Part shown: positions 1 to 64,000 of the stretch, one piece after another
Numbering within the stretch: the stretch's first letter is position 1
How the letters are laid out: the number at the start of each line of letters is the position of its first letter
Source of the DNA: Myxococcales bacterium
Lineage (GTDB): Bacteria > Myxococcota_A > Polyangia > Palsa-1104 > JAEUJZ01
NCBI GenBank assembly: GCA_016794365.1
Contig: JAEUKB010000041.1
Coordinates: forward strand, 124,001 to 188,000
DNA: 64,000 bases
Direction of reading: 5' to 3'
The notes under the pieces: generated by a model
Databases searched by the model: none
Told to the model about the DNA's origin: nothing
The model's input: only the letters and a program-made list of their open reading frames with translations
Made by a program: the position numbers and the translations under genes

Positions 1-2
1 CG

Positions 3-3000
3 CTACGGTGACGACGGACTGGCTGGCGTCGCAGGCGCTCGCAGTCGCAGGTACTGTTCCATGTTGCGCACCGCCTGCCGAGGCTTCCCGCTCACCATCT
101 GCGCCCGCGACAGGTAATAAAACACGCCGGGATGCCGCTGAAGATAGGACTCGTCATCGACCAGCTCGGCCAAGTGATCCAGTGCTTCGTCGGTCAGATC
201 CGCTTTGTACAGCAAATACCCGAGCAGCAGCCGCACGTTCGGACCCATCTGCGTCACCCACTTCATCGGCCACTCACGCAGCTCGCGCAGCGCCAGGATG
301 TACTCGCGCTGACCCAGATACCGTCGCGCCGTTTCCCACTGACGCAGGATCTGCGCTTGCTCATCGCTTCCCAGCCCGATCGGCAAAGACGGACTTCCCA
401 GCGCGTCCGCAAAGTGTTCGTCGCTGCCATCCCAGCTCTGGCTCAGCGGTTCTTCGTGCTCCGTCGCGCTGCGCGGTCCAAACATCACGAGCAGCCGCGC
501 CAGCTCGTCCGTCGCTGTGCCCCCACCGATACCGAGCGATCGATTGAGCAGCCGCGCCGCCGCCTTGCGCTTGCCCCGCATCAGCAGCGCCCGACCGAGC
601 GCCGCGTAGACATCCGCCCGTCGCCCATCGCTCGATTCCTCACGCAGCCAAGCGGGCGCATCATCAAACGGCAGCCCATGCCCGATGAGATAGCGCTCAA
701 ACCGTCCGTACATCCAGTCGTTGCTGTGAACACGCGGCACCGACGATTCGTGACGCATATAACCCAGCAAGTCCCGAGGCGCAGCGAACTCGATCCGCGC
801 ATTGTCATCGGTATTGATAGATCCACCGACGGAAAAAGCGGACAGCTCATCAGGCGTCAGCAGCAGATCCGCCAGCACTTCTTCGGCGCGATCGATTCCA
901 GCCCGTGACAGCTCGGCGCGCAGCGACGGAACCGCAAAGTTTTTTCGCAGTCGTCGCAGATCGAGCGGCAGCGGCTTCTGACTCGCCACCAAGATCATGT
1001 CGCTGGAGCCATATTCCGACGTAAACACATACGTATACGGAAACACGCTGGCAAAGCTGCGCAGCAGCGTCTTGATGTTCACCGGCGACAGCTCATACAG
1101 CTGAGCCCACTGACAGAACACTCCGTCGTCGGCCAGTCGGCTCTTCGCCAGCTTCCAGTAATCGATCGTAAACAGGTTCGACACGCCGGTGATCCACGGA
1201 TTCGACGGCTCACTGACGATCACGTCGTAGCGATCCTGCGACTGCGTCATGAAGTTTCGCCCGTCGCCGATGATCACGTTCACACGCGGATCTTTGCTGG
1301 GCAGATGGCTGACTTCGGCAAAAAAACGATCACCTGCTTCGACGACCGCTGGCTCTAGCTCGACGACATCGGCATGCGCGATCGGAAACTGCGTCACCGC
1401 ACCGATCGTCACGCCCGATCCGTAACCGACGACCGCCACACGCGGAGGCTTCTCCAGCGCCGTCGGATGCCACAAAAGCGGCATCAGCCCGACCATGATC
1501 TGCGTGCCCATGTCGTCGGAGTTTGAGGCATCGACCTTGCCGTTGTTCTTGAGCGCGATCGTCTTGCCCCAGCGCTCGACCGACACCGTCGTCGCAATCC
1601 CGTCTTTGTAATACAAAAGGTCCGGCAGAGGTCGATTGTGCAGTCGCACCACCGAGCGAGCCACCGACACCCGAAACAGTCCCGCCGCAAAGTGCGTCAG
1701 GTTCCAGCGCGGTGACAGATACGCAAACGTCGTCGCCAGCATCATCACCGTCAGCGCCAGCGCGATCGGTACCAGCCTGTTTTGCGACGAGGATCCAGGC
1801 TGCGACGATGGCACTGGATCCTGATTTTCAGACGAACTGGGCGACGAAGCGGACTCGGCAAACCACAACAGCAGCGCCGACAGTCCCGCCGTCACGAGCG
1901 CTCCACCGAGCAGCCCGCGCTGAAGTCCAAGTCCCGGCAGCACCAAAAATCCCGCCGCAAACGATCCAACAATCGACCCGAGCGTGTTCAGCGCATACGC
2001 AATGCCCACATCGTGCCCAGCTCCGTCGGAGCTTCCGGTATAAATGCGCATCGTGAGCGGCATCACTCCGCCCATTGCCAGCGTCGCCGGTAAGATTGCC
2101 AGCGCCGACAGACCGAACTGGATCGATAAAAGCTCATCGACGCCCAGCTGTCGCGAGCGCAGGATCATCAAGAACAAGCCCGGCAGTCGATCGAACACCA
2201 GATACGAGTATCCGACGGCCAACAGCGTCACTGCGTGCAGGACTCCGAGCCACAGCATTGGACGCCGAATCCGATGGAGCAGCTTCGTCAGCACCGCCGC
2301 ACCCGCCGCCAGCCCGATCAGAAACGCGAGCAGGATCAGCGTGAACGAATACACCGACGAGCCAATGATGATCGCCAGCGCCCGCGTCCACAGCACTTGA
2401 TAGATCATCGCGGTTCCGCCGGAGATCGCATACGACAGCACCGCAAGTCGTCTCCGCAGCGGCGAGCTGGGCTGTTCCGCTGCGACATCCATCGACGCTG
2501 CATCTGCTTCGTCCGGATGCGCTTCGTCGGCCACCTCGTCCGCGTCGCTGCGCACCAAATCCGCAGCATCCAGGCTCGCACGACGACGATTCCACAGCAC
2601 ACTTCCGACGATGATGAGCACAGCCAGCGTCAGGTTGGTTCCTGCACCGATCAGGTTCGTCTTTGACACGCCCAGCCTCGGCAACAGCCAAAATCCTGAG
2701 ACAAACGTGCCAACCACCGCGCCCGTCGTGTTCATCGCAAACAGCGTCCCGATCTGTACCGATGCACCGACGATTCCGCTGTGTCGTCGAGAGACATACT
2801 GCGACAGAAGCGGCAGCGTCGCGCCCATCAGAGTCGTCGGGACAATCAGCGCCAGCGCCGTCGCGAAAAAGCGCAAGATCGACAGCAGGACGAAGTGATC
2901 TCCGACGGCTTTCCACAAAAACGAGTTCAGCGCCGGATAGCGAGCGAGCAAGAGCGGCAAGATCAGCGCATACAGACCGACGCCCGCTTCGACCAGCGCG

Positions 3001-3209
3001 TAGGCGATGAGCGGTCGCTTAACCTTGCCAGCAAGCCGCGCTCCGATCAGGCTGCCCAGCGCAAGTCCGCCCATAAACACCGACAGCACCGTTGACATGG
3101 CCAGCGTGGTGGAGCCAAACACCAGCTGCAATTCCCGCGTCCACAGCACCTCGAACAAGAGCCCCGAGCCGCCCGACAGCAGGAAGCAAAGAAATACCAG
3201 TAAGTCCAT
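3..3209 (-). CDS. Membrane-fused spermidine synthase-like protein with C-terminal helical repeats
   Basis: 1068 residues. The N-terminal half holds two related groups of hydrophobic helices, each opening with a similar motif (EVLWTREL near residue 20; QVLWTRAL near residue 270), separated by a charged Asp/Glu/Ala-rich linker around 215-250. About residues 590-800 form a class I methyltransferase fold of the spermidine synthase type: VVGYGSGVTIGA for the nucleotide site, DVVELEP, then IIGDGRNF and VSEPSNPW. The last ~200 residues look like TPR-type helices. Proteins with this layout are common and usually unproven as polyamine enzymes, so the substrate is unknown. It should sit in the inner membrane with a cytoplasmic enzyme domain. 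The start overlaps the upstream amidohydrolase by about 190 bp in another frame; the conserved N-terminus argues that this start is real. Only a distant GAGGA lies upstream. Confidence 0.8.
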   Translation of the reverse strand: MDLLVFLCFLLSGGSGLLFEVLWTRELQLVFGSTTLAMSTVLSVFMGGLALGSLIGARLAGKVKRPLIAYALVEAGVGLYALILPLLLARYPALNSFLWKAVGDHFVLLSILRFFATALALIVPTTLMGATLPLLSQYVSRRHSGIVGASVQIGTLFAMNTTGAVVGTFVSGFWLLPRLGVSKTNLIGAGTNLTLAVLIIVGSVLWNRRRASLDAADLVRSDADEVADEAHPDEADAASMDVAAEQPSSPLRRRLAVLSYAISGGTAMIYQVLWTRALAIIIGSSVYSFTLILLAFLIGLAAGAAVLTKLLHRIRRPMLWLGVLHAVTLLAVGYSYLVFDRLPGLFLMILRSRQLGVDELLSIQFGLSALAILPATLAMGGVMPLTMRIYTGSSDGAGHDVGIAYALNTLGSIVGSFAAGFLVLPGLGLQRGLLGGALVTAGLSALLLWFAESASSPSSSENQDPVPSSQPGSSSQNRLVPIALALTVMMLATTFAYLSPRWNLTHFAAGLFRVSVARSVVRLHNRPLPDLLYYKDGIATTVSVERWGKTIALKNNGKVDASNSDDMGTQIMVGLMPLLWHPTALEKPPRVAVVGYGSGVTIGAVTQFPIAHADVVELEPAVVEAGDRFFAEVSHLPSKDPRVNVIIGDGRNFMTQSQDRYDVIVSEPSNPWITGVSNLFTIDYWKLAKSRLADDGVFCQWAQLYELSPVNIKTLLRSFASVFPYTYVFTSEYGSSDMILVASQKPLPLDLRRLRKNFAVPSLRAELSRAGIDRAEEVLADLLLTPDELSAFSVGGSINTDDNARIEFAAPRDLLGYMRHESSVPRVHSNDWMYGRFERYLIGHGLPFDDAPAWLREESSDGRRADVYAALGRALLMRGKRKAAARLLNRSLGIGGGTATDELARLLVMFGPRSATEHEEPLSQSWDGSDEHFADALGSPSLPIGLGSDEQAQILRQWETARRYLGQREYILALRELREWPMKWVTQMGPNVRLLLGYLLYKADLTDEALDHLAELVDDESYLQRHPGVFYYLSRAQMVSGKPRQAVRNMEQYLRLRAPATPASPSSP

Positions 3210-4578
3210 GCAGGCGCAGCGTACCGTCCTCTTGCGGTGGTGCGAAGGACGTTGTCGCTCCGGGTGTACAGGTTGCGCTCGGTCGCTCGTCTTTGACCAC
3301 CGCGCCGCCTTTCATCACAAACGGAATGTTTTCCAGAACACGCACATTGGTCAGCGGATTGACCGGCACCGCCACCAAGTCGGCATATAGGCCCGGCTTC
3401 AGCTCACCGACCCGATCGCTCCAGCGCAGAAGCGCCGCTGCGTTCACTGTGGCGGCCTGAATCGATCCGAGCGGCGACATGCCCAACTCCACCAGCGCGC
3501 CGAACTCATGACCGTTCATGCCGTGCGGATACACCGATGAGTCGGTTCCCAGCGCGATCTTTACGCCCGCTTTCACCGCTTTGGCGAGGTTTCGCTTGGC
3601 AGCAGGGGCCATTTCGCGCGCTTTCTCTGCTTTTTCTTGCGGAACCTCGGGCGGACGCGCGTTTTCAGGAAAATGCGACCACAGAAACACGGTGGGAACC
3701 AGGTACGTACCGCGCGCTTTCATCAGCTGAATGCACTCGTCGTCTAGCTCGGTGCCGTGCTCGATCGAGTCCACGCCCGCCCGAACCGCTTGCTTGATCC
3801 CGATCGTTCCATGCGCGTGTGCCGCCACCGGCTTGCCCAGTCGCTTCGCTTCTGCGACGAGTGCGCTCAGCTCGTCATCGCTGTACTGACCGCTGTTTGG
3901 ACTGGTTCCAACCGATAGAAAACCGCCGGTGACCGCGACCTTGACCACTTCGGAGCCGTACTTGACCACCTCGCGAACCTTGCGGATTACACCATCGCGA
4001 CCGTCGGCAATGCCTTCTTCGCTATAGCGAAACGCATACGGAAGAAGGTTCGAGTCCATGTGCCCGCCCGTCGAGCCGATCGCCGGTCCCGACACTTGCA
4101 TGCGCGGGCCTGGGACGTCTCCGGCTTGGATCGCATCGCGCAGCGCCACATCGGCATAGCCGCGTGCGCCCAGGTTCCGCACGGTCGTAAAGCCAGCTTG
4201 AAGCGTCGCGCGTGCATGCTTGGCCCCCAGCAGCGCTTCCCGAGGCACCGACACGCCCAGCCACTCGTAGCTTGCCACGTCTACTCGATAGGTCAGGTGC
4301 GTGTGCGCATCGATCAGCCCCGGCAGCACCGTGTAGCCGCCCAGGTCGATCAACTGAACCCCGGACGGAGCATGAGCCAGAATCTGTGCCTCAGGGCCGA
4401 CCTCTTTGATGCGCTCGTTTTCGATGAGCAGCGCTTGCTTGGCATGCAAGACGCCTGTCCGCACATCGAGAAGCTGCCCCGCTTTCACCAGTACCGGCCT
4501 GCTGGTCGCTTCTGCCGTGGCCCAGCAGAGCAAGCAAGCCAGTCCCAAAGAACTTCCCACAACGCGTGCTGCCCCCAT
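3019..4578 (-). CDS. Exported metal-dependent amidohydrolase (imidazolonepropionase/prolidase-like)
   Basis: 519 residues. Residues 1-25 look like a signal peptide (basic MGAARVV then a hydrophobic run), so the enzyme is probably periplasmic or exported. The amidohydrolase TIM-barrel metal sites are visible: DAHTHL, the VVKVAVTGG lysine segment, AAHAHG, SIEHGTEL and LGTDSS. The family hydrolyses cyclic amides, peptides or related C-N bonds; the substrate cannot be read here. A strong GGAGGAG lies about 10 nt before the ATG. Members usually end soon after the final FVMKGG strand, but this frame runs about 89 residues further, through the start of the next gene, without recognisable domain content. 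That tail may come from a lost stop codon or an undetected frameshift. Confidence 0.8.
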   Translation of the reverse strand: MGAARVVGSSLGLACLLCWATAEATSRPVLVKAGQLLDVRTGVLHAKQALLIENERIKEVGPEAQILAHAPSGVQLIDLGGYTVLPGLIDAHTHLTYRVDVASYEWLGVSVPREALLGAKHARATLQAGFTTVRNLGARGYADVALRDAIQAGDVPGPRMQVSGPAIGSTGGHMDSNLLPYAFRYSEEGIADGRDGVIRKVREVVKYGSEVVKVAVTGGFLSVGTSPNSGQYSDDELSALVAEAKRLGKPVAAHAHGTIGIKQAVRAGVDSIEHGTELDDECIQLMKARGTYLVPTVFLWSHFPENARPPEVPQEKAEKAREMAPAAKRNLAKAVKAGVKIALGTDSSVYPHGMNGHEFGALVELGMSPLGSIQAATVNAAALLRWSDRVGELKPGLYADLVAVPVNPLTNVRVLENIPFVMKGGAVVKDERPSATCTPGATTSFAPPQEDGTLRLHGLTGISLLPAVGRLGALVRGAVDAGIAAGVWLHHAGHVNGAVGVYGRTCAGQPDRSAACWQG

Positions 4579-4761
4579 TGAATTCGTCTCCTCCGCCGAA
4601 TGATCCGGGCTATTTTCCCGCGTGTCGGCGATTCCTTCGACCGTTTTCTGTATGAATGGCTACATCTAGCTATCCGCAGTCCGGTCTGACCTGCCATTTC
4701 AGTGGGTCACTTTGCGCAGCAGAAGCCGTCGCTGCTAAGCTAGACGGAAGAGGACCAAACG

Positions 4762-5544
4762 ATGTCCGATCCGCACAATCTGCGGCCTTGGTATTCGCGC
4801 TTACCACTTACCGCCATGATCCTGGCAGCGCCGTTTGCGTTCATCGCGCTGTGTGGCGATCAGTGGCTGCCAGAGCAGAGCACGTTCGCGACGCTCGCCA
4901 AGCACAAGCAAAAGCCGCAGCTTCAGCTGTCCCAAGAAGACGGACGCACGCTGCTGCACGCGACCAGCTGGCTGTCATGGCCACCGCTTTCGTTTGATCG
5001 CTGCGATCTCCAGCCGGTCAAAAAGCCTCGCATCGGGATCTGTTTCAGCGGCAGCACGGGGCACGCTACGCTGGTGGAAGCCAACATCGAGCAGCTTGTG
5101 CAGATCGGGCTGGCGAACACGGAGCCAACAGCCGGACGCTGGATCGGAGAGGGACAGCGCTATCTGTGGGGACAGATGCTCATCGAAACCAAGCCGCAGC
5201 TGCAAGTCTCGACGATTCCGGCCCCGCTAAATGAGCTGGATCTGCCGCGCTCGCAGCGCCCGCAGCTTGTGACCTTGTCGCCGGATGAAGAGCTTGCGCT
5301 GTGGATCGAAAGGAGGCCGACCTCTGAACCCGGCGTGCATCTGCTGATCACACGGACCCAGAGCGGTCGCGTCGAAAATGAGCTCACCGTGCAGCATCCC
5401 GCGCTGCTCGCACAGCTACGCGACCCGGATGTTGCTCCGTGGCTCGTCAGGCGACTTCAGCGCCTGCAAGCGCTGGAAGAACTGCATCAGCGTGAGCAGC
5501 AAGCCGCCGATCAGCCCGAAGCGTCCGATTCCATCCGCGAGTAG
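4762..5544 (+). CDS. Hypothetical one-TM anchored protein
   Basis: 260 residues, not assigned to a family. Residues 15-32 (LTAMILAAPFAFIALCG) form one likely membrane helix or uncleaved signal anchor; the rest is soluble and mixed alpha/beta, ending in a Gln/Glu-rich helical stretch (LQRLQALEELHQREQQ). GGAAGAGGA stands about 7 nt before the ATG and supports the start. It is a lone plus-strand gene between the minus-strand amidohydrolase and the terminators of the ribosomal operon. GC and codon use look like its neighbours. Most of the protein is likely extracytoplasmic, but its function is unknown. Confidence 0.6.
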   Translation: MSDPHNLRPWYSRLPLTAMILAAPFAFIALCGDQWLPEQSTFATLAKHKQKPQLQLSQEDGRTLLHATSWLSWPPLSFDRCDLQPVKKPRIGICFSGSTGHATLVEANIEQLVQIGLANTEPTAGRWIGEGQRYLWGQMLIETKPQLQVSTIPAPLNELDLPRSQRPQLVTLSPDEELALWIERRPTSEPGVHLLITRTQSGRVENELTVQHPALLAQLRDPDVAPWLVRRLQRLQALEELHQREQQAADQPEASDSIRE

Positions 5545-5698
5545 CGCACACCGCCCACTGGCTCCGACTGTGCGCCGCAGTCAGACCTGCGACCGAACAC
5601 GGCTCGCGCAACCACCAGACACGGCCCACTCACCACCAAGCGCGGCGCCAGCCATCACAGAGACGCTCACACACGCAGGCCTTGTAGACAAAACCAAC

Positions 5699-5755
5699 AA
5701 ATCAAAAACCCACGCCTCGCTCTTCTCGAGAGCAACTGACGTGGGCTTTCCTTCC
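5699..5755 (-). terminator. Intrinsic terminator, third tandem copy
   Basis: Third identical unit (stem arms 5709-5714 and 5740-5745). It would stop any read-through before the antisense side of the plus-strand gene ending at 5544. Confidence 0.8.
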
Positions 5756-5763
5756 CGTCCTCA

Positions 5764-5820
5764 AAATCAAAAACCCACGCCTCGCTCTTCTCGAGAGCAA
5801 CTGACGTGGGCTTTCCTTCC
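5764..5820 (-). terminator. Intrinsic terminator, second tandem copy
   Basis: Same hairpin and U tract as the proximal copy, exactly 65 bp further downstream in the direction of rplQ transcription (stem arms 5774-5779 and 5805-5810). Confidence 0.8.
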
Positions 5821-5828
5821 CCTCCGCA

Positions 5829-5885
5829 AAATCAAAAACCCACGCCTCGCTCTTCTCGAGAGCAACTGACGTGGGCTTTCCTTCC
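5829..5885 (-). terminator. Intrinsic terminator of the ribosomal mega-operon, proximal copy
   Basis: On the minus strand CCCACG (5870-5875) pairs with CGTGGG (5839-5844) around an inner GCTCT/AGAGC hairpin, followed by TTTTTGATTTT (5838-5828). An upstream AAA can extend the stem into the U tract. It is the first of three identical units downstream of rplQ. Confidence 0.85.
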
Positions 5886-5902
5886 TCCAGAGAGGATAGG
5901 GT

Positions 5903-6337
5903 TTACTTCGCCGGAGCTTCGGCTTCGGGACGATCCACCAACTCGACGATCGACACTGGAGCCGCATCGCCGTGACGGAAGCCCTTCTTGATGATGCGAA
6001 GGTAGCCACCGTGTCGGCTCGCGTAGCGCGGTCCCAGTTCACCGAAGAGCTTGTTTAGCGCTTCGCGGTTCTTCACGATCCGCTGCGCCATCCGCATCGC
6101 ATGAACGATGCGAGTCTTCTCTTCGTCGGTGCGCTTCTCTCGATCCTTGCTCAGCAGTGGGCCCACCGAGACAGCCCAAGCAATGGCCGGCTCTGCAAAG
6201 CGACGCAGTTCCTTGGCCTTGATGTCTGTAGTCTGGATTCGCTCAGCCTGGATGAGCGACGAAACCATATTCGACCACAGCGCCTTCCGGTGATCGGCCT
6301 TGCGGCCAAACGTTCTGCCAGATTTTTGGTGACGCAT
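5903..6337 (-). CDS. rplQ: 50S ribosomal protein L17
   Basis: 144 residues with the typical start MRHQKSGRTFGRKADHR, then MVSSLIQAERIQTTDIKAKELRR, as in the L17 family (E. coli protein 127 residues). The C-terminus has a short acidic/Ala tail. L17 lies near the exit tunnel of the large subunit. It is the last gene of the alpha-operon part, 21 bp after rpoA, and is followed directly by the triple terminator. Confidence 0.97.
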   Translation of the reverse strand: MRHQKSGRTFGRKADHRKALWSNMVSSLIQAERIQTTDIKAKELRRFAEPAIAWAVSVGPLLSKDREKRTDEEKTRIVHAMRMAQRIVKNREALNKLFGELGPRYASRHGGYLRIIKKGFRHGDAAPVSIVELVDRPEAEAPAK

Positions 6338-6358
6338 TGTGTTTGTCTCTGCGCGTTC

Positions 6359-7399
6359 TTACAGCTTGTTGCGGCTCGACGGCGCTTCCCAGCCTTCGAG
6401 CTTCATTCCCAGCGACAAGTTCATCTCGGCCAGGATCTCTTTGATCTCTTTGAGAGACTTCCGACCAAAGTTTTTGGTCTTCAGCATCTCCGCCTCACTG
6501 CGCTGCACCAGCTCACCGATGTAGCGAATGTTGGCATTCTGCAAACAATTGGCCGAGCGAACCGACAGCTCAAGTTCCTCAACCGACTTGTCGAGGTTCT
6601 CGTTCAGCTTGCTCTGCTCTTCCGAAACGGGTTCATCGAGCGGCTCGTACGTCTCTTCAAAGTTGATGAAGATGGTGAGCTGATCCTTGAGGATCTTGGC
6701 CGCATAGCCAACCGCATCTTCGGGCTTGACCGAGCCATCGGTCCACACTTCGAGCGTCAGCTTATCGTAGTCCGTCTGCTGACCAACACGAGCGTTGGTA
6801 ACGACGTAGTTCACCTTTTTGATCGGTGAAAACAGCGCGTCGATGGGAATCATCCCGATCGGCATGTTCGGCTGCTTGTTGCGCTCTGCCGAAACATAAC
6901 CGCGACCCATCTGGACCAGCAGCTCAGCGTGAAGCTTGCCACCACGCGACACCGTCGCAATGTGATGGGATGGATTGAGGATTTCGACGCCCTCGCTCCG
7001 AACGATGTCACCGGCTGTGACTTCGCCCTCGCCGTCTTTGTCAATCCGAAGCGTGCGTGGCTTCGAATCGTGGATCTTGATGAGCACATCCTTCAGGTTC
7101 AGAACAATGTCGGTTACGTCTTCAACAACGTCCGGCAGAGTCTGGAACTCGTGCAGCGCTCCCTCGATCTTAACCGCGCAGATTGCTGCGCCCTGAAGCG
7201 ATGACAGGAGCACCCGGCGAAGGCCGTTGCCAAGGGTCGTGCCAAACCCACGCTCGAGTGGCTCGCAAGAAAAACGGCCATACGTTGGGGTGAGGGTCTC
7301 GCGATCCACCTCCAGCATCTTGGGGCGGATTAGCTCGCGCCAATTGCGAGCATAGGTCGGCACACTTGCCTGCGCGGTAGCCATCTTGCTTGTCTCCAA
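6359..7399 (-). CDS. rpoA: DNA-directed RNA polymerase subunit alpha
   Basis: 346 residues. The N-terminal dimerisation and assembly domain covers about 1-250 ([20 protein letters not shown], then [20 protein letters not shown]). A Glu-rich linker follows. The C-terminal domain with two helix-hairpin-helix elements is at about 280-340 ([22 protein letters not shown], then [14 protein letters not shown]). It assembles beta and beta' and contacts UP elements and activators. It lies between rpsD and rplQ, as in most bacterial alpha operons. Confidence 0.98.
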
Positions 7400-7408
7400 G
7401 AAGAGCGA

Positions 7409-8044
7409 TTACTTCGAGTAAAGCTCGACGATCAGTTGCTCACGGATCGGCATCGTAAAGTCTTCACGCGCGGGCAAAGACTTCACCTTCCCTCGGAAGT
7501 TGTCCTTATCCACTTCGAGCCACTGTGGCACACCACGGCGATCAACCGCCGCTAGGCTCTCACCAATCCGCTTGATCTTCTTGCTGTTCTCGCGGACCAG
7601 GACTTCGTCATTGGCCTTCACCAAGTACGAAGGAATATCTACTCGCGAGCCATTCACCGAGAAGTGTCCGTGCCGAACAAGTTGGCGCGCTTCTGCGTGA
7701 TCGCTCGCAAAGCCCAGGCGGTAAACAACGTTGTCAAGGCGACGCTCGAGAAGCATGAGAAGGTTCTCACCCGTCACGCCCTTCATCCGGTTCGCGCGGA
7801 AATAATATCCACGAAACTGGCGCTCGGCGATGCCGTAGATACGCTTGACCTTCTGCTTCTCACGAAGCTGCTCGCCGTAGTCCGAAGTTTTGCTTCGACG
7901 ACGATTGTTCTGACCGTGCTGACCAGGAGCATACGCGCGGCGCTCTTGGCCACACTTTTCGGTGTAGCAGCGGTCTCCCTTCAGAAACAGCTTCATATCC
8001 TCGCGTCGGCAAAGCCGACAAACAGGACCGATGTACCGAGCCAT
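7409..8044 (-). CDS. rpsD: 30S ribosomal protein S4, zinc-binding form
   Basis: 211 residues. The N-terminus carries four cysteines (CRLC at 9-12, then C26 and C31 in CYTEKC), typical of the C+ zinc-binding S4. The S4 RNA-binding domain begins near residue 98 ([27 protein letters not shown]). S4 is a primary 16S rRNA binder and, in known systems, represses its own mRNA. Here it is preceded by an unusually long 152-bp spacer with pseudoknot-like pairing, a plausible S4 target. Confidence 0.97.
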
Positions 8045-8064
8045 GGTTCTCTCTTCTTCTCAAT

Positions 8065-8102
8065 GACGCTTTCGTTATCGCCTGCAGTGCAGCGTCTCAG
8101 GC
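8065..8102 (-). promoter_or_regulatory. Candidate S4-responsive pseudoknot in the rpsD leader
   Basis: Within the 152-bp gap before rpsD two helices interleave: GACGCT (8065-8070) with AGCGTC (8091-8096), and GCCTG (8080-8084) with CAGGC (8098-8102). The order A-B-A'-B' is a pseudoknot topology. It lies about 20 nt upstream of the rpsD start. S4 is known to bind pseudoknots in ribosomal mRNA leaders of other bacteria; its role here is inferred. Confidence 0.4.
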
Positions 8103-8196
8103 TGCTGGCCCGGCTTCTACTCACTATCAGGAAGCAACTTGGTGATTCCACAACCTGTGAGTCAGTGTCCGGTGCCACTGCTGACCGTATTTGGTA

Positions 8197-8589
8197 CTAG
8201 ACTCGACGACGCTTCGGAGGCCGACAACCGTTGTGAGGAATCGGCGTGATGTCGCGAATCAGGCTGACGCGGAAACCAGCAGACTGCAATGCACGCAGAG
8301 CAGATTCACGACCCGCTCCCGGCCCATTTACATAGACCGAAACGGTCCGCATGCCGTGCTCGATCGCCTTCTTGGCTGCATCTTCAGCGGCCAACTGGGC
8401 GGCAAATGGGGTGGACTTGCGCGACCCCTTGAATCCACGAACACCAGCAGACGACCAGGAAATCACATTTCCAGATACATCAGTGATGGTCACGATGGTG
8501 TTGTTGAAGGTCGATTGAATGTGAGCAACGCCGCTCTGGACGTTCTTCTTGACCTTCTTCTTAACCTTGCTCTTTGGCTGCTGCGACAT
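8197..8589 (-). CDS. rpsK: 30S ribosomal protein S11
   Basis: 130 residues: basic N-terminus (KKKVKKNV), then [18 protein letters not shown], and a C-terminus [20 protein letters not shown]. Both ends match the S11 family and its usual 129-residue length. It forms part of the 30S platform with S6, S15 and S18. It lies 9 bp after rpsM. Confidence 0.98.
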
Positions 8590-8598
8590 GGTTCTTTC

Positions 8599-8979
8599 TT
8601 ACGCTCCTGCCGGCTTCTTGCGAGCCAGACCACCCTTACGCGGACCCTTGCGAGTACGAGCATTGGTGTGAGTACGCTGGCCTCGCACCGGGAGACCACG
8701 ACGATGACGCAGACCACGGTAGCAGCCCAAATCCATCAGACGCTTGATGTTCATAGACACCTCGCGTCGAAGATCGCCTTCTACCTTGAAGTCTGCTTCG
8801 ATTACGTCACGAATCTTGCGGATCTCAGCTTCCTCAAGATCGTCAGACCGCTTGTCTAGAGCGACGCCAGCACGGTTCAGGATCTCAACAGAGAGAGCCT
8901 TGCCAATGCCGTAAATATACGTCAGTGCGATCTCCATCCGCTTGTTGCGCGGAAGGTCTACGCCAGCGATACGAGCCAT
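8599..8979 (-). CDS. rpsM: 30S ribosomal protein S13
   Basis: 126 residues: [26 protein letters not shown] at the start, and the [25 protein letters not shown] tail that reaches the P-site tRNA. S13 bridges the 30S head to the 50S subunit. It lies 22 bp after rpmJ and opens the alpha-operon portion. Confidence 0.98.
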
Positions 8980-9001
8980 ATCGAGTTCCTCTGCCTATCG
9001 T

Positions 9002-9115
9002 TTAGCCTTGACGCTGCTTGTGGCGCGTGTTCTCACAAATCACTCGCACGACGCCCTTGCGACGCACGACTTTGCACTTCTCACAGATTTTTTTGACCGA
9101 CGCTCTGACCTTCAT
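9002..9115 (-). CDS. rpmJ: 50S ribosomal protein L36, zinc-binding form
   Basis: 37 residues, read directly: [15 protein letters not shown], a VVRRKGVV segment, then [13 protein letters not shown], ending in TAA. C11, C14, C27 and H32 form the zinc ribbon of the C+ type. The length is exactly typical. It sits between map and rpsM; infA, which often lies here, is absent. Confidence 0.97.
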
Positions 9116-9142
9116 CGTCTTTGTCTCCGACGCGACCGAGAG

Positions 9143-9159
9143 CTAGGGTCGCGACCTAG
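9143..9159 (-). promoter_or_regulatory. Small dyad in the map-rpmJ spacer
   Basis: The palindrome GGTCGCGACC (9147-9156) is extended by CTA/TAG with one bulged G. It lies about 30 nt upstream of the rpmJ start, in the 124-bp spacer where infA would often be. No U tract follows, so it is not an obvious terminator. Function unknown. Confidence 0.25.
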
Positions 9160-9239
9160 GGGGCCTTGTTTAGCCCGAAATCCACGCTATTGCAAGAAAA
9201 ATGCAATCTTAAGAAGCTTGCATCGTCTCCGTCGAGAGT

Positions 9240-9998
9240 TTACCAGCGGCTCAACATTTGAGGCCCATTTTCGGTGATCGCAATGGAGTGCTCGAAGTGA
9301 GCAGACAACGACCCATCCTTCGTAACAGCTGTCCAGCCGTCGTCGAGAACATCGATGTCATAGCCACCCGCGTTGACCATGGGCTCGATCGCCAAGACCA
9401 TACCCTCTTTTAACCGCAGACCTTTGTTCGGCTCGCCGTAGTTTGGTACCTGCGGATCTTCATGCATTGCTCGGCCAATTCCATGGCCAACAAACTTACG
9501 AACGACTGAGAAGCCAAGCGGCTCGACAAACGACTGCACCGCCCAGCCAATGTCTTGCAACCGATTACCCGGTATACACCGATCGATGGCCAATCTGAGC
9601 GCTTCACGCGTCGATAACACCAGATTCTTGGCGTCGGGAGAAACTTCACCAATCATCACCGTCCGCGCCGAGTCGCCACAGAAGCCATTTTTGAAGACAC
9701 CAAAGTCAATTCCGATGATGTCGCCAGGCTTTAACACTGCATCTCGACGGGGAATTCCATGAACCACCACGTCGTTGATCGACGTACAGATCACAGCCGG
9801 ATAAGGAGGCCGACTGTACCCTAGAAAGGCCGATGTTGTTCCAGCTTTTTTAAGGGCCCGATCCGCGAGCTCATTGAGCTCAGCCGTGCTGACTCCCGGA
9901 CGACAATTCTCCTCAACCAAATCCAGCACGTCGCTCACCACTTGGTTCACGTCGCGCATCTTTTCGATTTCGGACTTGGTCTTGAAGAAAATTTTCAT
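9240..9998 (-). CDS. map: Methionine aminopeptidase, type I
   Basis: 252 residues, the normal type Ia length. The metal-binding and catalytic segments are visible: [60 protein letters not shown] and [13 protein letters not shown]. It removes the initiator Met from nascent proteins after deformylation. Its place after adk in the spc-type cluster is common. Confidence 0.97.
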
Positions 9999-10033
9999 CG
10001 ATTCAACAAGGGTAAGTAACGCTCAGCAGCATC

Positions 10034-10687
10034 CTACGCCGACAGGCATGACATGACCGCTGAGAAAATATCACTGATCTTTCCAGTGCCATTTACCGAA
10101 TAGAACGCTCCTTTTCCTCGGTAGTAAGCCAGGAGCGGAGACGTTTGCTCTTCGTAAGTCTGCAGCCGCTTTTCAACGGCTTCGGGTTTGTCATCAGAAC
10201 GAACCTCAAGGCGGCACGTTCCGATTCCCTCGCAGCTTGGACCGTCCGGCGGCGGATTGTCCGTGATGTGATAGGTCTTTTTACAAGTCGTACACCAACG
10301 ACGGCCCGATAGCCGACGACGAATCTCATCGGCGGGCACATCAATAGCGATAACCTTCAGTGCAGAACGACCAGCACGCGCAAAGAGAGCATCCAGTGCT
10401 TCTGCTTGAGGTATCGTCCTCGGAAAGCCGTCTAGAATCACACCATTTTGATGGTCAGGACGGCACAATCGTTGTTCTACCAACGCAATGACAACATCAT
10501 CAGACACCAGCTTGCCAGCGTCCATGATCGCAGCGACGCGTTTACCCAACTCACTTCCTTCTAGTCGAGCGCTACGAAGCATCTCACCAGTCGAGAGTTG
10601 AGGAATCCCAAGCTTCTTCGCGAGAAGCTCAGCTTGCGTTCCCTTGCCTGCACCTGGAGCACCAAGCAAATAGATGTTTTGTTGCAT
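10034..10687 (-). CDS. adk: Adenylate kinase with zinc LID domain
   Basis: 217 residues from the ATG at 10687; a GTG nine bases upstream is also open, but the P-loop spacing favours MQQNIYLLGAPGAGKGTQ. The P-loop is GAPGAGKGT. DGFPRT follows near residue 85. The LID carries WCTTCKK, then CEGIGTC, four cysteines as in zinc-binding Adk. It catalyses ATP + AMP to 2 ADP. It is encoded directly after secY. Confidence 0.97.
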   Translation of the reverse strand: MQQNIYLLGAPGAGKGTQAELLAKKLGIPQLSTGEMLRSARLEGSELGKRVAAIMDAGKLVSDDVVIALVEQRLCRPDHQNGVILDGFPRTIPQAEALDALFARAGRSALKVIAIDVPADEIRRRLSGRRWCTTCKKTYHITDNPPPDGPSCEGIGTCRLEVRSDDKPEAVEKRLQTYEEQTSPLLAYYRGKGAFYSVNGTGKISDIFSAVMSCLSA

Positions 10688-10719
10688 CGTCACCACTCAC
10701 AGCGATGAGCTGTACGCTG

Positions 10720-12048
<1,329 letters not shown>

Positions 12049-12090
12049 GTCTCTGCTTTCTGCGAGTCAGCGCGACGGACGAGCTGATGG

Positions 12091-12591
12091 CTACTCTGCG
12101 CTGGTGGCTTTCACACGAACAGCCACTGCATTGAAGGAACCCTTCACTGCGAGCAGCTTCTCTTTTGCGGAAGCCGAAATGTAGTGCGCACTAACAGTCA
12201 ACTTGTCAGCAAGCTTCTGACCATCGCGCACTTCACCGAGTACCTTTACCAGCTTGGCGGCGCGGGGAACAAGTCCCGCACTCTTCAGGTCATCAATCCC
12301 AACAGCAACACCTGGTGTCTCGAAGCGAGCGGCGATGTCACCAAGATTGACCGCAAAGATATCTTTGCGGAAGGGATTGTTGAATCCACGCTTCGGCAGA
12401 CGGCGAGCCATCGCCGTTTGACCACCTTCAAATCCCGGCTTGGGAATACCGTGGTGACCCGTGCGAGCCTTCTGACCCTTGGTACCTTTACCCGAGGTCT
12501 TGTGCAGACCCGAGCCATGGCCGCGACCTAGGCGCTTCTTCGGACGGTTGGCACCGGGATTGGGAGCTAGTGTATGTAAAGAAGTTCCCAT
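12091..12591 (-). CDS. rplO: 50S ribosomal protein L15
   Basis: 166 residues from the ATG at 12591 ([20 protein letters not shown]). The longer frame adds 11 residues that overlap rpmD and do not resemble L15, and AGTAGGT lies 7 nt before the chosen ATG. The Gly-rich [15 protein letters not shown] and [11 protein letters not shown] segments are diagnostic. L15 is a late-assembling 23S rRNA binder. Confidence 0.96.
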
Positions 12592-12598
12592 GGTGAAC

Positions 12599-12784
12599 CT
12601 ACTCAACCACTTCCACTTGGACAAGGTGCGAAACCGAGCGAATCATGCCTCGCACAGCCAGGTTGTCCGGGAGAACCCGCGACTTGTTCAACTTGGTAAG
12701 TCCTAATGCTTTAATCGTACGTCGCTGAACTTCAGGACGACTGATTGCACTACGGACCAACGTAACTTTCAGTTTAAGCGCCAT
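12599..12784 (-). CDS. rpmD: 50S ribosomal protein L30
   Basis: 61 residues: [20 protein letters not shown], then [15 protein letters not shown] and [16 protein letters not shown], matching L30 across its full length. It lies between rpsE and rplO as usual, and the rplO ribosome-binding site overlaps its end. Confidence 0.96.
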
Positions 12785-12801
12785 CGTAATTCCTCGCTGC
12801 G

Positions 12802-13302
12802 CTACAGGATCTCTTCCAGCGTCTTGCCACGACGACGCGCCGCTTCATGCGGATCGCGAAGTTGCTGAAGCGCTTCCACCGTTGCGTGAATCACGTTGTG
12901 CGGATTCGACGTTCCGATGCTCTTCGTCAGAATGTCCTTGATACCAGCAACTTCGACGATAGCACGAGCCGCGCCACCAGCGATAACACCAGTACCAGGA
13001 GACGCCGGACGAATCAGCACCTTGCCTGCTCCAAAAATTCCGAGTGCATCATGAGGAATGGTTCGTCCATCCTTCAGCGGAATCTTGAACAGGTTCTTCT
13101 TTGCCTGATCTGTCGCCTTCCGAATTGCCTCAGGCACTTCATTGGCTTTACCAAGGCCTGCACCGACGTGACCGTTTTCGTCACCAACCACAACCAGCGC
13201 AGAAAAGCTGAACCGACGGCCGCCCTTCACTACTTTGGCGACGCGGTTGATGTATACAACACGGTCCTTGAGCTCGCCGACCTCATTTACGTTGATCGCC
13301 AC
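12802..13302 (-). CDS. rpsE: 30S ribosomal protein S5
   Basis: 166 residues. The double-stranded RNA-binding fold is near the start ([21 protein letters not shown]), followed by [28 protein letters not shown] and the C-terminal domain ([20 protein letters not shown]). S5 acts in decoding accuracy and initiation. The length matches the family. Confidence 0.98.
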
Positions 13303-13311
13303 GACAGACTC

Positions 13312-13680
13312 CTAGAACTTGAGGCCACCCTCGCGCGCTCCCTCTGCCAAAGCAGAGACGCGACCGTGGTAAATAAAGCCGTTACGGTCGAAGACGACCT
13401 TGTCAATTCCCTTGGCCAGACAAAGCTCGGCAATCTTTTTGCCAACCTGCTTGGCCTGATCTCGCTTCTTCAGACCCTTGAGGGACTCAGAAAGCGACGG
13501 GTCTAGACTCGATGAGGCAACAAGCGTATTGCTCTTCGCGCTGTCAGAATCATCAATCACCTGCACATAAATGTGCTGAGTGGACCGATACACCGACAGT
13601 CGAGGACGCTCGACCGAGCCCGAGATGCGCTTGCGGATGGACTGCTTCCGCTTGAGGCGTGCGTTTTCCTTCGTAGCCAT
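13312..13680 (-). CDS. rplR: 50S ribosomal protein L18
   Basis: 122 residues: [35 protein letters not shown], then [29 protein letters not shown] and the GLKF end. L18 binds 5S rRNA with L5 (rplE, nearby). It lies between rplF and rpsE. Confidence 0.97.
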
Positions 13681-13698
13681 GATTTCACCCGAGCCCGG

Positions 13699-14268
13699 TT
13701 AGCTCGCTCCGGTCTTGCCGACCTTACGCTTGAGCTTTTCCTCGAAATACTTGATGCCTTTGCCCTTGTAAGGCTCCGGCGGCCGCGTGTTGCGAATCTT
13801 GGAAGCAAGCTGCCCAATAAGCTCTTTGTCGCTACCAGACAGCGTCAGGAGAACCGCATCCTGACCCGGATTGACTGTGCTCTTGGCCTTTTCGCTCTTC
13901 GCAGCAACTCCCGCCGGAAGCGTGAGTTCAACAGGATGAGAGAGACCAACAACCAGGTTTAGCTTGGAACCCGTTACTTCCACACGATAGCCAACGCCAT
14001 TGATTTCAAGCTGCCGGGTGTATCCTTCCGACACGCCTTTGACCATGTTCGCAACCAATGCACGAAGAAGTCCGTGACGAGCACGCTCGTCTCGACCATC
14101 AGCCGCACGCGTCACATGGAGTTGACCGGACTCAAGCTTAGCTGAAACGCCGACGGGAATTTTGCGCTTCAGTTCGCCCTTTGGACCCTTCACCGTAATC
14201 AATGAATCCTTGATGGTTACATTGACGCCGGAGGGAACGAGGACTGGAAGTTTGCCAATGCGAGACAT
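13699..14268 (-). CDS. rplF: 50S ribosomal protein L6
   Basis: 189 residues: [19 protein letters not shown], then LLRALVANMVKGVSEGYTRQLEINGVGYRV and the second repeat ending in RNTRPPEPYKGKGIKYFEE. The tail KLKRKVGKTGAS is typical. L6 lies near the sarcin-ricin loop. Its start codon overlaps the rpsH stop by one base, so the two are likely translationally coupled. Confidence 0.98.
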   Translation of the reverse strand: MSRIGKLPVLVPSGVNVTIKDSLITVKGPKGELKRKIPVGVSAKLESGQLHVTRAADGRDERARHGLLRALVANMVKGVSEGYTRQLEINGVGYRVEVTGSKLNLVVGLSHPVELTLPAGVAAKSEKAKSTVNPGQDAVLLTLSGSDKELIGQLASKIRNTRPPEPYKGKGIKYFEEKLKRKVGKTGAS

Positions 14269-14660
14269 TACCAGACCTCACAAAGCAACTCGCCGCCTAC
14301 ACCCAACTTGCGCGCTTGACGATCAGTCATAACACCACGCGAAGTCGAGAGGATCGACAAGCCAAGGCCAGAGCGAACCTTGGGAATACTGTCACTGCTG
14401 ACGTACTTACGCTGTCCAGGACGCGAAATTCGCCGCAAGGCCTGAATCGCACTCTGGTTGTCAGCCCCGTACCGGAGCGTCACCGATAGGACACTGCCGG
14501 TATCAGAGTCACTCCGCGTGACTGCGTCAACATATCCTTCGTCCCGCAACAACTCGGCAACCCGTTCCTTCAGGTTCGAGGCCGGAATTTCAACCTTGTC
14601 TTTGCGAGACAAGATGCCGTTGCGGATTCTGGTTAGCATATCGCCGATTGGATCCGTCAT
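14268..14660 (-). CDS. rpsH: 30S ribosomal protein S8
   Basis: 130 residues: [27 protein letters not shown], then the C-terminal SKPR-type segment [34 protein letters not shown]8 binds helix 21 of 16S rRNA and in E. coli represses the spc operon at the rplE mRNA. It lies 4 bp after rpsN. Confidence 0.98.
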
Positions 14661-14664
14661 TTGT

Positions 14665-14883
14665 TTACCAGCTCGACTTCACAACACCGGGGATTTCACC
14701 ACGCAGAGCCATCTTCCGGAAGCAGATTCTGCACATCTGGAACTTCCGCATGAAGGCTCGCGGACGACCACAGAGCGGGCAACGATTGCGCTGTCGCACC
14801 GAACTGACATTGCCGTTCTTATCGACCTTCTTGAACTTGAAGACGTCGTTCTCCGCTCGCCATTCCTTGGAAAGACGCGCCAT
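14665..14883 (-). CDS. rpsN: 30S ribosomal protein S14, type Z (zinc)
   Basis: 72 residues from [13 protein letters not shown] at 14883; the open frame continues 14 residues upstream, but that part overlaps rplE and lacks family likeness. CPLC and CRIC form the zinc site, followed by [18 protein letters not shown], the classic type Z ending. It is about 11 residues longer at the N-terminus than the usual 61-residue type Z protein. Confidence 0.95.
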
Positions 14884-14884
14884 G

Positions 14885-15583
14885 TTAGCTCCTGAAAGGC
14901 ATACCAAGGTACCGCAGCAGAGCACGTCCTTCTTCGTCAGTGCGCGCGGTGGTCACAATGGAAATGTTGAGACCCTTGATCTTGTCGATCTTGTCGTAGT
15001 TGATCTCGGGGAAGATGATCTGTTCACGGATACCGACCGAGTAGTTTCCACGGCCATCGAAAGCACGCGGGGAAACACCCTTAAAGTCACGCACACGGGG
15101 GAGTGCGAAGCTGACGAATCGGTCAAAGAACTCCCACATCTTCTCGCGACGCAGAGTAACCATCGCGCCAATCTTCTGTCCCTCGCGCAGCTTAAACGTA
15201 GCGATAGACTTTTTGGCTTTGGTCACAACCGGAGACTGACCGGAAACGAGGCGAAGTTCTTCGATGGCCGAATCAATGACCTTGGGGTTACCAATTGCCT
15301 CACCTAGTCCCATATTCAGGGTGATCTTCACCAGCTTGGGGACTTGATTCGGGTTCTTGTAACCAAACTCCTTCTGGAGCTTAGCGATCACTTCTTTGTC
15401 ATACAGCGACTTAACACGCGGCGGTTCGGTTCGCTGAATTTCAGGACCCGGAGCAGTCTCTGACTTGCTTGTCTTGTCTGCAGATCTGCGTCCAGCTGCT
15501 GGCTTTGCAGCACCTTTGTTTCCTGCAGCGGGAGCAGCAGGCTTTGCAGCTTTGGCGCCTTCTTTTTTCTTGTCGTCGGCCAT
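14885..15583 (-). CDS. rplE: 50S ribosomal protein L5 with Ala/Lys/Pro-rich N-terminal extension
   Basis: 232 residues from the ATG at 15583, which has GGAG about 10 nt upstream. The first ~50 residues are low complexity ([18 protein letters not shown] and similar). The L5 core starts near [21 protein letters not shown] and runs to [13 protein letters not shown]; standard L5 is about 179 residues. L5 binds 5S rRNA and contacts the P-site tRNA. The extra tail resembles the one at the end of S19 in this window. An in-frame ATG 28 codons upstream would overlap rplX and is unlikely. Confidence 0.95.
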
Positions 15584-15650
15584 CGGTATTTGACTCCGTT
15601 CGCTTCTGCGAGCCCCAAAAAACTCGGCAGGACCCGAACTGTCAGTTGTT

Positions 15651-15980
15651 CTAGCTTTGAGCCTCAATCACCGCGCCGCTCTTCGCAACGCGCTGTTTTG
15701 CTCCATCTTTGACCAAAACCCGAACACGGGTTGGCTTATCCGTCTGAGGATCAACCGGCATCACATTGGAGATATGGACAGAGCCTTCCTTCTCCACGAT
15801 TCCGCCTTGTTGATTTTGCTGCGAAGGCTTCGTATGTCGCTTAACCATCTGAAGGCGTTCAATGACAACGCGACTGTCGTTGGCATCGGCCTTGTGGATG
15901 ATCTTGATGACGCGACCACGCTTGCCTTTCTCTTTTCCAGCAATCACCTCGACGAGATCGCCCTTACGAATGCGCTCCAT
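15651..15980 (-). CDS. rplX: 50S ribosomal protein L24
   Basis: 109 residues with the KOW motif at the start ([24 protein letters not shown]) and the [20 protein letters not shown] segment. L24 is one of the first proteins to bind 23S rRNA. Its start overlaps the end of rplN by one base. Confidence 0.97.
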
Positions 15981-16348
15981 TACAGAACCTCCGGCGCAAG
16001 CGAAATGATCTTCATGAACTTCTTAGCGCGGAGTTCACGAGCAACCGGCCCAAAGATACGAGTTCCAATCGGCTCGTTTTCTTTGTTGACCAACACAGCT
16101 GAGTTGGTGTCAAACCGGATATAGCTGCCGTCAGGACGCGCCACCTCTTTTGCGGTGCGCACAATCACAGCACGGGCTACATCGCCCTTCTTGACTTTTG
16201 AGTTCGGAAGGGCCTCTTTGATGGAGACGACAATCACGTCGCCGACCGAGGCATACTTTCGCCGCGAGCCGCCAAGCACTTTGATGCAAAACACTTTTTT
16301 TGCACCAGAGTTATCGGCAACATCGAGGACGGTAGTCATTTGGATCAT
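15980..16348 (-). CDS. rplN: 50S ribosomal protein L14
   Basis: 122 residues, full family length: [42 protein letters not shown], ending in [20 protein letters not shown]14 forms intersubunit bridges with 16S rRNA. It lies between rpsQ and rplX. Confidence 0.98.
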
Positions 16349-16374
16349 GGCTAATCACCCAACCTTGGTACGGC

Positions 16375-16668
16375 TTAGACGCGCCGAGCCTTCTCGAGAA
16401 GCTCAATCACACGCCAGCGCTTCTCTTTGGAGAGAGGACGAGACTCAATAATGAGCACCTTGTCCCCAACGTGAGCGCCATTGTCAGCGGAGTGAGCCTT
16501 GTACTTGGAGCGCTTGGTCACAAACTTGCCAAACTTAGCATCACGAACCCGACGGGTTACGACCACAACCACGGTCTTATCCATCTTATCGGATGTGACG
16601 ACACCCACCATCTTACGGCGGTTGCCACGCTCCTGCTTAACGGCAGGACTTTGATTATTGCTGTCCAT
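16375..16668 (-). CDS. rpsQ: 30S ribosomal protein S17
   Basis: 97 residues. The S17 core starts at [22 protein letters not shown] and includes the [25 protein letters not shown] segment. A polar leader of about 18 residues precedes the core, so it is slightly longer than E. coli S17 (84). It lies 3 bp after rpmC. Confidence 0.97.
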
Positions 16669-16671
16669 GGC

Positions 16672-16881
16672 TTACTTGTTCCCCTTGCGACGTTCCGCCA
16701 TGATTGTCATCACTCGAGCGATCTCGCGTCGAGTCGCACGGATCTGACTCAAATTCTCAAGCTGATTGGTCGCGTGCTTGATACGAAGCTTAAAAAGCTG
16801 CTCCTCAAGTCGCCCCAATCGACCATCGAGCTCCGCAGGCGCGGACTCTCGCATCTCACGCAGTGCAGCAGAGACCTTCAT
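16672..16881 (-). CDS. rpmC: 50S ribosomal protein L29
   Basis: 69 residues forming two long helices: LREMRESAPAELDGRLGRLEEQLFKLRIKHATNQLENLSQIRATRREIARVMTI. L29 lies at the tunnel exit and helps recruit trigger factor and SRP. Its start overlaps the rplP stop by one base. Confidence 0.96.
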   Translation of the reverse strand: MKVSAALREMRESAPAELDGRLGRLEEQLFKLRIKHATNQLENLSQIRATRREIARVMTIMAERRKGNK

Positions 16882-17300
16882 CAGACGCCTCCTTGATCCC
16901 GCGCAACAAAGCGAGTTCCAATCGGGAGCTTATGGTGAGCCAACCGGAACGCTTCACGAGCAAGTTCCTCGCTAACACCTTCCAGTTCATACATCACGCG
17001 ACCGGGACGCACAACGGCCACCCAATCTTCGTTGTTGCCTTTGCCTTTACCCATTCGGGTTTCAGCAGGCTTCTTGGTCGTCGGCTTATCCGGGAAAATG
17101 CGGATGTAGACTTTTCCACCACGCTTGATGTGGCGAGAAATCGCAATACGCGCAGCTTCAATCTGACGAGCGGTAATCCAACCTGGCTCAGCAGCCTGAA
17201 GACCAAAGTCACCGAAGGAAACCGTGTTGCCACCCTTGGCCAGACCACAGGTCCGACCCTTCATGGCTTTGCGGAATTTCGTTCTCTTGGGCGATAACAT
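16881..17300 (-). CDS. rplP: 50S ribosomal protein L16
   Basis: 139 residues: [72 protein letters not shown] and the [22 protein letters not shown] segment. L16 organises the A-site tRNA region. One open variation from the usual KG(R/T)GKG is that the segment reads RMGKGKGN. Confidence 0.98.
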
Positions 17301-17356
17301 GAACGGGCTCCAAGATTCCTAAGTAACAGCCTCTGTAAAGCAACTCAGCGCCCGGC

Positions 17357-18016
17357 TCACGAGGCGCGGGTCACTGCTGCCCCACCACGAACCGGCAGCA
17401 CTTCGCCCTTGAAGATCCAGCACTTGACGCCAATGACGCCATATGTGGTGTATGCTTGGGCAAAGCCGAAGTCAATATCAGCACGAAGCGTGTGAAGAGG
17501 CACACGTCCTTCGCGATACCACTCATATCGAGCCATCTCAGCACCGCCAAGACGACCCGACGAAGCAACACGAATACCCTTGGCGCCGAACTTCATCGCG
17601 GTCTGAATCGCCTTCTTCATTGCACGACGAAAGGCAACGCGGCGTTCAAGCTGGGTTGCAATATTTTCAGCAACCAACTGAGCATTGATTTCAGCCTTAC
17701 GAACTTCCTGAATGTTCAGGAAGACTTCGTTATCGGTGAGCGCCTGAATTTCTTTTTTCAGCTGCTCAACACCCGCGCCGCGCTTACCAATCACGATGCC
17801 TGGTCGTGCGGTATAGATGTTGATCTTGGCCTTGTTAGCCGCTCGCTCGATCTCTACTCCCGCGATTCCGGCGTGGCTCAGCTTTTTCTTGATCTCGCTC
17901 TTGAGCTTGACGTCCTCGTGGAGCCACTTTGCATAGTTCTTTTCCTCGTACCACTTTGAGCTCCAGCTCTTAATGACACCGAGGCGGAATCCGGTCGGAT
18001 GCGTTTTCTGGCCCAT
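17357..18016 (-). CDS. rpsC: 30S ribosomal protein S3
   Basis: 219 residues. The KH domain carries [19 protein letters not shown] near residue 75. The C-terminal domain has [42 protein letters not shown]3 guards the mRNA entry tunnel with S4 and S5. A 56-bp spacer separates it from rplP. Confidence 0.98.
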
Positions 18017-18028
18017 TGCCCTTGCCTT

Positions 18029-18358
18029 TTACTCTGCGACGACGATGGTTACGTGACTGGTCCGGTGCTGAATTCGGTTGGCACGACCCATCGCGCGAGC
18101 CATCCAGCGCTTAAGAATCGGTCCATTGTCAATTGAACAACCTCGAACCACGAGGGAGTCCACATCCGACGTGCCCTTATTCTCTGCATTGGCCACAGCG
18201 GACAGTAGAAGTTTCCGAATGATGCCAGCCGAGCGCTTCGGCGTATGCTTGAGCATCGCCATTGCTTCATCGACTCGCTTGCCCCTCACGAGGTTGGCCA
18301 CCACGCGCATCTTACGGGGCGAAATTCGCACATGCCTGCAAACGGCTTTGGCTTCCAT
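18029..18358 (-). CDS. rplV: 50S ribosomal protein L22
   Basis: 109 residues from [18 protein letters not shown] at 18358; an ATG-like start six codons upstream adds nothing conserved. The body has the [37 protein letters not shown] segment and the extended tunnel loop, ending in [10 protein letters not shown]22 lines the exit tunnel. A 132-bp spacer to rpsS is unusually long for this cluster. Confidence 0.97.
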
Positions 18359-18426
18359 GTCTAAAGTTCCCGGCACCGAGCAACAACGAGGACGAACGTG
18401 GGCTTACCACGCTTGATCGTCCAAAT

Positions 18427-18465
18427 TCAACTCGATTTTTTGAGAGATCGCGAAAAAGTACACAT
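18427..18465 (-). other. Possible 12-codon leader ORF between rpsS and rplV
   Basis: In the 132-bp rpsS-rplV spacer the minus strand has AAGGAG, three bases, then ATG, followed by 12 sense codons (M C T F S R S L K K S S) and TGA. It overlaps a 7-bp inverted repeat TCGCGAA/TTCGCGA (18448-18454 and 18473-18479). A second hairpin, CGTGG/CCACG, is at 18397-18411. It may be a leader peptide or chance. Confidence 0.2.
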
Positions 18466-18490
18466 TTACTCCTTCGCGACGGACCCGATG

Positions 18491-18802
18491 TTACTTTTTG
18501 GCTGGCGCTGCTGGCTTGGCTGGCGCTGCCGCTTTGGCTTTCCGATCACCTGAGTGACCATGGAAAGTCCTCGTCTGAGCAAACTCGCCAAGCTTATGGC
18601 CGACCATGTTCTCCGTCACGAACACCGGGACGAACTTCTTGCCCTGGTGAACCGCAAACGTAACACCCACCATCTCGGGAACTATCGTAGACCGACGCGA
18701 CCAAGTCTTGATGACTTTCTTGCTCTTGGTTTTAACAGCGTCGAGCACCTTCACCATCAGGTGCTTGTCAACGAATGGTCCCTTTTTTATCGAACGAGCC
18801 AT
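18491..18802 (-). CDS. rpsS: 30S ribosomal protein S19 with low-complexity C-terminal tail
   Basis: 103 residues. [31 protein letters not shown] and [27 protein letters not shown] identify S19. The final ~16 residues ([16 protein letters not shown]) are an added Ala/Pro/Lys tail. S19 lies in the 30S head beside S13. It follows rplB by 6 bp. Confidence 0.97.
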
Positions 18803-18808
18803 CGGTTA

Positions 18809-19639
18809 CTAACCCTTTGCGCCACGGCGACGAACGATGAATTTATCGGTCGCTTTGTTCTTCCTGGTCTTGTAGCCCTTCGTTGGCATACCCCAAGGAG
18901 AACAAGGATGACGACCACCTGATGAACGACCCTCGCCACCACCCATCGGGTGATCGACTGGATTCATTCCAACGCCACGGTTGTGAGGACGCTGTCCCTT
19001 CCAACGCATGCGGCCAGCCTTACCCCACTGAATGTTGCCATGATCCAAGTTGCCAACTTGGCCAACCGTTGCACGGCAACTCATGTGAACCCGACGGACC
19101 TCGCCAGAGGGAAGGCGAACTTGAGCCCAGTCGCCTTCTTTCGCCATTAGCTGCGCAGAGCCACCAGCCGAACGAACGAGCTGTCCACCTGCACCGATCT
19201 TCAGCTCAACATTGTGGATGGCCGTTCCAAGTGGAATATAACGCAGAGGCAGCGAGTTACCCGGCTTAATATCGGCGCTGTTCGCCGAGATAACGGTATC
19301 ACCGACATTCAGCTTATCAGGGCACAGAATGTAGCGCTTGTCTCCATCTGCATAATGGAGCAGAGCGATGCGACAGCTACGATTCGGATCGTATTCGACC
19401 GCTGCCACTTTCGCAGGAACGCCAGTCTTTTCACGCCGGAAGTCAATCTGACGGTAGCGACGCTTGTGGCCACCACCATGAAACCGCGTTGTGATACGGC
19501 CGAAGTTGTTTCGACCAGCACGTTGCAGCTTACCGCTGGTTAGCTTCTTCTCTGGAGAATCTTTGGTAATCTCCGAGAAATCAAAACCAGTCATTCCACG
19601 CCGACCCGGAGAGGTCGGCTTATAAATCTTGATGCCCAT
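18809..19639 (-). CDS. rplB: 50S ribosomal protein L2
   Basis: 276 residues, standard length. Diagnostic segments include [26 protein letters not shown] and, near the C-terminus, [30 protein letters not shown], which carries the conserved His linked to peptidyl transferase function. Its start overlaps the rplW stop by one base. Confidence 0.98.
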
Positions 19640-19947
19640 CAGACGCCCTCGAAGAACTCGATCTTATTGCCCGGCTCAAGTGTAACGATGGCTTTCTTCC
19701 AATCGGAACGCTGTCCGACAAAGCGACCCATACGCTTCACCTTACCTCGCACGTTAATTGTACGTACGTCGGCAACTTTGACCGAGAAGAGAACTTCAAC
19801 AGCTTGGCGAACTTGAACCTTATTCGCTTCGCTATGAACTTCGAAGAACACAGTGGCGCGGGCACTGTCGCCCTCACCAATCTGCTTTTGACGACTCCCC
19901 TTCTCTGTGAGAAGGGGCCGCTTTACGATTTGATGCGGCTTCATCAC
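19639..19947 (-). CDS. rplW: 50S ribosomal protein L23
   Basis: 102 residues: [64 protein letters not shown]23 is the main docking site for trigger factor and SRP at the tunnel exit. It overlaps rplD by 4 bp. Either of the first two Met codons could be the start. Confidence 0.96.
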
Positions 19948-20591
19948 ACCCCTCCAGCAGCCTGCGCTGTTGCAGACAGACGGGCCTCGATGGTTTTGGC
20001 CGACTTTACAGTCAGGACCAGCGAGGGGTATTTGAGAATGTCGTACGTATTCAGTCCCTCAAGAGGAAGGAACTTCGCCGACGACAAGTTTCGCATCGCT
20101 TTGCTGACATTCACGGCATCAGCAGCGCCAACGACGAGCGCCGAGGATGCACCGATGCCACTCAGCACTCCTTGCGCAAGCTTGGTCTTCGCACCTTGAA
20201 GCACGAAGTCTTCAAGAATAACGATTTTCTGCTCTGTCGCCCGAACTGTCAGAGCCGAACGAAGCGCCGCTTCGCGCACTTTCTTCGGAACCGAGTAAGC
20301 GTAATCACGCGGCTTTGGCGCGAAGACCTTGGCTCCACCAACAAAATTGGGTGCACGGGTTGAACCCTGACGGGCATTACCAGTTCCCTTCTGTCGATAG
20401 GGCTTTTTTCCACCACCACGTACTTCTCCACGACGGAGAGTACAGTGAGTGCCTGCACGGCGGGAAGCAAGCTGTTGCTTAACCACTTCCCACAGCACAT
20501 GTTCTTTAACCTCTGCGGCAAAGACGTCATCAGCGAGTTCAATCTCGCTAACTTTCTTTCCCTGTAGGTTTACAACGTCGAACTTGGCCAT
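19944..20591 (-). CDS. rplD: 50S ribosomal protein L4
   Basis: 215 residues. The Gly/Arg-rich loop that enters the exit tunnel is present (GEVRGGGKKPYRQKGTGNARQGSTRAPNFVGGAKVFAPKPRDYAYSVPKKVR contains the motif; key residues GGGKKP and QKGTGNAR). L4 also represses the S10 operon in enterobacteria. It follows rpsJ by only 24 bp, whereas rplC (L3) normally separates the two. Confidence 0.97.
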   Translation of the reverse strand: MAKFDVVNLQGKKVSEIELADDVFAAEVKEHVLWEVVKQQLASRRAGTHCTLRRGEVRGGGKKPYRQKGTGNARQGSTRAPNFVGGAKVFAPKPRDYAYSVPKKVREAALRSALTVRATEQKIVILEDFVLQGAKTKLAQGVLSGIGASSALVVGAADAVNVSKAMRNLSSAKFLPLEGLNTYDILKYPSLVLTVKSAKTIEARLSATAQAAGGV

Positions 20592-20615
20592 GTTTGTTAT
20601 CCACGCAGGCTAGGA

Positions 20616-20924
20616 TCAGGTCTTGATCTCGACATCAACGCCCGCCGACAAGTCTAGCTTCATCAGCGCGTCAAGCGTCTGCTGGGTCGGCTCCAGGATA
20701 TCGAGCAATCGCTTATGCGTTCGGATCTCGAACTGCTCACGCGACTTTTTGTCGATATGGACAGACCTCAGCACACAGTACTTATTGATCTGGGTTGGCA
20801 GCGGAATTGGACCCGCGACCTTGGCTCCAGTTCGTTTTGCCGTATCCACAATCTCACCGGCCGACTGGTCGAGGAGTTTGTGATCATAGGCTTTGAGCCT
20901 GATGCGTATCTTGGGCGTTGTCAT
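20616..20924 (-). CDS. rpsJ: 30S ribosomal protein S10
   Basis: 102 residues: [40 protein letters not shown], then [22 protein letters not shown]10 also serves as NusE in transcription antitermination. It lies 26 bp after tuf, joining the str and S10 operons into one unit. The next gene is rplD, not rplC. Confidence 0.98.
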
Positions 20925-20950
20925 TAGCTCGCTCGCTTACCCGAAGGCGC

Positions 20951-22159
20951 TTACTCAATAACCTGGGTCACAACACCAGCACCCACGGTACGACCACCCT
21001 CACGAATGGCGAAGCGGAGCTGGGGCTCGACGGCAACTTTGGTGATCAGTTCGATCTCCATCTGAATGTTGTCGCCAGGCATAACCATTTCAACGCCGTC
21101 CGGCAGACGGCAAATACCAGTCACGTCCGTGGTTCGGAAATAGAACTGCGGACGATAGTTCGTAAAGAACGGAGTGTGGCGACCACCTTCTTCCTTCTTT
21201 AGAACGTAGACCTCAGCTTTGAACTTCTTGTGTGGAGTAATCGAGCCTGGCTTGGCCAAGACTTGACCACGCTCAATCTCTTCACGCTTCACACCACGGA
21301 GCAGACATCCAACGTTGTCACCAGCCTCGCCCTGATCGAGCAGTTTGCGGAACATCTCAACGCCAGTGACCGTGCTCTTGCGGGTATCAACAAAGCCGAT
21401 GATCTCGACTTCGTCGCCAACCTTACAGATACCACGCTCGATACGACCGGTAACGACCGTGCCACGACCAGAGATCGTAAACACGTCTTCGATCGGCATC
21501 AGGAACGGCTTATCCGTTTCACGAACCGGAGTCGGAATGAAGGTGTCACACGCCTGGAGCAGCTTCACAATCGAGCCATCGCCGATATCGCTCTGGACGC
21601 CTTGAAGCGCCTGCAAAGCCGATCCGCGAATGATTGGTGCCGTGTCACCAGGGAACTTGTACTTGTTGAGAAGATCTCGGATTTCAAGCTCGATCAACTC
21701 AAGCAGTTCCGGATCACCATTCACATCAACCTTGTTGAGGAACACAACAAGCTGCGGAACATTGACCTGGCGCGCCAGAAGAACGTGCTCACGCGTCTGC
21801 GGCATCGGACCATCAACGGCCGACACAACAAGAATGGCACCGTCCATCTGAGCAGCACCGGTGATCATGTTCTTGACGTAATCGGCGTGGCCCGGACAGT
21901 CAACGTGGGCATAGTGACGATTGGCGCTCTCGTATTCGACGTGAGAAACCGCAATCGTCATGATCTTGCTCTCGTCACGACGTCCCTGCGACTCAGAAGC
22001 CTTGGCGACCTGATCGTACGAGATCTCTTTGGTGCCACCGAACTTCGAGGAAGCAACCTTGGTAATGGCCGCCGTAAGAGTGGTCTTACCATGGTCAACG
22101 TGACCAATGGTTCCGATGTTCACGTGGGTTTTTTTGCGGTTAAATTTCTCTTTAGCCAT
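20951..22159 (-). CDS. tuf: Elongation factor Tu with non-canonical switch I
   Basis: 402 residues (E. coli 394). It delivers aminoacyl-tRNA to the ribosome. G1 GHVDHGKT is at residues 20-27, G3 DCPGH near 88, then NKVD and GSAL; domains 2 and 3 are normal ([31 protein letters not shown]). Switch I is unusual: where most EF-Tu proteins have EExARGITI, this one reads [10 protein letters not shown] (residues 60-69) after [12 protein letters not shown], with about five extra residues. The Mg-binding Thr is kept (T68), but the neighbouring RG is KI. It directly follows rpsG where fusA normally stands. No second copy is in the window. Confidence 0.97.
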
Positions 22160-22199
22160 AGCGATATCCCTCTACCCTGCTCTTCGCTGCTGTCTCTCG

Positions 22200-22277
22200 T
22201 CGGGCGCTAGTTCTTGAGACTTTGTGTTCAAAAGATTTAAAGCTTTTGCAGCGGCTCTGTGTTAGCGCCCGAGCCGC
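22200..22277 (-). promoter_or_regulatory. Interleaved inverted repeats (pseudoknot topology) in the rpsG-tuf spacer
   Basis: Two perfect inverted repeats overlap in order a-b-a'-b' on the minus strand: 7 bp GCGGCTC/GAGCCGC (plus 22251-22257 with 22271-22277) and 10 bp TCGGGCGCTA/TAGCGCCCGA (plus 22200-22209 with 22263-22272). They share two bases, so they would form either a slightly trimmed H-type pseudoknot or two exclusive hairpins. The element ends about 40 nt before the tuf start, in a 129-bp spacer with no gene. A role in tuf expression is inferred. Confidence 0.45.
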
Positions 22278-22288
22278 CGTGGCCAGTT

Positions 22289-22777
22289 CTACCAGCGGTA
22301 GTGCGCAAAGGCCTTATTGGCCTCTGCCATCTTGTGGGTATCTTCACGCTTCTTCACAGCGTTCCCACGATTTTGCGAAGCATCGAGGATCTCTGAAGCA
22401 AGCTTCTCGACCATCGTCTTTTCGCCACGTCCACGCGCATAGGAAACCAACCAGCGCATACCAAGTGCCTGCGATCGGTCTGGACGAACTTCCACCGGAA
22501 CCTGATACGTCGAACCGCCAACGCGGCGCGACTTGACTTCAAGCTTCGGTCGAACATTGCCCATCGCACGCTCGAAGACTTTGATGGGATCTTCTTTTGC
22601 TCGCTCCGCCACCTTATCGAAGGCACCGTAGACGATTTGCTCAGCAACCGGCTTCTTGCCCATCTCCATCACCGTGTTAATAAACTTGGTGATCCGGCGA
22701 CGAACATCGTCTGGCTGCTCGGTAAACTTTGGATCGGGCAGGACTTCCCGCTTGGGAACTTCACCTTTGCGTGGCAT
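22289..22777 (-). CDS. rpsG: 30S ribosomal protein S7
   Basis: 162 residues (usual 156). [18 protein letters not shown] leads into a segment about 5-6 residues longer than usual ([16 protein letters not shown]). The rest is standard: [48 protein letters not shown], and [17 protein letters not shown] at the end. S7 starts 30S head assembly. GAGGAAAAGCG precedes the ATG. Confidence 0.97.
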
Positions 22778-22795
22778 CGCTTTTCCTCGCGCCTA

Positions 22796-23167
22796 TCACT
22801 TGGGTCGCTTGGCGCCGTACTTCGAGCGGCCCTGGCGACGATTAGCGACGCCCGCCGTATCGAGCGTACCGCGAACAATGTGATAGCGAACACCCGGCAG
22901 GTCCTTCACACGGCCACCGCGGATTAGCACAACAGAGTGCTCCTGCAGGTTGTGACCTTCCCCGGGAATATAGGTCGTCACTTCGATCTGGTTGGTCAAC
23001 CGAACACGCGCAACCTTACGAAGCGCAGAGTTTGGTTTCTTCGGCGTCGTCGTATACACGCGAACGCATACGCCACGCTTTTGCGGGCATGACTTGAGGG
23101 CGGGAGCAGAGGTCTTGCGCGTCTGCTTGATGCGGCCCTTTTTGACGAGCTGATTGATCGTAGGCAT
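22796..23167 (-). CDS. rpsL: 30S ribosomal protein S12
   Basis: 123 residues. [19 protein letters not shown] and [18 protein letters not shown] are intact. Both lysines whose changes cause streptomycin resistance in other bacteria are wild type. S12 acts at the decoding centre. It is the first gene of the ribosomal mega-operon; AAGGA lies about 10 nt before the ATG and a promoter stands about 60 nt upstream. Confidence 0.98.
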
Positions 23168-23229
23168 CCGATCGGTTCCTTAAATCCGCCGTGTTTTACG
23201 TCTTCGTGCGCAAACACAAAGAGAAGCGC

Positions 23230-23257
23230 AGTATACGGAGGGTCTGTGGTTAGTCAA
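23230..23257 (-). promoter_or_regulatory. Sigma70-type promoter for the rpsL-rplQ mega-operon
   Basis: Minus-strand -35 TTGACT (23252-23257), 16-bp spacer, -10 TATACT (23230-23235). It sits between the rpoC terminator and rpsL, about 60 nt before the rpsL start codon. It is the only clear promoter seen for the ~17-kb block down to 5.9 kb. Confidence 0.8.
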
Positions 23258-23318
23258 CAAAAAGATCTTGCGATCTGTCTACTTATGCGCTTCTCCGACG
23301 GGAAGTTATCTTCCCATC
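23258..23318 (-). terminator. Tandem terminator hairpins after rpoC
   Basis: Two minus-strand hairpins follow the rpoC stop. The first has a 9-bp stem (one G-U pair), GATGGGAAG with CTTCCCGTC around ATAA (23297-23318). The second is AGATC-GCAA-GATCT (23263-23276), followed by TTTTTG and then directly by the -35 of the next promoter. Confidence 0.7.
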
Positions 23319-23327
23319 GCCCTCTTT

Positions 23328-27590
<4,263 letters not shown>

Positions 27591-27623
27591 GAGACCTCTC
27601 CTTGAAAGTGCGAGCCTACCGCG

Positions 27624-31823
<4,200 letters not shown>

Positions 31824-32011
31824 TAGCGACCCTTTCTGTCCCTTGCAGCGAAGTGCACAAGGCTCACAGGAAAGCTCCTCGGGAATCTCATAAGGGGTGA
31901 TCCCTTCGCAGCGTGCTTTCCCAACGAGGTTGTCTATCCTTCCCTATCCCACAGCGACGCTCTCGCTACAGAACAAAGGAAGACAAAGTGCGAAGTGTTG
32001 CCGGATGTGAC

Positions 32012-32056
32012 AAAAACCGGCGGCCCACAGGGACACTTTTCCCTGCGAGCCGTCGG
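32012..32056 (-). terminator. rplL-rpoB attenuator/terminator
   Basis: A long minus-strand stem runs between 32056 and 32017: CCG and CGGCTC arms pair with GGGCCG and CGG, capped by CAGGGA-AAAGTG-TCCCTG, then TTTTTG. It lies about 50 nt after the rplL stop in the 285-bp rplL-rpoB spacer. A partial terminator here is well known in E. coli, where it sets the ratio of ribosomal protein to polymerase mRNA. A smaller hairpin, GATTGGC/GCCAATC, lies just before it. No gene and no clear promoter were seen in the rest of the spacer. Confidence 0.75.
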
Positions 32057-32108
32057 TCGGCCCCACTTCTTAGCTTTTGTAGCCGATTGGCAAAGGCCAA
32101 TCCTCGAG

Positions 32109-32501
32109 CTACTTGATCTCGACGGTACCGCCAGCCTCGACGATCTTCTTCTTGATCGTCTCAGCCTCTTCCTTCGAGACAGCGGCCTTCAGTTCCTTCG
32201 GCGCGCCGTCCACAAGGTCTTTGGCTTCCTTGAGGCCGAGGTTGGTCAGCTCGCGGACAACCTTGATGACGCCAATCTTGTTGGCACCAGCGCTGGCAAG
32301 AATGACCGAGAACTCGGTCTGCTCAGCAGCAGCCGGAGCAGCAGCAGCGCCACCGCCACCAACGGCCGGACCAGCAGCAACTGCCACTGGCGCAGCCTTC
32401 ACGCCCCACTTGTCCTCAAGCAGCTTGGTGAGCTGGGCGATCTGAATCACCGACAGTTGCGAGAGCTGATCAACAATTTGGTCCATGTTTGCGTTGCTCA
32501 T
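32109..32501 (-). CDS. rplL: 50S ribosomal protein L7/L12
   Basis: 130 residues. The N-terminal dimerisation part covers about 1-33 ([22 protein letters not shown]), an Ala/Gly-rich hinge about 36-62, and the C-terminal factor-binding domain follows ([36 protein letters not shown]). It forms the ribosomal stalk with L10 and recruits elongation factors. AAGGAGAAAATACA precedes the ATG. Confidence 0.98.
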
Positions 32502-32519
32502 TGTATTTTCTCCTTGGAG

Positions 32520-33041
32520 TTAGCCTTGGGTCTCGAGTGCGCGCTTGCGAGCATCGAGTACGTAAGCAAAGTTCTGCGCAGCCGCGTTGAGCGTGCGTAC
32601 GACGTTGGTTGCCGGAGCCATAAGGGTCGCGAGCAGCGTAGCCCTGAGCTCGTCCTTGCCAGGCATGTCAGCCGAAGCGATGACACCCTTTTCATCCAGA
32701 ACGCCCTCGAGGAAACCGCCCTTGATCTTGAACTTCTCGTTGTTCTTGGCGTAGTCGCGAGCCACCTTGGCGGCAGCAGACGGACTATCCCAAGAGAACA
32801 CAACTGCCGATGGACCTTCCAGGTACTTGCCCATCTTCTCCATCGGAGTCCCGGCAATCGCGAGCTTCACCAAGGTGTTCTTGTACACCTTGTACTCGCA
32901 CTGCTGCTTCCGGAAATCATCCCGAAGAGAAGTCACCGCCGGTACCGGCAGGCCACGGAAGTCACAAATGACCACCGCCGCGCTCTTTTGGAGCTTGTCT
33001 TTCAACTCAGCGATTTGCTGCGCTTTTTCGTTGCGATCCAT
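32520..33041 (-). CDS. rplJ: 50S ribosomal protein L10
   Basis: 173 residues from MDRNEKAQQIAEL at 33041, with GGAG about 9 nt upstream; the longer frame adds five unlikely residues. AAVVICDFRGLPVPAVTSLR and YKVYKNTLVKLAIAGT are diagnostic. The C-terminal helix binds L7/L12 dimers. L10-L12 complexes repress their own mRNA in known systems. Confidence 0.96.
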   Translation of the reverse strand: MDRNEKAQQIAELKDKLQKSAAVVICDFRGLPVPAVTSLRDDFRKQQCEYKVYKNTLVKLAIAGTPMEKMGKYLEGPSAVVFSWDSPSAAAKVARDYAKNNEKFKIKGGFLEGVLDEKGVIASADMPGKDELRATLLATLMAPATNVVRTLNAAAQNFAYVLDARKRALETQG

Positions 33042-33113
33042 ACCCCAGGACTCCAAGTCTCGGCAGGTGATTAAGCCTCAGTGGCTCCTGCTATCTAAGA
33101 CGGTTAGATTGTC

Positions 33114-33132
33114 TTCAACACAACGTGTTGAA
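33114..33132 (-). promoter_or_regulatory. Hairpin in the rplA-rplJ spacer (possible L10 leader element)
   Basis: A perfect 8-bp inverted repeat, TTCAACAC with GTGTTGAA around a 3-nt loop, lies just after the rplA stop and before a small AGCC/GGCT hairpin. There is no U tract. The rplJ leader is a known L10(L12) binding region in other bacteria; the link here is only positional. Confidence 0.35.
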
Positions 33133-33136
33133 GGAA

Positions 33137-33853
33137 TTATTTCGAAGCGAGTTGTCCCTGGACTTCGTTCGTGTCCAGCTTCAGCCCGGGCCCCATCGTG
33201 GTGGACAGAGCAATGCTCTTCACGTACTGACCCTTCGCGGAGGAAGGCTTCAGCTTGATCAGAAGCTCAATGAGCGCTCGAGCATTCTCTCGCAGTTTTT
33301 GCGAACCGAATGAAAGCTTTCCGACCGGCGCGTGAACAATGCCGGTCTTCTCGACGCGGAACTCAACGCGACCACCCTTGAGCTCACGAACAGCCTTCGC
33401 AACGTCGGTTGTCACCGTGCCAACCTTGGGGTTTGGCATCAAACCACGCGGTCCAAGAATGCGGGCGATTTTTCCGATCACACCCATCATGTCCGGAGTC
33501 GCAACAGCCGCATCAAAGTCTAGCCAGTTCTCTGTCTGGATCTTGGTCACCAAGTCTTCAGCACCCACAAAGTTTGCTCCAGCGTCCAGAGCTTCCTTTG
33601 CTTTGTCACCCTTGGCGAACACGATGATGCGAACCGACTTGCCAGTTCCGTGCGGCAAATTGACGGCACCACGAACCATCTGATCTGCATGCTTTGGATC
33701 GACACCAAGGCGAACCGCAAGATCAACGGTCTCATCAAACTTGCTCGAAACCTTCAGCTTGGGAAGAAGATCAAAGGCCTCATCCATGCTGTATCGCTTT
33801 TCGCGATCGACGAGCTTTAGCGCTGCTGCGTACTTTTTTCCGACTTTGGCCAC
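33137..33853 (-). CDS. rplA: 50S ribosomal protein L1
   Basis: 238 residues from the GTG at 33853 ([12 protein letters not shown]). AAGGAG lies 8 nt before it, whereas the GTG three codons further upstream overlaps the ribosome-binding site. [19 protein letters not shown] and the [18 protein letters not shown] segment are diagnostic. L1 binds the mobile stalk of 23S rRNA and represses rplK-rplA mRNA in E. coli. Confidence 0.96.
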
Positions 33854-33925
33854 GTTGCGCACTCCTTATCGACTTCAGGGCAATGCCCCAAATATCTCCC
33901 GCAATCGCTGCGGTTGGCGGAAGGC

Positions 33926-34369
33926 TTAGCCTTCGACGACGTCAATACCCATCGAGCGCGCCGTTCCAGCAATGGAACGCATGGCACTCTCTACATTGGT
34001 AGTATTGAGATCAGAAAGCTTTTGCGAAGCGATGTCGCGAAGCTGTTTTTTGGTGATGGAACCAACCTTCACCTTGTTCGGAATCTTTGAACCCGAACCC
34101 GGCTTCTTTTGAAGCGGCAATCCCGCTGCTTTCTTCACCAACACCGATGCAGGCGGCGTCTTGGTGATGAAAGTAAACGAACGATCAGAATAGACCGTAA
34201 TTACCACGGGGATCATCATGGCTTCTATGCCCTGCGTCTTTGCATTGAAAGACTTGCAGAACTCCATGATGTTCACGCCGTGTTGACCGAGGGCCGGACC
34301 AACGGGAGGCGATGGGTTTGCCTTACCGGCGGGGATTTGCAGCTTTACGTAGCCAGTGACTTTCTTCAT
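33926..34369 (-). CDS. rplK: 50S ribosomal protein L11
   Basis: 147 residues: [39 protein letters not shown] at the N-terminus, and the rRNA-binding C-terminal domain with [35 protein letters not shown]. It forms the GTPase-associated centre and the thiostrepton site. AGGA lies about 9 nt before the ATG. A hairpin with arms TGCC-CAAAA and TTTTG-GGCA lies in the 179-bp spacer after nusG. Confidence 0.98.
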
Positions 34370-34548
34370 GGCTGATTCCTACGTGTCTGTCAGGTACTTG
34401 CCACCGGTTTGACTACCACCGGGAGGCAACAGAATGCCCAAAATGCCTTTTGAGGGCAAGCACTTAGCGCATGGGCAAGTAATGTTGTGGCGACTTTATC
34501 TACTCAGCCTCGAGCGAGGTTAGCACTGACTGCTCCGACCGGGGCAAA

Positions 34549-35076
34549 TCAGGCTTTCTCCACCTGTGCGAAATCGAGTTCGACCGCGGTAGCTCGACCA
34601 AAGATGCTGACGCGAACCTTTACTTTTTGCTTTTCAGCCTTCACTTCATCGACGATGCCAGCAAAGTTTGCAAACGGACCATCAATGACACGAACGTTTT
34701 CGCCTTCTTCGAAGGAAACGCGAGGCTTTGGCTTCGCAGAGCCTTCAGACATCTGCGAGTTGATCTGCGCAATGTCTTTTTCGTTGACCGGAACAGGGTT
34801 GGTTCCACCCAAAAAGCCCGTTACTCGAGCCGTATTCTTGACCAGATGGTAAGTACGCTCACTCATTGCCATCTGAACAAACATATAGCCAGGGTAGAAC
34901 TTGCGGGTTGTGGTCCGCTTCTGTCCCTTCACTAGCTCTAGAACTGACTCCGTCGGAATCAAGACTTGGCCGAACTCGCCGTCCATACCAGCTTGCTTGA
35001 TCCGCTCCTGGAGAGATAGCTTGGCCCGGTTCTCATGACCCGAGTAGGTGTGGACGACGTACCACTTTAGACCCAT
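34549..35076 (-). CDS. nusG: Transcription termination/antitermination factor NusG
   Basis: 175 residues from [19 protein letters not shown] at 35076; the open frame extends 23 residues into secE without NusG likeness. The NGN domain covers about 1-115 and the KOW domain about 125-175 ([24 protein letters not shown]). It binds RNA polymerase and links it to Rho or the ribosome. It is directly downstream of secE. Confidence 0.97.
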
Positions 35077-35111
35077 TGCATCACCGCCGCTTTGCCCAAG
35101 GGATGATCCTG

Positions 35112-35465
35112 TTAGCTGTACAGGAGGCCGGTCATGAACGCCCACGTCGCGTCAAAGACGCCTAAAAGGAGTGAGGCGATGATCACGGTCACGATCACAA
35201 CAAGGGTAGCCGCGCTCGTCTCTTTGCGAGTAGGCCATGAAACCTTGCTTAATTCAGTGACGCACTCTGACGCTAGGCCGAAGATTTCTTCGTTGCGCCA
35301 CGCCCAGTAGACACCGACTCCAGCAAGGAGAAACGACGCTGTGTAGATGATGAGCTGCTTTGGCTTGGCGAAATAGCTCCACACCCACTCACTGGTTCTT
35401 ACCAGTAAGAACACGAGCGCCAAACCGGCTGCCGCAAATAGGATATGGACCCATTTTCGTTCCAT
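35112..35465 (-). CDS. secE: Preprotein translocase subunit SecE (three-helix form)
   Basis: 117 residues with about three membrane helices (near 6-24, 38-56 and 88-112), like the long enterobacterial SecE, not the short one-helix form. The amphipathic linker carries the conserved [13 protein letters not shown]. It clamps SecY. It lies between the tRNA-Trp gene and nusG. Confidence 0.95.
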
Positions 35466-35561
35466 CGTTTCCGTCTTGCTCCACTTGAGCGATCAAGCCT
35501 AATCCACCGATCACTCCGGGGCCCTCGCCAAGCTAAAGATGTTGGAAGCTGCTTATGCTTG

Positions 35562-35635
35562 CAGGCCAGGAGGGATTCGAACCCCCAACCCGCGGTTTTG
35601 GAGACCGCCGCTCTACCAGTTCGAGCTACTGACCT
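35562..35635 (-). tRNA. trnW: tRNA-Trp (anticodon CCA)
   Basis: 74 nt. The acceptor AGGTCAG pairs with CTGGCCT; the D arm is GCTC/GAGC; the anticodon arm GCGGT-CTCCAAA-ACCGC reads CCA; the T loop is TTCGAAT; the discriminator is G. CCA is not encoded. The rpmG-trnW-secE-nusG order is widely conserved. Confidence 0.95.
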
Positions 35636-35653
35636 AGAACCTGGATTGAACAA

Positions 35654-35683
35654 AGCGCTCACCTTATAAAAAAGGCAAGCGCT
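35654..35683 (-). other. Hairpin between rpmG and tRNA-Trp
   Basis: AGCGCT arms (35654-35659 and 35678-35683) with an inner CCTT/AAGG pair form a hairpin just 4 bp after the rpmG stop. It could be a processing or attenuation site; only TTTG follows. Confidence 0.35.
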
Positions 35684-35687
35684 AAAA

Positions 35688-35849
35688 TTACTTGGTCTCC
35701 TTGTGGGAGGTATGGCGATGGCACCACTTACAGTACTTGTTGAACTCCAGCTTGTCTGGAGTGGTGCGCTTGTTCTTGTTGGTGTGGTAGTTACGCCGCT
35801 TGCACTCTTTGCATTCTAGCGTGACAAGTACACGATTACCGCGTGCCAT
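35688..35849 (-). CDS. rpmG: 50S ribosomal protein L33, zinc-binding form
   Basis: 53 residues, read directly: [20 protein letters not shown], then [21 protein letters not shown] and [13 protein letters not shown] before TAA. C13, C16, C40 and C43 form the zinc site of the C+ type. GAGGATAGAAC precedes the ATG. It lies between tRNA-Thr(GGT) and tRNA-Trp, where tuf is commonly found upstream in other genomes. Confidence 0.97.
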
Positions 35850-35910
35850 GTTCTATCCTCGGACCACTTAGCGAGCACGTAGCCCGCGTTGGATTGATGT
35901 TGGAGCGAAG

Positions 35911-35983
<73 letters not shown>

Positions 35984-35997
35984 AACTTTTTTTAAGT

Positions 35998-36070
35998 AGC
36001 GGGCGACGGGGTTCGAACCCGCGACGTCTAGCTTGGAAGGCTAGAGCTCTACCAACTGAGCTACACCCGC
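35998..36070 (-). tRNA. trnG: tRNA-Gly (anticodon TCC)
   Basis: 73 nt. The acceptor GCGGGTG pairs with CGCCCGC; the anticodon arm CTAGC-CTTCCAA-GCTAG reads TCC; the T loop is TTCGAAC; the discriminator is T, as usual for Gly. It lies 14 bp upstream of tRNA-Thr(GGT). Confidence 0.95.
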
Positions 36071-36094
36071 ACAGAATTCAAAATTGAATCAAAG

Positions 36095-36177
36095 TGGAGG
36101 GGGAAGGATTCGAACCTTCGAAGCGTAGACGCGGCTGATTTACAGTCAGCTCCCTTTGGCCACTCGGGCACCCCTCC
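36095..36177 (-). tRNA. trnY: tRNA-Tyr (anticodon GTA)
   Basis: 83 nt with the long variable arm of class II tRNAs. The acceptor GGAGGGG pairs with CCCCTCC; the anticodon arm CTGA-CTGTAAA-TCAG reads GTA; the T loop is TTCGAAT; the discriminator is A. Confidence 0.95.
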
Positions 36178-36198
36178 GCACTCGTTTTATTTTCAAAG

Positions 36199-36271
36199 AG
36201 CTGGCGGCGGGAATCGAACCCACTGCCTGCTGATTACAAGTCAGCTGCTCTACCAAGTGAGCTACGCCAGC
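36199..36271 (-). tRNA. trnT: tRNA-Thr (anticodon TGT)
   Basis: 73 nt. The acceptor GCTGGCG pairs with CGCCAGC; the anticodon arm CTGA-CTTGTAA-TCAG reads TGT; the T loop is TTCGATT; the discriminator is T. It is the first gene after the promoter at 36.3 kb. Confidence 0.94.
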
Positions 36272-36297
36272 AAGTGCCGACGGTCGCGAGGCAGCGA

Positions 36298-36327
36298 GTA
36301 GTACCTTTACTGCCCCGGTTCTGTCAA
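36298..36327 (-). promoter_or_regulatory. Strong promoter for the tRNA-rpmG-secE-nusG-rplKAJL-rpoBC unit
   Basis: Minus-strand -35 TTGACA (36322-36327) matches consensus, followed by an 18-bp spacer and TACTAC (36298-36303); GTACTA gives 17 bp. A GC-rich discriminator (CGCTGCCTCGCGACC) follows, as in stringently controlled stable-RNA promoters. It lies about 25 nt before the first tRNA gene. Confidence 0.75.
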
Positions 36328-36428
36328 GAAACTTTTTTCGTTCGTGAGTTCGCACCAGTCAGGCCCAATTGCCTGCCAACAATGGTGGAAATTTCGCTCA
36401 ATTTGGGCTGCGAGGCAAGTGCTCTTTT

Positions 36429-38264
36429 CTAGGAGATTTCCAAGGCCATCGCGACCGCACGTCCGCAGAAGCGCTGGTATTCCGACGAGACCTGGACTTC
36501 CGGTGGCAGCCCATCGCGAGGCACAGGACGGAACCCAAATTTTTCCGCAAAAAAGTCCGTCGCGTGCTCCGTAAGCAGACACACTCGCAGCAAGCCTCGC
36601 TGGCGAACCCGAACGAGCGCCATCTCAGCCAGCATCCAGCCAAGCCCTTCGCCTCGTCGCTCAGGATGAACAGCCAGCGATCGCAGCAGCGCCGTGTCTC
36701 CGTACAATTCGAGCGCAACACAGCCAATCACTTCCGTTTGCCCATCCTTGATCACCCACAGCTCAGCGACTGCATCGGGTACACCTGTCGTCGGAAGCTT
36801 GGACAAGTCCAAGAGCCGCTTGACGCTCGACAGATCGCTGTGCAGCGCGGGCATCACCGCATCCCCCAGCTTCTGGAGCAGCCGATCGTGCAGGTTCTCG
36901 AAGCTGCCCGACGACATGATCACAACGGTGTCACCGGCGGATACGCGCTGAGCCAGATGCTCGACGATCTGCGCGGTGCTGGCGATCGCTTTGGCAGGAA
37001 CGCCGCGACGACGAATGTCCGCCGCCAGCTTTTCCACGTCGAGTCGATTGCCCGCCGGAGCCTTTTCCGGCATGTGTACCGCGCCAATCAGGATTTCATC
37101 CGCAGCGACGAGCGCATCCGCAAACTCTTGCTGAAATACAGCCGTCCGACTGGTTGCCGAGCGAGGCTCGAAGACCGCGATCAGACGGCCCGTACCAAAG
37201 CGGCCGCGAAGACCACGCAGCGTTTCGCGAATCGCCGTCGGATGATGCGCAAAGTCATCGACGACGGACACGCCTTGAGCCACGCCCCGCAGCTCTTGAC
37301 GACGCTTGACACCGACGAAACGACGGATGCCGGGCGCAATCTCGCTCGCAGACAAGCCCAAGTTGGCCAGTGCAGCAATCACACCGACGGCATTTTCCAG
37401 GTTGTAGCCACCGGGCAGACCCAGCTCGAAGTGACCGTAGAGCTGACCTTTGTGATGAAGCTGAAACGCGGTCCGTCCGCCGGGCTTGATGCCAGTGACC
37501 TCCGCGCGCCACTCAACATCGTCGGGACAGCTACCACTGATGCCATAACGCTCGACGCGGCAGCACGCGGCTTTGGCACAGTCGAGCGCATGCGCTGAGC
37601 TGGCACACACAACCAGCGCGCCGTCTTCGGGAATCAGCGCGGCCAGCTCTCGGAACGCCTGCTTGATGTGCTCGAGGTCGGTGAAGATATCGACGTGATC
37701 CAGCTCGACGCTGGTCAGGATCGCGACGCGCGGCTGGTAGTGAAGGAACTTGCTCTTTTTGTCGAAGAACGCGCAGTCGTACTCGTCGCCTTCCAAGACA
37801 ACGTGCGGACCCGATCCGACGGCGGCGTTGTGGCCCATATTGAGCGGCACGCCACCGATCATGTACGACGGCTGCCGTCCCGCATTGAGCAGCGTCCACG
37901 CAGCCAGCGACGAGGTTGTCGTCTTTCCATGGGTTCCGCACACCACAAGCGACTGCTTCCCTGGAAGGAGCAGCTCCTCGATGATCGCTGGGAACGAGGT
38001 CAGACGAATTCCGCGCGCTTGAGCCGCTAGAACCTCGACGTGATCGCGACGACAGATGTTGCCAACCACCACCACGTCGGGCAGCCAGTCGAGGTTTTTG
38101 TCCGCAAAGCCTTCCGTGACTGCGATGCCCGCGCTGGCGAGCTGCGTTGACATCGGCGGATAGACATGCTCGTCGGAGCCGCGAACTTCGTGACCGATTG
38201 CTCGAAGCAGCTCGGCCACTGCACCCATTCCGGTACCGCAGATACCAATAAAATGAATCTTCAC
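36429..38264 (-). CDS. mpl: Mpl murein tripeptide ligase fused to a C-terminal GNAT acetyltransferase
   Basis: 611 residues from the GTG at 38264, with GAGGAG 6 nt upstream; the longer frame would run into leuB. Residues 1 to ~465 match Mpl, which joins recycled L-Ala-D-Glu-mDap to UDP-MurNAc: KIHFIGICGTGMGAVAELL, YPPMSTQLASAGI, ATP loop CGTHGKTTTSS, LEGDEYDCAFFDKKSKF, VELDHVDIF and DDFAHHPTAI. Residues ~471-611 (about 36429-36854) form a complete GNAT domain: IGCVALELYGDTALLRSLAV, acetyl-CoA loop ERRGEGLG, LTEHATDFFAEKFGF and VPRDGLPPEVQVSSEY, resembling ArsN2-type acetyltransferases. Standard Mpl ends near residue 455, so this is a fusion with no stop between the domains. The acetyl acceptor is unknown. 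Confidence 0.88.
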   Translation of the reverse strand: MKIHFIGICGTGMGAVAELLRAIGHEVRGSDEHVYPPMSTQLASAGIAVTEGFADKNLDWLPDVVVVGNICRRDHVEVLAAQARGIRLTSFPAIIEELLLPGKQSLVVCGTHGKTTTSSLAAWTLLNAGRQPSYMIGGVPLNMGHNAAVGSGPHVVLEGDEYDCAFFDKKSKFLHYQPRVAILTSVELDHVDIFTDLEHIKQAFRELAALIPEDGALVVCASSAHALDCAKAACCRVERYGISGSCPDDVEWRAEVTGIKPGGRTAFQLHHKGQLYGHFELGLPGGYNLENAVGVIAALANLGLSASEIAPGIRRFVGVKRRQELRGVAQGVSVVDDFAHHPTAIRETLRGLRGRFGTGRLIAVFEPRSATSRTAVFQQEFADALVAADEILIGAVHMPEKAPAGNRLDVEKLAADIRRRGVPAKAIASTAQIVEHLAQRVSAGDTVVIMSSGSFENLHDRLLQKLGDAVMPALHSDLSSVKRLLDLSKLPTTGVPDAVAELWVIKDGQTEVIGCVALELYGDTALLRSLAVHPERRGEGLGWMLAEMALVRVRQRGLLRVCLLTEHATDFFAEKFGFRPVPRDGLPPEVQVSSEYQRFCGRAVAMALEIS

Positions 38265-38361
38265 GTTTCTCCTCGTCAGCGTCGCGGAAGGAGCGCCGCA
38301 CAGCGGCCTAGTTCGCGTGTTGGGAAAGTATAACGGAAGCGAATGACCGCTCGGTGAGTGG

Positions 38362-39477
38362 TCAGTTTCTCGTCGCTCCGGTGAGTGCGCGAAGCACCGC
38401 GTCTCCACACTCACTGGTGGATAGCTGCCCGCCGAGATCGCGCGTGACCAGACCGGCCAACACAACTTGCTCGACAGCTCGACGGAGACGATCGCCCGCC
38501 TGGCTTTCGCCCAAGTGATCGTACAGCATCGCCAGCGTCAGAAACGCCGCGAGAGGATTGGCCAGACCTTTGCCTGCAATGTCCGGCGCTGAACCATGCA
38601 CCGGCTCAAACAGCGAGCAGCGTCCGGGATGGATGTTTCCCGACGCTGCCACACCAAGTCCGCCACAGATTGCAGCCCCGAGATCGGTCAAGATGTCGCC
38701 AAACAGGTTCGAGGTCACGACTACATCGAAGCGCTCTGGCGTCCGCACAAACTCCATGGCTGCGACATCGACGAACAAATGGCTCGATGTCGTCTCGGGA
38801 TACTCGGCGGCAACCTGTCGAAACGTACGCTGCCACAGTCCGTGTGCGTGCGGCAGTGCATTGGCTTTATCGACCATGCAGACGCGCGGCGTCTTGTGCG
38901 ACGAAGCATGCGGAACATTGGCCAATGTGTACGCTGCTCGAATGATTCTCTCGACACCGCGACGGGTGTTGAGATCTTCGCTGATCGCCACTTCGTCCGG
39001 CGTATCGCGCTTAAACGAGCCGCCCATCTGAACGTACGGACCCTCGGTGTTTTCGCGCAGCACCCAGAAGTTTACGTCGCGACGCTGTTTGCCTTTGATC
39101 GGACAGAGCTTTTCGTCGAGAAGCTGCACCGGACGCAGGTTGATGTAGAGATCGAGCCCAAAGCGCAGTCCGAGCAAGACATCTTTGGCAACCACACCGT
39201 CTGGAACTCGAGGATCGCCGAGCGCACCGAAAAAGATCGCATCGAAGTGATCGCGCAGCTCGCTGAGCGCACCTTTGGGCAGCGTCTCTTGCGTCTTGAG
39301 ATAGTGATCGGCGGACCAAGGAAAGTGCTGGATGTCGAGAGCAATTCCCAGCGGCTCGACGGCTCGTAGCGCTTGTGCGACGACTTCGGGACCAATGCCG
39401 TCACCCGCGATCACCGCGATGCGACGCCGTCGGCCACTTGGCGGAGCCAGCCCGAACGGATACACGCTCTGGGTCAT
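38362..39477 (-). CDS. leuB: 3-isopropylmalate dehydrogenase family enzyme
   Basis: 371 residues from the ATG at 39477; a TTG two codons upstream is also possible. It is an NAD(P)-dependent beta-decarboxylating dehydrogenase: IAVIAGDGIGPEVVAQAL, LRENTEGPYVQMGG, VCMVDKANAL, then VDVAAMEFVRTPERFDVVVTSNLFGDILTDLGAA and EPVHGSAPDIAGKGLANPLA. LeuB oxidises isopropylmalate in leucine synthesis; the related tartrate/isocitrate branches share these motifs, so the substrate is probable, not proven. No other leucine genes are nearby. Confidence 0.8.
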   Translation of the reverse strand: MTQSVYPFGLAPPSGRRRRIAVIAGDGIGPEVVAQALRAVEPLGIALDIQHFPWSADHYLKTQETLPKGALSELRDHFDAIFFGALGDPRVPDGVVAKDVLLGLRFGLDLYINLRPVQLLDEKLCPIKGKQRRDVNFWVLRENTEGPYVQMGGSFKRDTPDEVAISEDLNTRRGVERIIRAAYTLANVPHASSHKTPRVCMVDKANALPHAHGLWQRTFRQVAAEYPETTSSHLFVDVAAMEFVRTPERFDVVVTSNLFGDILTDLGAAICGGLGVAASGNIHPGRCSLFEPVHGSAPDIAGKGLANPLAAFLTLAMLYDHLGESQAGDRLRRAVEQVVLAGLVTRDLGGQLSTSECGDAVLRALTGATRN

Positions 39478-39486
39478 GACCAAGGC

Positions 39487-39786
39487 CTAGCGATTGGCCG
39501 CGAAGCCGGTGCCTCGCGACTTGTTGGCGTCCTGCGGACTAAACTTGAGTGCGCGGATGCCCACCGCTGCGTCGGTGTAAATGCGCTCGCCTTTGTGGGT
39601 TTCGAGAAGAAGCGTCTCGGCGGACACGGTGACCCGCTTGACCTTCGGCACAGCCAGCACTTCTTGCGTACTCACGTCGAGGATGATCGTGAGCTCGACC
39701 TCGTCGCTGACCAAGAAAGCGCCCTTGCCTTCGGCTTTGACGGCGGACTCGCTCTCGAGAACTTTTTGGATTAGGTCCTTCTTCAT
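39487..39786 (-). CDS. Small hypothetical protein
   Basis: 99 residues from the ATG at 39786, supported by AGGGAT 5 nt upstream; the open frame extends 23 residues further without a better start. The protein is soluble, mixed alpha/beta (LIQKVLESESAVKAEG, VELTIILDVSTQEVLAVPKVKRVTV), with no membrane segment or known motif. It lies 9 bp before the leuB-like gene and may share its transcript. Not assigned to a family. Confidence 0.6.
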   Translation of the reverse strand: MKKDLIQKVLESESAVKAEGKGAFLVSDEVELTIILDVSTQEVLAVPKVKRVTVSAETLLLETHKGERIYTDAAVGIRALKFSPQDANKSRGTGFAANR

Positions 39787-39919
39787 CTTGATCCCTATGC
39801 CTACGGGTTGGCTTGTAAGCGTGCGGTAAGTACCCCAATTCGATCCGGCTGGCAATTGTGCGAGCAGTGATCGCGATCAGAGAACGCACACAACGGATGA
39901 GCGACACTTGCGACGAGGC

Positions 39920-40810
39920 TCAGACGCGAACGCCCCAGTGCAGCTTGGTACGCAGCAGGTCAAAAAACGACCGACACAAGGGCCGATAAATCGTCAGGGG
40001 CCGATCGGAGCAAGTCACTTGAACCAGATCGCCGGGCTCTAACATGTGGCTCCACTGACCGTCGATGGTCAGCAGCACCTGGCTGGCGTCTTTGCCTGGA
40101 CGAACCTCGATGAGCGAGCGCAGATGAACCACGAGCGGTCGCGCGGTCAGCGTGTGCGGACAGATCGGAGACATCACCACCGCTTCCATGTTCGGCATCA
40201 AGATCGGTCCGCCTGCCGCCAGGTTGTACGCAGTCGATCCCGTCGGTGTCGAGATAATGAGTCCGTCGGCTCGATAGGTTGTGACCGCGTCGCCATCGAC
40301 AAAGGCATCCAGCTCGAACAGCCGGGCCATCTTGGGCTGACTGACGACCACATCGTTGAGCGCGGTTCGTTCGACGAGAAGATGCTCTGGCCCCGGCGTC
40401 ACGTCGGGCTGATCTTTGGGCAGCCGATAGACCCGACAGCGCAGCCTGTGTCGCTGTTCCATCGGTAACTTTCCGTGGAGCGCAGCCGTCAGCGTCTCCA
40501 TTGCTTCGTGCGGTGTGCTGCACGTCAGAAATCCGAGTCGTCCCAGGTTCACACCGAGCAGCGGAACCGAGCGATCGCCCAAGATTCCCGCGCCGTACAG
40601 CATCGTCCCGTCGCCACCAAGCGAAACCAGCATCGCCAGATCGGTCGGTAGCTCTTTTTCTCCGACGCTACACAGCCAGCTTGGAAGATCCACATGCTCT
40701 CGCAAGACCAGCTCTTGATGGCCCAGCTCGCGTACGACGTGAACCAGCTTTTCGCACAGCGCGACCGACTCAGGCTGATCGCGCTTGAGAATAAATCCGA
40801 CGGGAGGCAA
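39920..40810 (-). CDS. nadK: NAD kinase
   Basis: 296 residues. It phosphorylates NAD to NADP. The GGDGT motif is at residues 65-69 (LVSLGGDGTML), followed by LGVNLGRLGFLT, ALNDVVV, RADGLIISTPTGSTAYNLAAGGPI and SPICPHTL. The start is TTG, placed right after the TAG of the upstream gene, with AGGAG 5 nt before it, so translation is likely coupled. Confidence 0.95.
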   Translation of the reverse strand: MPPVGFILKRDQPESVALCEKLVHVVRELGHQELVLREHVDLPSWLCSVGEKELPTDLAMLVSLGGDGTMLYGAGILGDRSVPLLGVNLGRLGFLTCSTPHEAMETLTAALHGKLPMEQRHRLRCRVYRLPKDQPDVTPGPEHLLVERTALNDVVVSQPKMARLFELDAFVDGDAVTTYRADGLIISTPTGSTAYNLAAGGPILMPNMEAVVMSPICPHTLTARPLVVHLRSLIEVRPGKDASQVLLTIDGQWSHMLEPGDLVQVTCSDRPLTIYRPLCRSFFDLLRTKLHWGVRV

Positions 40811-41479
40811 CTAAGCTCCTGAGGTTGGCGGTTTGGGTCTTCCCGACGCTGGACGCACGCGATTGAGGTCAGCGCTACCGCGATCGCGAAGGAACTCCAA
40901 AAAGGCAATTGCCGACGGCAGCTCAGCGGCAGGAAGCTGCTCCAGCAGATCACGCGCGGTGCGACGGTAAACATCCCCCGGAGCCTCGGTCACCACCACC
41001 GGACGCGGCAGATGAACTTCGACCTCGACGGGAGGCGGTACCACACCCCACGGCGGAGGCTCTACCGTCGTCAGCTCGTCGCGCTTGAACCATTCCTGAA
41101 TGTGCCAGTGCAGCAGCTCGCCGCGATACGCAAACCAGCGCTCACGCTCGACGGGATAGTTCAGCAGCGCATCCTTGAAGCGCCGAAACGCACCTTTTCC
41201 GTCGATGCTAATGATGAGCCGCTCGCGCAACACCGGCTCGGTGACCCCCGCCACAAAGCGCTCCATCCACTTATACTGCTCACGAGAGGAAGCTGGCTCG
41301 ACGCGCAGATACGCATCACCGCCGCTCATCACCTTGGTTCGTAGCTCCTCGACATTCGGAGCCGACTCCACCAGCGTGATCACCTCGCCCGTGCGAGTAT
41401 CGAGGAAGCTCTCGGTGTCCGGGGCATTGCGCTCGACCGCAGTCTCCAACTCTGCCCAACGCACCGCTATGACTCGCAT
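40811..41479 (-). CDS. UPF0158 family protein
   Basis: 222 residues from MRVIAVRWAELETAVERN at 41479. It fits the UPF0158 pattern: a start helix followed by ESFLDTRTGEVITL, AYLRVEPASSREQYKWMERFVAGV, LRERLIISIDGKGAFRRFKDALLNYPVERERWFAYR. The family's biochemical role is unknown. The C-terminal ~70 residues are Pro-rich and then helical. It is encoded immediately before nadK. Confidence 0.8.
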   Translation of the reverse strand: MRVIAVRWAELETAVERNAPDTESFLDTRTGEVITLVESAPNVEELRTKVMSGGDAYLRVEPASSREQYKWMERFVAGVTEPVLRERLIISIDGKGAFRRFKDALLNYPVERERWFAYRGELLHWHIQEWFKRDELTTVEPPPWGVVPPPVEVEVHLPRPVVVTEAPGDVYRRTARDLLEQLPAAELPSAIAFLEFLRDRGSADLNRVRPASGRPKPPTSGA

Positions 41480-41705
41480 AACCAACGAACCCCGCTTTGA
41501 ATTTGTAAGAGATAGCACATATTTTCGAGTTCTTTCGCGCCGCGCAAAGCTGCCATCCGCCGACGATGATGAATCAGCACGAAGGCTCGAATGTGATCTG
41601 AAAGGCTATGTGAACTATGCCGACCTTGGCAAGGGCTACAGCCACTTGGCTTGGGTCACGCGAAAAATTGGCAGACGATGGCGACCTTGCTAAAACCCGC
41701 GCATC

Positions 41706-42641
41706 ATGCCGCTTTCGTCGAGTCACAGACAGGACTTGCTCGCTTTGCTCGATTCCGGGGGCGAGGTCCGCTTCGACGAACCGCTCGCACGCCACACCAC
41801 GCTACGTGTCGGTGGTCCCGTCGATGCATGGGTTGCTCCCAGCTCCATCACCGAGCTCTGTCGCATCCGTCGTTACTGCGATGAGCTGAGCATCCCGTGT
41901 CGAGCGCTTGGCTCGGGATCCAACTTGCTCGTCCTCGATGGGGGCGTTCGCGGTGTCTTGCTTTCGTCGGACAAGCTGCGCGGCCTGCGCTTTTCCGAAC
42001 CGAGTGCCGACGACTCACGCACCGAAGTCTATGTCGAAGCGGGTGTCAGCACCGGCAAGCTGCTCAGCGAAGCAACCAAACGCAGCCTCGGTGGCGTCGA
42101 ATTTCTGGGTGGCGTACCCGGCTCGATCGGCGGCGGCATGATCATGAACGCGGGCACTTACCTGGGTGAGTTCAAAGATGTCACCGTTGAAGTCACCAGC
42201 GTTTCCTCACACGGAGAGCTGATCGCAAGGACGCATTCCGAGTGCGGCTTTGTCTATCGCGGATCGGCGATTCCACCGTCTGAAATCGTGGTCTTTGCGC
42301 GGCTTCGGCTGCCACATCGCGACAAAGAAGCGATCGACGCGGACGTGGCGGCACTGCGCAAGCGACGCAAAGAGCGCGAGCCACACGGCGTTCCGTGCGC
42401 GGGCAGCTTCTTCAAAAATCCTCCCGGTGACTTCGCGGGGCGACTCATCGAGTCGTGCGGGCTCAAAGGCACGCGCATCGGCGGAGCAGAAGTGGCCACG
42501 GCGCACGCCAACTGGCTGGTCAACGTCGGGGATGCCAAAGCCAGTGACTTTGTCTCGCTGATCGACTTGGTGCGACGGACAGTGACGCAGCAGTTTGGGA
42601 TCACGCTCGAGCTGGAAGTCAAAGTGATGGGAGAGCCGTGA
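41706..42641 (+). CDS. murB: UDP-N-acetylmuramate dehydrogenase
   Basis: 311 residues. This flavoenzyme reduces UDP-GlcNAc-enolpyruvate in peptidoglycan synthesis. FAD-binding segments: HTTLRVGGPVDAWV, LGSGSNLLVLDGGVRGV, FLGGVPGSIGGGMIMNAGTYLGEF. The catalytic region is CAGSFFKNPPGDFAGRLIESCGLKG. It lacks the extra loop of the E. coli enzyme and looks like type II. The stop overlaps the ddl start. Confidence 0.95.
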   Translation: MPLSSSHRQDLLALLDSGGEVRFDEPLARHTTLRVGGPVDAWVAPSSITELCRIRRYCDELSIPCRALGSGSNLLVLDGGVRGVLLSSDKLRGLRFSEPSADDSRTEVYVEAGVSTGKLLSEATKRSLGGVEFLGGVPGSIGGGMIMNAGTYLGEFKDVTVEVTSVSSHGELIARTHSECGFVYRGSAIPPSEIVVFARLRLPHRDKEAIDADVAALRKRRKEREPHGVPCAGSFFKNPPGDFAGRLIESCGLKGTRIGGAEVATAHANWLVNVGDAKASDFVSLIDLVRRTVTQQFGITLELEVKVMGEP

Positions 42642-43546
42642 TGAAAAAGCGAGTCGGAGTGATCATGGGCGGGCCATCTGCCGAGCGAGAGGTGGCGCTT
42701 GCTTCGGGACGACGGGTGGCCGATGCACTCAGCGATGCTGGTCACTCGGTGGCTGCGATCGACTGGACCGGCGCGGACCAAAACCTGTGGACCGATCTGC
42801 GTCGCGAGCGCGTCGAGATTGCCTTTGTCGCACTCCACGGGACGCTCGGCGAAGATGGCTGCATTCAAGGGCTTCTGGAATGCGCAGGGATTCCGTACAC
42901 CGGCTCTGGCGTGCTCGCGTCGGCGCTGGCGATGGATAAGGTTGCTTCTCGACGGGTGTTCGACGAAGCCAGCATCGAGACACCACGTTGGACTGTGTAC
43001 CAAGGTCCAGCCGACATCCAGCGCATCGGTCTGCCGCTCGTGGTCAAGCCTTCGCGGGAAGGTTCTTCCGTCGGAATTTCCATTGTCCGCGACGAAGCGT
43101 ACATCGAGCCAGCGCTGCACCTGGCCCGGCGACTTCACGGCGTCGTGCTGCTGGAAGAGTTTGTGGCAGGACGTGAGATTGAAGTGGCGGTTCTCGACGG
43201 AGAAGTACTCGGCGATGTTGAAATTCGTCCCGCGTCAGATTTCTACGACTACGCCGCCAAGTATCAGCGCACCGACACCAAGTATCTGGTGCCAGCCCCG
43301 CTCACAGCGGCGGAACGACAGCTCTGTCACGATCTGGCGCGACGAGCCCATGCGGCGCTCGGCTGTGCCGGGGTAACGCGAACCGATCTGCTGCTGTCTG
43401 CGACGGGACGCGCGGTCTGTTTGGAGGTCGATACGCTGCCGGGACTGACCGATCGCAGCCTGGTTCCGAAGATCGCGCAGCATGCTGGAATCGATTTTCC
43501 ATCCCTGTGCGAGCGTATTTTGGCGACGGCTGCGCTCAAAGCGTAG
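42641..43546 (+). CDS. ddl: D-alanine--D-alanine ligase
   Basis: 301 residues from the ATG at 42641, which overlaps the murB stop by one base (TGATG). An ATP-grasp enzyme: VGVIMGGPSAEREVALASG, ALHGTLGEDGCIQGLLE, VKPSREGSSVGIS, VLLEEFVAGREIEVAVL. The last metal-binding segment reads LEVDTLPGLTDRSLVPK; most Ddl proteins have Asn where this has Asp (D264). It makes the terminal dipeptide of the murein precursor. Confidence 0.94.
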   Translation: MKKRVGVIMGGPSAEREVALASGRRVADALSDAGHSVAAIDWTGADQNLWTDLRRERVEIAFVALHGTLGEDGCIQGLLECAGIPYTGSGVLASALAMDKVASRRVFDEASIETPRWTVYQGPADIQRIGLPLVVKPSREGSSVGISIVRDEAYIEPALHLARRLHGVVLLEEFVAGREIEVAVLDGEVLGDVEIRPASDFYDYAAKYQRTDTKYLVPAPLTAAERQLCHDLARRAHAALGCAGVTRTDLLLSATGRAVCLEVDTLPGLTDRSLVPKIAQHAGIDFPSLCERILATAALKA

Positions 43547-43624
43547 GCGGATCAGGGCGCACGAAGTCTCTCTCGCCAGCGTCTGACCGTTCGCGGTACC
43601 CTACAGTCGGTCCACGGAGAGCGC

Positions 43625-44743
43625 ATGATTCGGATCTTAGAGCTAACCCAGAGCACACAAGCGATCCGCGATCTGTCCGGTGATGCGGCAAAAGCAGCGC
43701 TGCTGTCACCGACGCCGGGAACCGTTCGCTGGGTGGATATCTCGAAACAGACCGCCGAGGAGCTGGACCTGCTGGCACAAGGGTTTCGCTTCCACCCGCT
43801 GGCGCTCGAAGACTGTCTGCACTTTGATCAGCGCCCGAAGCTGGAAGAGTACGCCGGGACGAGCCCGTACCTGTTCATCGTCACGCACAACTTCACGGTG
43901 CTGCCGACTTCAACCAGCTTGCTGAGCGACGAAAACTCGCTGCATGTGCCGCGTATCTTGTGGGCGGAAAGTCGCGAGCAGACCGTCGCGCTGACGATGC
44001 TGGAAACCCACGCGTTCCTCGGGCTGGGCTATCTGGTCACGGTTCACGATCAGCACAGCCCGGCGCTCGAACAGATCTGGAATCGAGTGAAGCACGATCC
44101 ACAGCTTCTTCTGCGCGGACCGGACTTTGTCTATTACCTGCTGGCCGACGCAAAATGCGATGCAAACTTCCCAGTTCTCGAGCAGCTTGGTGAAATCCTC
44201 GACGAGATGGAAGAGTCGCTGTTTGACAACCCGAGTCGCACCGATCTGCACCGGATTTACTCGATGCGAAAGACGCTGGTGTCGATGCGTCGTGTGCTGT
44301 CGCCGCAGCGCGATGTGATGGGCAACCTGGCTCGTCACGGCGGATCAGCGTGCGTCAGTGAAAAGACCGCACCGTACTTTCGGGACATTTACGACCACCT
44401 CACGCGGATCCACGAGAGCATCGAAGCGGGACGCGATCTGCTTGGAAACTGCGTCGATGCGTACATGTCTGCCGTCGGTCAGCGCACAAACGAGATCATG
44501 AAGCAGCTCACGATCTTGTCGGCGGTGCTGCTGCCCGTCACGTTCCTTTCGGGACTGTTTGGCATGAACTTCGAGATGATGCCGTTCCGATCGCCGATCG
44601 CGTTTACGCTGGCGCTGCTGCTGATGTTTGGGATCATTCCCGGCGTGATGTTTCTGTGGTTCCGTCGCAAAGGCTGGCTGGCGAGCGACGCTCCCAGCAC
44701 CGCTTCACCCCGCGAAACCGGACGTCATCCCGTCCGAAAATGA
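43625..44743 (+). CDS. corA: CorA family magnesium/cobalt transporter
   Basis: 372 residues. A large cytoplasmic N-terminal domain is followed by two C-terminal helices. The selectivity motif GMN is in FLSGLFGMNFEMMP, and TM2 is FTLALLLMFGIIPGVMFLWF. Family members form pentamers that import Mg2+. GGAGA lies 5 nt before the ATG. Its 3' end overlaps the convergent lipB gene by 39 bp. Confidence 0.93.
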   Translation: MIRILELTQSTQAIRDLSGDAAKAALLSPTPGTVRWVDISKQTAEELDLLAQGFRFHPLALEDCLHFDQRPKLEEYAGTSPYLFIVTHNFTVLPTSTSLLSDENSLHVPRILWAESREQTVALTMLETHAFLGLGYLVTVHDQHSPALEQIWNRVKHDPQLLLRGPDFVYYLLADAKCDANFPVLEQLGEILDEMEESLFDNPSRTDLHRIYSMRKTLVSMRRVLSPQRDVMGNLARHGGSACVSEKTAPYFRDIYDHLTRIHESIEAGRDLLGNCVDAYMSAVGQRTNEIMKQLTILSAVLLPVTFLSGLFGMNFEMMPFRSPIAFTLALLLMFGIIPGVMFLWFRRKGWLASDAPSTASPRETGRHPVRK

Positions 44744-45400
44744 CTCGATCGAGCGCACTTCCATCGTCGTCCAGTCGAGTCCGTGCGCCGACCCAAGTAG
44801 CGAGGCAAATCGCGCGGCAACCGCTGGCAACGAAAGCGACGGATCCGCGCCTTCTTCTATCAAGCTGGTGACCTGCGCGCTGTGCTGACCGCACGGGACA
44901 AACAGCCTCTGACGAAACACTTCCGTCGCAGCGGGCTGTACGTTCAGCGACAGTCCGTGAATCGCAACCTGATGCTCGACGTGAACACCGACGGCACCGA
45001 GCTTTCGTAAGCCGACCCAGACTCCGACGGGATCGCTGCGATATTCCGCCGATACACCGTATGAAGCAGCCAGTGCCACCGCCGCAGAGGTCAGCCAGTC
45101 CACGTGCCGGGCGACACCACCGCGTAATCGCACCACCGGATAGACGACGAGCTGCCCCGGACCGTGATAGGTCGCTTGACCGCCGCGTCGCACCGTCACC
45201 GTCTCAATTCCCAAGCGATCGAGCACCGGCTGCGGCACGAGCACGTCGGCCACCGTCGCGCGATGACCGAGCGTAATCACCGGCTCATGCTCGACAAAGA
45301 GCAGCGTCTCTTCACCGCCCGCCAGCACCTGCGCACGAAGCTGCTCTTGCAGGGTCAGCACCGGCTGATACCGCGCGCGACCCAGCCACACAATCCGCAT
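44705..45400 (-). CDS. lipB: Octanoyl-[acyl carrier protein]-protein N-octanoyltransferase
   Basis: 231 residues. LipB moves octanoate from ACP to lipoyl domains of 2-oxoacid dehydrogenases. The family signature VRRGGQATYHGPGQLVVYPV is at ~70-89; the catalytic pair is K133 (LRKLGAVGVHV) and C170 (VPCGQH). Its ATG follows the pdhA TAA without a gap, so the lipoylating enzyme is coupled to the dehydrogenase subunit it serves. Confidence 0.95.
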   Translation of the reverse strand: MRIVWLGRARYQPVLTLQEQLRAQVLAGGEETLLFVEHEPVITLGHRATVADVLVPQPVLDRLGIETVTVRRGGQATYHGPGQLVVYPVVRLRGGVARHVDWLTSAAVALAASYGVSAEYRSDPVGVWVGLRKLGAVGVHVEHQVAIHGLSLNVQPAATEVFRQRLFVPCGQHSAQVTSLIEEGADPSLSLPAVAARFASLLGSAHGLDWTTMEVRSIESFSDGMTSGFAG

Positions 45401-46459
45401 TTACATCCGCCGAGGATCGGTCCCAGGCTGTGCGTACACCGTCGTCCAGATGCTCGACTCTTGCGCGGGCGGCGATTCATCGGCAAAGCGCACCGCTTCC
45501 GCCACCCAGTCGCGCACCTGATCGTCGATCGCAACCAGCTCTGCTTCGGGCAGAACCTTCAGCAGCCGCGTGCGCGCCAGCTCGATCGAGTCCCGCTTTT
45601 TCCAGCGTTCGATCTCTTCTTTGGTGCGGTAGTTGCCCGGATCGGACATCGAGTGACCGCGATAGCGATACGTTTCGATCTCAAGCAGCGACGGAACGAA
45701 CTCGGTTCGCGCCCGCTCGACCGCAGCGCTGATGCGATCGCGAACTTCCAGCACATCGTCCGACACGAAGCGATCACGCTGCATCGCAAAGCCCGACGCG
45801 CGCAGCGTGATGTCGGGATGCGCCAGCGTGCGCTCCAGCGGAGTTCCCATCGAATACTGGTTGTTTTCGACGATAAACACCACCGGCAGCTTCCACAGAC
45901 CGGCGAGCGACAGTCCTTCAAAGAACGCGCCTTGGTTCACCGCTCCGTCGCCCAAAAAGCACAGCGTCACTTCGGGCAGGTTCTGATACTTGCTTCCGAA
46001 CGCCACACCAGCCGCCAGCGGAGCCTGCGCACCGACGATGCCATAGCCGCCAAGGAAGCGATGCTCGGCGCTGAACATGTGCATCGAGCCACCGAGCCCA
46101 CGCGCGCAGCCCGTGTCTTTGGCCCACAGCTCCGAAAGGACCGCTTTCCCCGACGCGAGCGAGCTACCGGCCTTTGCCATGAAGTGTCCGTGCTCGCGAT
46201 ACGACGTGACCATGTAGTCAGCGGGTCGAAGCGCCAGCGCAGCACCGACGCAGATCGACTCTTGACCGATCACCAAGTGAAGGAAGCCGCCGATCTTGCC
46301 TTGGCCATACGCTTTGGCAGCTGCTTCTTCGGTGCGACGAATGAACAGCATCTGTCGGTACGCATCGCGCAGCACCGGAACATCGGCGTCAGCGAGCGGC
46401 TTCAACAGCGCGGGATGCACGGCTTCCTGCGACGGAACCGGGGTAGTAACTGTCTCCAT
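45401..46459 (-). CDS. pdhA: Pyruvate dehydrogenase E1 component subunit alpha
   Basis: 352 residues. The thiamine diphosphate motif is FLGDGAVNQGAFFEGLSLAGL followed by VVFIVENNQYSMGT. The phosphorylation-loop region YRYRGHSMSDPGNYRTKEE matches pyruvate dehydrogenase E1 alpha more closely than branched-chain enzymes. YGQGKIGGFLHLVIGQES is also diagnostic. The E1 beta and E2 genes are not in the window; lipB follows directly. Confidence 0.9.
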   Translation of the reverse strand: METVTTPVPSQEAVHPALLKPLADADVPVLRDAYRQMLFIRRTEEAAAKAYGQGKIGGFLHLVIGQESICVGAALALRPADYMVTSYREHGHFMAKAGSSLASGKAVLSELWAKDTGCARGLGGSMHMFSAEHRFLGGYGIVGAQAPLAAGVAFGSKYQNLPEVTLCFLGDGAVNQGAFFEGLSLAGLWKLPVVFIVENNQYSMGTPLERTLAHPDITLRASGFAMQRDRFVSDDVLEVRDRISAAVERARTEFVPSLLEIETYRYRGHSMSDPGNYRTKEEIERWKKRDSIELARTRLLKVLPEAELVAIDDQVRDWVAEAVRFADESPPAQESSIWTTVYAQPGTDPRRM

Positions 46460-46500
46460 GTCTACGCACTATATTCGATGCCAGCGCAGCGCAGGAAGCT

Positions 46501-47124
46501 TTAGTTCTTGCAGCACAGCACGCCGTTAGAGCTCGAGTCATTCTGCGTCGTTCCCGCGAGCGGCGAAAACGGCGAGTTGATGTCGAGCTGCTGGTTGTTA
46601 AAGTCGTACATCGCCTTGGCGAAGTTGTTACAGCCACCGATGTTCGAGACGCTGCTCGTCGATTTGCCACAGCCCGCCCACGCTGGCGTTTGGTTGTTTC
46701 CAGCGATCCCGCATGAGGAGTTGAAGCTCTGAAACCGCACCGGAACATCTGCCAAGTAAAAGCCGTTGACGTTGTTGCAGGTGCTCAAGTTGACTGCTTC
46801 GGCGCTCGTGCAGATGGAATAGCCCGCCGCGCACAGCCTCGCCGCGTTCTTGGTGTTGTCGCCGTTTGCCTGATACGTGCCAGGACAGGCCCACGAGGAC
46901 TTCACCGAGCTGCTGACATCGCTGCCTTTGCCATCCGCACAGCCGTTGCTGCTCACACCGCCGTCTGAACCAGTGCCGCCGCCACCGCCCATTTGGCAAA
47001 TGCCAGCGATACACGAAAATCCATCTGGACAGAAATGGCTTTCATCACACAAAAGCTGCGTAGCGGTCAGATCCGGTGCAAAGCATCCAAATAAAAAAAT
47101 AGAAAACAGAAAGATCTTTCGCAT
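46501..47124 (-). CDS. Putative cysteine-rich lipoprotein
   Basis: 207 residues. MRKIFLFSIFLFGC is a short lipoprotein signal with lipobox LFGC (C14). A Cys-rich head (LLCDESHFCPDGFSCIAGICQ) and a Gly/Ser linker (GGGGGTGSDGG) follow; the C-terminal part has many Asn, Ser and Cys residues and ends CCKN. GGGAGAAA precedes the ATG. This layout is typical of myxobacterial outer-membrane lipoproteins. Function unknown. Confidence 0.7.
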   Translation of the reverse strand: MRKIFLFSIFLFGCFAPDLTATQLLCDESHFCPDGFSCIAGICQMGGGGGTGSDGGVSSNGCADGKGSDVSSSVKSSWACPGTYQANGDNTKNAARLCAAGYSICTSAEAVNLSTCNNVNGFYLADVPVRFQSFNSSCGIAGNNQTPAWAGCGKSTSSVSNIGGCNNFAKAMYDFNNQQLDINSPFSPLAGTTQNDSSSNGVLCCKN

Positions 47125-47155
47125 GGTTCATTTCTCCCACATAAGGTCTTAAGAG

Positions 47156-48019
47156 CTAAAAGCTACCGACCACGGCCAAGCCATTTCCCGTCGGCAGAAC
47201 TTGTGCAGTCGGGGTCGCAGGAGCAGCCGGTGCCGTAACTGCCGCAGGCTGCTTGCCACGAAGATAAAGCCAATATCCAGTCCACGCTGCTCCGCCTGCG
47301 AGCGCAATTCCACCCAGCACATCAAATGCTATCGCGGTATTGTTCAGCGTCTTTCCTTTGTCATATAGCGTCGCCACATCGCCAGTCCAATAGCGATTGG
47401 ATGACGAAGCGACCTCTTTTTGAATCGACAGCGCAGAGACGCCCGTTCCAATTCCGATCGCCAGAAACGCAACACCCACGCCCAGCGTCGCCAATGCTGG
47501 AACCGGAGGCAGCTTGGCATAGCCCTTGAGCCAGCCCGGACCGCCGTCGAGCGGCTGCGCTCCACCGCCGGTTGCCGCCGTCGCTGGCTGTGCTGCGCCC
47601 TGCTCTTCCTTCAGCTTCGCAAGCTTGGGCCGAACGTCTTCCGCATCCGCTGGATTCGTCGCCAGGTATTTTTCGTAAAAGCCGATCGCCTCGTCGCGCT
47701 TGCCCTGCATTTCCGCAGTCCGCGCCAGGTTGAACAAAAGCGGAGTCAGCTTCGACAGATCGTACGCAGCCTGAAACTCGGCACGCGCGGCAGGGTAGTT
47801 TCCGTCCTGAAAAAAGCGAGCACCACTATCGAAGTGTTGCTTGGCCGCAGCCATCTCGTCAGCCGTTGGCTGCGCAGCGGATGAAGCGCTTGGATCGGCA
47901 GCTTCAGCCCGTGCATCAGGAGCCGCCAACACAGCGCACAGCCCCACGCTCAGACCAAACAGACACGCACGGATCGATAGCCCCAAGGATCCCCTAGCGG
48001 GAAGGTCGCGATATTCCAC
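47156..48019 (-). CDS. TPR-containing exported membrane protein
   Basis: 287 residues with a probable GTG start. A signal sequence (SIRACLFGLSVGLCAVLAAPDARA) is followed by about two TPR units (residues ~55-135: AKQHFDSGARFFQDGNYPAARAEFQAAYDL and NLARTAEMQGKRDEAIGFYEKYL). Two hydrophobic helices (LATLGVGVAFLAIGIGTGVSAL and AIAFDVLGGIALAGGAAWTGYWL) flank a short loop, and a Pro/Ala tail ends the protein. Similar small TPR proteins are abundant in Myxococcota; function unknown. Confidence 0.65.
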   Translation of the reverse strand: MEYRDLPARGSLGLSIRACLFGLSVGLCAVLAAPDARAEAADPSASSAAQPTADEMAAAKQHFDSGARFFQDGNYPAARAEFQAAYDLSKLTPLLFNLARTAEMQGKRDEAIGFYEKYLATNPADAEDVRPKLAKLKEEQGAAQPATAATGGGAQPLDGGPGWLKGYAKLPPVPALATLGVGVAFLAIGIGTGVSALSIQKEVASSSNRYWTGDVATLYDKGKTLNNTAIAFDVLGGIALAGGAAWTGYWLYLRGKQPAAVTAPAAPATPTAQVLPTGNGLAVVGSF

Positions 48020-48306
48020 GTTGCGAATATATCACGGCATGCACGCAAGTTGCCGCGTGTTCTTCGTTCGCACCTTCGTCGAGGCCGGTGTTGGCACGAC
48101 ATCTGCTGCCCGCTTCGCCAAGAGCCGCCCTTTCCCAAGGCGCTCGTCTGAACCTGGACCGTCGAGTACATCCCGGTGCGCCGCTGCACAACGCGCCGTG
48201 CGCCGCTGCACAACTGGCCAAAAGTAGGTGCGTAACTGCACGCTTAGACGCTTTGCTGCAGCAGGGACGACGGGCTCGGACTCTAAATCAGCCAAAGGAT
48301 ACGCAC
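48020..48306. other. Divergent intergenic region
   Basis: 287 bp between the minus-strand TPR gene and the plus-strand flavoprotein gene. No gene is supported here, although a plus-strand frame stays open. The second half holds three GTGC-N6-GCAC dyads. A TATATT stretch near 48030 could be the -10 of the TPR gene. Confidence 0.5.
48176..48241 (+). promoter_or_regulatory. Three GTGC-N6-GCAC dyads upstream of the flavoprotein gene
   Basis: Dyads at 48176-48189, 48198-48211 and 48228-48241. The first two sit inside identical 17-bp direct repeats, GTGCGCCGCTGCACAAC; the third is GTGCGTAACTGCAC. Centre spacings are 22 and 30 bp, close to two and three helical turns. They lie 65-130 bp before the start codon, like cooperative operator sites. 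The regulator is unknown. Confidence 0.4.
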
Positions 48307-49737
48307 ATGGATATCCAACACAGCACGGACGAAACCCTAGATGCCGATGTCATCATCGTCGGTGGCGGCGTTACAGGCTGCGCGATGGCAACCGCTCTTG
48401 CAGACGGCAAGCGCAAGATCCTGATCTTGGAAGCACGGACGGGACACAAGCCTCGCTTCGCCGGAGAGCTTCTTCACCCGACGGGAACGCAAGTTCTGGA
48501 CGATCTCGGCTTTCTACCGACGCTGCGCAAGCACGGCGGCGTCGATGTCGATGGCTTTGCGGTCGTCAAGTCACCGACGATTCCCGTGACTCGGCTTCCC
48601 TATGGCGAAATCGAGCGTCAGCGCCCGACCGGCTTTGCGATGGAGCACCGCGATCTCGTCAACGGCATGCGCGAGTGGACCGAAAAACAGCCCGGCGTCC
48701 GCTTCCTGTTTAACGAAAAAGTCGAAGAGGTGATGCGCAATGCCCAAGGTCGCGTCTGTGGCGTGCGCACTGCGCAGAAAGTCCTGCGCGCCAACCTGGT
48801 GCTTGGCTGCGACGGTCGTCACTCGAAAATTCGTCCACTGCTTGGGCTGAGCGAAGAAGCGCGGCTGCTTTCGTTTTCGGTTGCGATGCGTTTTCCCGAC
48901 GGAGCCAAGCACTTACCCTGCCCGACCTTCGGTCACATCTTCCTCGGTGCGTGGGGCCCGATGCTGATTTACCCGATCGGCGGACACAACGGCAGTCGCG
49001 ATGCTCGAGGCTGTTTCGATGTCACGCGCGAGCTATCCGGCGGACCCAAAGGTGCCAGCGAGCTGATTCGTCGTGAGTACGCGCCTCACCTGCCGCCGCC
49101 GCTTGCCAAGGCACTGCTTGAATCGCTCGACCGAGAGCCCCCGCAGATTGCCGCCAACGAAGCGATCCGCACCGCCAAAGCCGTCCTGCCCGGTGCAGCG
49201 ATCGTCGGTGATGCTGGAGGCTGTGCGCACCCACTGACCGCCGCCGGAATGACGGTCTGCTTCACCGATGCCCAGCGAATCGGCAAGCTGTTGGCATCGG
49301 CGGGTAACTTTTCAAACGCTGCACAGGTTGATGCTGCGCTGCGTCGCTACGAAATCGAACGCTATCGCTTCGTCCGAGTGCGCGAGCTGCTGGCCGATGC
49401 ACTGTACGAAGTCTTCCGAGGCGCAGAGCCCGGCACGCGAGCCATCCGCGAAGGCATCTTCCGGTACTGGGAAGGCAGCAAGACGGCGCGCGCTCGCTCG
49501 ATGGCGCTTTTGTCGGGAGCAAACTCCAATCCCGGCGTGTTTCTGCGCGAGTATCTGACGGTGGTGGGCAACTCGACGACGGCAGTGATTGCCGGTGAAA
49601 CGGGCCCGGTGCGCGGTGAGTCAGCGACGATGAGAGAGCGACTCGATTCGTTTGTGGGACTTGGCCAAAAGAGCTGGGAAAAAGCGCGCATGGTGCTGCG
49701 CGATGTTCGTCAAGAGCTAGCGCGAGCGAGCGCGTAG
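48307..49737 (+). CDS. FAD-dependent monooxygenase, squalene-epoxidase-like
   Basis: 476 residues from the ATG at 48307, with AAAGGA 8 nt upstream; the open frame further upstream covers the dyads and is not family-like. FAD motif VIIVGGGVTGCA is at ~16-26, the CDGRHSKIR motif in the middle, and IVGDAGGCAHPLTAAGMTVCFTD near the FAD ribityl site. FAGELLHPTGTQVLDDLG and the PLTAAGMTV segment resemble squalene monooxygenases (ELLQPGG; HPLTGGGMTV). Some myxobacteria make sterols by this route, but no other sterol gene is in view, so the substrate is unproven. The C-terminal 110 residues lack a clear match. Confidence 0.7.
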   Translation: MDIQHSTDETLDADVIIVGGGVTGCAMATALADGKRKILILEARTGHKPRFAGELLHPTGTQVLDDLGFLPTLRKHGGVDVDGFAVVKSPTIPVTRLPYGEIERQRPTGFAMEHRDLVNGMREWTEKQPGVRFLFNEKVEEVMRNAQGRVCGVRTAQKVLRANLVLGCDGRHSKIRPLLGLSEEARLLSFSVAMRFPDGAKHLPCPTFGHIFLGAWGPMLIYPIGGHNGSRDARGCFDVTRELSGGPKGASELIRREYAPHLPPPLAKALLESLDREPPQIAANEAIRTAKAVLPGAAIVGDAGGCAHPLTAAGMTVCFTDAQRIGKLLASAGNFSNAAQVDAALRRYEIERYRFVRVRELLADALYEVFRGAEPGTRAIREGIFRYWEGSKTARARSMALLSGANSNPGVFLREYLTVVGNSTTAVIAGETGPVRGESATMRERLDSFVGLGQKSWEKARMVLRDVRQELARASA

Positions 49738-49747
49738 GCCCAAGGCA

Positions 49748-49768
49748 CGGTGCAGGCCGTCTGCACCG
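49748..49768. terminator. Hairpin between convergent genes
   Basis: A perfect 8-bp stem CGGTGCAG/CTGCACCG with loop GCCGT stands between the flavoprotein stop (49737) and the beta-propeller stop (49787). No U tract on either strand, so termination strength is uncertain. Confidence 0.45.
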
Positions 49769-49786
49769 CCGCTGCGGATCGCTTCC

Positions 49787-51829
49787 TTAGTACTTGTGCA
49801 GGATGAGTCCGCTCGGACCCACGACGAAGATGTCGGTGGTGCTGCCGCAGCCGACGCCCGTAAAGGGCTGATTGGTCAGCGAAGTCTCCTGCGACCAGTC
49901 GGCACCGCTGTTGCGCATGATCACACCTTGGGTACCGACGACCCACAGATCGGTGCTCTTCGGAACGGAGCAGGCTGCAACACCGCTCGCGCCAGACTGA
50001 ACCAGCGGACGCGCCATCGCCGACGTCCACTTCCCTGCGATCCGCTTGAGGATCGTGCCCTTGTTGCCGACAGCGCTGAGACCTTCTTCGGTCGCTCCGA
50101 CGATCGAGACAATCGTTTCACTGGTGAGCCCCGACGCTTCTTGGGTCCAGCCGTTTTTGTCCCGACGCAGGATCACACCTTTGGCGCCCGCCACGTAGAC
50201 GACTCGGCTGTCACTGCTGCCGATGCCCCACGCAGCGAAGAGATCGTCGGTGATGGGCGGACCCATCGGTCCTTGCTCAATGTTCCAGTTGCCCTGGAGC
50301 TTGCTGTAAATGCGACCACCACGTCCGACGACAAACACCGAGTCAGCACCGACCCACACGCCGGTCAGCTCTGCGACGCCGAGCACACCGCCTTCGACAA
50401 CCCACACGGAGCCCGCTTGATGCAGGATGGTTCCTTCTGCACCGACGGCCCAGACATCAGCCTCGCCCGCAGAAGGAATGTAACCGCTGACCGCGTTCAG
50501 CGTCACGAGCGACTGATTGGGAACGATCTTCCACGATCCCTGCGCGCCGGCTCCGGTCCGTTTGATGATCAGACCGTCGCTGCCCACCGCATAGGCTTCG
50601 GCTGGACTTGCCGCCCACACCGACGACAAAGACGCGGACGTAACCCGGCTTGAGACCTGGGACCAGGTATCACGCTCGCGACGCAGAATCGTGCCCAAGT
50701 TACCAACCGCGTAGACGGTGATGGATCCGCCACCGCGATCGACGCCCCACATGGCCGACAGAAGCTCCGAAGTCAGTCCGTTTGCTTCGACTTGCCATGC
50801 GCCCGCTTTGCGACGCATCAAGGTTCCCTTGGCACCGACGGCGAATAGCTCATCGCCCGCACCCCACAGCGCGGTCAGGTTGGCCGTCGTCGGAGGTCGC
50901 TCAAAGCTCCAGCTTCCGCCGGTCTTGCGCATGATCAGTCCGCCGTCGCCCGCCGCAAAGACATCGCCTGCGAGCGCTCCGGTTCCGACCCACACCGCGT
51001 TGAGCTGCTGCGCGGCCATGCCGTTTGCTTCAATCGTCCACTTTCCGTCGAGCCCACGATGCAGGATGCGGCCATTGGCACCGACCGCGTAGACATCGGG
51101 AGCACTCGCGCCAGCGACGCCGGACACCGCAAACAGCGAGTCCGTGGTCACACCGCTCGCCTCAGGGCCAAAGCTCAGCTTCGAGCCGTTCTTTGTGACC
51201 TTATAAACGCGTCCTGTGGTTCCGACGGCAAAGAACTCACCTGGCGTCGGACTGGCCCACACGCCAGTTAGCTGTCCGTCGCCGGTGCCAATGTACGGCG
51301 TCTGATCGCTCCACTGGTTGTTGGTGTAGAGCAAGCTCAGGTCGTACATTCCGACGGCGAGCGCCTGCGGAACACCGTTATCGACGTAGCCGCTCATCGC
51401 CAAGATGGTGCGACTGGCGCTGCTCGGACTGCGCTGCACTTTCCAGCCCGTCGAGCGACCCGTCACCAGCGTCCCGGCCTCGCCGCCCATGAACAGGTCA
51501 TCTTGATCCGATGACTTGCCCGCAGAGCCCCACAGCGCACGCAGGTTGTTGCCCTGGGGAATCGGGCTTTCCCAGCGCCACCCGGTTGGGCCGGGACCAG
51601 GACCACCGTCGCCGCCCGTCGCCATGTCTGTGCTGCTACCGTCCGGGCTCACCGATCCATCCGGCACTAGCTCATTGACCGGAACTTCCCAGCAAGCGGA
51701 AGCGCCGAAGACTGTAGCCAAAAGCAGCGCTCGGTACGACGCGGTGCGTAAAGACCACCGTCGCTGGCGAGCGTTCTGCACACTGGTGATTCGGGCTTGG
51801 CGCAAATACGAAATATTATCGGTCAGCAT
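49787..51829 (-). CDS. Large beta-propeller-repeat lipoprotein
   Basis: About 680 residues from the ATG at 51829; an upstream ATG at 51925 is also open but leaves only 19 bp to the divergent gene. A signal ends in lipobox GASAC, then a Pro/Gly/Asp-rich linker. The rest is about 13-14 repeats of ~45 residues with the core [DE]-hydrophobic-AVG-x-x-G-x-[IL]-hydrophobic (DVYAVGANGRILH, DVWAVGAEGTILH, DIFVVGPSGLILH) and a Trp between repeats. This suggests one or two beta-propellers at the cell surface. Function unknown; the GC and codon use fit neighbours. Confidence 0.72.
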   Translation of the reverse strand: MLTDNISYLRQARITSVQNARQRRWSLRTASYRALLLATVFGASACWEVPVNELVPDGSVSPDGSSTDMATGGDGGPGPGPTGWRWESPIPQGNNLRALWGSAGKSSDQDDLFMGGEAGTLVTGRSTGWKVQRSPSSASRTILAMSGYVDNGVPQALAVGMYDLSLLYTNNQWSDQTPYIGTGDGQLTGVWASPTPGEFFAVGTTGRVYKVTKNGSKLSFGPEASGVTTDSLFAVSGVAGASAPDVYAVGANGRILHRGLDGKWTIEANGMAAQQLNAVWVGTGALAGDVFAAGDGGLIMRKTGGSWSFERPPTTANLTALWGAGDELFAVGAKGTLMRRKAGAWQVEANGLTSELLSAMWGVDRGGGSITVYAVGNLGTILRRERDTWSQVSSRVTSASLSSVWAASPAEAYAVGSDGLIIKRTGAGAQGSWKIVPNQSLVTLNAVSGYIPSAGEADVWAVGAEGTILHQAGSVWVVEGGVLGVAELTGVWVGADSVFVVGRGGRIYSKLQGNWNIEQGPMGPPITDDLFAAWGIGSSDSRVVYVAGAKGVILRRDKNGWTQEASGLTSETIVSIVGATEEGLSAVGNKGTILKRIAGKWTSAMARPLVQSGASGVAACSVPKSTDLWVVGTQGVIMRNSGADWSQETSLTNQPFTGVGCGSTTDIFVVGPSGLILHKY

Positions 51830-51944
51830 ATTCGGATCGTTTGCGACTGAGCGTCGTCTGTCAAGCGCGACGTTACGAACTTTCTCGCCGAGATGTAGGC
51901 CCAAGGTGGGATCTTTGGTGCTCATTGTGTACTAGATTTCCGCC

Positions 51945-54668
51945 ATGCTGCGCTGGCTGACTCTGCTGTTATTACTAGTCCATGTGACACCGCAGGCTGC
52001 TGCGAAAGTGCCGCAGGGCGTCATTTCGGAAGGCCACATCGAAGGAGTTCAGGCGTTCCGCTTGCCCAGTGGACTGCGCGTGCTGCTCGTTCCAGAGCCC
52101 AGTGCGGCTTCCCTGACCGTGGAAGTTGCGTATTCCGTCGGATCTCGGCACGAAGGGTACGGCGAAGCGGGCATGGCGCACCTGCTGGAGCACTTGATGT
52201 TCAAAGGCACCAGCCGCTTTCCGAAGCCAGACGAAGAGATCGACAAGCGCGGCGGCGAGTGGAACGCCGAGACGGAAGTGGACCACACGCGCTATTACCA
52301 GACGCATCTGCCGGGAAACGAAAACCTGCGGCTGGCGCTCGCGATCGAGGCCGATCGGATGACGCAGGTTCGCTTCCGTCAGTCGGATCTCTCGCGGGAA
52401 TTTCAGGTGGTGCGCAACGAGCTGGAGCTGGCCGATAGCGAGCCTCGCGACATCTTGGTCCGACGGATTCATCACGCCGCGTTTTCGGTTCACAGCTACG
52501 GACGCGATCCGATCGGCACACGCAGCGACATTGAGCGCGTCTCGATTGCGCGGCTGCAAGCGTTCTACGCACGGCACTATCGACCCGACAATGCGCACCT
52601 GATTGTCGCAGGCCCCATCGCGGTGGAACCGACGCTCGGGCTGATTGTTGAGCTGTTTGGCAAGATTCGCGCAGCCGGGCCACCAGCCGAGCGCACCTAC
52701 ACCGAGGAGCCCCCACAAGATGGCGAGCGGTATGTGACGGTGCGACGTGTCGGTAAGCTTCCGCTCGTTGGGCTCTACTATCACACAGTCGCGGCGGCGG
52801 ATCCGGATCAGGCGGCGCTGCTGGCCCTATCGGACATCTTGACGCGGCCGGGTTCGGGACGGCTGTACAAAGCGCTCGTGGAAACCGGGCTGGCGGTGCA
52901 GGTTTCGTCGGACAGTGAGCTTCGCAGCGAGCCGGGCGGACTGCTCATCCTGACCGAGCTACGCAGCGGCGGAGATCCGGCCAAGGTCACGCAGGTGATG
53001 ACCTCGCTGATCGAAGAGCTGGCGCACAAAGGCATCAGTGCCGAAGAGCTGCGACGGTTTCAAGCGCGCGCACTGGTCAATCACGAGCGCTTGCTGCGCA
53101 GTCCGGGCGATCTGACGCACACACTTGGCATGCTGGCGACCACCAGCGATTACCGACTGCTGTTCCTTTTGCGCGATCGCATCCAGCGTCTGACGATCGA
53201 AGAAGTTCAGCAAGCGGCGCAGCGCTATCTGTCTCGACAAAATCGTACCGTCGGTCAGTTCATTCCCGCCGAGCAGCCACCGCCCAAGCACGCGCGTCCT
53301 CCCGTCGATGTTTCGTCGCTGTTTCAACACTTTCATGGTGGCAAGCAGGTTCAGCCCGGCGAGCCGTTTGCGCAGACTCCGAGTGCGATTGCGCAGCGCG
53401 TCATTACACGCAAGCTGGCGACGGGAATGCAGCTCATCATGGTTCCGAAAAAGACGCGCGGACAGCATGTCGAGCTGGCGCTTCATCTGTCGCTGGGAAG
53501 TGCCGAGACGCTGCGCGGAAAAGAGGCTGCGATCGGACTGCTCGCGCCGCTGCTGCTACGCGGGAGCAAACAGCACGATCACCAGCAGCTTCTCGACGAG
53601 CTGGATCGTCACAAAGCAGAGCTTCTGGCGAGCAGTGAAGGCGGGCTGCCGGGCCTTATCAGTCAGCAGCTGGACATGGCAGGCAGCACGGTTCGCGACG
53701 AGCTTCCGGCGCTGCTCAGCTTGCTGCATGAAGTGCTGAGCGCACCGGGACTTCGGCCCGAGCAGTTTGAGCGGATTCGACAGCAAGCGCTGGCAGCCTG
53801 CGAAGATCAGACGCACAACCCGATGACGCAGGCGCTGATCAAGCTGGTGCGCTATAGCTCACCGTGGCCAAGCAGCGATCCGCGCTACCTTCCGACGACA
53901 AACGAGCAGATCACACGGCTCTTGGCGGTGACGCTCGACGATCTGCGTACGCTGGCTGCCGAGCTGCTCGGAGGTGAGCATGCGACGCTGGTTATCGTCG
54001 GTGATTTCGATCCAGAAGCAATCAGCCAGCAGGTGACGAAGCTGTTTTCGGGCTTTGTGGCCAAGCGTCCGTTTGTGCGGCTGGCGCATCCGTTTCAGAC
54101 GGTCCAGCCAAGCAGCCTGACGGTGCAGCTTCCCGATCGAGACAGCTCAGCAGTGGCGGTGCTTTTGCCGTTTGCGCTCAAAGACAGCGATCCCGACTAT
54201 CCGGCGCTGCTTCTGTGGCAGCAGATCTTCGGCGGGAGCACGACGGCCAGGCTGAATCAGCGACTGCGCGAGCGTGACGGTCTTTCGTACGAGGTTCGAT
54301 CGTCGCTGCGGATTCCGACGCTCGATGACAATGCCTATCTGGCGGCACTGGCGACGAGCGCGCCTCAAAATGGCAGAGCGGCGCTGACGGCCATTTCGGA
54401 AGAGATCAAGCTGCTGCTCGACAAAGGACCGACGGTGGCAGAGCTTGCGCAGGCCCAGCAAGGCTACGATCGACAGCTTGACGCGATGATCAGCGACGAT
54501 GACGAGCTGGCGATGCTGCTGGCGCGACTGTCAGCGGTCGGACGAGACATCCGCTATCTCGACGAGCTGCGCGCCAAAGTACGCAACGTGACCAAAGACG
54601 AGCTGCTGCATGCGGCGCAGCGTCACCTTCGCAACGCTCCGCTGGTTTCGGCGCTGACGCATGAATGA
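51945..54668 (+). CDS. Exported two-domain M16 zinc peptidase
   Basis: 907 residues with a signal peptide (LRWLTLLLLLVHVTPQAAA). The first M16 domain has the inverted zinc motif HLLEH at 79-83 (H79, E82, H83) and the third ligand E159, 76 residues later as expected; LEHLMFKGTSRFP follows. Two further M16 folds cover the rest; the second half (from RVITRKLATGMQLIMVP) lacks the HxxEH motif, as in other paired M16 proteins. It probably degrades or trims peptides in the periplasm. It overlaps the radical SAM gene by 8 bp. Confidence 0.88.
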   Translation: MLRWLTLLLLLVHVTPQAAAKVPQGVISEGHIEGVQAFRLPSGLRVLLVPEPSAASLTVEVAYSVGSRHEGYGEAGMAHLLEHLMFKGTSRFPKPDEEIDKRGGEWNAETEVDHTRYYQTHLPGNENLRLALAIEADRMTQVRFRQSDLSREFQVVRNELELADSEPRDILVRRIHHAAFSVHSYGRDPIGTRSDIERVSIARLQAFYARHYRPDNAHLIVAGPIAVEPTLGLIVELFGKIRAAGPPAERTYTEEPPQDGERYVTVRRVGKLPLVGLYYHTVAAADPDQAALLALSDILTRPGSGRLYKALVETGLAVQVSSDSELRSEPGGLLILTELRSGGDPAKVTQVMTSLIEELAHKGISAEELRRFQARALVNHERLLRSPGDLTHTLGMLATTSDYRLLFLLRDRIQRLTIEEVQQAAQRYLSRQNRTVGQFIPAEQPPPKHARPPVDVSSLFQHFHGGKQVQPGEPFAQTPSAIAQRVITRKLATGMQLIMVPKKTRGQHVELALHLSLGSAETLRGKEAAIGLLAPLLLRGSKQHDHQQLLDELDRHKAELLASSEGGLPGLISQQLDMAGSTVRDELPALLSLLHEVLSAPGLRPEQFERIRQQALAACEDQTHNPMTQALIKLVRYSSPWPSSDPRYLPTTNEQITRLLAVTLDDLRTLAAELLGGEHATLVIVGDFDPEAISQQVTKLFSGFVAKRPFVRLAHPFQTVQPSSLTVQLPDRDSSAVAVLLPFALKDSDPDYPALLLWQQIFGGSTTARLNQRLRERDGLSYEVRSSLRIPTLDDNAYLAALATSAPQNGRAALTAISEEIKLLLDKGPTVAELAQAQQGYDRQLDAMISDDDELAMLLARLSAVGRDIRYLDELRAKVRNVTKDELLHAAQRHLRNAPLVSALTHE

Positions 54669-55728
54669 CATGGTTCCCTGCGTCGAGCAGCATTCCCAAC
54701 CGAGCGATCGTCACGCACTGTGGCGACGCAATCGCCAGCAGCTTGTGATGGATCTGCAAGCTGGACGGACGCTCGTCACGGGCCGTCCGGTTCACCTGAA
54801 GCTGGAGCTGACCAATTACTGCAACCTTTCGTGCCCGATGTGTCCGCACGATTCGATGCGCAGGCCGGTTGGCTACATGCAGCCGTCGCTGTTTCGTCGG
54901 ATCATTGATGAAGCGGTGCCCACGCTGGAGTTTGCCTACGTTCATCACCTCGGAGAGTCGCTGTTTCACGGTCGCATCGGTGAGCTGATTTCCTACGGCG
55001 AGCGTCGCGGTGTGCGCATGGGACTCTCGACGAACGCGACGTTTTTGGACGATCGCAAGAGCCGTGCGCTGCTCGATGCGGGCCTGACGTTTTTGGTGAT
55101 TTCTCTCGATGCAGCGTCGGAACAGAGCTACGGACAGATGCGACGCGGCGGCGACTTTCACAAGACCGTCCGCAACATCGAGCGACTGCTGCGACTTCGT
55201 CACCTCGAGCGACATCCGATTCGCATCGTCGTGCAGATGATCGTCAGCGCGCACAACGAGCATGAAGTGACAGCATTTGCGCAGCGATGGCCGGACTTGG
55301 TGGTGCTCAAGCAAGCGCGCGACTGGGCTGGACAAGTGCCGTTGTCGTCGCTGCGTCCGAAAATCCAGCGTCCATCGGACTCGATCGAGCACGCGCAGCT
55401 TTCGACGCTGAGCGAGCCGTGTCGTCTGCCCTGGTCCGAGCTAACCGTGCTGTGGGACGGAAACGTGGTGCCGTGCGCCAACGTCTTTGAGCACGAAAAC
55501 CTGCTGGGCGATCTGCGGGTTCAGTCGCTCGCGGAGGTCTGGAATGGCGAGCCCATCCAGCGTCTGCGACGAGCCCACCTGCACAATGCGCTGTCTGATG
55601 TGCCAGTGTGCCGAACCTGTCCGCGTCACGCGCTGTGTGCAGATGACTTTGTGGCCGTCGATCAGCTCTCACAGCGACTGCGAAACTACGTCGGAGGCAC
55701 GCTGTCTCCTCGCAGCGGCTTGTCTTAG
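54661..55728 (+). CDS. Radical SAM protein with SPASM domain
   Basis: 355 residues. The 4Fe-4S/SAM motif is CNLSCPMC (C54, C58, C61). TNATF, SLDAAS and VVQMIVSAHN follow along the barrel. The C-terminal SPASM-type region has C254 (EPCRLPW), C272 (DGNVVPCANVF), C317, C320 and C326 (VCRTCPRHALC), enough for auxiliary clusters. Such enzymes often modify peptides (as in PQQ or sactipeptide pathways) or sugars; the substrate is unknown. Its start overlaps the M16 peptidase end, so the two are co-transcribed. Confidence 0.88.
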   Translation: MNDMVPCVEQHSQPSDRHALWRRNRQQLVMDLQAGRTLVTGRPVHLKLELTNYCNLSCPMCPHDSMRRPVGYMQPSLFRRIIDEAVPTLEFAYVHHLGESLFHGRIGELISYGERRGVRMGLSTNATFLDDRKSRALLDAGLTFLVISLDAASEQSYGQMRRGGDFHKTVRNIERLLRLRHLERHPIRIVVQMIVSAHNEHEVTAFAQRWPDLVVLKQARDWAGQVPLSSLRPKIQRPSDSIEHAQLSTLSEPCRLPWSELTVLWDGNVVPCANVFEHENLLGDLRVQSLAEVWNGEPIQRLRRAHLHNALSDVPVCRTCPRHALCADDFVAVDQLSQRLRNYVGGTLSPRSGLS

Positions 55729-55768
55729 CTGCGTCGGTTTTGTTACAAGCGGTGTCGAGGTAAGGTTC

Positions 55769-55951
55769 GTGAACACACTCAGCCCCGAGCTTTTGTCCGT
55801 TCTGCGCTGTCCCAAGTGCAAAGGCGCTCTCAATCCGCGCTCCACGTCGCTCGCTTGCTTCGCCTGCAAGCTGGAATTTTCCGTCGATGATGGTATTCCT
55901 AACATGCTGATCGAAGATGCTCGTCCACTCGCGGCGAGCGAGGCCAGCTAA
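55769..55951 (+). CDS. Trm112/YcaR-like small zinc protein
   Basis: 60 residues from the GTG at 55769, preceded by GAGGTAAGG. SPELLSVLRCPKCKGALN has a CxxC, and LACFACKLEFSVDDGIPNMLIEDARPL has the second CxxC and the family ending DGIP-MLI-EAR. Trm112-like proteins support methyltransferases or act as small zinc ribbons; its partner is unknown. It lies 40 bp after the radical SAM gene and 12 bp before the cytochrome gene. Confidence 0.85.
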   Translation: MNTLSPELLSVLRCPKCKGALNPRSTSLACFACKLEFSVDDGIPNMLIEDARPLAASEAS

Positions 55952-55963
55952 GGGGTTACAGTC

Positions 55964-57670
55964 TTGGGAAGCTCTGTCGGCAAGCTGTGTGCGCTTCTGT
56001 CCACGTTGGGCCTGTTTCACACTGGCTGTGTCACCAGCAAAGCGCCGCCAAATCCCGCCGCGCAGAGCATCCAGTCCGTCGAGCCGACGATTGATCTGCT
56101 TGTCTCGACGCGGCTCTTTAACACCACCGAGCCATGTGGCTGCACTTCGACGCCGCTCGGAGATGTCTCGCGCATCGCAGCGCTGCTGAAGCAAAAGCCC
56201 GAGCGAAGCCTGCTGCTCGACGCGGGCGGACTGCGTTATGAGCCCAAGTCGATTCCGCCGAGCCAGCGACCACAAGCGCGACTCAAAGCGGACTTTATCG
56301 AAAAGACCTGGCACGAGCTGTCGGCGATCGCGTCGCTTCAGCCCGAGGATCTGCGCGGCGAACAAGGCATCACCGAGCTACAAGGCTTCCGTCGCTTGGT
56401 TGCAAATGTCAGCGGACTTCCCGACGGACTGGCTGTGGCCAAAGAAGTCCGAACGATCCAAGGCATCGCGTTTGGCATCATCGGTCTGGCCGATCCAAAC
56501 GGGGCCTGGCCAGCTGGAATCACCGTGAATGATCCGGCGGAAGCACTGTCCACGCAGCTTCAAGCGCTCCAGAACGCGGGCGTCGTCGATGTGATCGTCT
56601 TAGCAGGGCTGCCTCGAGACAAGGTGCGCAGGCTCAGTCGCAAGTTCCCCGCCGTCAAGCTGTGGGTGTCCGGTGCCGATGACAGCGTTCACGAAGGTGT
56701 CGAGCTGCCCGAGCAGAGCGACGGCGCACTGATCGTCACACCCGGCTACAAAGGTGAGCGCATCTATCGCATCAGCCTGCATCCGAAGCAGAGCGGCGGG
56801 CTTCACTGGCAGCTTGTCTCGACGCCGAAGCAGCGACAGCGCCAAGTTGCCGTGCTCGGCGAGCGTGCCCGCGAAGCAGAGAAGCTCCTGACGACGCTCA
56901 CAAGCGATCCGTCCGCCGATCCAACCTTTGTGAAGACCCGACAAGAAGAGCTGGCCAGCCTGCGCAGCCAGATCGCCGAGCTGTCCAAAGAGCCGGTTCG
57001 TGGCGACGGCTATGTCACCGCTGAGCTGGTCTCGATCAGCCGTAGCCTGCCGCGCGATCCCCAGGTTCGACATAAGCTCGATGAGCTGGATCGACAGATT
57101 GGGACGGCCAACCTGAGCGTCTTGTCGGGACCGCCGCCCGATGCGCTCCCGGGAAGTCCGCGCTACGTCGGAAACGCAAGCTGTCTCGGCGCGTGTCACT
57201 ACCACGAGGCCGCCCACAAGCTGTGGCAAACAACCCAGCACAGCCGAGCCTACCGAACCCTCGTCGAAGTCGGCAAAGAGCTGTCCTACGACTGCGTGGG
57301 CTGTCACACCACCGCGTTCGATGCGCCCGCCGGAAGCAACCTGTTTACCATTCACAAGTGGGAACAAGCGACGAATCCACCGACGGGAATTGGGCCCGAT
57401 CTGCGTCACGTTGGCTGCGAGGTCTGTCACGGTCCCGGCTCACTTCACGTCGCAGCGCCCGGCAAGGTCAAGATTCCAACGCCTCGGCCCGACGCGAGCA
57501 CCTGTCAGCAGTGTCACACGCCGGAACACTCCGATACGTTTGAATGGAAAGCGTATGCGCGCGGAATCCTCGGGGAAGGACACGGCGCAGCGACGAAAGA
57601 AGCGCTTGGAAGCGGACCCACCGGCAAAGAGCTACGCCAAGCAGCCCGACAGAAAGCCGCCGCACACTAA
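55964..57670 (+). CDS. Lipoprotein with 5'-nucleotidase-like domain and tetraheme cytochrome domain
   Basis: 568 residues, TTG start with AGGGG about 9 nt upstream. The signal ends in lipobox HTGC. Residues ~40-290 resemble the metallophosphatase/5'-nucleotidase group that carries EPCGC-x4-PLG near its N-terminus. A charged helical segment (~295-380) follows. The C-terminal ~170 residues match the cytochrome c-554 type: YVGNASCLGACH (407-412), CVGCH (444-448), CEVCHGPGSLHV (485-489) and CQQCH (514-518). The first heme motif is CX3CH instead of CXXCH. It likely faces the periplasm and transfers electrons; the acceptor is unknown. Confidence 0.82.
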   Translation: MGSSVGKLCALLSTLGLFHTGCVTSKAPPNPAAQSIQSVEPTIDLLVSTRLFNTTEPCGCTSTPLGDVSRIAALLKQKPERSLLLDAGGLRYEPKSIPPSQRPQARLKADFIEKTWHELSAIASLQPEDLRGEQGITELQGFRRLVANVSGLPDGLAVAKEVRTIQGIAFGIIGLADPNGAWPAGITVNDPAEALSTQLQALQNAGVVDVIVLAGLPRDKVRRLSRKFPAVKLWVSGADDSVHEGVELPEQSDGALIVTPGYKGERIYRISLHPKQSGGLHWQLVSTPKQRQRQVAVLGERAREAEKLLTTLTSDPSADPTFVKTRQEELASLRSQIAELSKEPVRGDGYVTAELVSISRSLPRDPQVRHKLDELDRQIGTANLSVLSGPPPDALPGSPRYVGNASCLGACHYHEAAHKLWQTTQHSRAYRTLVEVGKELSYDCVGCHTTAFDAPAGSNLFTIHKWEQATNPPTGIGPDLRHVGCEVCHGPGSLHVAAPGKVKIPTPRPDASTCQQCHTPEHSDTFEWKAYARGILGEGHGAATKEALGSGPTGKELRQAARQKAAAH

Positions 57671-57728
57671 CGACGAGCGTTCGGTCTGGCCAAAGCAGCG
57701 AGCGACGGTGTGACGTAAGGAAGCGGTG

Positions 57729-57749
57729 CGCCAGCGAAGACAGCTGGCG
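57729..57749. terminator. Hairpin between convergent genes
   Basis: CGCCAGC (57729-57735) and GCTGGCG (57743-57749) form a 7-bp stem with a 7-nt loop between the cytochrome stop and the PpiD-like stop. No U tract on either side. Confidence 0.4.
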
Positions 57750-57758
57750 ACGGATTGA

Positions 57759-59411
57759 CTAGAAGCGGTCTTTGCAGGGCTCGTACTTCGCAGCCGCCAA
57801 GGCCGGAGCACTTCCCCGTCGAGCCGGTGGCTCATCCGAGATCATGCTCTGGTTGACCTTGATCTTGCCTTCTGCGTTCGCAGCGACGCAGGCATGACGC
57901 GCATACTCGGTCATCAGCCGCGCCCACTTGGTTCGCGCAAACTCCGCCGATAGCTCGTCCTTCTTCTTTTCAAACTCGGCCGGATCCGGCTCTTTTCGCT
58001 CTTTCAGCGTCGCGACGATGAATGCACCGCTCACATCAACGGGACCGACGATTTCACCAGGACTCAGCGCAAACGCTTTCTTCACCAGCTCCGCTGAGCT
58101 GCCAATGCCTGGAATCACATCCCCTTTGCGCGCAAACAGACCCGTCTCTTCGACCTGAATCCGCTGACCTTTGGCCTGCGCTTCCGCTGCGTCCGAGTCA
58201 TCTTTCGGAAACAGATCCGCCAGCTTGCCACCCGCGCGGAGCTTCGTCGCTGCATCGTTTGCGCCCGCTTGCGCCAGCTCTTTGCCCTTCGCAGCGCGAT
58301 ACAGCTCTTCGGCCAGCTCTTGCCGCGCTTTTTCCAGCGGAATGTCACCTTCGCGGAAGCCTTCGACCTTGATGACTTCCAGACCGCGCTCGCCACGCTC
58401 TGGACCGATGAGCTCACCTTCTTTGGCCGCGAAGATCTTGGTTTCCAGCTCGGCGCCAAAGTCAGTTGTCGCTTTTTTGCGCCATCCGAGGCTGCCACCG
58501 CGCTTTTTCGTCGCTTCGTCTTCCGACACCGCGAGCGCCACTTCCGCAAACGACTTGCCGCCTTGAATGCTCGTCAGCGCCGCCGTCAGCTTCGCTTTCG
58601 CTTCGTTTGCCTGCGCTTCCGTCGCATCTTTTTTCAGCTCGATCAGGATGCGACGCAGCTTCGCGCTCTTGTCTTGCTTGACGTAGAGCAGCTTGCGCTC
58701 CTCGTAGGTCTTTTTGATGTCCGCCTCGTGCGCAGCCGCCCACGCTTCGACATCCGCGTCACTCGCGACCAGCTCTTGCTCGTAACGGAACGGCGTGAAC
58801 CGAACATACTCGAGGTTGGTCTGACGGCTCTTGTCGTCAAACTCGGTGCGGACTTCGTCAAGCGATGCCCGGGTTCCTACGCGCAGGAGCTGACGGAACT
58901 TATCGGCCAGCAGCTCTCGACGCTGAATTTCCACAAACTGCTTCATCGTCAGACGATACGAGTTCTGCACGACCATTCGCAGGCGCTCGTAATCGAGGAC
59001 GTTGTTGCGCATCGCGTACGGCTCGATCTTGCGCTGGATGCCCGCGACAAACATCGTTCCATCGACGAGAACCTTGGCTGCTTCATCTTCCGACACCAGC
59101 AGACCGGCTTGCTCTGCTTCGTGCGCCAGCAGCTCGCGCTCAATCAAGCGATCAACCACCACCTCGCGCAGACGGCCCGCTTGCGACTCGCCTCGGCTCG
59201 GCAGGCCCAGCGCAATGAACGCGTAGTTTAGCTCTTGCTCGCTCACGTCGCTGCCGTAGACCCGCGCTGCATAGCGACCACCGAGCCCTTCCAGCGGCGA
59301 ATCTCCCGTCGGAGAACCCGGACCAAAGCTGACGATAAAGGCGGCGATGATGACGCCGAACAGAATGTAGACGATGGCAGACCGTGAGTTCTGCCGCACC
59401 GATTCGAGCAT
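57759..59411 (-). CDS. ppiD: PpiD/SurA-like membrane-anchored peptidyl-prolyl isomerase
   Basis: 550 residues. One N-terminal membrane helix (SAIVYILFGVIIAAFIVSFG), a SurA-type chaperone region (~60-200), and a parvulin PPIase-like domain (~255-360: AKLRRILIELKKDATEAQ, then AVSEDEATKKRGGSLGWRKK). A second parvulin-like region follows (GLFARKGDVIPGIGSSAELVKKAFALSPGEIVGPV). PpiD proteins help outer-membrane or secreted proteins fold at the Sec exit. E. coli PpiD has 623 residues. AAAGGAG stands 13 nt before the ATG. Confidence 0.85.
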   Translation of the reverse strand: MLESVRQNSRSAIVYILFGVIIAAFIVSFGPGSPTGDSPLEGLGGRYAARVYGSDVSEQELNYAFIALGLPSRGESQAGRLREVVVDRLIERELLAHEAEQAGLLVSEDEAAKVLVDGTMFVAGIQRKIEPYAMRNNVLDYERLRMVVQNSYRLTMKQFVEIQRRELLADKFRQLLRVGTRASLDEVRTEFDDKSRQTNLEYVRFTPFRYEQELVASDADVEAWAAAHEADIKKTYEERKLLYVKQDKSAKLRRILIELKKDATEAQANEAKAKLTAALTSIQGGKSFAEVALAVSEDEATKKRGGSLGWRKKATTDFGAELETKIFAAKEGELIGPERGERGLEVIKVEGFREGDIPLEKARQELAEELYRAAKGKELAQAGANDAATKLRAGGKLADLFPKDDSDAAEAQAKGQRIQVEETGLFARKGDVIPGIGSSAELVKKAFALSPGEIVGPVDVSGAFIVATLKERKEPDPAEFEKKKDELSAEFARTKWARLMTEYARHACVAANAEGKIKVNQSMISDEPPARRGSAPALAAAKYEPCKDRF

Positions 59412-59488
59412 GATGAAGCGCGTGCTCCTTTACTTGGGCCAGTGAATCTACTCGAGGGAGCCAGTACCAGGCAACAAAAGGCAGGCAG

Positions 59489-60331
59489 CTAGCTGCACGA
59501 GCCTCCGGTGCGACAGGTATTTACACCGCCACCGCAGTCTACGCAGCCAAGACCGGATGCGCAGTCTCCGTCGGTATTTTTGGTGGTGCAGACCGTTCCA
59601 ACCGCGCCCAGCTTGCAGGTTCCGCTGAAGCTGTTGCACTGATTTTGGCACTCTACGTTGCGCAGACACGGCTGACCGTCTGCGAGCTTGCTACCGCACG
59701 TTCCCGCGACGGTGTTACAGACCAGTCCAGCCTTGCAGTTGCGATCGATCGCACACGGCTGGCCACTTTCTCCCGTCGAGCACTTGCCGACGCTACAGAT
59801 TCCGCTCAAGCAGTCGAGGTTGAAGTCGCAGAACGAACCCACCGCGAGCGGACCGCACCAGTTTTTGCTGGGCAAGCACGTCATGCTTCCCGATGCGTCG
59901 CTGCCGCAGTCGCTGTCTCGAACACAGAACTCGCCCCGCTTGCGCAGTGCCTGACAGGTTCGTCCGTTACAGACAAGTCCCGTCGCACAGTCTGCATCGA
60001 CGCTGCACGCACAGCCCGAAGGACGAACAGACAAGCTGGTGCAGTCGGTGCATTTTCCGAGGCTGGCCCCGCCTGCGACATCGCACAGAAGCAGCCGCGT
60101 CTCGTCGTCGAAGCCAGTACACTGACTGTTGAGCGAGCAGCCGCAGCCCAGATCGCCACCTTGATCGCCGGGAACACAGACTGCTTCCGTCAGAGAGTCA
60201 ATGTCTGCTTCGCTGCTCTTGCTCGCTCCGCAGCCGCCGAGGCTCGACGCCAAAACAGTTCCACAAAGCGTCATCCACAAGACCGCTCGCCGTGAACGTC
60301 TCGTCTGCGCCGTGGTTCGCTGCGTTGTCAT
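59489..60331 (-). CDS. Cysteine-rich lipoprotein
   Basis: 280 residues from the second ATG (60331), which has AAGGAG at 6-nt spacing; the first ATG (60337) touches that site. The lipobox is SLGGC. The mature part has more than 30 cysteines in short repeats such as DADCATGLVCNGRTCQ, DSDCGSDASG and DLDCLSGICSVGKC, like Dickkopf/EGF-type Cys-rich surface proteins of Myxococcota. Disulfides and an extracytoplasmic location are expected. Function unknown. Confidence 0.75.
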   Translation of the reverse strand: MTTQRTTAQTRRSRRAVLWMTLCGTVLASSLGGCGASKSSEADIDSLTEAVCVPGDQGGDLGCGCSLNSQCTGFDDETRLLLCDVAGGASLGKCTDCTSLSVRPSGCACSVDADCATGLVCNGRTCQALRKRGEFCVRDSDCGSDASGSMTCLPSKNWCGPLAVGSFCDFNLDCLSGICSVGKCSTGESGQPCAIDRNCKAGLVCNTVAGTCGSKLADGQPCLRNVECQNQCNSFSGTCKLGAVGTVCTTKNTDGDCASGLGCVDCGGGVNTCRTGGSCS

Positions 60332-60484
60332 GACCATCTCCTTCAGCCGATTTTTGAGAAGCTTAGCGCGCCTTCAGGGTGGGTGCGGATCTCAAAAAGT
60401 GTTAATAACGACAATAGGTTACAAGGTCGGGCTGCTTGGACGAAGCATCGACCCAAGTCCCGACTCGCTTCGAGGAGAACGCTC

Positions 60485-61717
60485 ATGCAGAAGTCGCTTC
60501 CGGTGTTCGCTTGTTCGCTGCTCGCGCTTTCACCCCAGATCGCCGATGCTGCCGTCTGCAAGGTTCCTGGCTCGTCTGCCACCATCCAAAAAGCCGTCGA
60601 TGACCCGACGTGTACGGACATTCAGCTCGAAGCGCAGGTTTACACCGAGCAGATCTCTATCGGTCGCGCCGGAATCACCATCACCGGCAAAGGTGCGGGA
60701 CGAACCATCGTCAGAAGTCCGACGACGCGTGTCAAATCGAGCGTCAGCACCACGTTCCTTCAGCGCTACAGCTACGTCGTCGAGGTAAAGCCCGGAGCGC
60801 TCGCGACGCTGCGTGATCTGTCCATCGACGGACGCAGCAACGCAACCTGCACCGAGCGCTACTTCGGCGTTCGCTATCACAACGCCACCGGCAACTTAGA
60901 GCGCGTCGTCGTCGAAAACGTACGCGGCATGGGAACCAGCTTCTCTTCGTCGTGTAACAACATCTTTGCCGTCGCAGTCACCAGCGAAGGTACCGGCGGC
61001 GGCTCGGTTCAGATCACCCAATCGACCGTTCGCAACTTCCAGTCCGTCGGAGTGCTCGCAAACGGCGCCAACTCGGGTGTCATCGTCCAGAACTCGATCG
61101 TGCGCGGCGCGGGACCGCAGAACAGCTTGCCTCAGACGGGAATTCGCTACACAAACGGCGCATCGGGAGCCGCCGATCGCAACAACCTGTTCGATCTACG
61201 CTTCACCGGCGATCCCTGTCGCGGCGTCGGCACCGGAATCGACTTTTATCGCGCCGGTCAAGCCTTCATCACCAGCAACGTCGTCGTCGATGCCGATCGC
61301 GGCTTGTGGCTGCGCGAAAACAACAGCCCGCAGGTTGCATACGACAACCGCTTCATCCGCAACTACTTGGGCATCCACAGCACGAGAAACGGCGACGGAC
61401 AGGTCCGCATCAGCAAGAACGCGCTGTCAGAGCTGAAGCGCAGCACCGCAGCCACCGTCGAGAGCTGCTTTGCCCAAAGTGGTGACGGAATCGCCGTCGA
61501 TGACGAGCTAGACACCGTCGTCATTCAAAACAGCATCGCCGACAGTCCACGTAACGCGATCGAACTGGGGCTCGGGACCGAAAACCTCGACGTGCAGCAG
61601 AACCAGAGCGTGCGCTCGACGAAAAACGACATCGACGATCAGGGAACCGCCAACCGGCTCAGCCTCAATCGCTGCCAAAAGAGCGAGCCCGCCGGTCTGT
61701 GCGCGTCAACACCGTAA
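60485..61717 (+). CDS. Secreted parallel beta-helix repeat protein
   Basis: 410 residues from the ATG at 60485, supported by GAGGAGAA 8 nt upstream; the longer frame is dismissed. The signal peptide is QKSLPVFACSLLALSPQIADA. The body has right-handed beta-helix rungs (YTEQISIGRAGITITGKGAG; VQNSIVRGAG; FITSNVVVDADRGLWLRENNSPQVAYDNRFIRNYLGI contains the pattern). Several Cys pairs occur. Such folds often bind or cleave polysaccharide, but no catalytic site is recognisable. Confidence 0.75.
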   Translation: MQKSLPVFACSLLALSPQIADAAVCKVPGSSATIQKAVDDPTCTDIQLEAQVYTEQISIGRAGITITGKGAGRTIVRSPTTRVKSSVSTTFLQRYSYVVEVKPGALATLRDLSIDGRSNATCTERYFGVRYHNATGNLERVVVENVRGMGTSFSSSCNNIFAVAVTSEGTGGGSVQITQSTVRNFQSVGVLANGANSGVIVQNSIVRGAGPQNSLPQTGIRYTNGASGAADRNNLFDLRFTGDPCRGVGTGIDFYRAGQAFITSNVVVDADRGLWLRENNSPQVAYDNRFIRNYLGIHSTRNGDGQVRISKNALSELKRSTAATVESCFAQSGDGIAVDDELDTVVIQNSIADSPRNAIELGLGTENLDVQQNQSVRSTKNDIDDQGTANRLSLNRCQKSEPAGLCASTP

Positions 61718-61739
61718 CAGGCGACGCAGCGACGCAAAA

Positions 61740-61767
61740 TGGCTCGCGATGTTTCGCTACGGAGCCA
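61740..61767. terminator. Hairpin at the convergent gene ends
   Basis: TGGCTC (61740-61745) pairs with GAGCCA (61762-61767), enclosing GCGA/TCGC. It overlaps the stop of the minus-strand lipoprotein gene (61757) and lies 23 bp after the beta-helix stop. No U tract. Confidence 0.35.
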
Positions 61768-63460
61768 GACGCGGAGCCTTGCGCTCTCGACACTGCGTGG
61801 GCGTATTGGCGTCGGCACACGCTTCGGTACACGAGCGGAACGTGCTGCTCGATAGACCAGCGCGACTCAGACACTCTTGCCACGCAAACTCGCAGGCGGC
61901 GCGCTCTCGGTGACGCTGGGCAGCATTGAGTGCAGTTGTGACGCAGCGACGATAATCCGGCAGACAGCTTGCGCCTTGAAGCAGGTTGCGGCTGCACTGA
62001 AACTCACAGTCGGTCAGCCGTGACTTTTGCGTCTCGCGACCACAGCTTGGATCGTCTTCTTGTCCTTCAGGCAGCGAGGTCAAGTGAATGCCGGGCGTCA
62101 GTCCGGGATCATCAAAGCGCAGCGCTTGGTGCGCGACCAAAGGCGGAGCATCCGACAGACTCTCGACCGGGACGCTCGGATCCACGGGCTGCACCGGATC
62201 CACCGGCACTGGCAAAGGTGCTGCTGGCGGCTTCGGTTTGGGCTTACTGACGACGGTAGGCTCGCCACTGCACGCGCGATCGATCGCTTTGAGCGTCTCG
62301 GGAGACAGACCGTGCAAAAACGCCTTCCCGACCGGCGGCTTGCTTCCCACAGCCAGCGGCGGTAGCTCGACGCCTTCAAACGGAAGAACCTGCGTGAACA
62401 CGGGACGCACCGACTGTCCGATGAGATCCGGCGGAACCTGCGGTGTGTAGTCTTCGCTGTAGGCCGGATAGGCGACGTCGGGAGCCAGCTTGACGCGCAG
62501 CGCTCCACAGTGCGGCAGCGCATGACGAACCCAGCGCAGATCCACCATCTGCACGCCCGGACCGACAGGCTGGACGCGCACCTTGAGCGGACGCTCCTCG
62601 CTGCCTGCGCCGGAAGCCAGGTTGTCCGCGACGATTTGCAGCACCGCACTGCGCGCGACCAGCGTCGCCGGAGCGTTACAGGCAGACTCAGGCTGCTGAT
62701 CATCCCACAGCGATGAGCTGGCGCTATCGACGGTGCGAACGCGATCCTCGGTGCCTTGCCAGGCGTGACCGATGATGCCGGTCAGGATCGAGACACCGAC
62801 CAGACCGCCGCCCGCAAACGCGATCGTCTGAAACGTCGGCGTATCGATGAGTGATGTCGTCGCTGCCGAAGATGACGCAGACGATCCACCCACAATCGGT
62901 GTGGTCGTCGTGCTGGTTCCGGGCAACGTCGAAAGCGCTCCGCCCGCCAAAATGGATGCGCCGAGCCCGGTCAGGATGCCGCAGAACGCATAGCGCGCCT
63001 TGCTTCCATACGAGATCGACGCGAGACAGCTTGCCAGACCGCCTGCCGCGATGGCACCACCCGCTGCGTAGGTAATAGGCGGACCGATCTTGGGATCCAT
63101 CTGCGCAACCCAGCCACCGACACCAACGCCGACGCCCGCGCCGCCCGCAATGCCCGTAACGATCGCAGCGCCTTTCCACCAGTTGCCACCGAGTCGCTCG
63201 AACGTGCCGGTATCGGTCCGACGCGTCTTGCCATACAGCGCGTGACGACAGCGCTGCGTCGAGGAGCCTTTGACCTGCACCACATAGCCATTGCCAGGCT
63301 CGGACAGCTCCCACGTCTCGACGGTACGCACTGTCTTGAGCCGCGTCGTCGCCGAGATCGGAACCTCGATGCCCTGTCGCCACTCACCTTGGTAGCAGCC
63401 CGTGCTCCCCAGCGTTCCACACGCGATTCCCAGACAAACGAGCGATCCCCCCGCGCGCAT
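61757..63460 (-). CDS. Large putative lipoprotein, Gly-rich and Pro-rich, Cys-rich C-terminus
   Basis: 567 residues. The signal ends in lipobox GSTGC (C22). Residues ~95-240 hold several Gly/Ala-rich hydrophobic stretches (GAAIVTGIAGGAGVGVGVGGWV; TIAFAGGGLVGVSILTGIIG), unusual for a plain lipoprotein and possibly membrane-inserting. A Pro/Lys/Val linker (~415-445) precedes a Cys-rich end (DCEFQCSRNLLQGASC; CEFAWQECLSRAG). Its ATG follows the TAG of the OmpA gene, so it is coupled to it. Not assigned to a family. Confidence 0.6.
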   Translation of the reverse strand: MRAGGSLVCLGIACGTLGSTGCYQGEWRQGIEVPISATTRLKTVRTVETWELSEPGNGYVVQVKGSSTQRCRHALYGKTRRTDTGTFERLGGNWWKGAAIVTGIAGGAGVGVGVGGWVAQMDPKIGPPITYAAGGAIAAGGLASCLASISYGSKARYAFCGILTGLGASILAGGALSTLPGTSTTTTPIVGGSSASSSAATTSLIDTPTFQTIAFAGGGLVGVSILTGIIGHAWQGTEDRVRTVDSASSSLWDDQQPESACNAPATLVARSAVLQIVADNLASGAGSEERPLKVRVQPVGPGVQMVDLRWVRHALPHCGALRVKLAPDVAYPAYSEDYTPQVPPDLIGQSVRPVFTQVLPFEGVELPPLAVGSKPPVGKAFLHGLSPETLKAIDRACSGEPTVVSKPKPKPPAAPLPVPVDPVQPVDPSVPVESLSDAPPLVAHQALRFDDPGLTPGIHLTSLPEGQEDDPSCGRETQKSRLTDCEFQCSRNLLQGASCLPDYRRCVTTALNAAQRHRERAACEFAWQECLSRAGLSSSTFRSCTEACADANTPTQCRERKAPRLAP

Positions 63461-64000
63461 CTAGTTCTGGCTCCGTATGATCACCGGCTCGACCTTGGGC
63501 TGCTCCGGCCCAGCTATCGACGGAAGCTGATGGCCTGGAGCCACTTTCAAGATCGTAAACTCGACCCGTCGATTGAGCGCCATGCCATCTTCGGTGGTGT
63601 TGTCGGCAATCGGACGACTCTTGCCAAAGCCTTGCGCACGCAGCCGCGATGGTTCGATGCCGCGCAGCAGCAGCCAGTTCAAGACCGAGTTTGCTCGTCG
63701 CTGCGACAGCGCCAGGTTGTACGCATCGTCAGCGCGTACGTCGGTGTGACCTTCGATCAGGATCTCCAGCCACTCGGGATGCGCCTTGATGTATTCGGCG
63801 ATCTCTTCCAGCAGGTTCAAGGACTCGCCTCGGATTTCTTCGCGATCCGTCTCAAAGTGGATTCGCTCGAGCACCTTGATCTTGTTCTTATCGGCATAGA
63901 CGCGCGGGCAGCCGTGCAGCGCTTTGCGTCCTGGCAGCGTCGGACAGTCATCCAGCCGATCGACGATGCCGTCCCGATCGGTGTCGCGCTCTGGGCAGCC
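63461..64000 (-). CDS. OmpA-family protein with thrombospondin type 3 repeat (5' end outside window)
   Basis: The frame runs off the window edge; 179 residues are visible. At the start there is a calcium-binding TSP3 repeat: DTDRDGIVDRLDDCP followed by the next repeat's GC-P. The OmpA C-terminal domain begins KIKVLERIHFETDREEI and includes LIEGHTDVRADDAYNLALSQRRANSVLNWLLLRGI and NRRVEFTI, the peptidoglycan-binding fold. An internal GTG at 63874 is therefore not the start. It likely links the outer membrane to murein; the lipoprotein gene follows directly. Confidence 0.88.
   Translation of the reverse strand, partial: GCPERDTDRDGIVDRLDDCPTLPGRKALHGCPRVYADKNKIKVLERIHFETDREEIRGESLNLLEEIAEYIKAHPEWLEILIEGHTDVRADDAYNLALSQRRANSVLNWLLLRGIEPSRLRAQGFGKSRPIADNTTEDGMALNRRVEFTILKVAPGHQLPSIAGPEQPKVEPVIIRSQN

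What the first reader, a model, noticed from the sequence alone, without database searches (positions are those of the whole stretch)
36429..38264. Mpl murein-recycling ligase fused to a GNAT acetyltransferase
The reading frame has no stop between a complete Mpl (residues 1-~465) and a complete GNAT domain (~471-611) that looks like the ArsN2 type (LRSLAVHPERRGEGLG; TDFFAEKFGF). Mpl handles free murein tripeptide. A linked acetyltransferase could acetylate a cell-wall fragment or amino-acid-like toxin, joining wall recycling with detoxification or modification. I do not know of a described fusion of this kind.
Basis: partly seen in the sequence, partly recalled or inferred. Interest (0 to 1): 0.68.

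Follow-up and report, generated by a model that had tools for sequence, protein, structure and literature searches.

The report
Wall-recycling ligase fused to an acetyltransferase
A myxobacterial enzyme that puts used cell-wall peptides back into wall building (Mpl) is permanently joined to an acetyltransferase; the joint formed once, is kept in many families of this group, both halves look functional, and what the acetyltransferase acts on is unknown, which makes it a good target for a bench test.

Summary
Confirmed. The minus-strand ORF 38264-36429 (611 aa, GTG start with an AGGAG-type ribosome site) is an intact Mpl (residues 1-466) joined without a linker to an intact GNAT acetyltransferase (467-611). 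It is not an artefact. The same fusion is in 32 of 58 genomes of the class, in 10 families (91 of 290 judged by frame length). It arose once: fused Mpl and fused GNAT domains are each monophyletic. The joint has no indel in 29 relatives, and both halves are under strong purifying selection. Unfused relatives in the class keep plain Mpl and have no free-standing orthologue of the GNAT. Catalytic signatures of both halves are conserved. The nearest family is ArsN2 (38% identity, but below its curated cut-off); the nearest folds are glutamate N-acetyltransferases (NAGS). A general arginine-pathway (NAGS) role is unlikely: the NAGS general base is replaced by Leu/Ile/Phe/Val, and nearly all fused genomes have another route. 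Most likely the Mpl half is a normal recycling ligase and the GNAT half N-acetylates an amine of a murein-derived peptide or amino acid; the substrate is inferred, not shown. No description of the fusion was found in the papers searched. New variant of a known kind.

The parts
36429..38264 (-). mpl-GNAT fusion gene, 611 aa, GTG start
38269..38274 (-). GAGGAG ribosome-binding-site-like sequence, 4 bases before the GTG
36867..38264 (-). Mpl ligase part, residues 1-466 (Pfam Mur_ligase, Mur_ligase_M, Mur_ligase_C; TIGR01081 over 2-466)
37914..37937 (-). ATP-binding P-loop GTHGKTTT, residues 110-117, invariant in the fused set
37749..37781 (-). Mpl-specific motif YDCAFFDKKSK, residues 162-172 (Tyr and the AFFDK loop are named as Mpl-specific in PMC3060825)
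37233..37259 (-). Mpl C-domain motif DDFAHHPTA, residues 336-344
36807..36908 (-). Joint (residues 453-486): the Mpl C-terminal helix runs into the first GNAT strand; no insertion or deletion in 29 homologues
36432..36866 (-). GNAT N-acetyltransferase part, residues 467-611 (Pfam core 501-579), ArsN2/NAGS-like
36639..36656 (-). Acetyl-CoA motif R-G-E-G-L-G, residues 537-542; R537, G540 and G542 invariant in 29 of 29

Best explanation
This is a genuine bifunctional cytoplasmic enzyme of peptidoglycan recycling. SHOWN by sequence: an intact Mpl ligase and an intact acetyl-CoA-binding GNAT domain lie in one ungapped polypeptide, fused once in an ancestor of many families of this class and inherited vertically under purifying selection. 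FOLLOWS from the families: the Mpl half ligates imported murein tripeptide (L-Ala-gamma-D-Glu-meso-DAP) to UDP-MurNAc with ATP. INFERRED: the GNAT half transfers acetyl from acetyl-CoA to an amino group of a substrate drawn from the same pool, most economically the murein peptide itself (the L-Ala N-terminus or the free D-centre amine of DAP) or an amino acid released from it. Acetylating L-Ala would block ligation and act as a valve away from re-use. Acetylating DAP would mark recycled stems and stop that amine from being cross-linked. The rigid, linker-free joint at the Mpl peptide-binding domain suits a shared substrate pool, but does not prove it.
For: Both domains are above Pfam cut-offs in the window protein and matched at E <= 0.001 in 28 to 29 of 29 homologues. 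Mpl-specific residues are conserved: Y162, AFFDK, R321, R322, AHH and EPR (with PMC3060825). The best solved relative is a full-length Mpl, 3hn7, E 2.6e-90. R537/G540/G542 of the CoA motif are invariant. GNAT fold model pLDDT 79, nearest 5yge, NAGS with acetyl-CoA and glutamate. Fused in 32 of 58 genomes, 10 families; 91 of 290 by frame length of at least 510 aa. Both domain trees put the fused set on one branch, 90/87 and 93/94. dN/dS about 0.06 in both halves. The rest of the recycling route is in the genome: an AmpG-family permease at 446 bits (cut-off 350) and an LdcA-family peptidase. murB and a ddl-like gene lie 3.4-5.3 kb away (assigned by reading).
Against: No direct evidence ties the GNAT substrate to murein; the link is the fusion itself. 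Putative pocket positions differ between clades (R62 of the domain is Phe in all six f8 rows), so one common substrate is not certain. Mpl residues that differ from well-studied Mpl are mostly shared with unfused members of the class, so the ligase half shows little sign of adapting to a modified peptide. dS is near saturation for the main pair used. The AF2 model of the whole protein is poor in the GNAT half, so the domain arrangement is unknown.
Confidence: 0.4

Rival explanations
1. The GNAT half is an ArsN2-type detoxifier: it N-acetylates glutamate-like or small peptide antimetabolites (arsinothricin, phosphinothricin and similar), and the fusion to Mpl serves co-expression or takes advantage of peptide import.
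For: ArsN2 is the nearest curated family for all 29 members, with about 38% identity to plasmid ArsN2 from ars operons. ArsN genes sit in ars operons; for the related ArsN1, arsinothricin and phosphinothricin resistance is shown (PMC6465285).
Against: Scores below the ArsN2 cut-off (109.6 against 125). The fused GNATs form their own clade apart from five ars-operon ArsN2 and four free-standing relatives from the phylum. No ars genes were seen near the gene. Retention throughout whole families fits housekeeping better than patchy resistance. ArsN2 itself has no tested substrate in the papers found.
Confidence: 0.2
2. The GNAT half is the N-acetylglutamate synthase of arginine biosynthesis, carried on Mpl as the Moritella enzyme is carried on ArgH.
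For: Closest solved structures and folds are NAGS. H-NAGS is a precedent for a short NAGS fused to another enzyme (PMC1382215). The window genome has a full acetylated arginine cluster but no ArgJ and no vertebrate-type NAGS.
Against: The NAGS general base (Glu353 in N. gonorrhoeae NAGS) aligns with Leu/Ile/Phe/Val in 29 of 29, and the carboxylate-binding Arg316 has no counterpart. Of 32 fused genomes, 26 have ArgJ or PF04768 NAGS; three more have gene X in the arginine cluster as a candidate; two lack argB; only G042 is left. The gene is not in the arginine cluster.
Confidence: 0.07
3. The GNAT half is a regulatory protein acetyltransferase, or an acetyl-CoA sensor, that tunes the ligase half or another wall enzyme.
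For: Rigid ungapped joint; the fold is also close to RimI and other protein N-terminal acetyltransferases; acetyl-CoA would be a sensible signal of nutrient state.
Against: Sequence profile neighbours are amino-acid acetyltransferases rather than protein acetyltransferases. No specific support.
Confidence: 0.15
4. Assembly artefact or chance read-through of two adjacent genes.
For: The genome is a draft assembly (104 contigs).
Against: Same architecture in 32 genome assemblies across 10 families with a constant joint.
Confidence: 0.005

Closest known systems
[quoted passage not shown] structure 3HN7, PMC3060825)
   Same: All three Mur ligase domains, P-loop, metal and tripeptide-domain residues, AFFDK loop and the Tyr unique to Mpl
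   Different: Extra C-terminal GNAT domain; class-level changes at several ligand-near positions (Phe12 to Gly, Gly74 to Asp, Gly91 to Phe, Asn406 to Ala); 1 bit under the model cut-off
ArsN2 N-acetyltransferase (NF040501, PMC6465285)
   Same: Best family match for all 29 fused GNATs; LLRSLAV strand, T..A..F loop, terminal Met; both lack the NAGS general base
   Different: Below the curated cut-off for the window protein; separate clade; fused to Mpl; acidic residue after the conserved Thr (E/D100 in 23 of 29) where ArsN2 has Thr; no ars operon
Short N-acetylglutamate synthase (M. tuberculosis ArgA/Rv2747, 5yge) and H-NAGS (Moritella ArgH-ArgA fusion)
   Same: GNAT fold, closest solved structures; H-NAGS is the closest precedent in design: an amino-acid acetyltransferase on the C-terminus of a metabolic enzyme
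   Different: NAGS general base and carboxylate-binding Arg not conserved; the partner is a wall-recycling ligase, not an arginine enzyme

Membership tests
Mpl (TIGR01081) | Curated HMM score at or above 388.7 bits over the full length | tested here: inconclusive
   387.7 bits over 2-466, 1 bit below; the MurC model scores 307 against cut-off 335
Mpl (TIGR01081) | Mpl-specific residues: Tyr182, (S/T/C)AFFDK loop, Arg357/358, FAHH, EPRS of PaMpl | tested here: met
   All present in the window protein, near-invariant in 31 fused rows (residue list from PMC3060825)
Mpl (TIGR01081) | A separate MurC in the same genome | tested here: met
   A second Mur-ligase match, 34% identical, at G000:C82:184779-186359; the reported match runs on past a TAG
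Mpl (TIGR01081) | Ligates L-Ala-gamma-D-Glu-meso-DAP to UDP-MurNAc | not testable with these tools
   needs an enzyme assay
ArsN2 (NF040501) | Curated score at or above 125 bits | tested here: not met
   109.6 bits (whole protein), 111.7 (domain alone)
ArsN2 (NF040501) | Encoded in an ars operon | tested here: not met
   Window neighbours are ribosomal protein, secE/nusG, Iso_dh, NAD-kinase-like, murB and ddl-like genes
GNAT superfamily (PF00583/PF13508) | Acetyl-CoA motif R/Q-x-x-G-x-G/A and fold | tested here: met
   R537-G-E-G540-L-G542 invariant; model matches GNAT structures, best E 2e-10
NAGS (short or classical) | General base Glu353 and carboxylate-binding Arg316 of N. gonorrhoeae NAGS | tested here: not met
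   Leu/Ile/Phe/Val at the base position in 29 of 29; Arg316 falls in a loop missing here (residues from PMC4490483). Rests on a sequence alignment, not a superposition.
NAGS (short or classical) | Classical NAGS (TIGR01890 / PRK05279) curated score | tested here: not met
   38 and 41 bits against 202.85 and 344
NAGS (short or classical) | Acetylates L-glutamate, complements argA | not testable with these tools
   needs bench work

The most novel reading that the evidence does not exclude
A previously unknown N-acetylation step exists in peptidoglycan recycling in these myxobacteria: the fused enzyme acetylates the free murein tripeptide (or UDP-MurNAc-tripeptide) and thereby decides whether recycled stems are re-used, set aside or marked.
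Probability: 0.3. Interest if true: 0.75.

Novelty: new variant of a known kind. Interest (0 to 1): 0.5.

Why it matters
Wall recycling is well mapped in a few model bacteria; to my knowledge no acetyltransferase is assigned to its tripeptide branch. A fusion kept through the radiation of many families is a strong hint of a functional link, and it hands experimenters one protein with two assayable activities. If the GNAT half acts on murein peptides, it reveals a new control point in wall recycling; if it acts on glutamate-like toxins, it gives the ArsN2-like family a substrate in a chromosomal, housekeeping setting.

Tried and rejected
NAGS role: tested by ArgJ, PF04768 and argB distribution, by the arginine cluster and by active-site residues; rejected as a general role. 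Conserved operon partner: none across the class; an inositol-monophosphatase-family gene follows closely in loci from f2, f3, f5 and f14 only. Mpl substrate shift with the fusion: the departures from PaMpl are mostly shared with unfused relatives of the class. Viral-contig relatives of the GNAT: none. Laying the whole genome for scripts was not available. The AF2 full-length model was not used for domain arrangement (GNAT half about 32-73 pLDDT).

Full report
THE OBSERVATION. Window 38264-36429 on the minus strand is one open frame of 611 codons from a GTG, preceded four bases upstream by GAGGAG. Pfam assigns the three Mur ligase domains to residues 2-99, 108-298 and 321-453, and GNAT to 501-579, all over cut-off. 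NCBIfam gives TIGR01081 mpl over 2-466 at 387.7 bits (cut-off 388.7) and NF040501 ArsN2 over 478-607 at 109.6 bits (cut-off 125).

NOT AN ARTEFACT. A search of 58 genomes of the class with the whole protein finds the two parts in one frame in 32 genomes, counting two where the match is reported in two pieces within one frame; they belong to 10 families. In 290 class genomes, 91 carry a strong match to the GNAT profile inside a frame of at least 510 aa; only the first set was checked for the Mpl part. In a phylum sample of 284 genomes the strong matches outside this pattern were weaker and in frames too short for, or without, Mpl. Unfused members of the class (18 genomes in families f9, f10, f12, f13, f15, f16, f19 and f20) have a plain Mpl and no GNAT-profile match in the fetched flanks, and no free-standing orthologue comparable to the fused domain was found in them.

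ONE ORIGIN, INHERITED. In maximum-likelihood trees the 31 fused Mpl domains lie on one side of a branch (support 90/87), and the 32 fused GNAT domains likewise (93/94), apart from five ars-operon ArsN2 proteins and four free-standing relatives from the phylum. Support is good, not overwhelming, and the roots are midpoint roots. Across 29 sequences the 34 columns around the joint have no indel, so the domains look held in a fixed register rather than tethered by a flexible linker. Between the window and a same-genus relative, dN/dS is about 0.06 in each half; dS is high there (1.3 and 2.1), so the ratio is approximate, but a second pair over the N-terminal 175 codons gives 0.08 at dS 0.39.

LIGASE HALF. 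The closest solved protein is the full-length Mpl 3hn7 (E 2.6e-90). Residues that the structure paper (PMC3060825) lists as Mpl-specific or catalytic are present: P-loop GTHGKTTT, E161, Y162, AFFDK, R321/R322, FAHH and EPRS. Departures at PaMpl Phe12, Gly74, Gly91 and Asn406 are shared with most unfused members of the class, so they do not follow from the fusion. The genome also has an AmpG-family permease (446 bits, cut-off 350) and an LdcA-family peptidase, so import and trimming of murein peptides are plausible. The gene lies 3.4-5.3 kb from murB and a ddl-like gene (assigned by reading).

ACETYLTRANSFERASE HALF. R537, G540 and G542 of the acetyl-CoA motif are invariant in 29 of 29. ArsN2 is the best NCBIfam match, found in all 29 members, followed by several amino-acid N-acetyltransferase models. 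The best solved relatives are M. tuberculosis NAGS (E 4e-14) and N. gonorrhoeae NAGS. A model of the domain (pLDDT 79, from only two sequences) has 5yge, NAGS with acetyl-CoA and glutamate, as best Foldseek hit. So it is an amino-acid-type acetyltransferase by descent. The literature groups ArsN2 with glutamate N-acetyltransferases and shows that ArsN1 confers resistance to arsinothricin and phosphinothricin (PMC6465285).

IS IT THE NAGS? The window genome tempts one to say yes: its arginine cluster (L148) has argG, X, argC, argD, N-acetylornithine carbamoyltransferase, argB, a deacylase, argH and argR, with no ArgJ and no PF04768 NAGS in the genome. Three tests speak against it. First, the NAGS general base Glu353 aligns with Leu, Ile, Phe or Val in every member, and Arg316 falls in a missing loop. 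Second, 26 of the 32 fused genomes have ArgJ or PF04768 NAGS. Third, gene X, next to argC in the cluster, is present in G000-G003, G025, G038 and G041, which have argB but neither ArgJ nor PF04768 NAGS, in fragments in G005 (a partial genome), and in G022, which also has ArgJ; weak matches occur in two more genomes. X shows a weak, below-cut-off similarity to DUF1611, so it is a candidate for the missing acylation step, by inference only. One fused genome, G042, is left without a visible alternative.

BEST EXPLANATION. Shown: structure of the gene, conservation, single origin, intact signatures in both halves. Known from the families: Mpl re-attaches the free murein tripeptide to UDP-MurNAc. 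Inferred: the acetyltransferase works on an amine in the same pool. I commit to the murein peptide or an amino acid from it as the likeliest substrate (0.4 for the whole statement), ahead of toxin inactivation (0.2), regulation of the ligase (0.15) and NAGS (0.07).

NOVELTY. Neither domain is new; the combination was not found in the papers searched (open-access library only). It is a new variant of a known kind: Mpl with a fixed acetyltransferase. The closest precedent in design is the Moritella ArgH-ArgA fusion (PMC1382215).

LIMITS. Large, nearly complete genomes in f8 suggest that cultured species carry the fusion, but this was not checked. No expression data. Domain arrangement in space is unknown.

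Noticed in passing
L148:12313-13539 (G000:C56), also in G003 (L149:12393-13622): Unassigned gene X inside the arginine cluster (argG-X-argC), weakly DUF1611-like, no NCBIfam or PDB match. It occurs mainly in genomes with argB but without ArgJ or PF04768 NAGS: a candidate for a new glutamate N-acylating enzyme.
   Followed up: partly
L155:10036-10878, L156:9988-10812, L153:3237-4040, L154:10332-11510, L158:9995-10909: An inositol-monophosphatase-family gene lies directly downstream of the fusion gene in loci from families f2, f3, f5 and f14, not in the window.
   Followed up: partly
window:39487-39855, strand -: 122-aa ORF between the Iso_dh gene and a NAD-kinase-like gene, no Pfam or NCBIfam match.
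   Followed up: no
L185 (G037:C55) and other f14 genomes: Several f14 genomes hold a second ArsN2-like GNAT besides the fused one.
   Followed up: no
L033-L038, position R62 of the GNAT domain: All six f8 rows have Phe where other fused GNATs have Arg in the LLRSLAV strand, hinting at a different acceptor pocket in that family.
   Followed up: no
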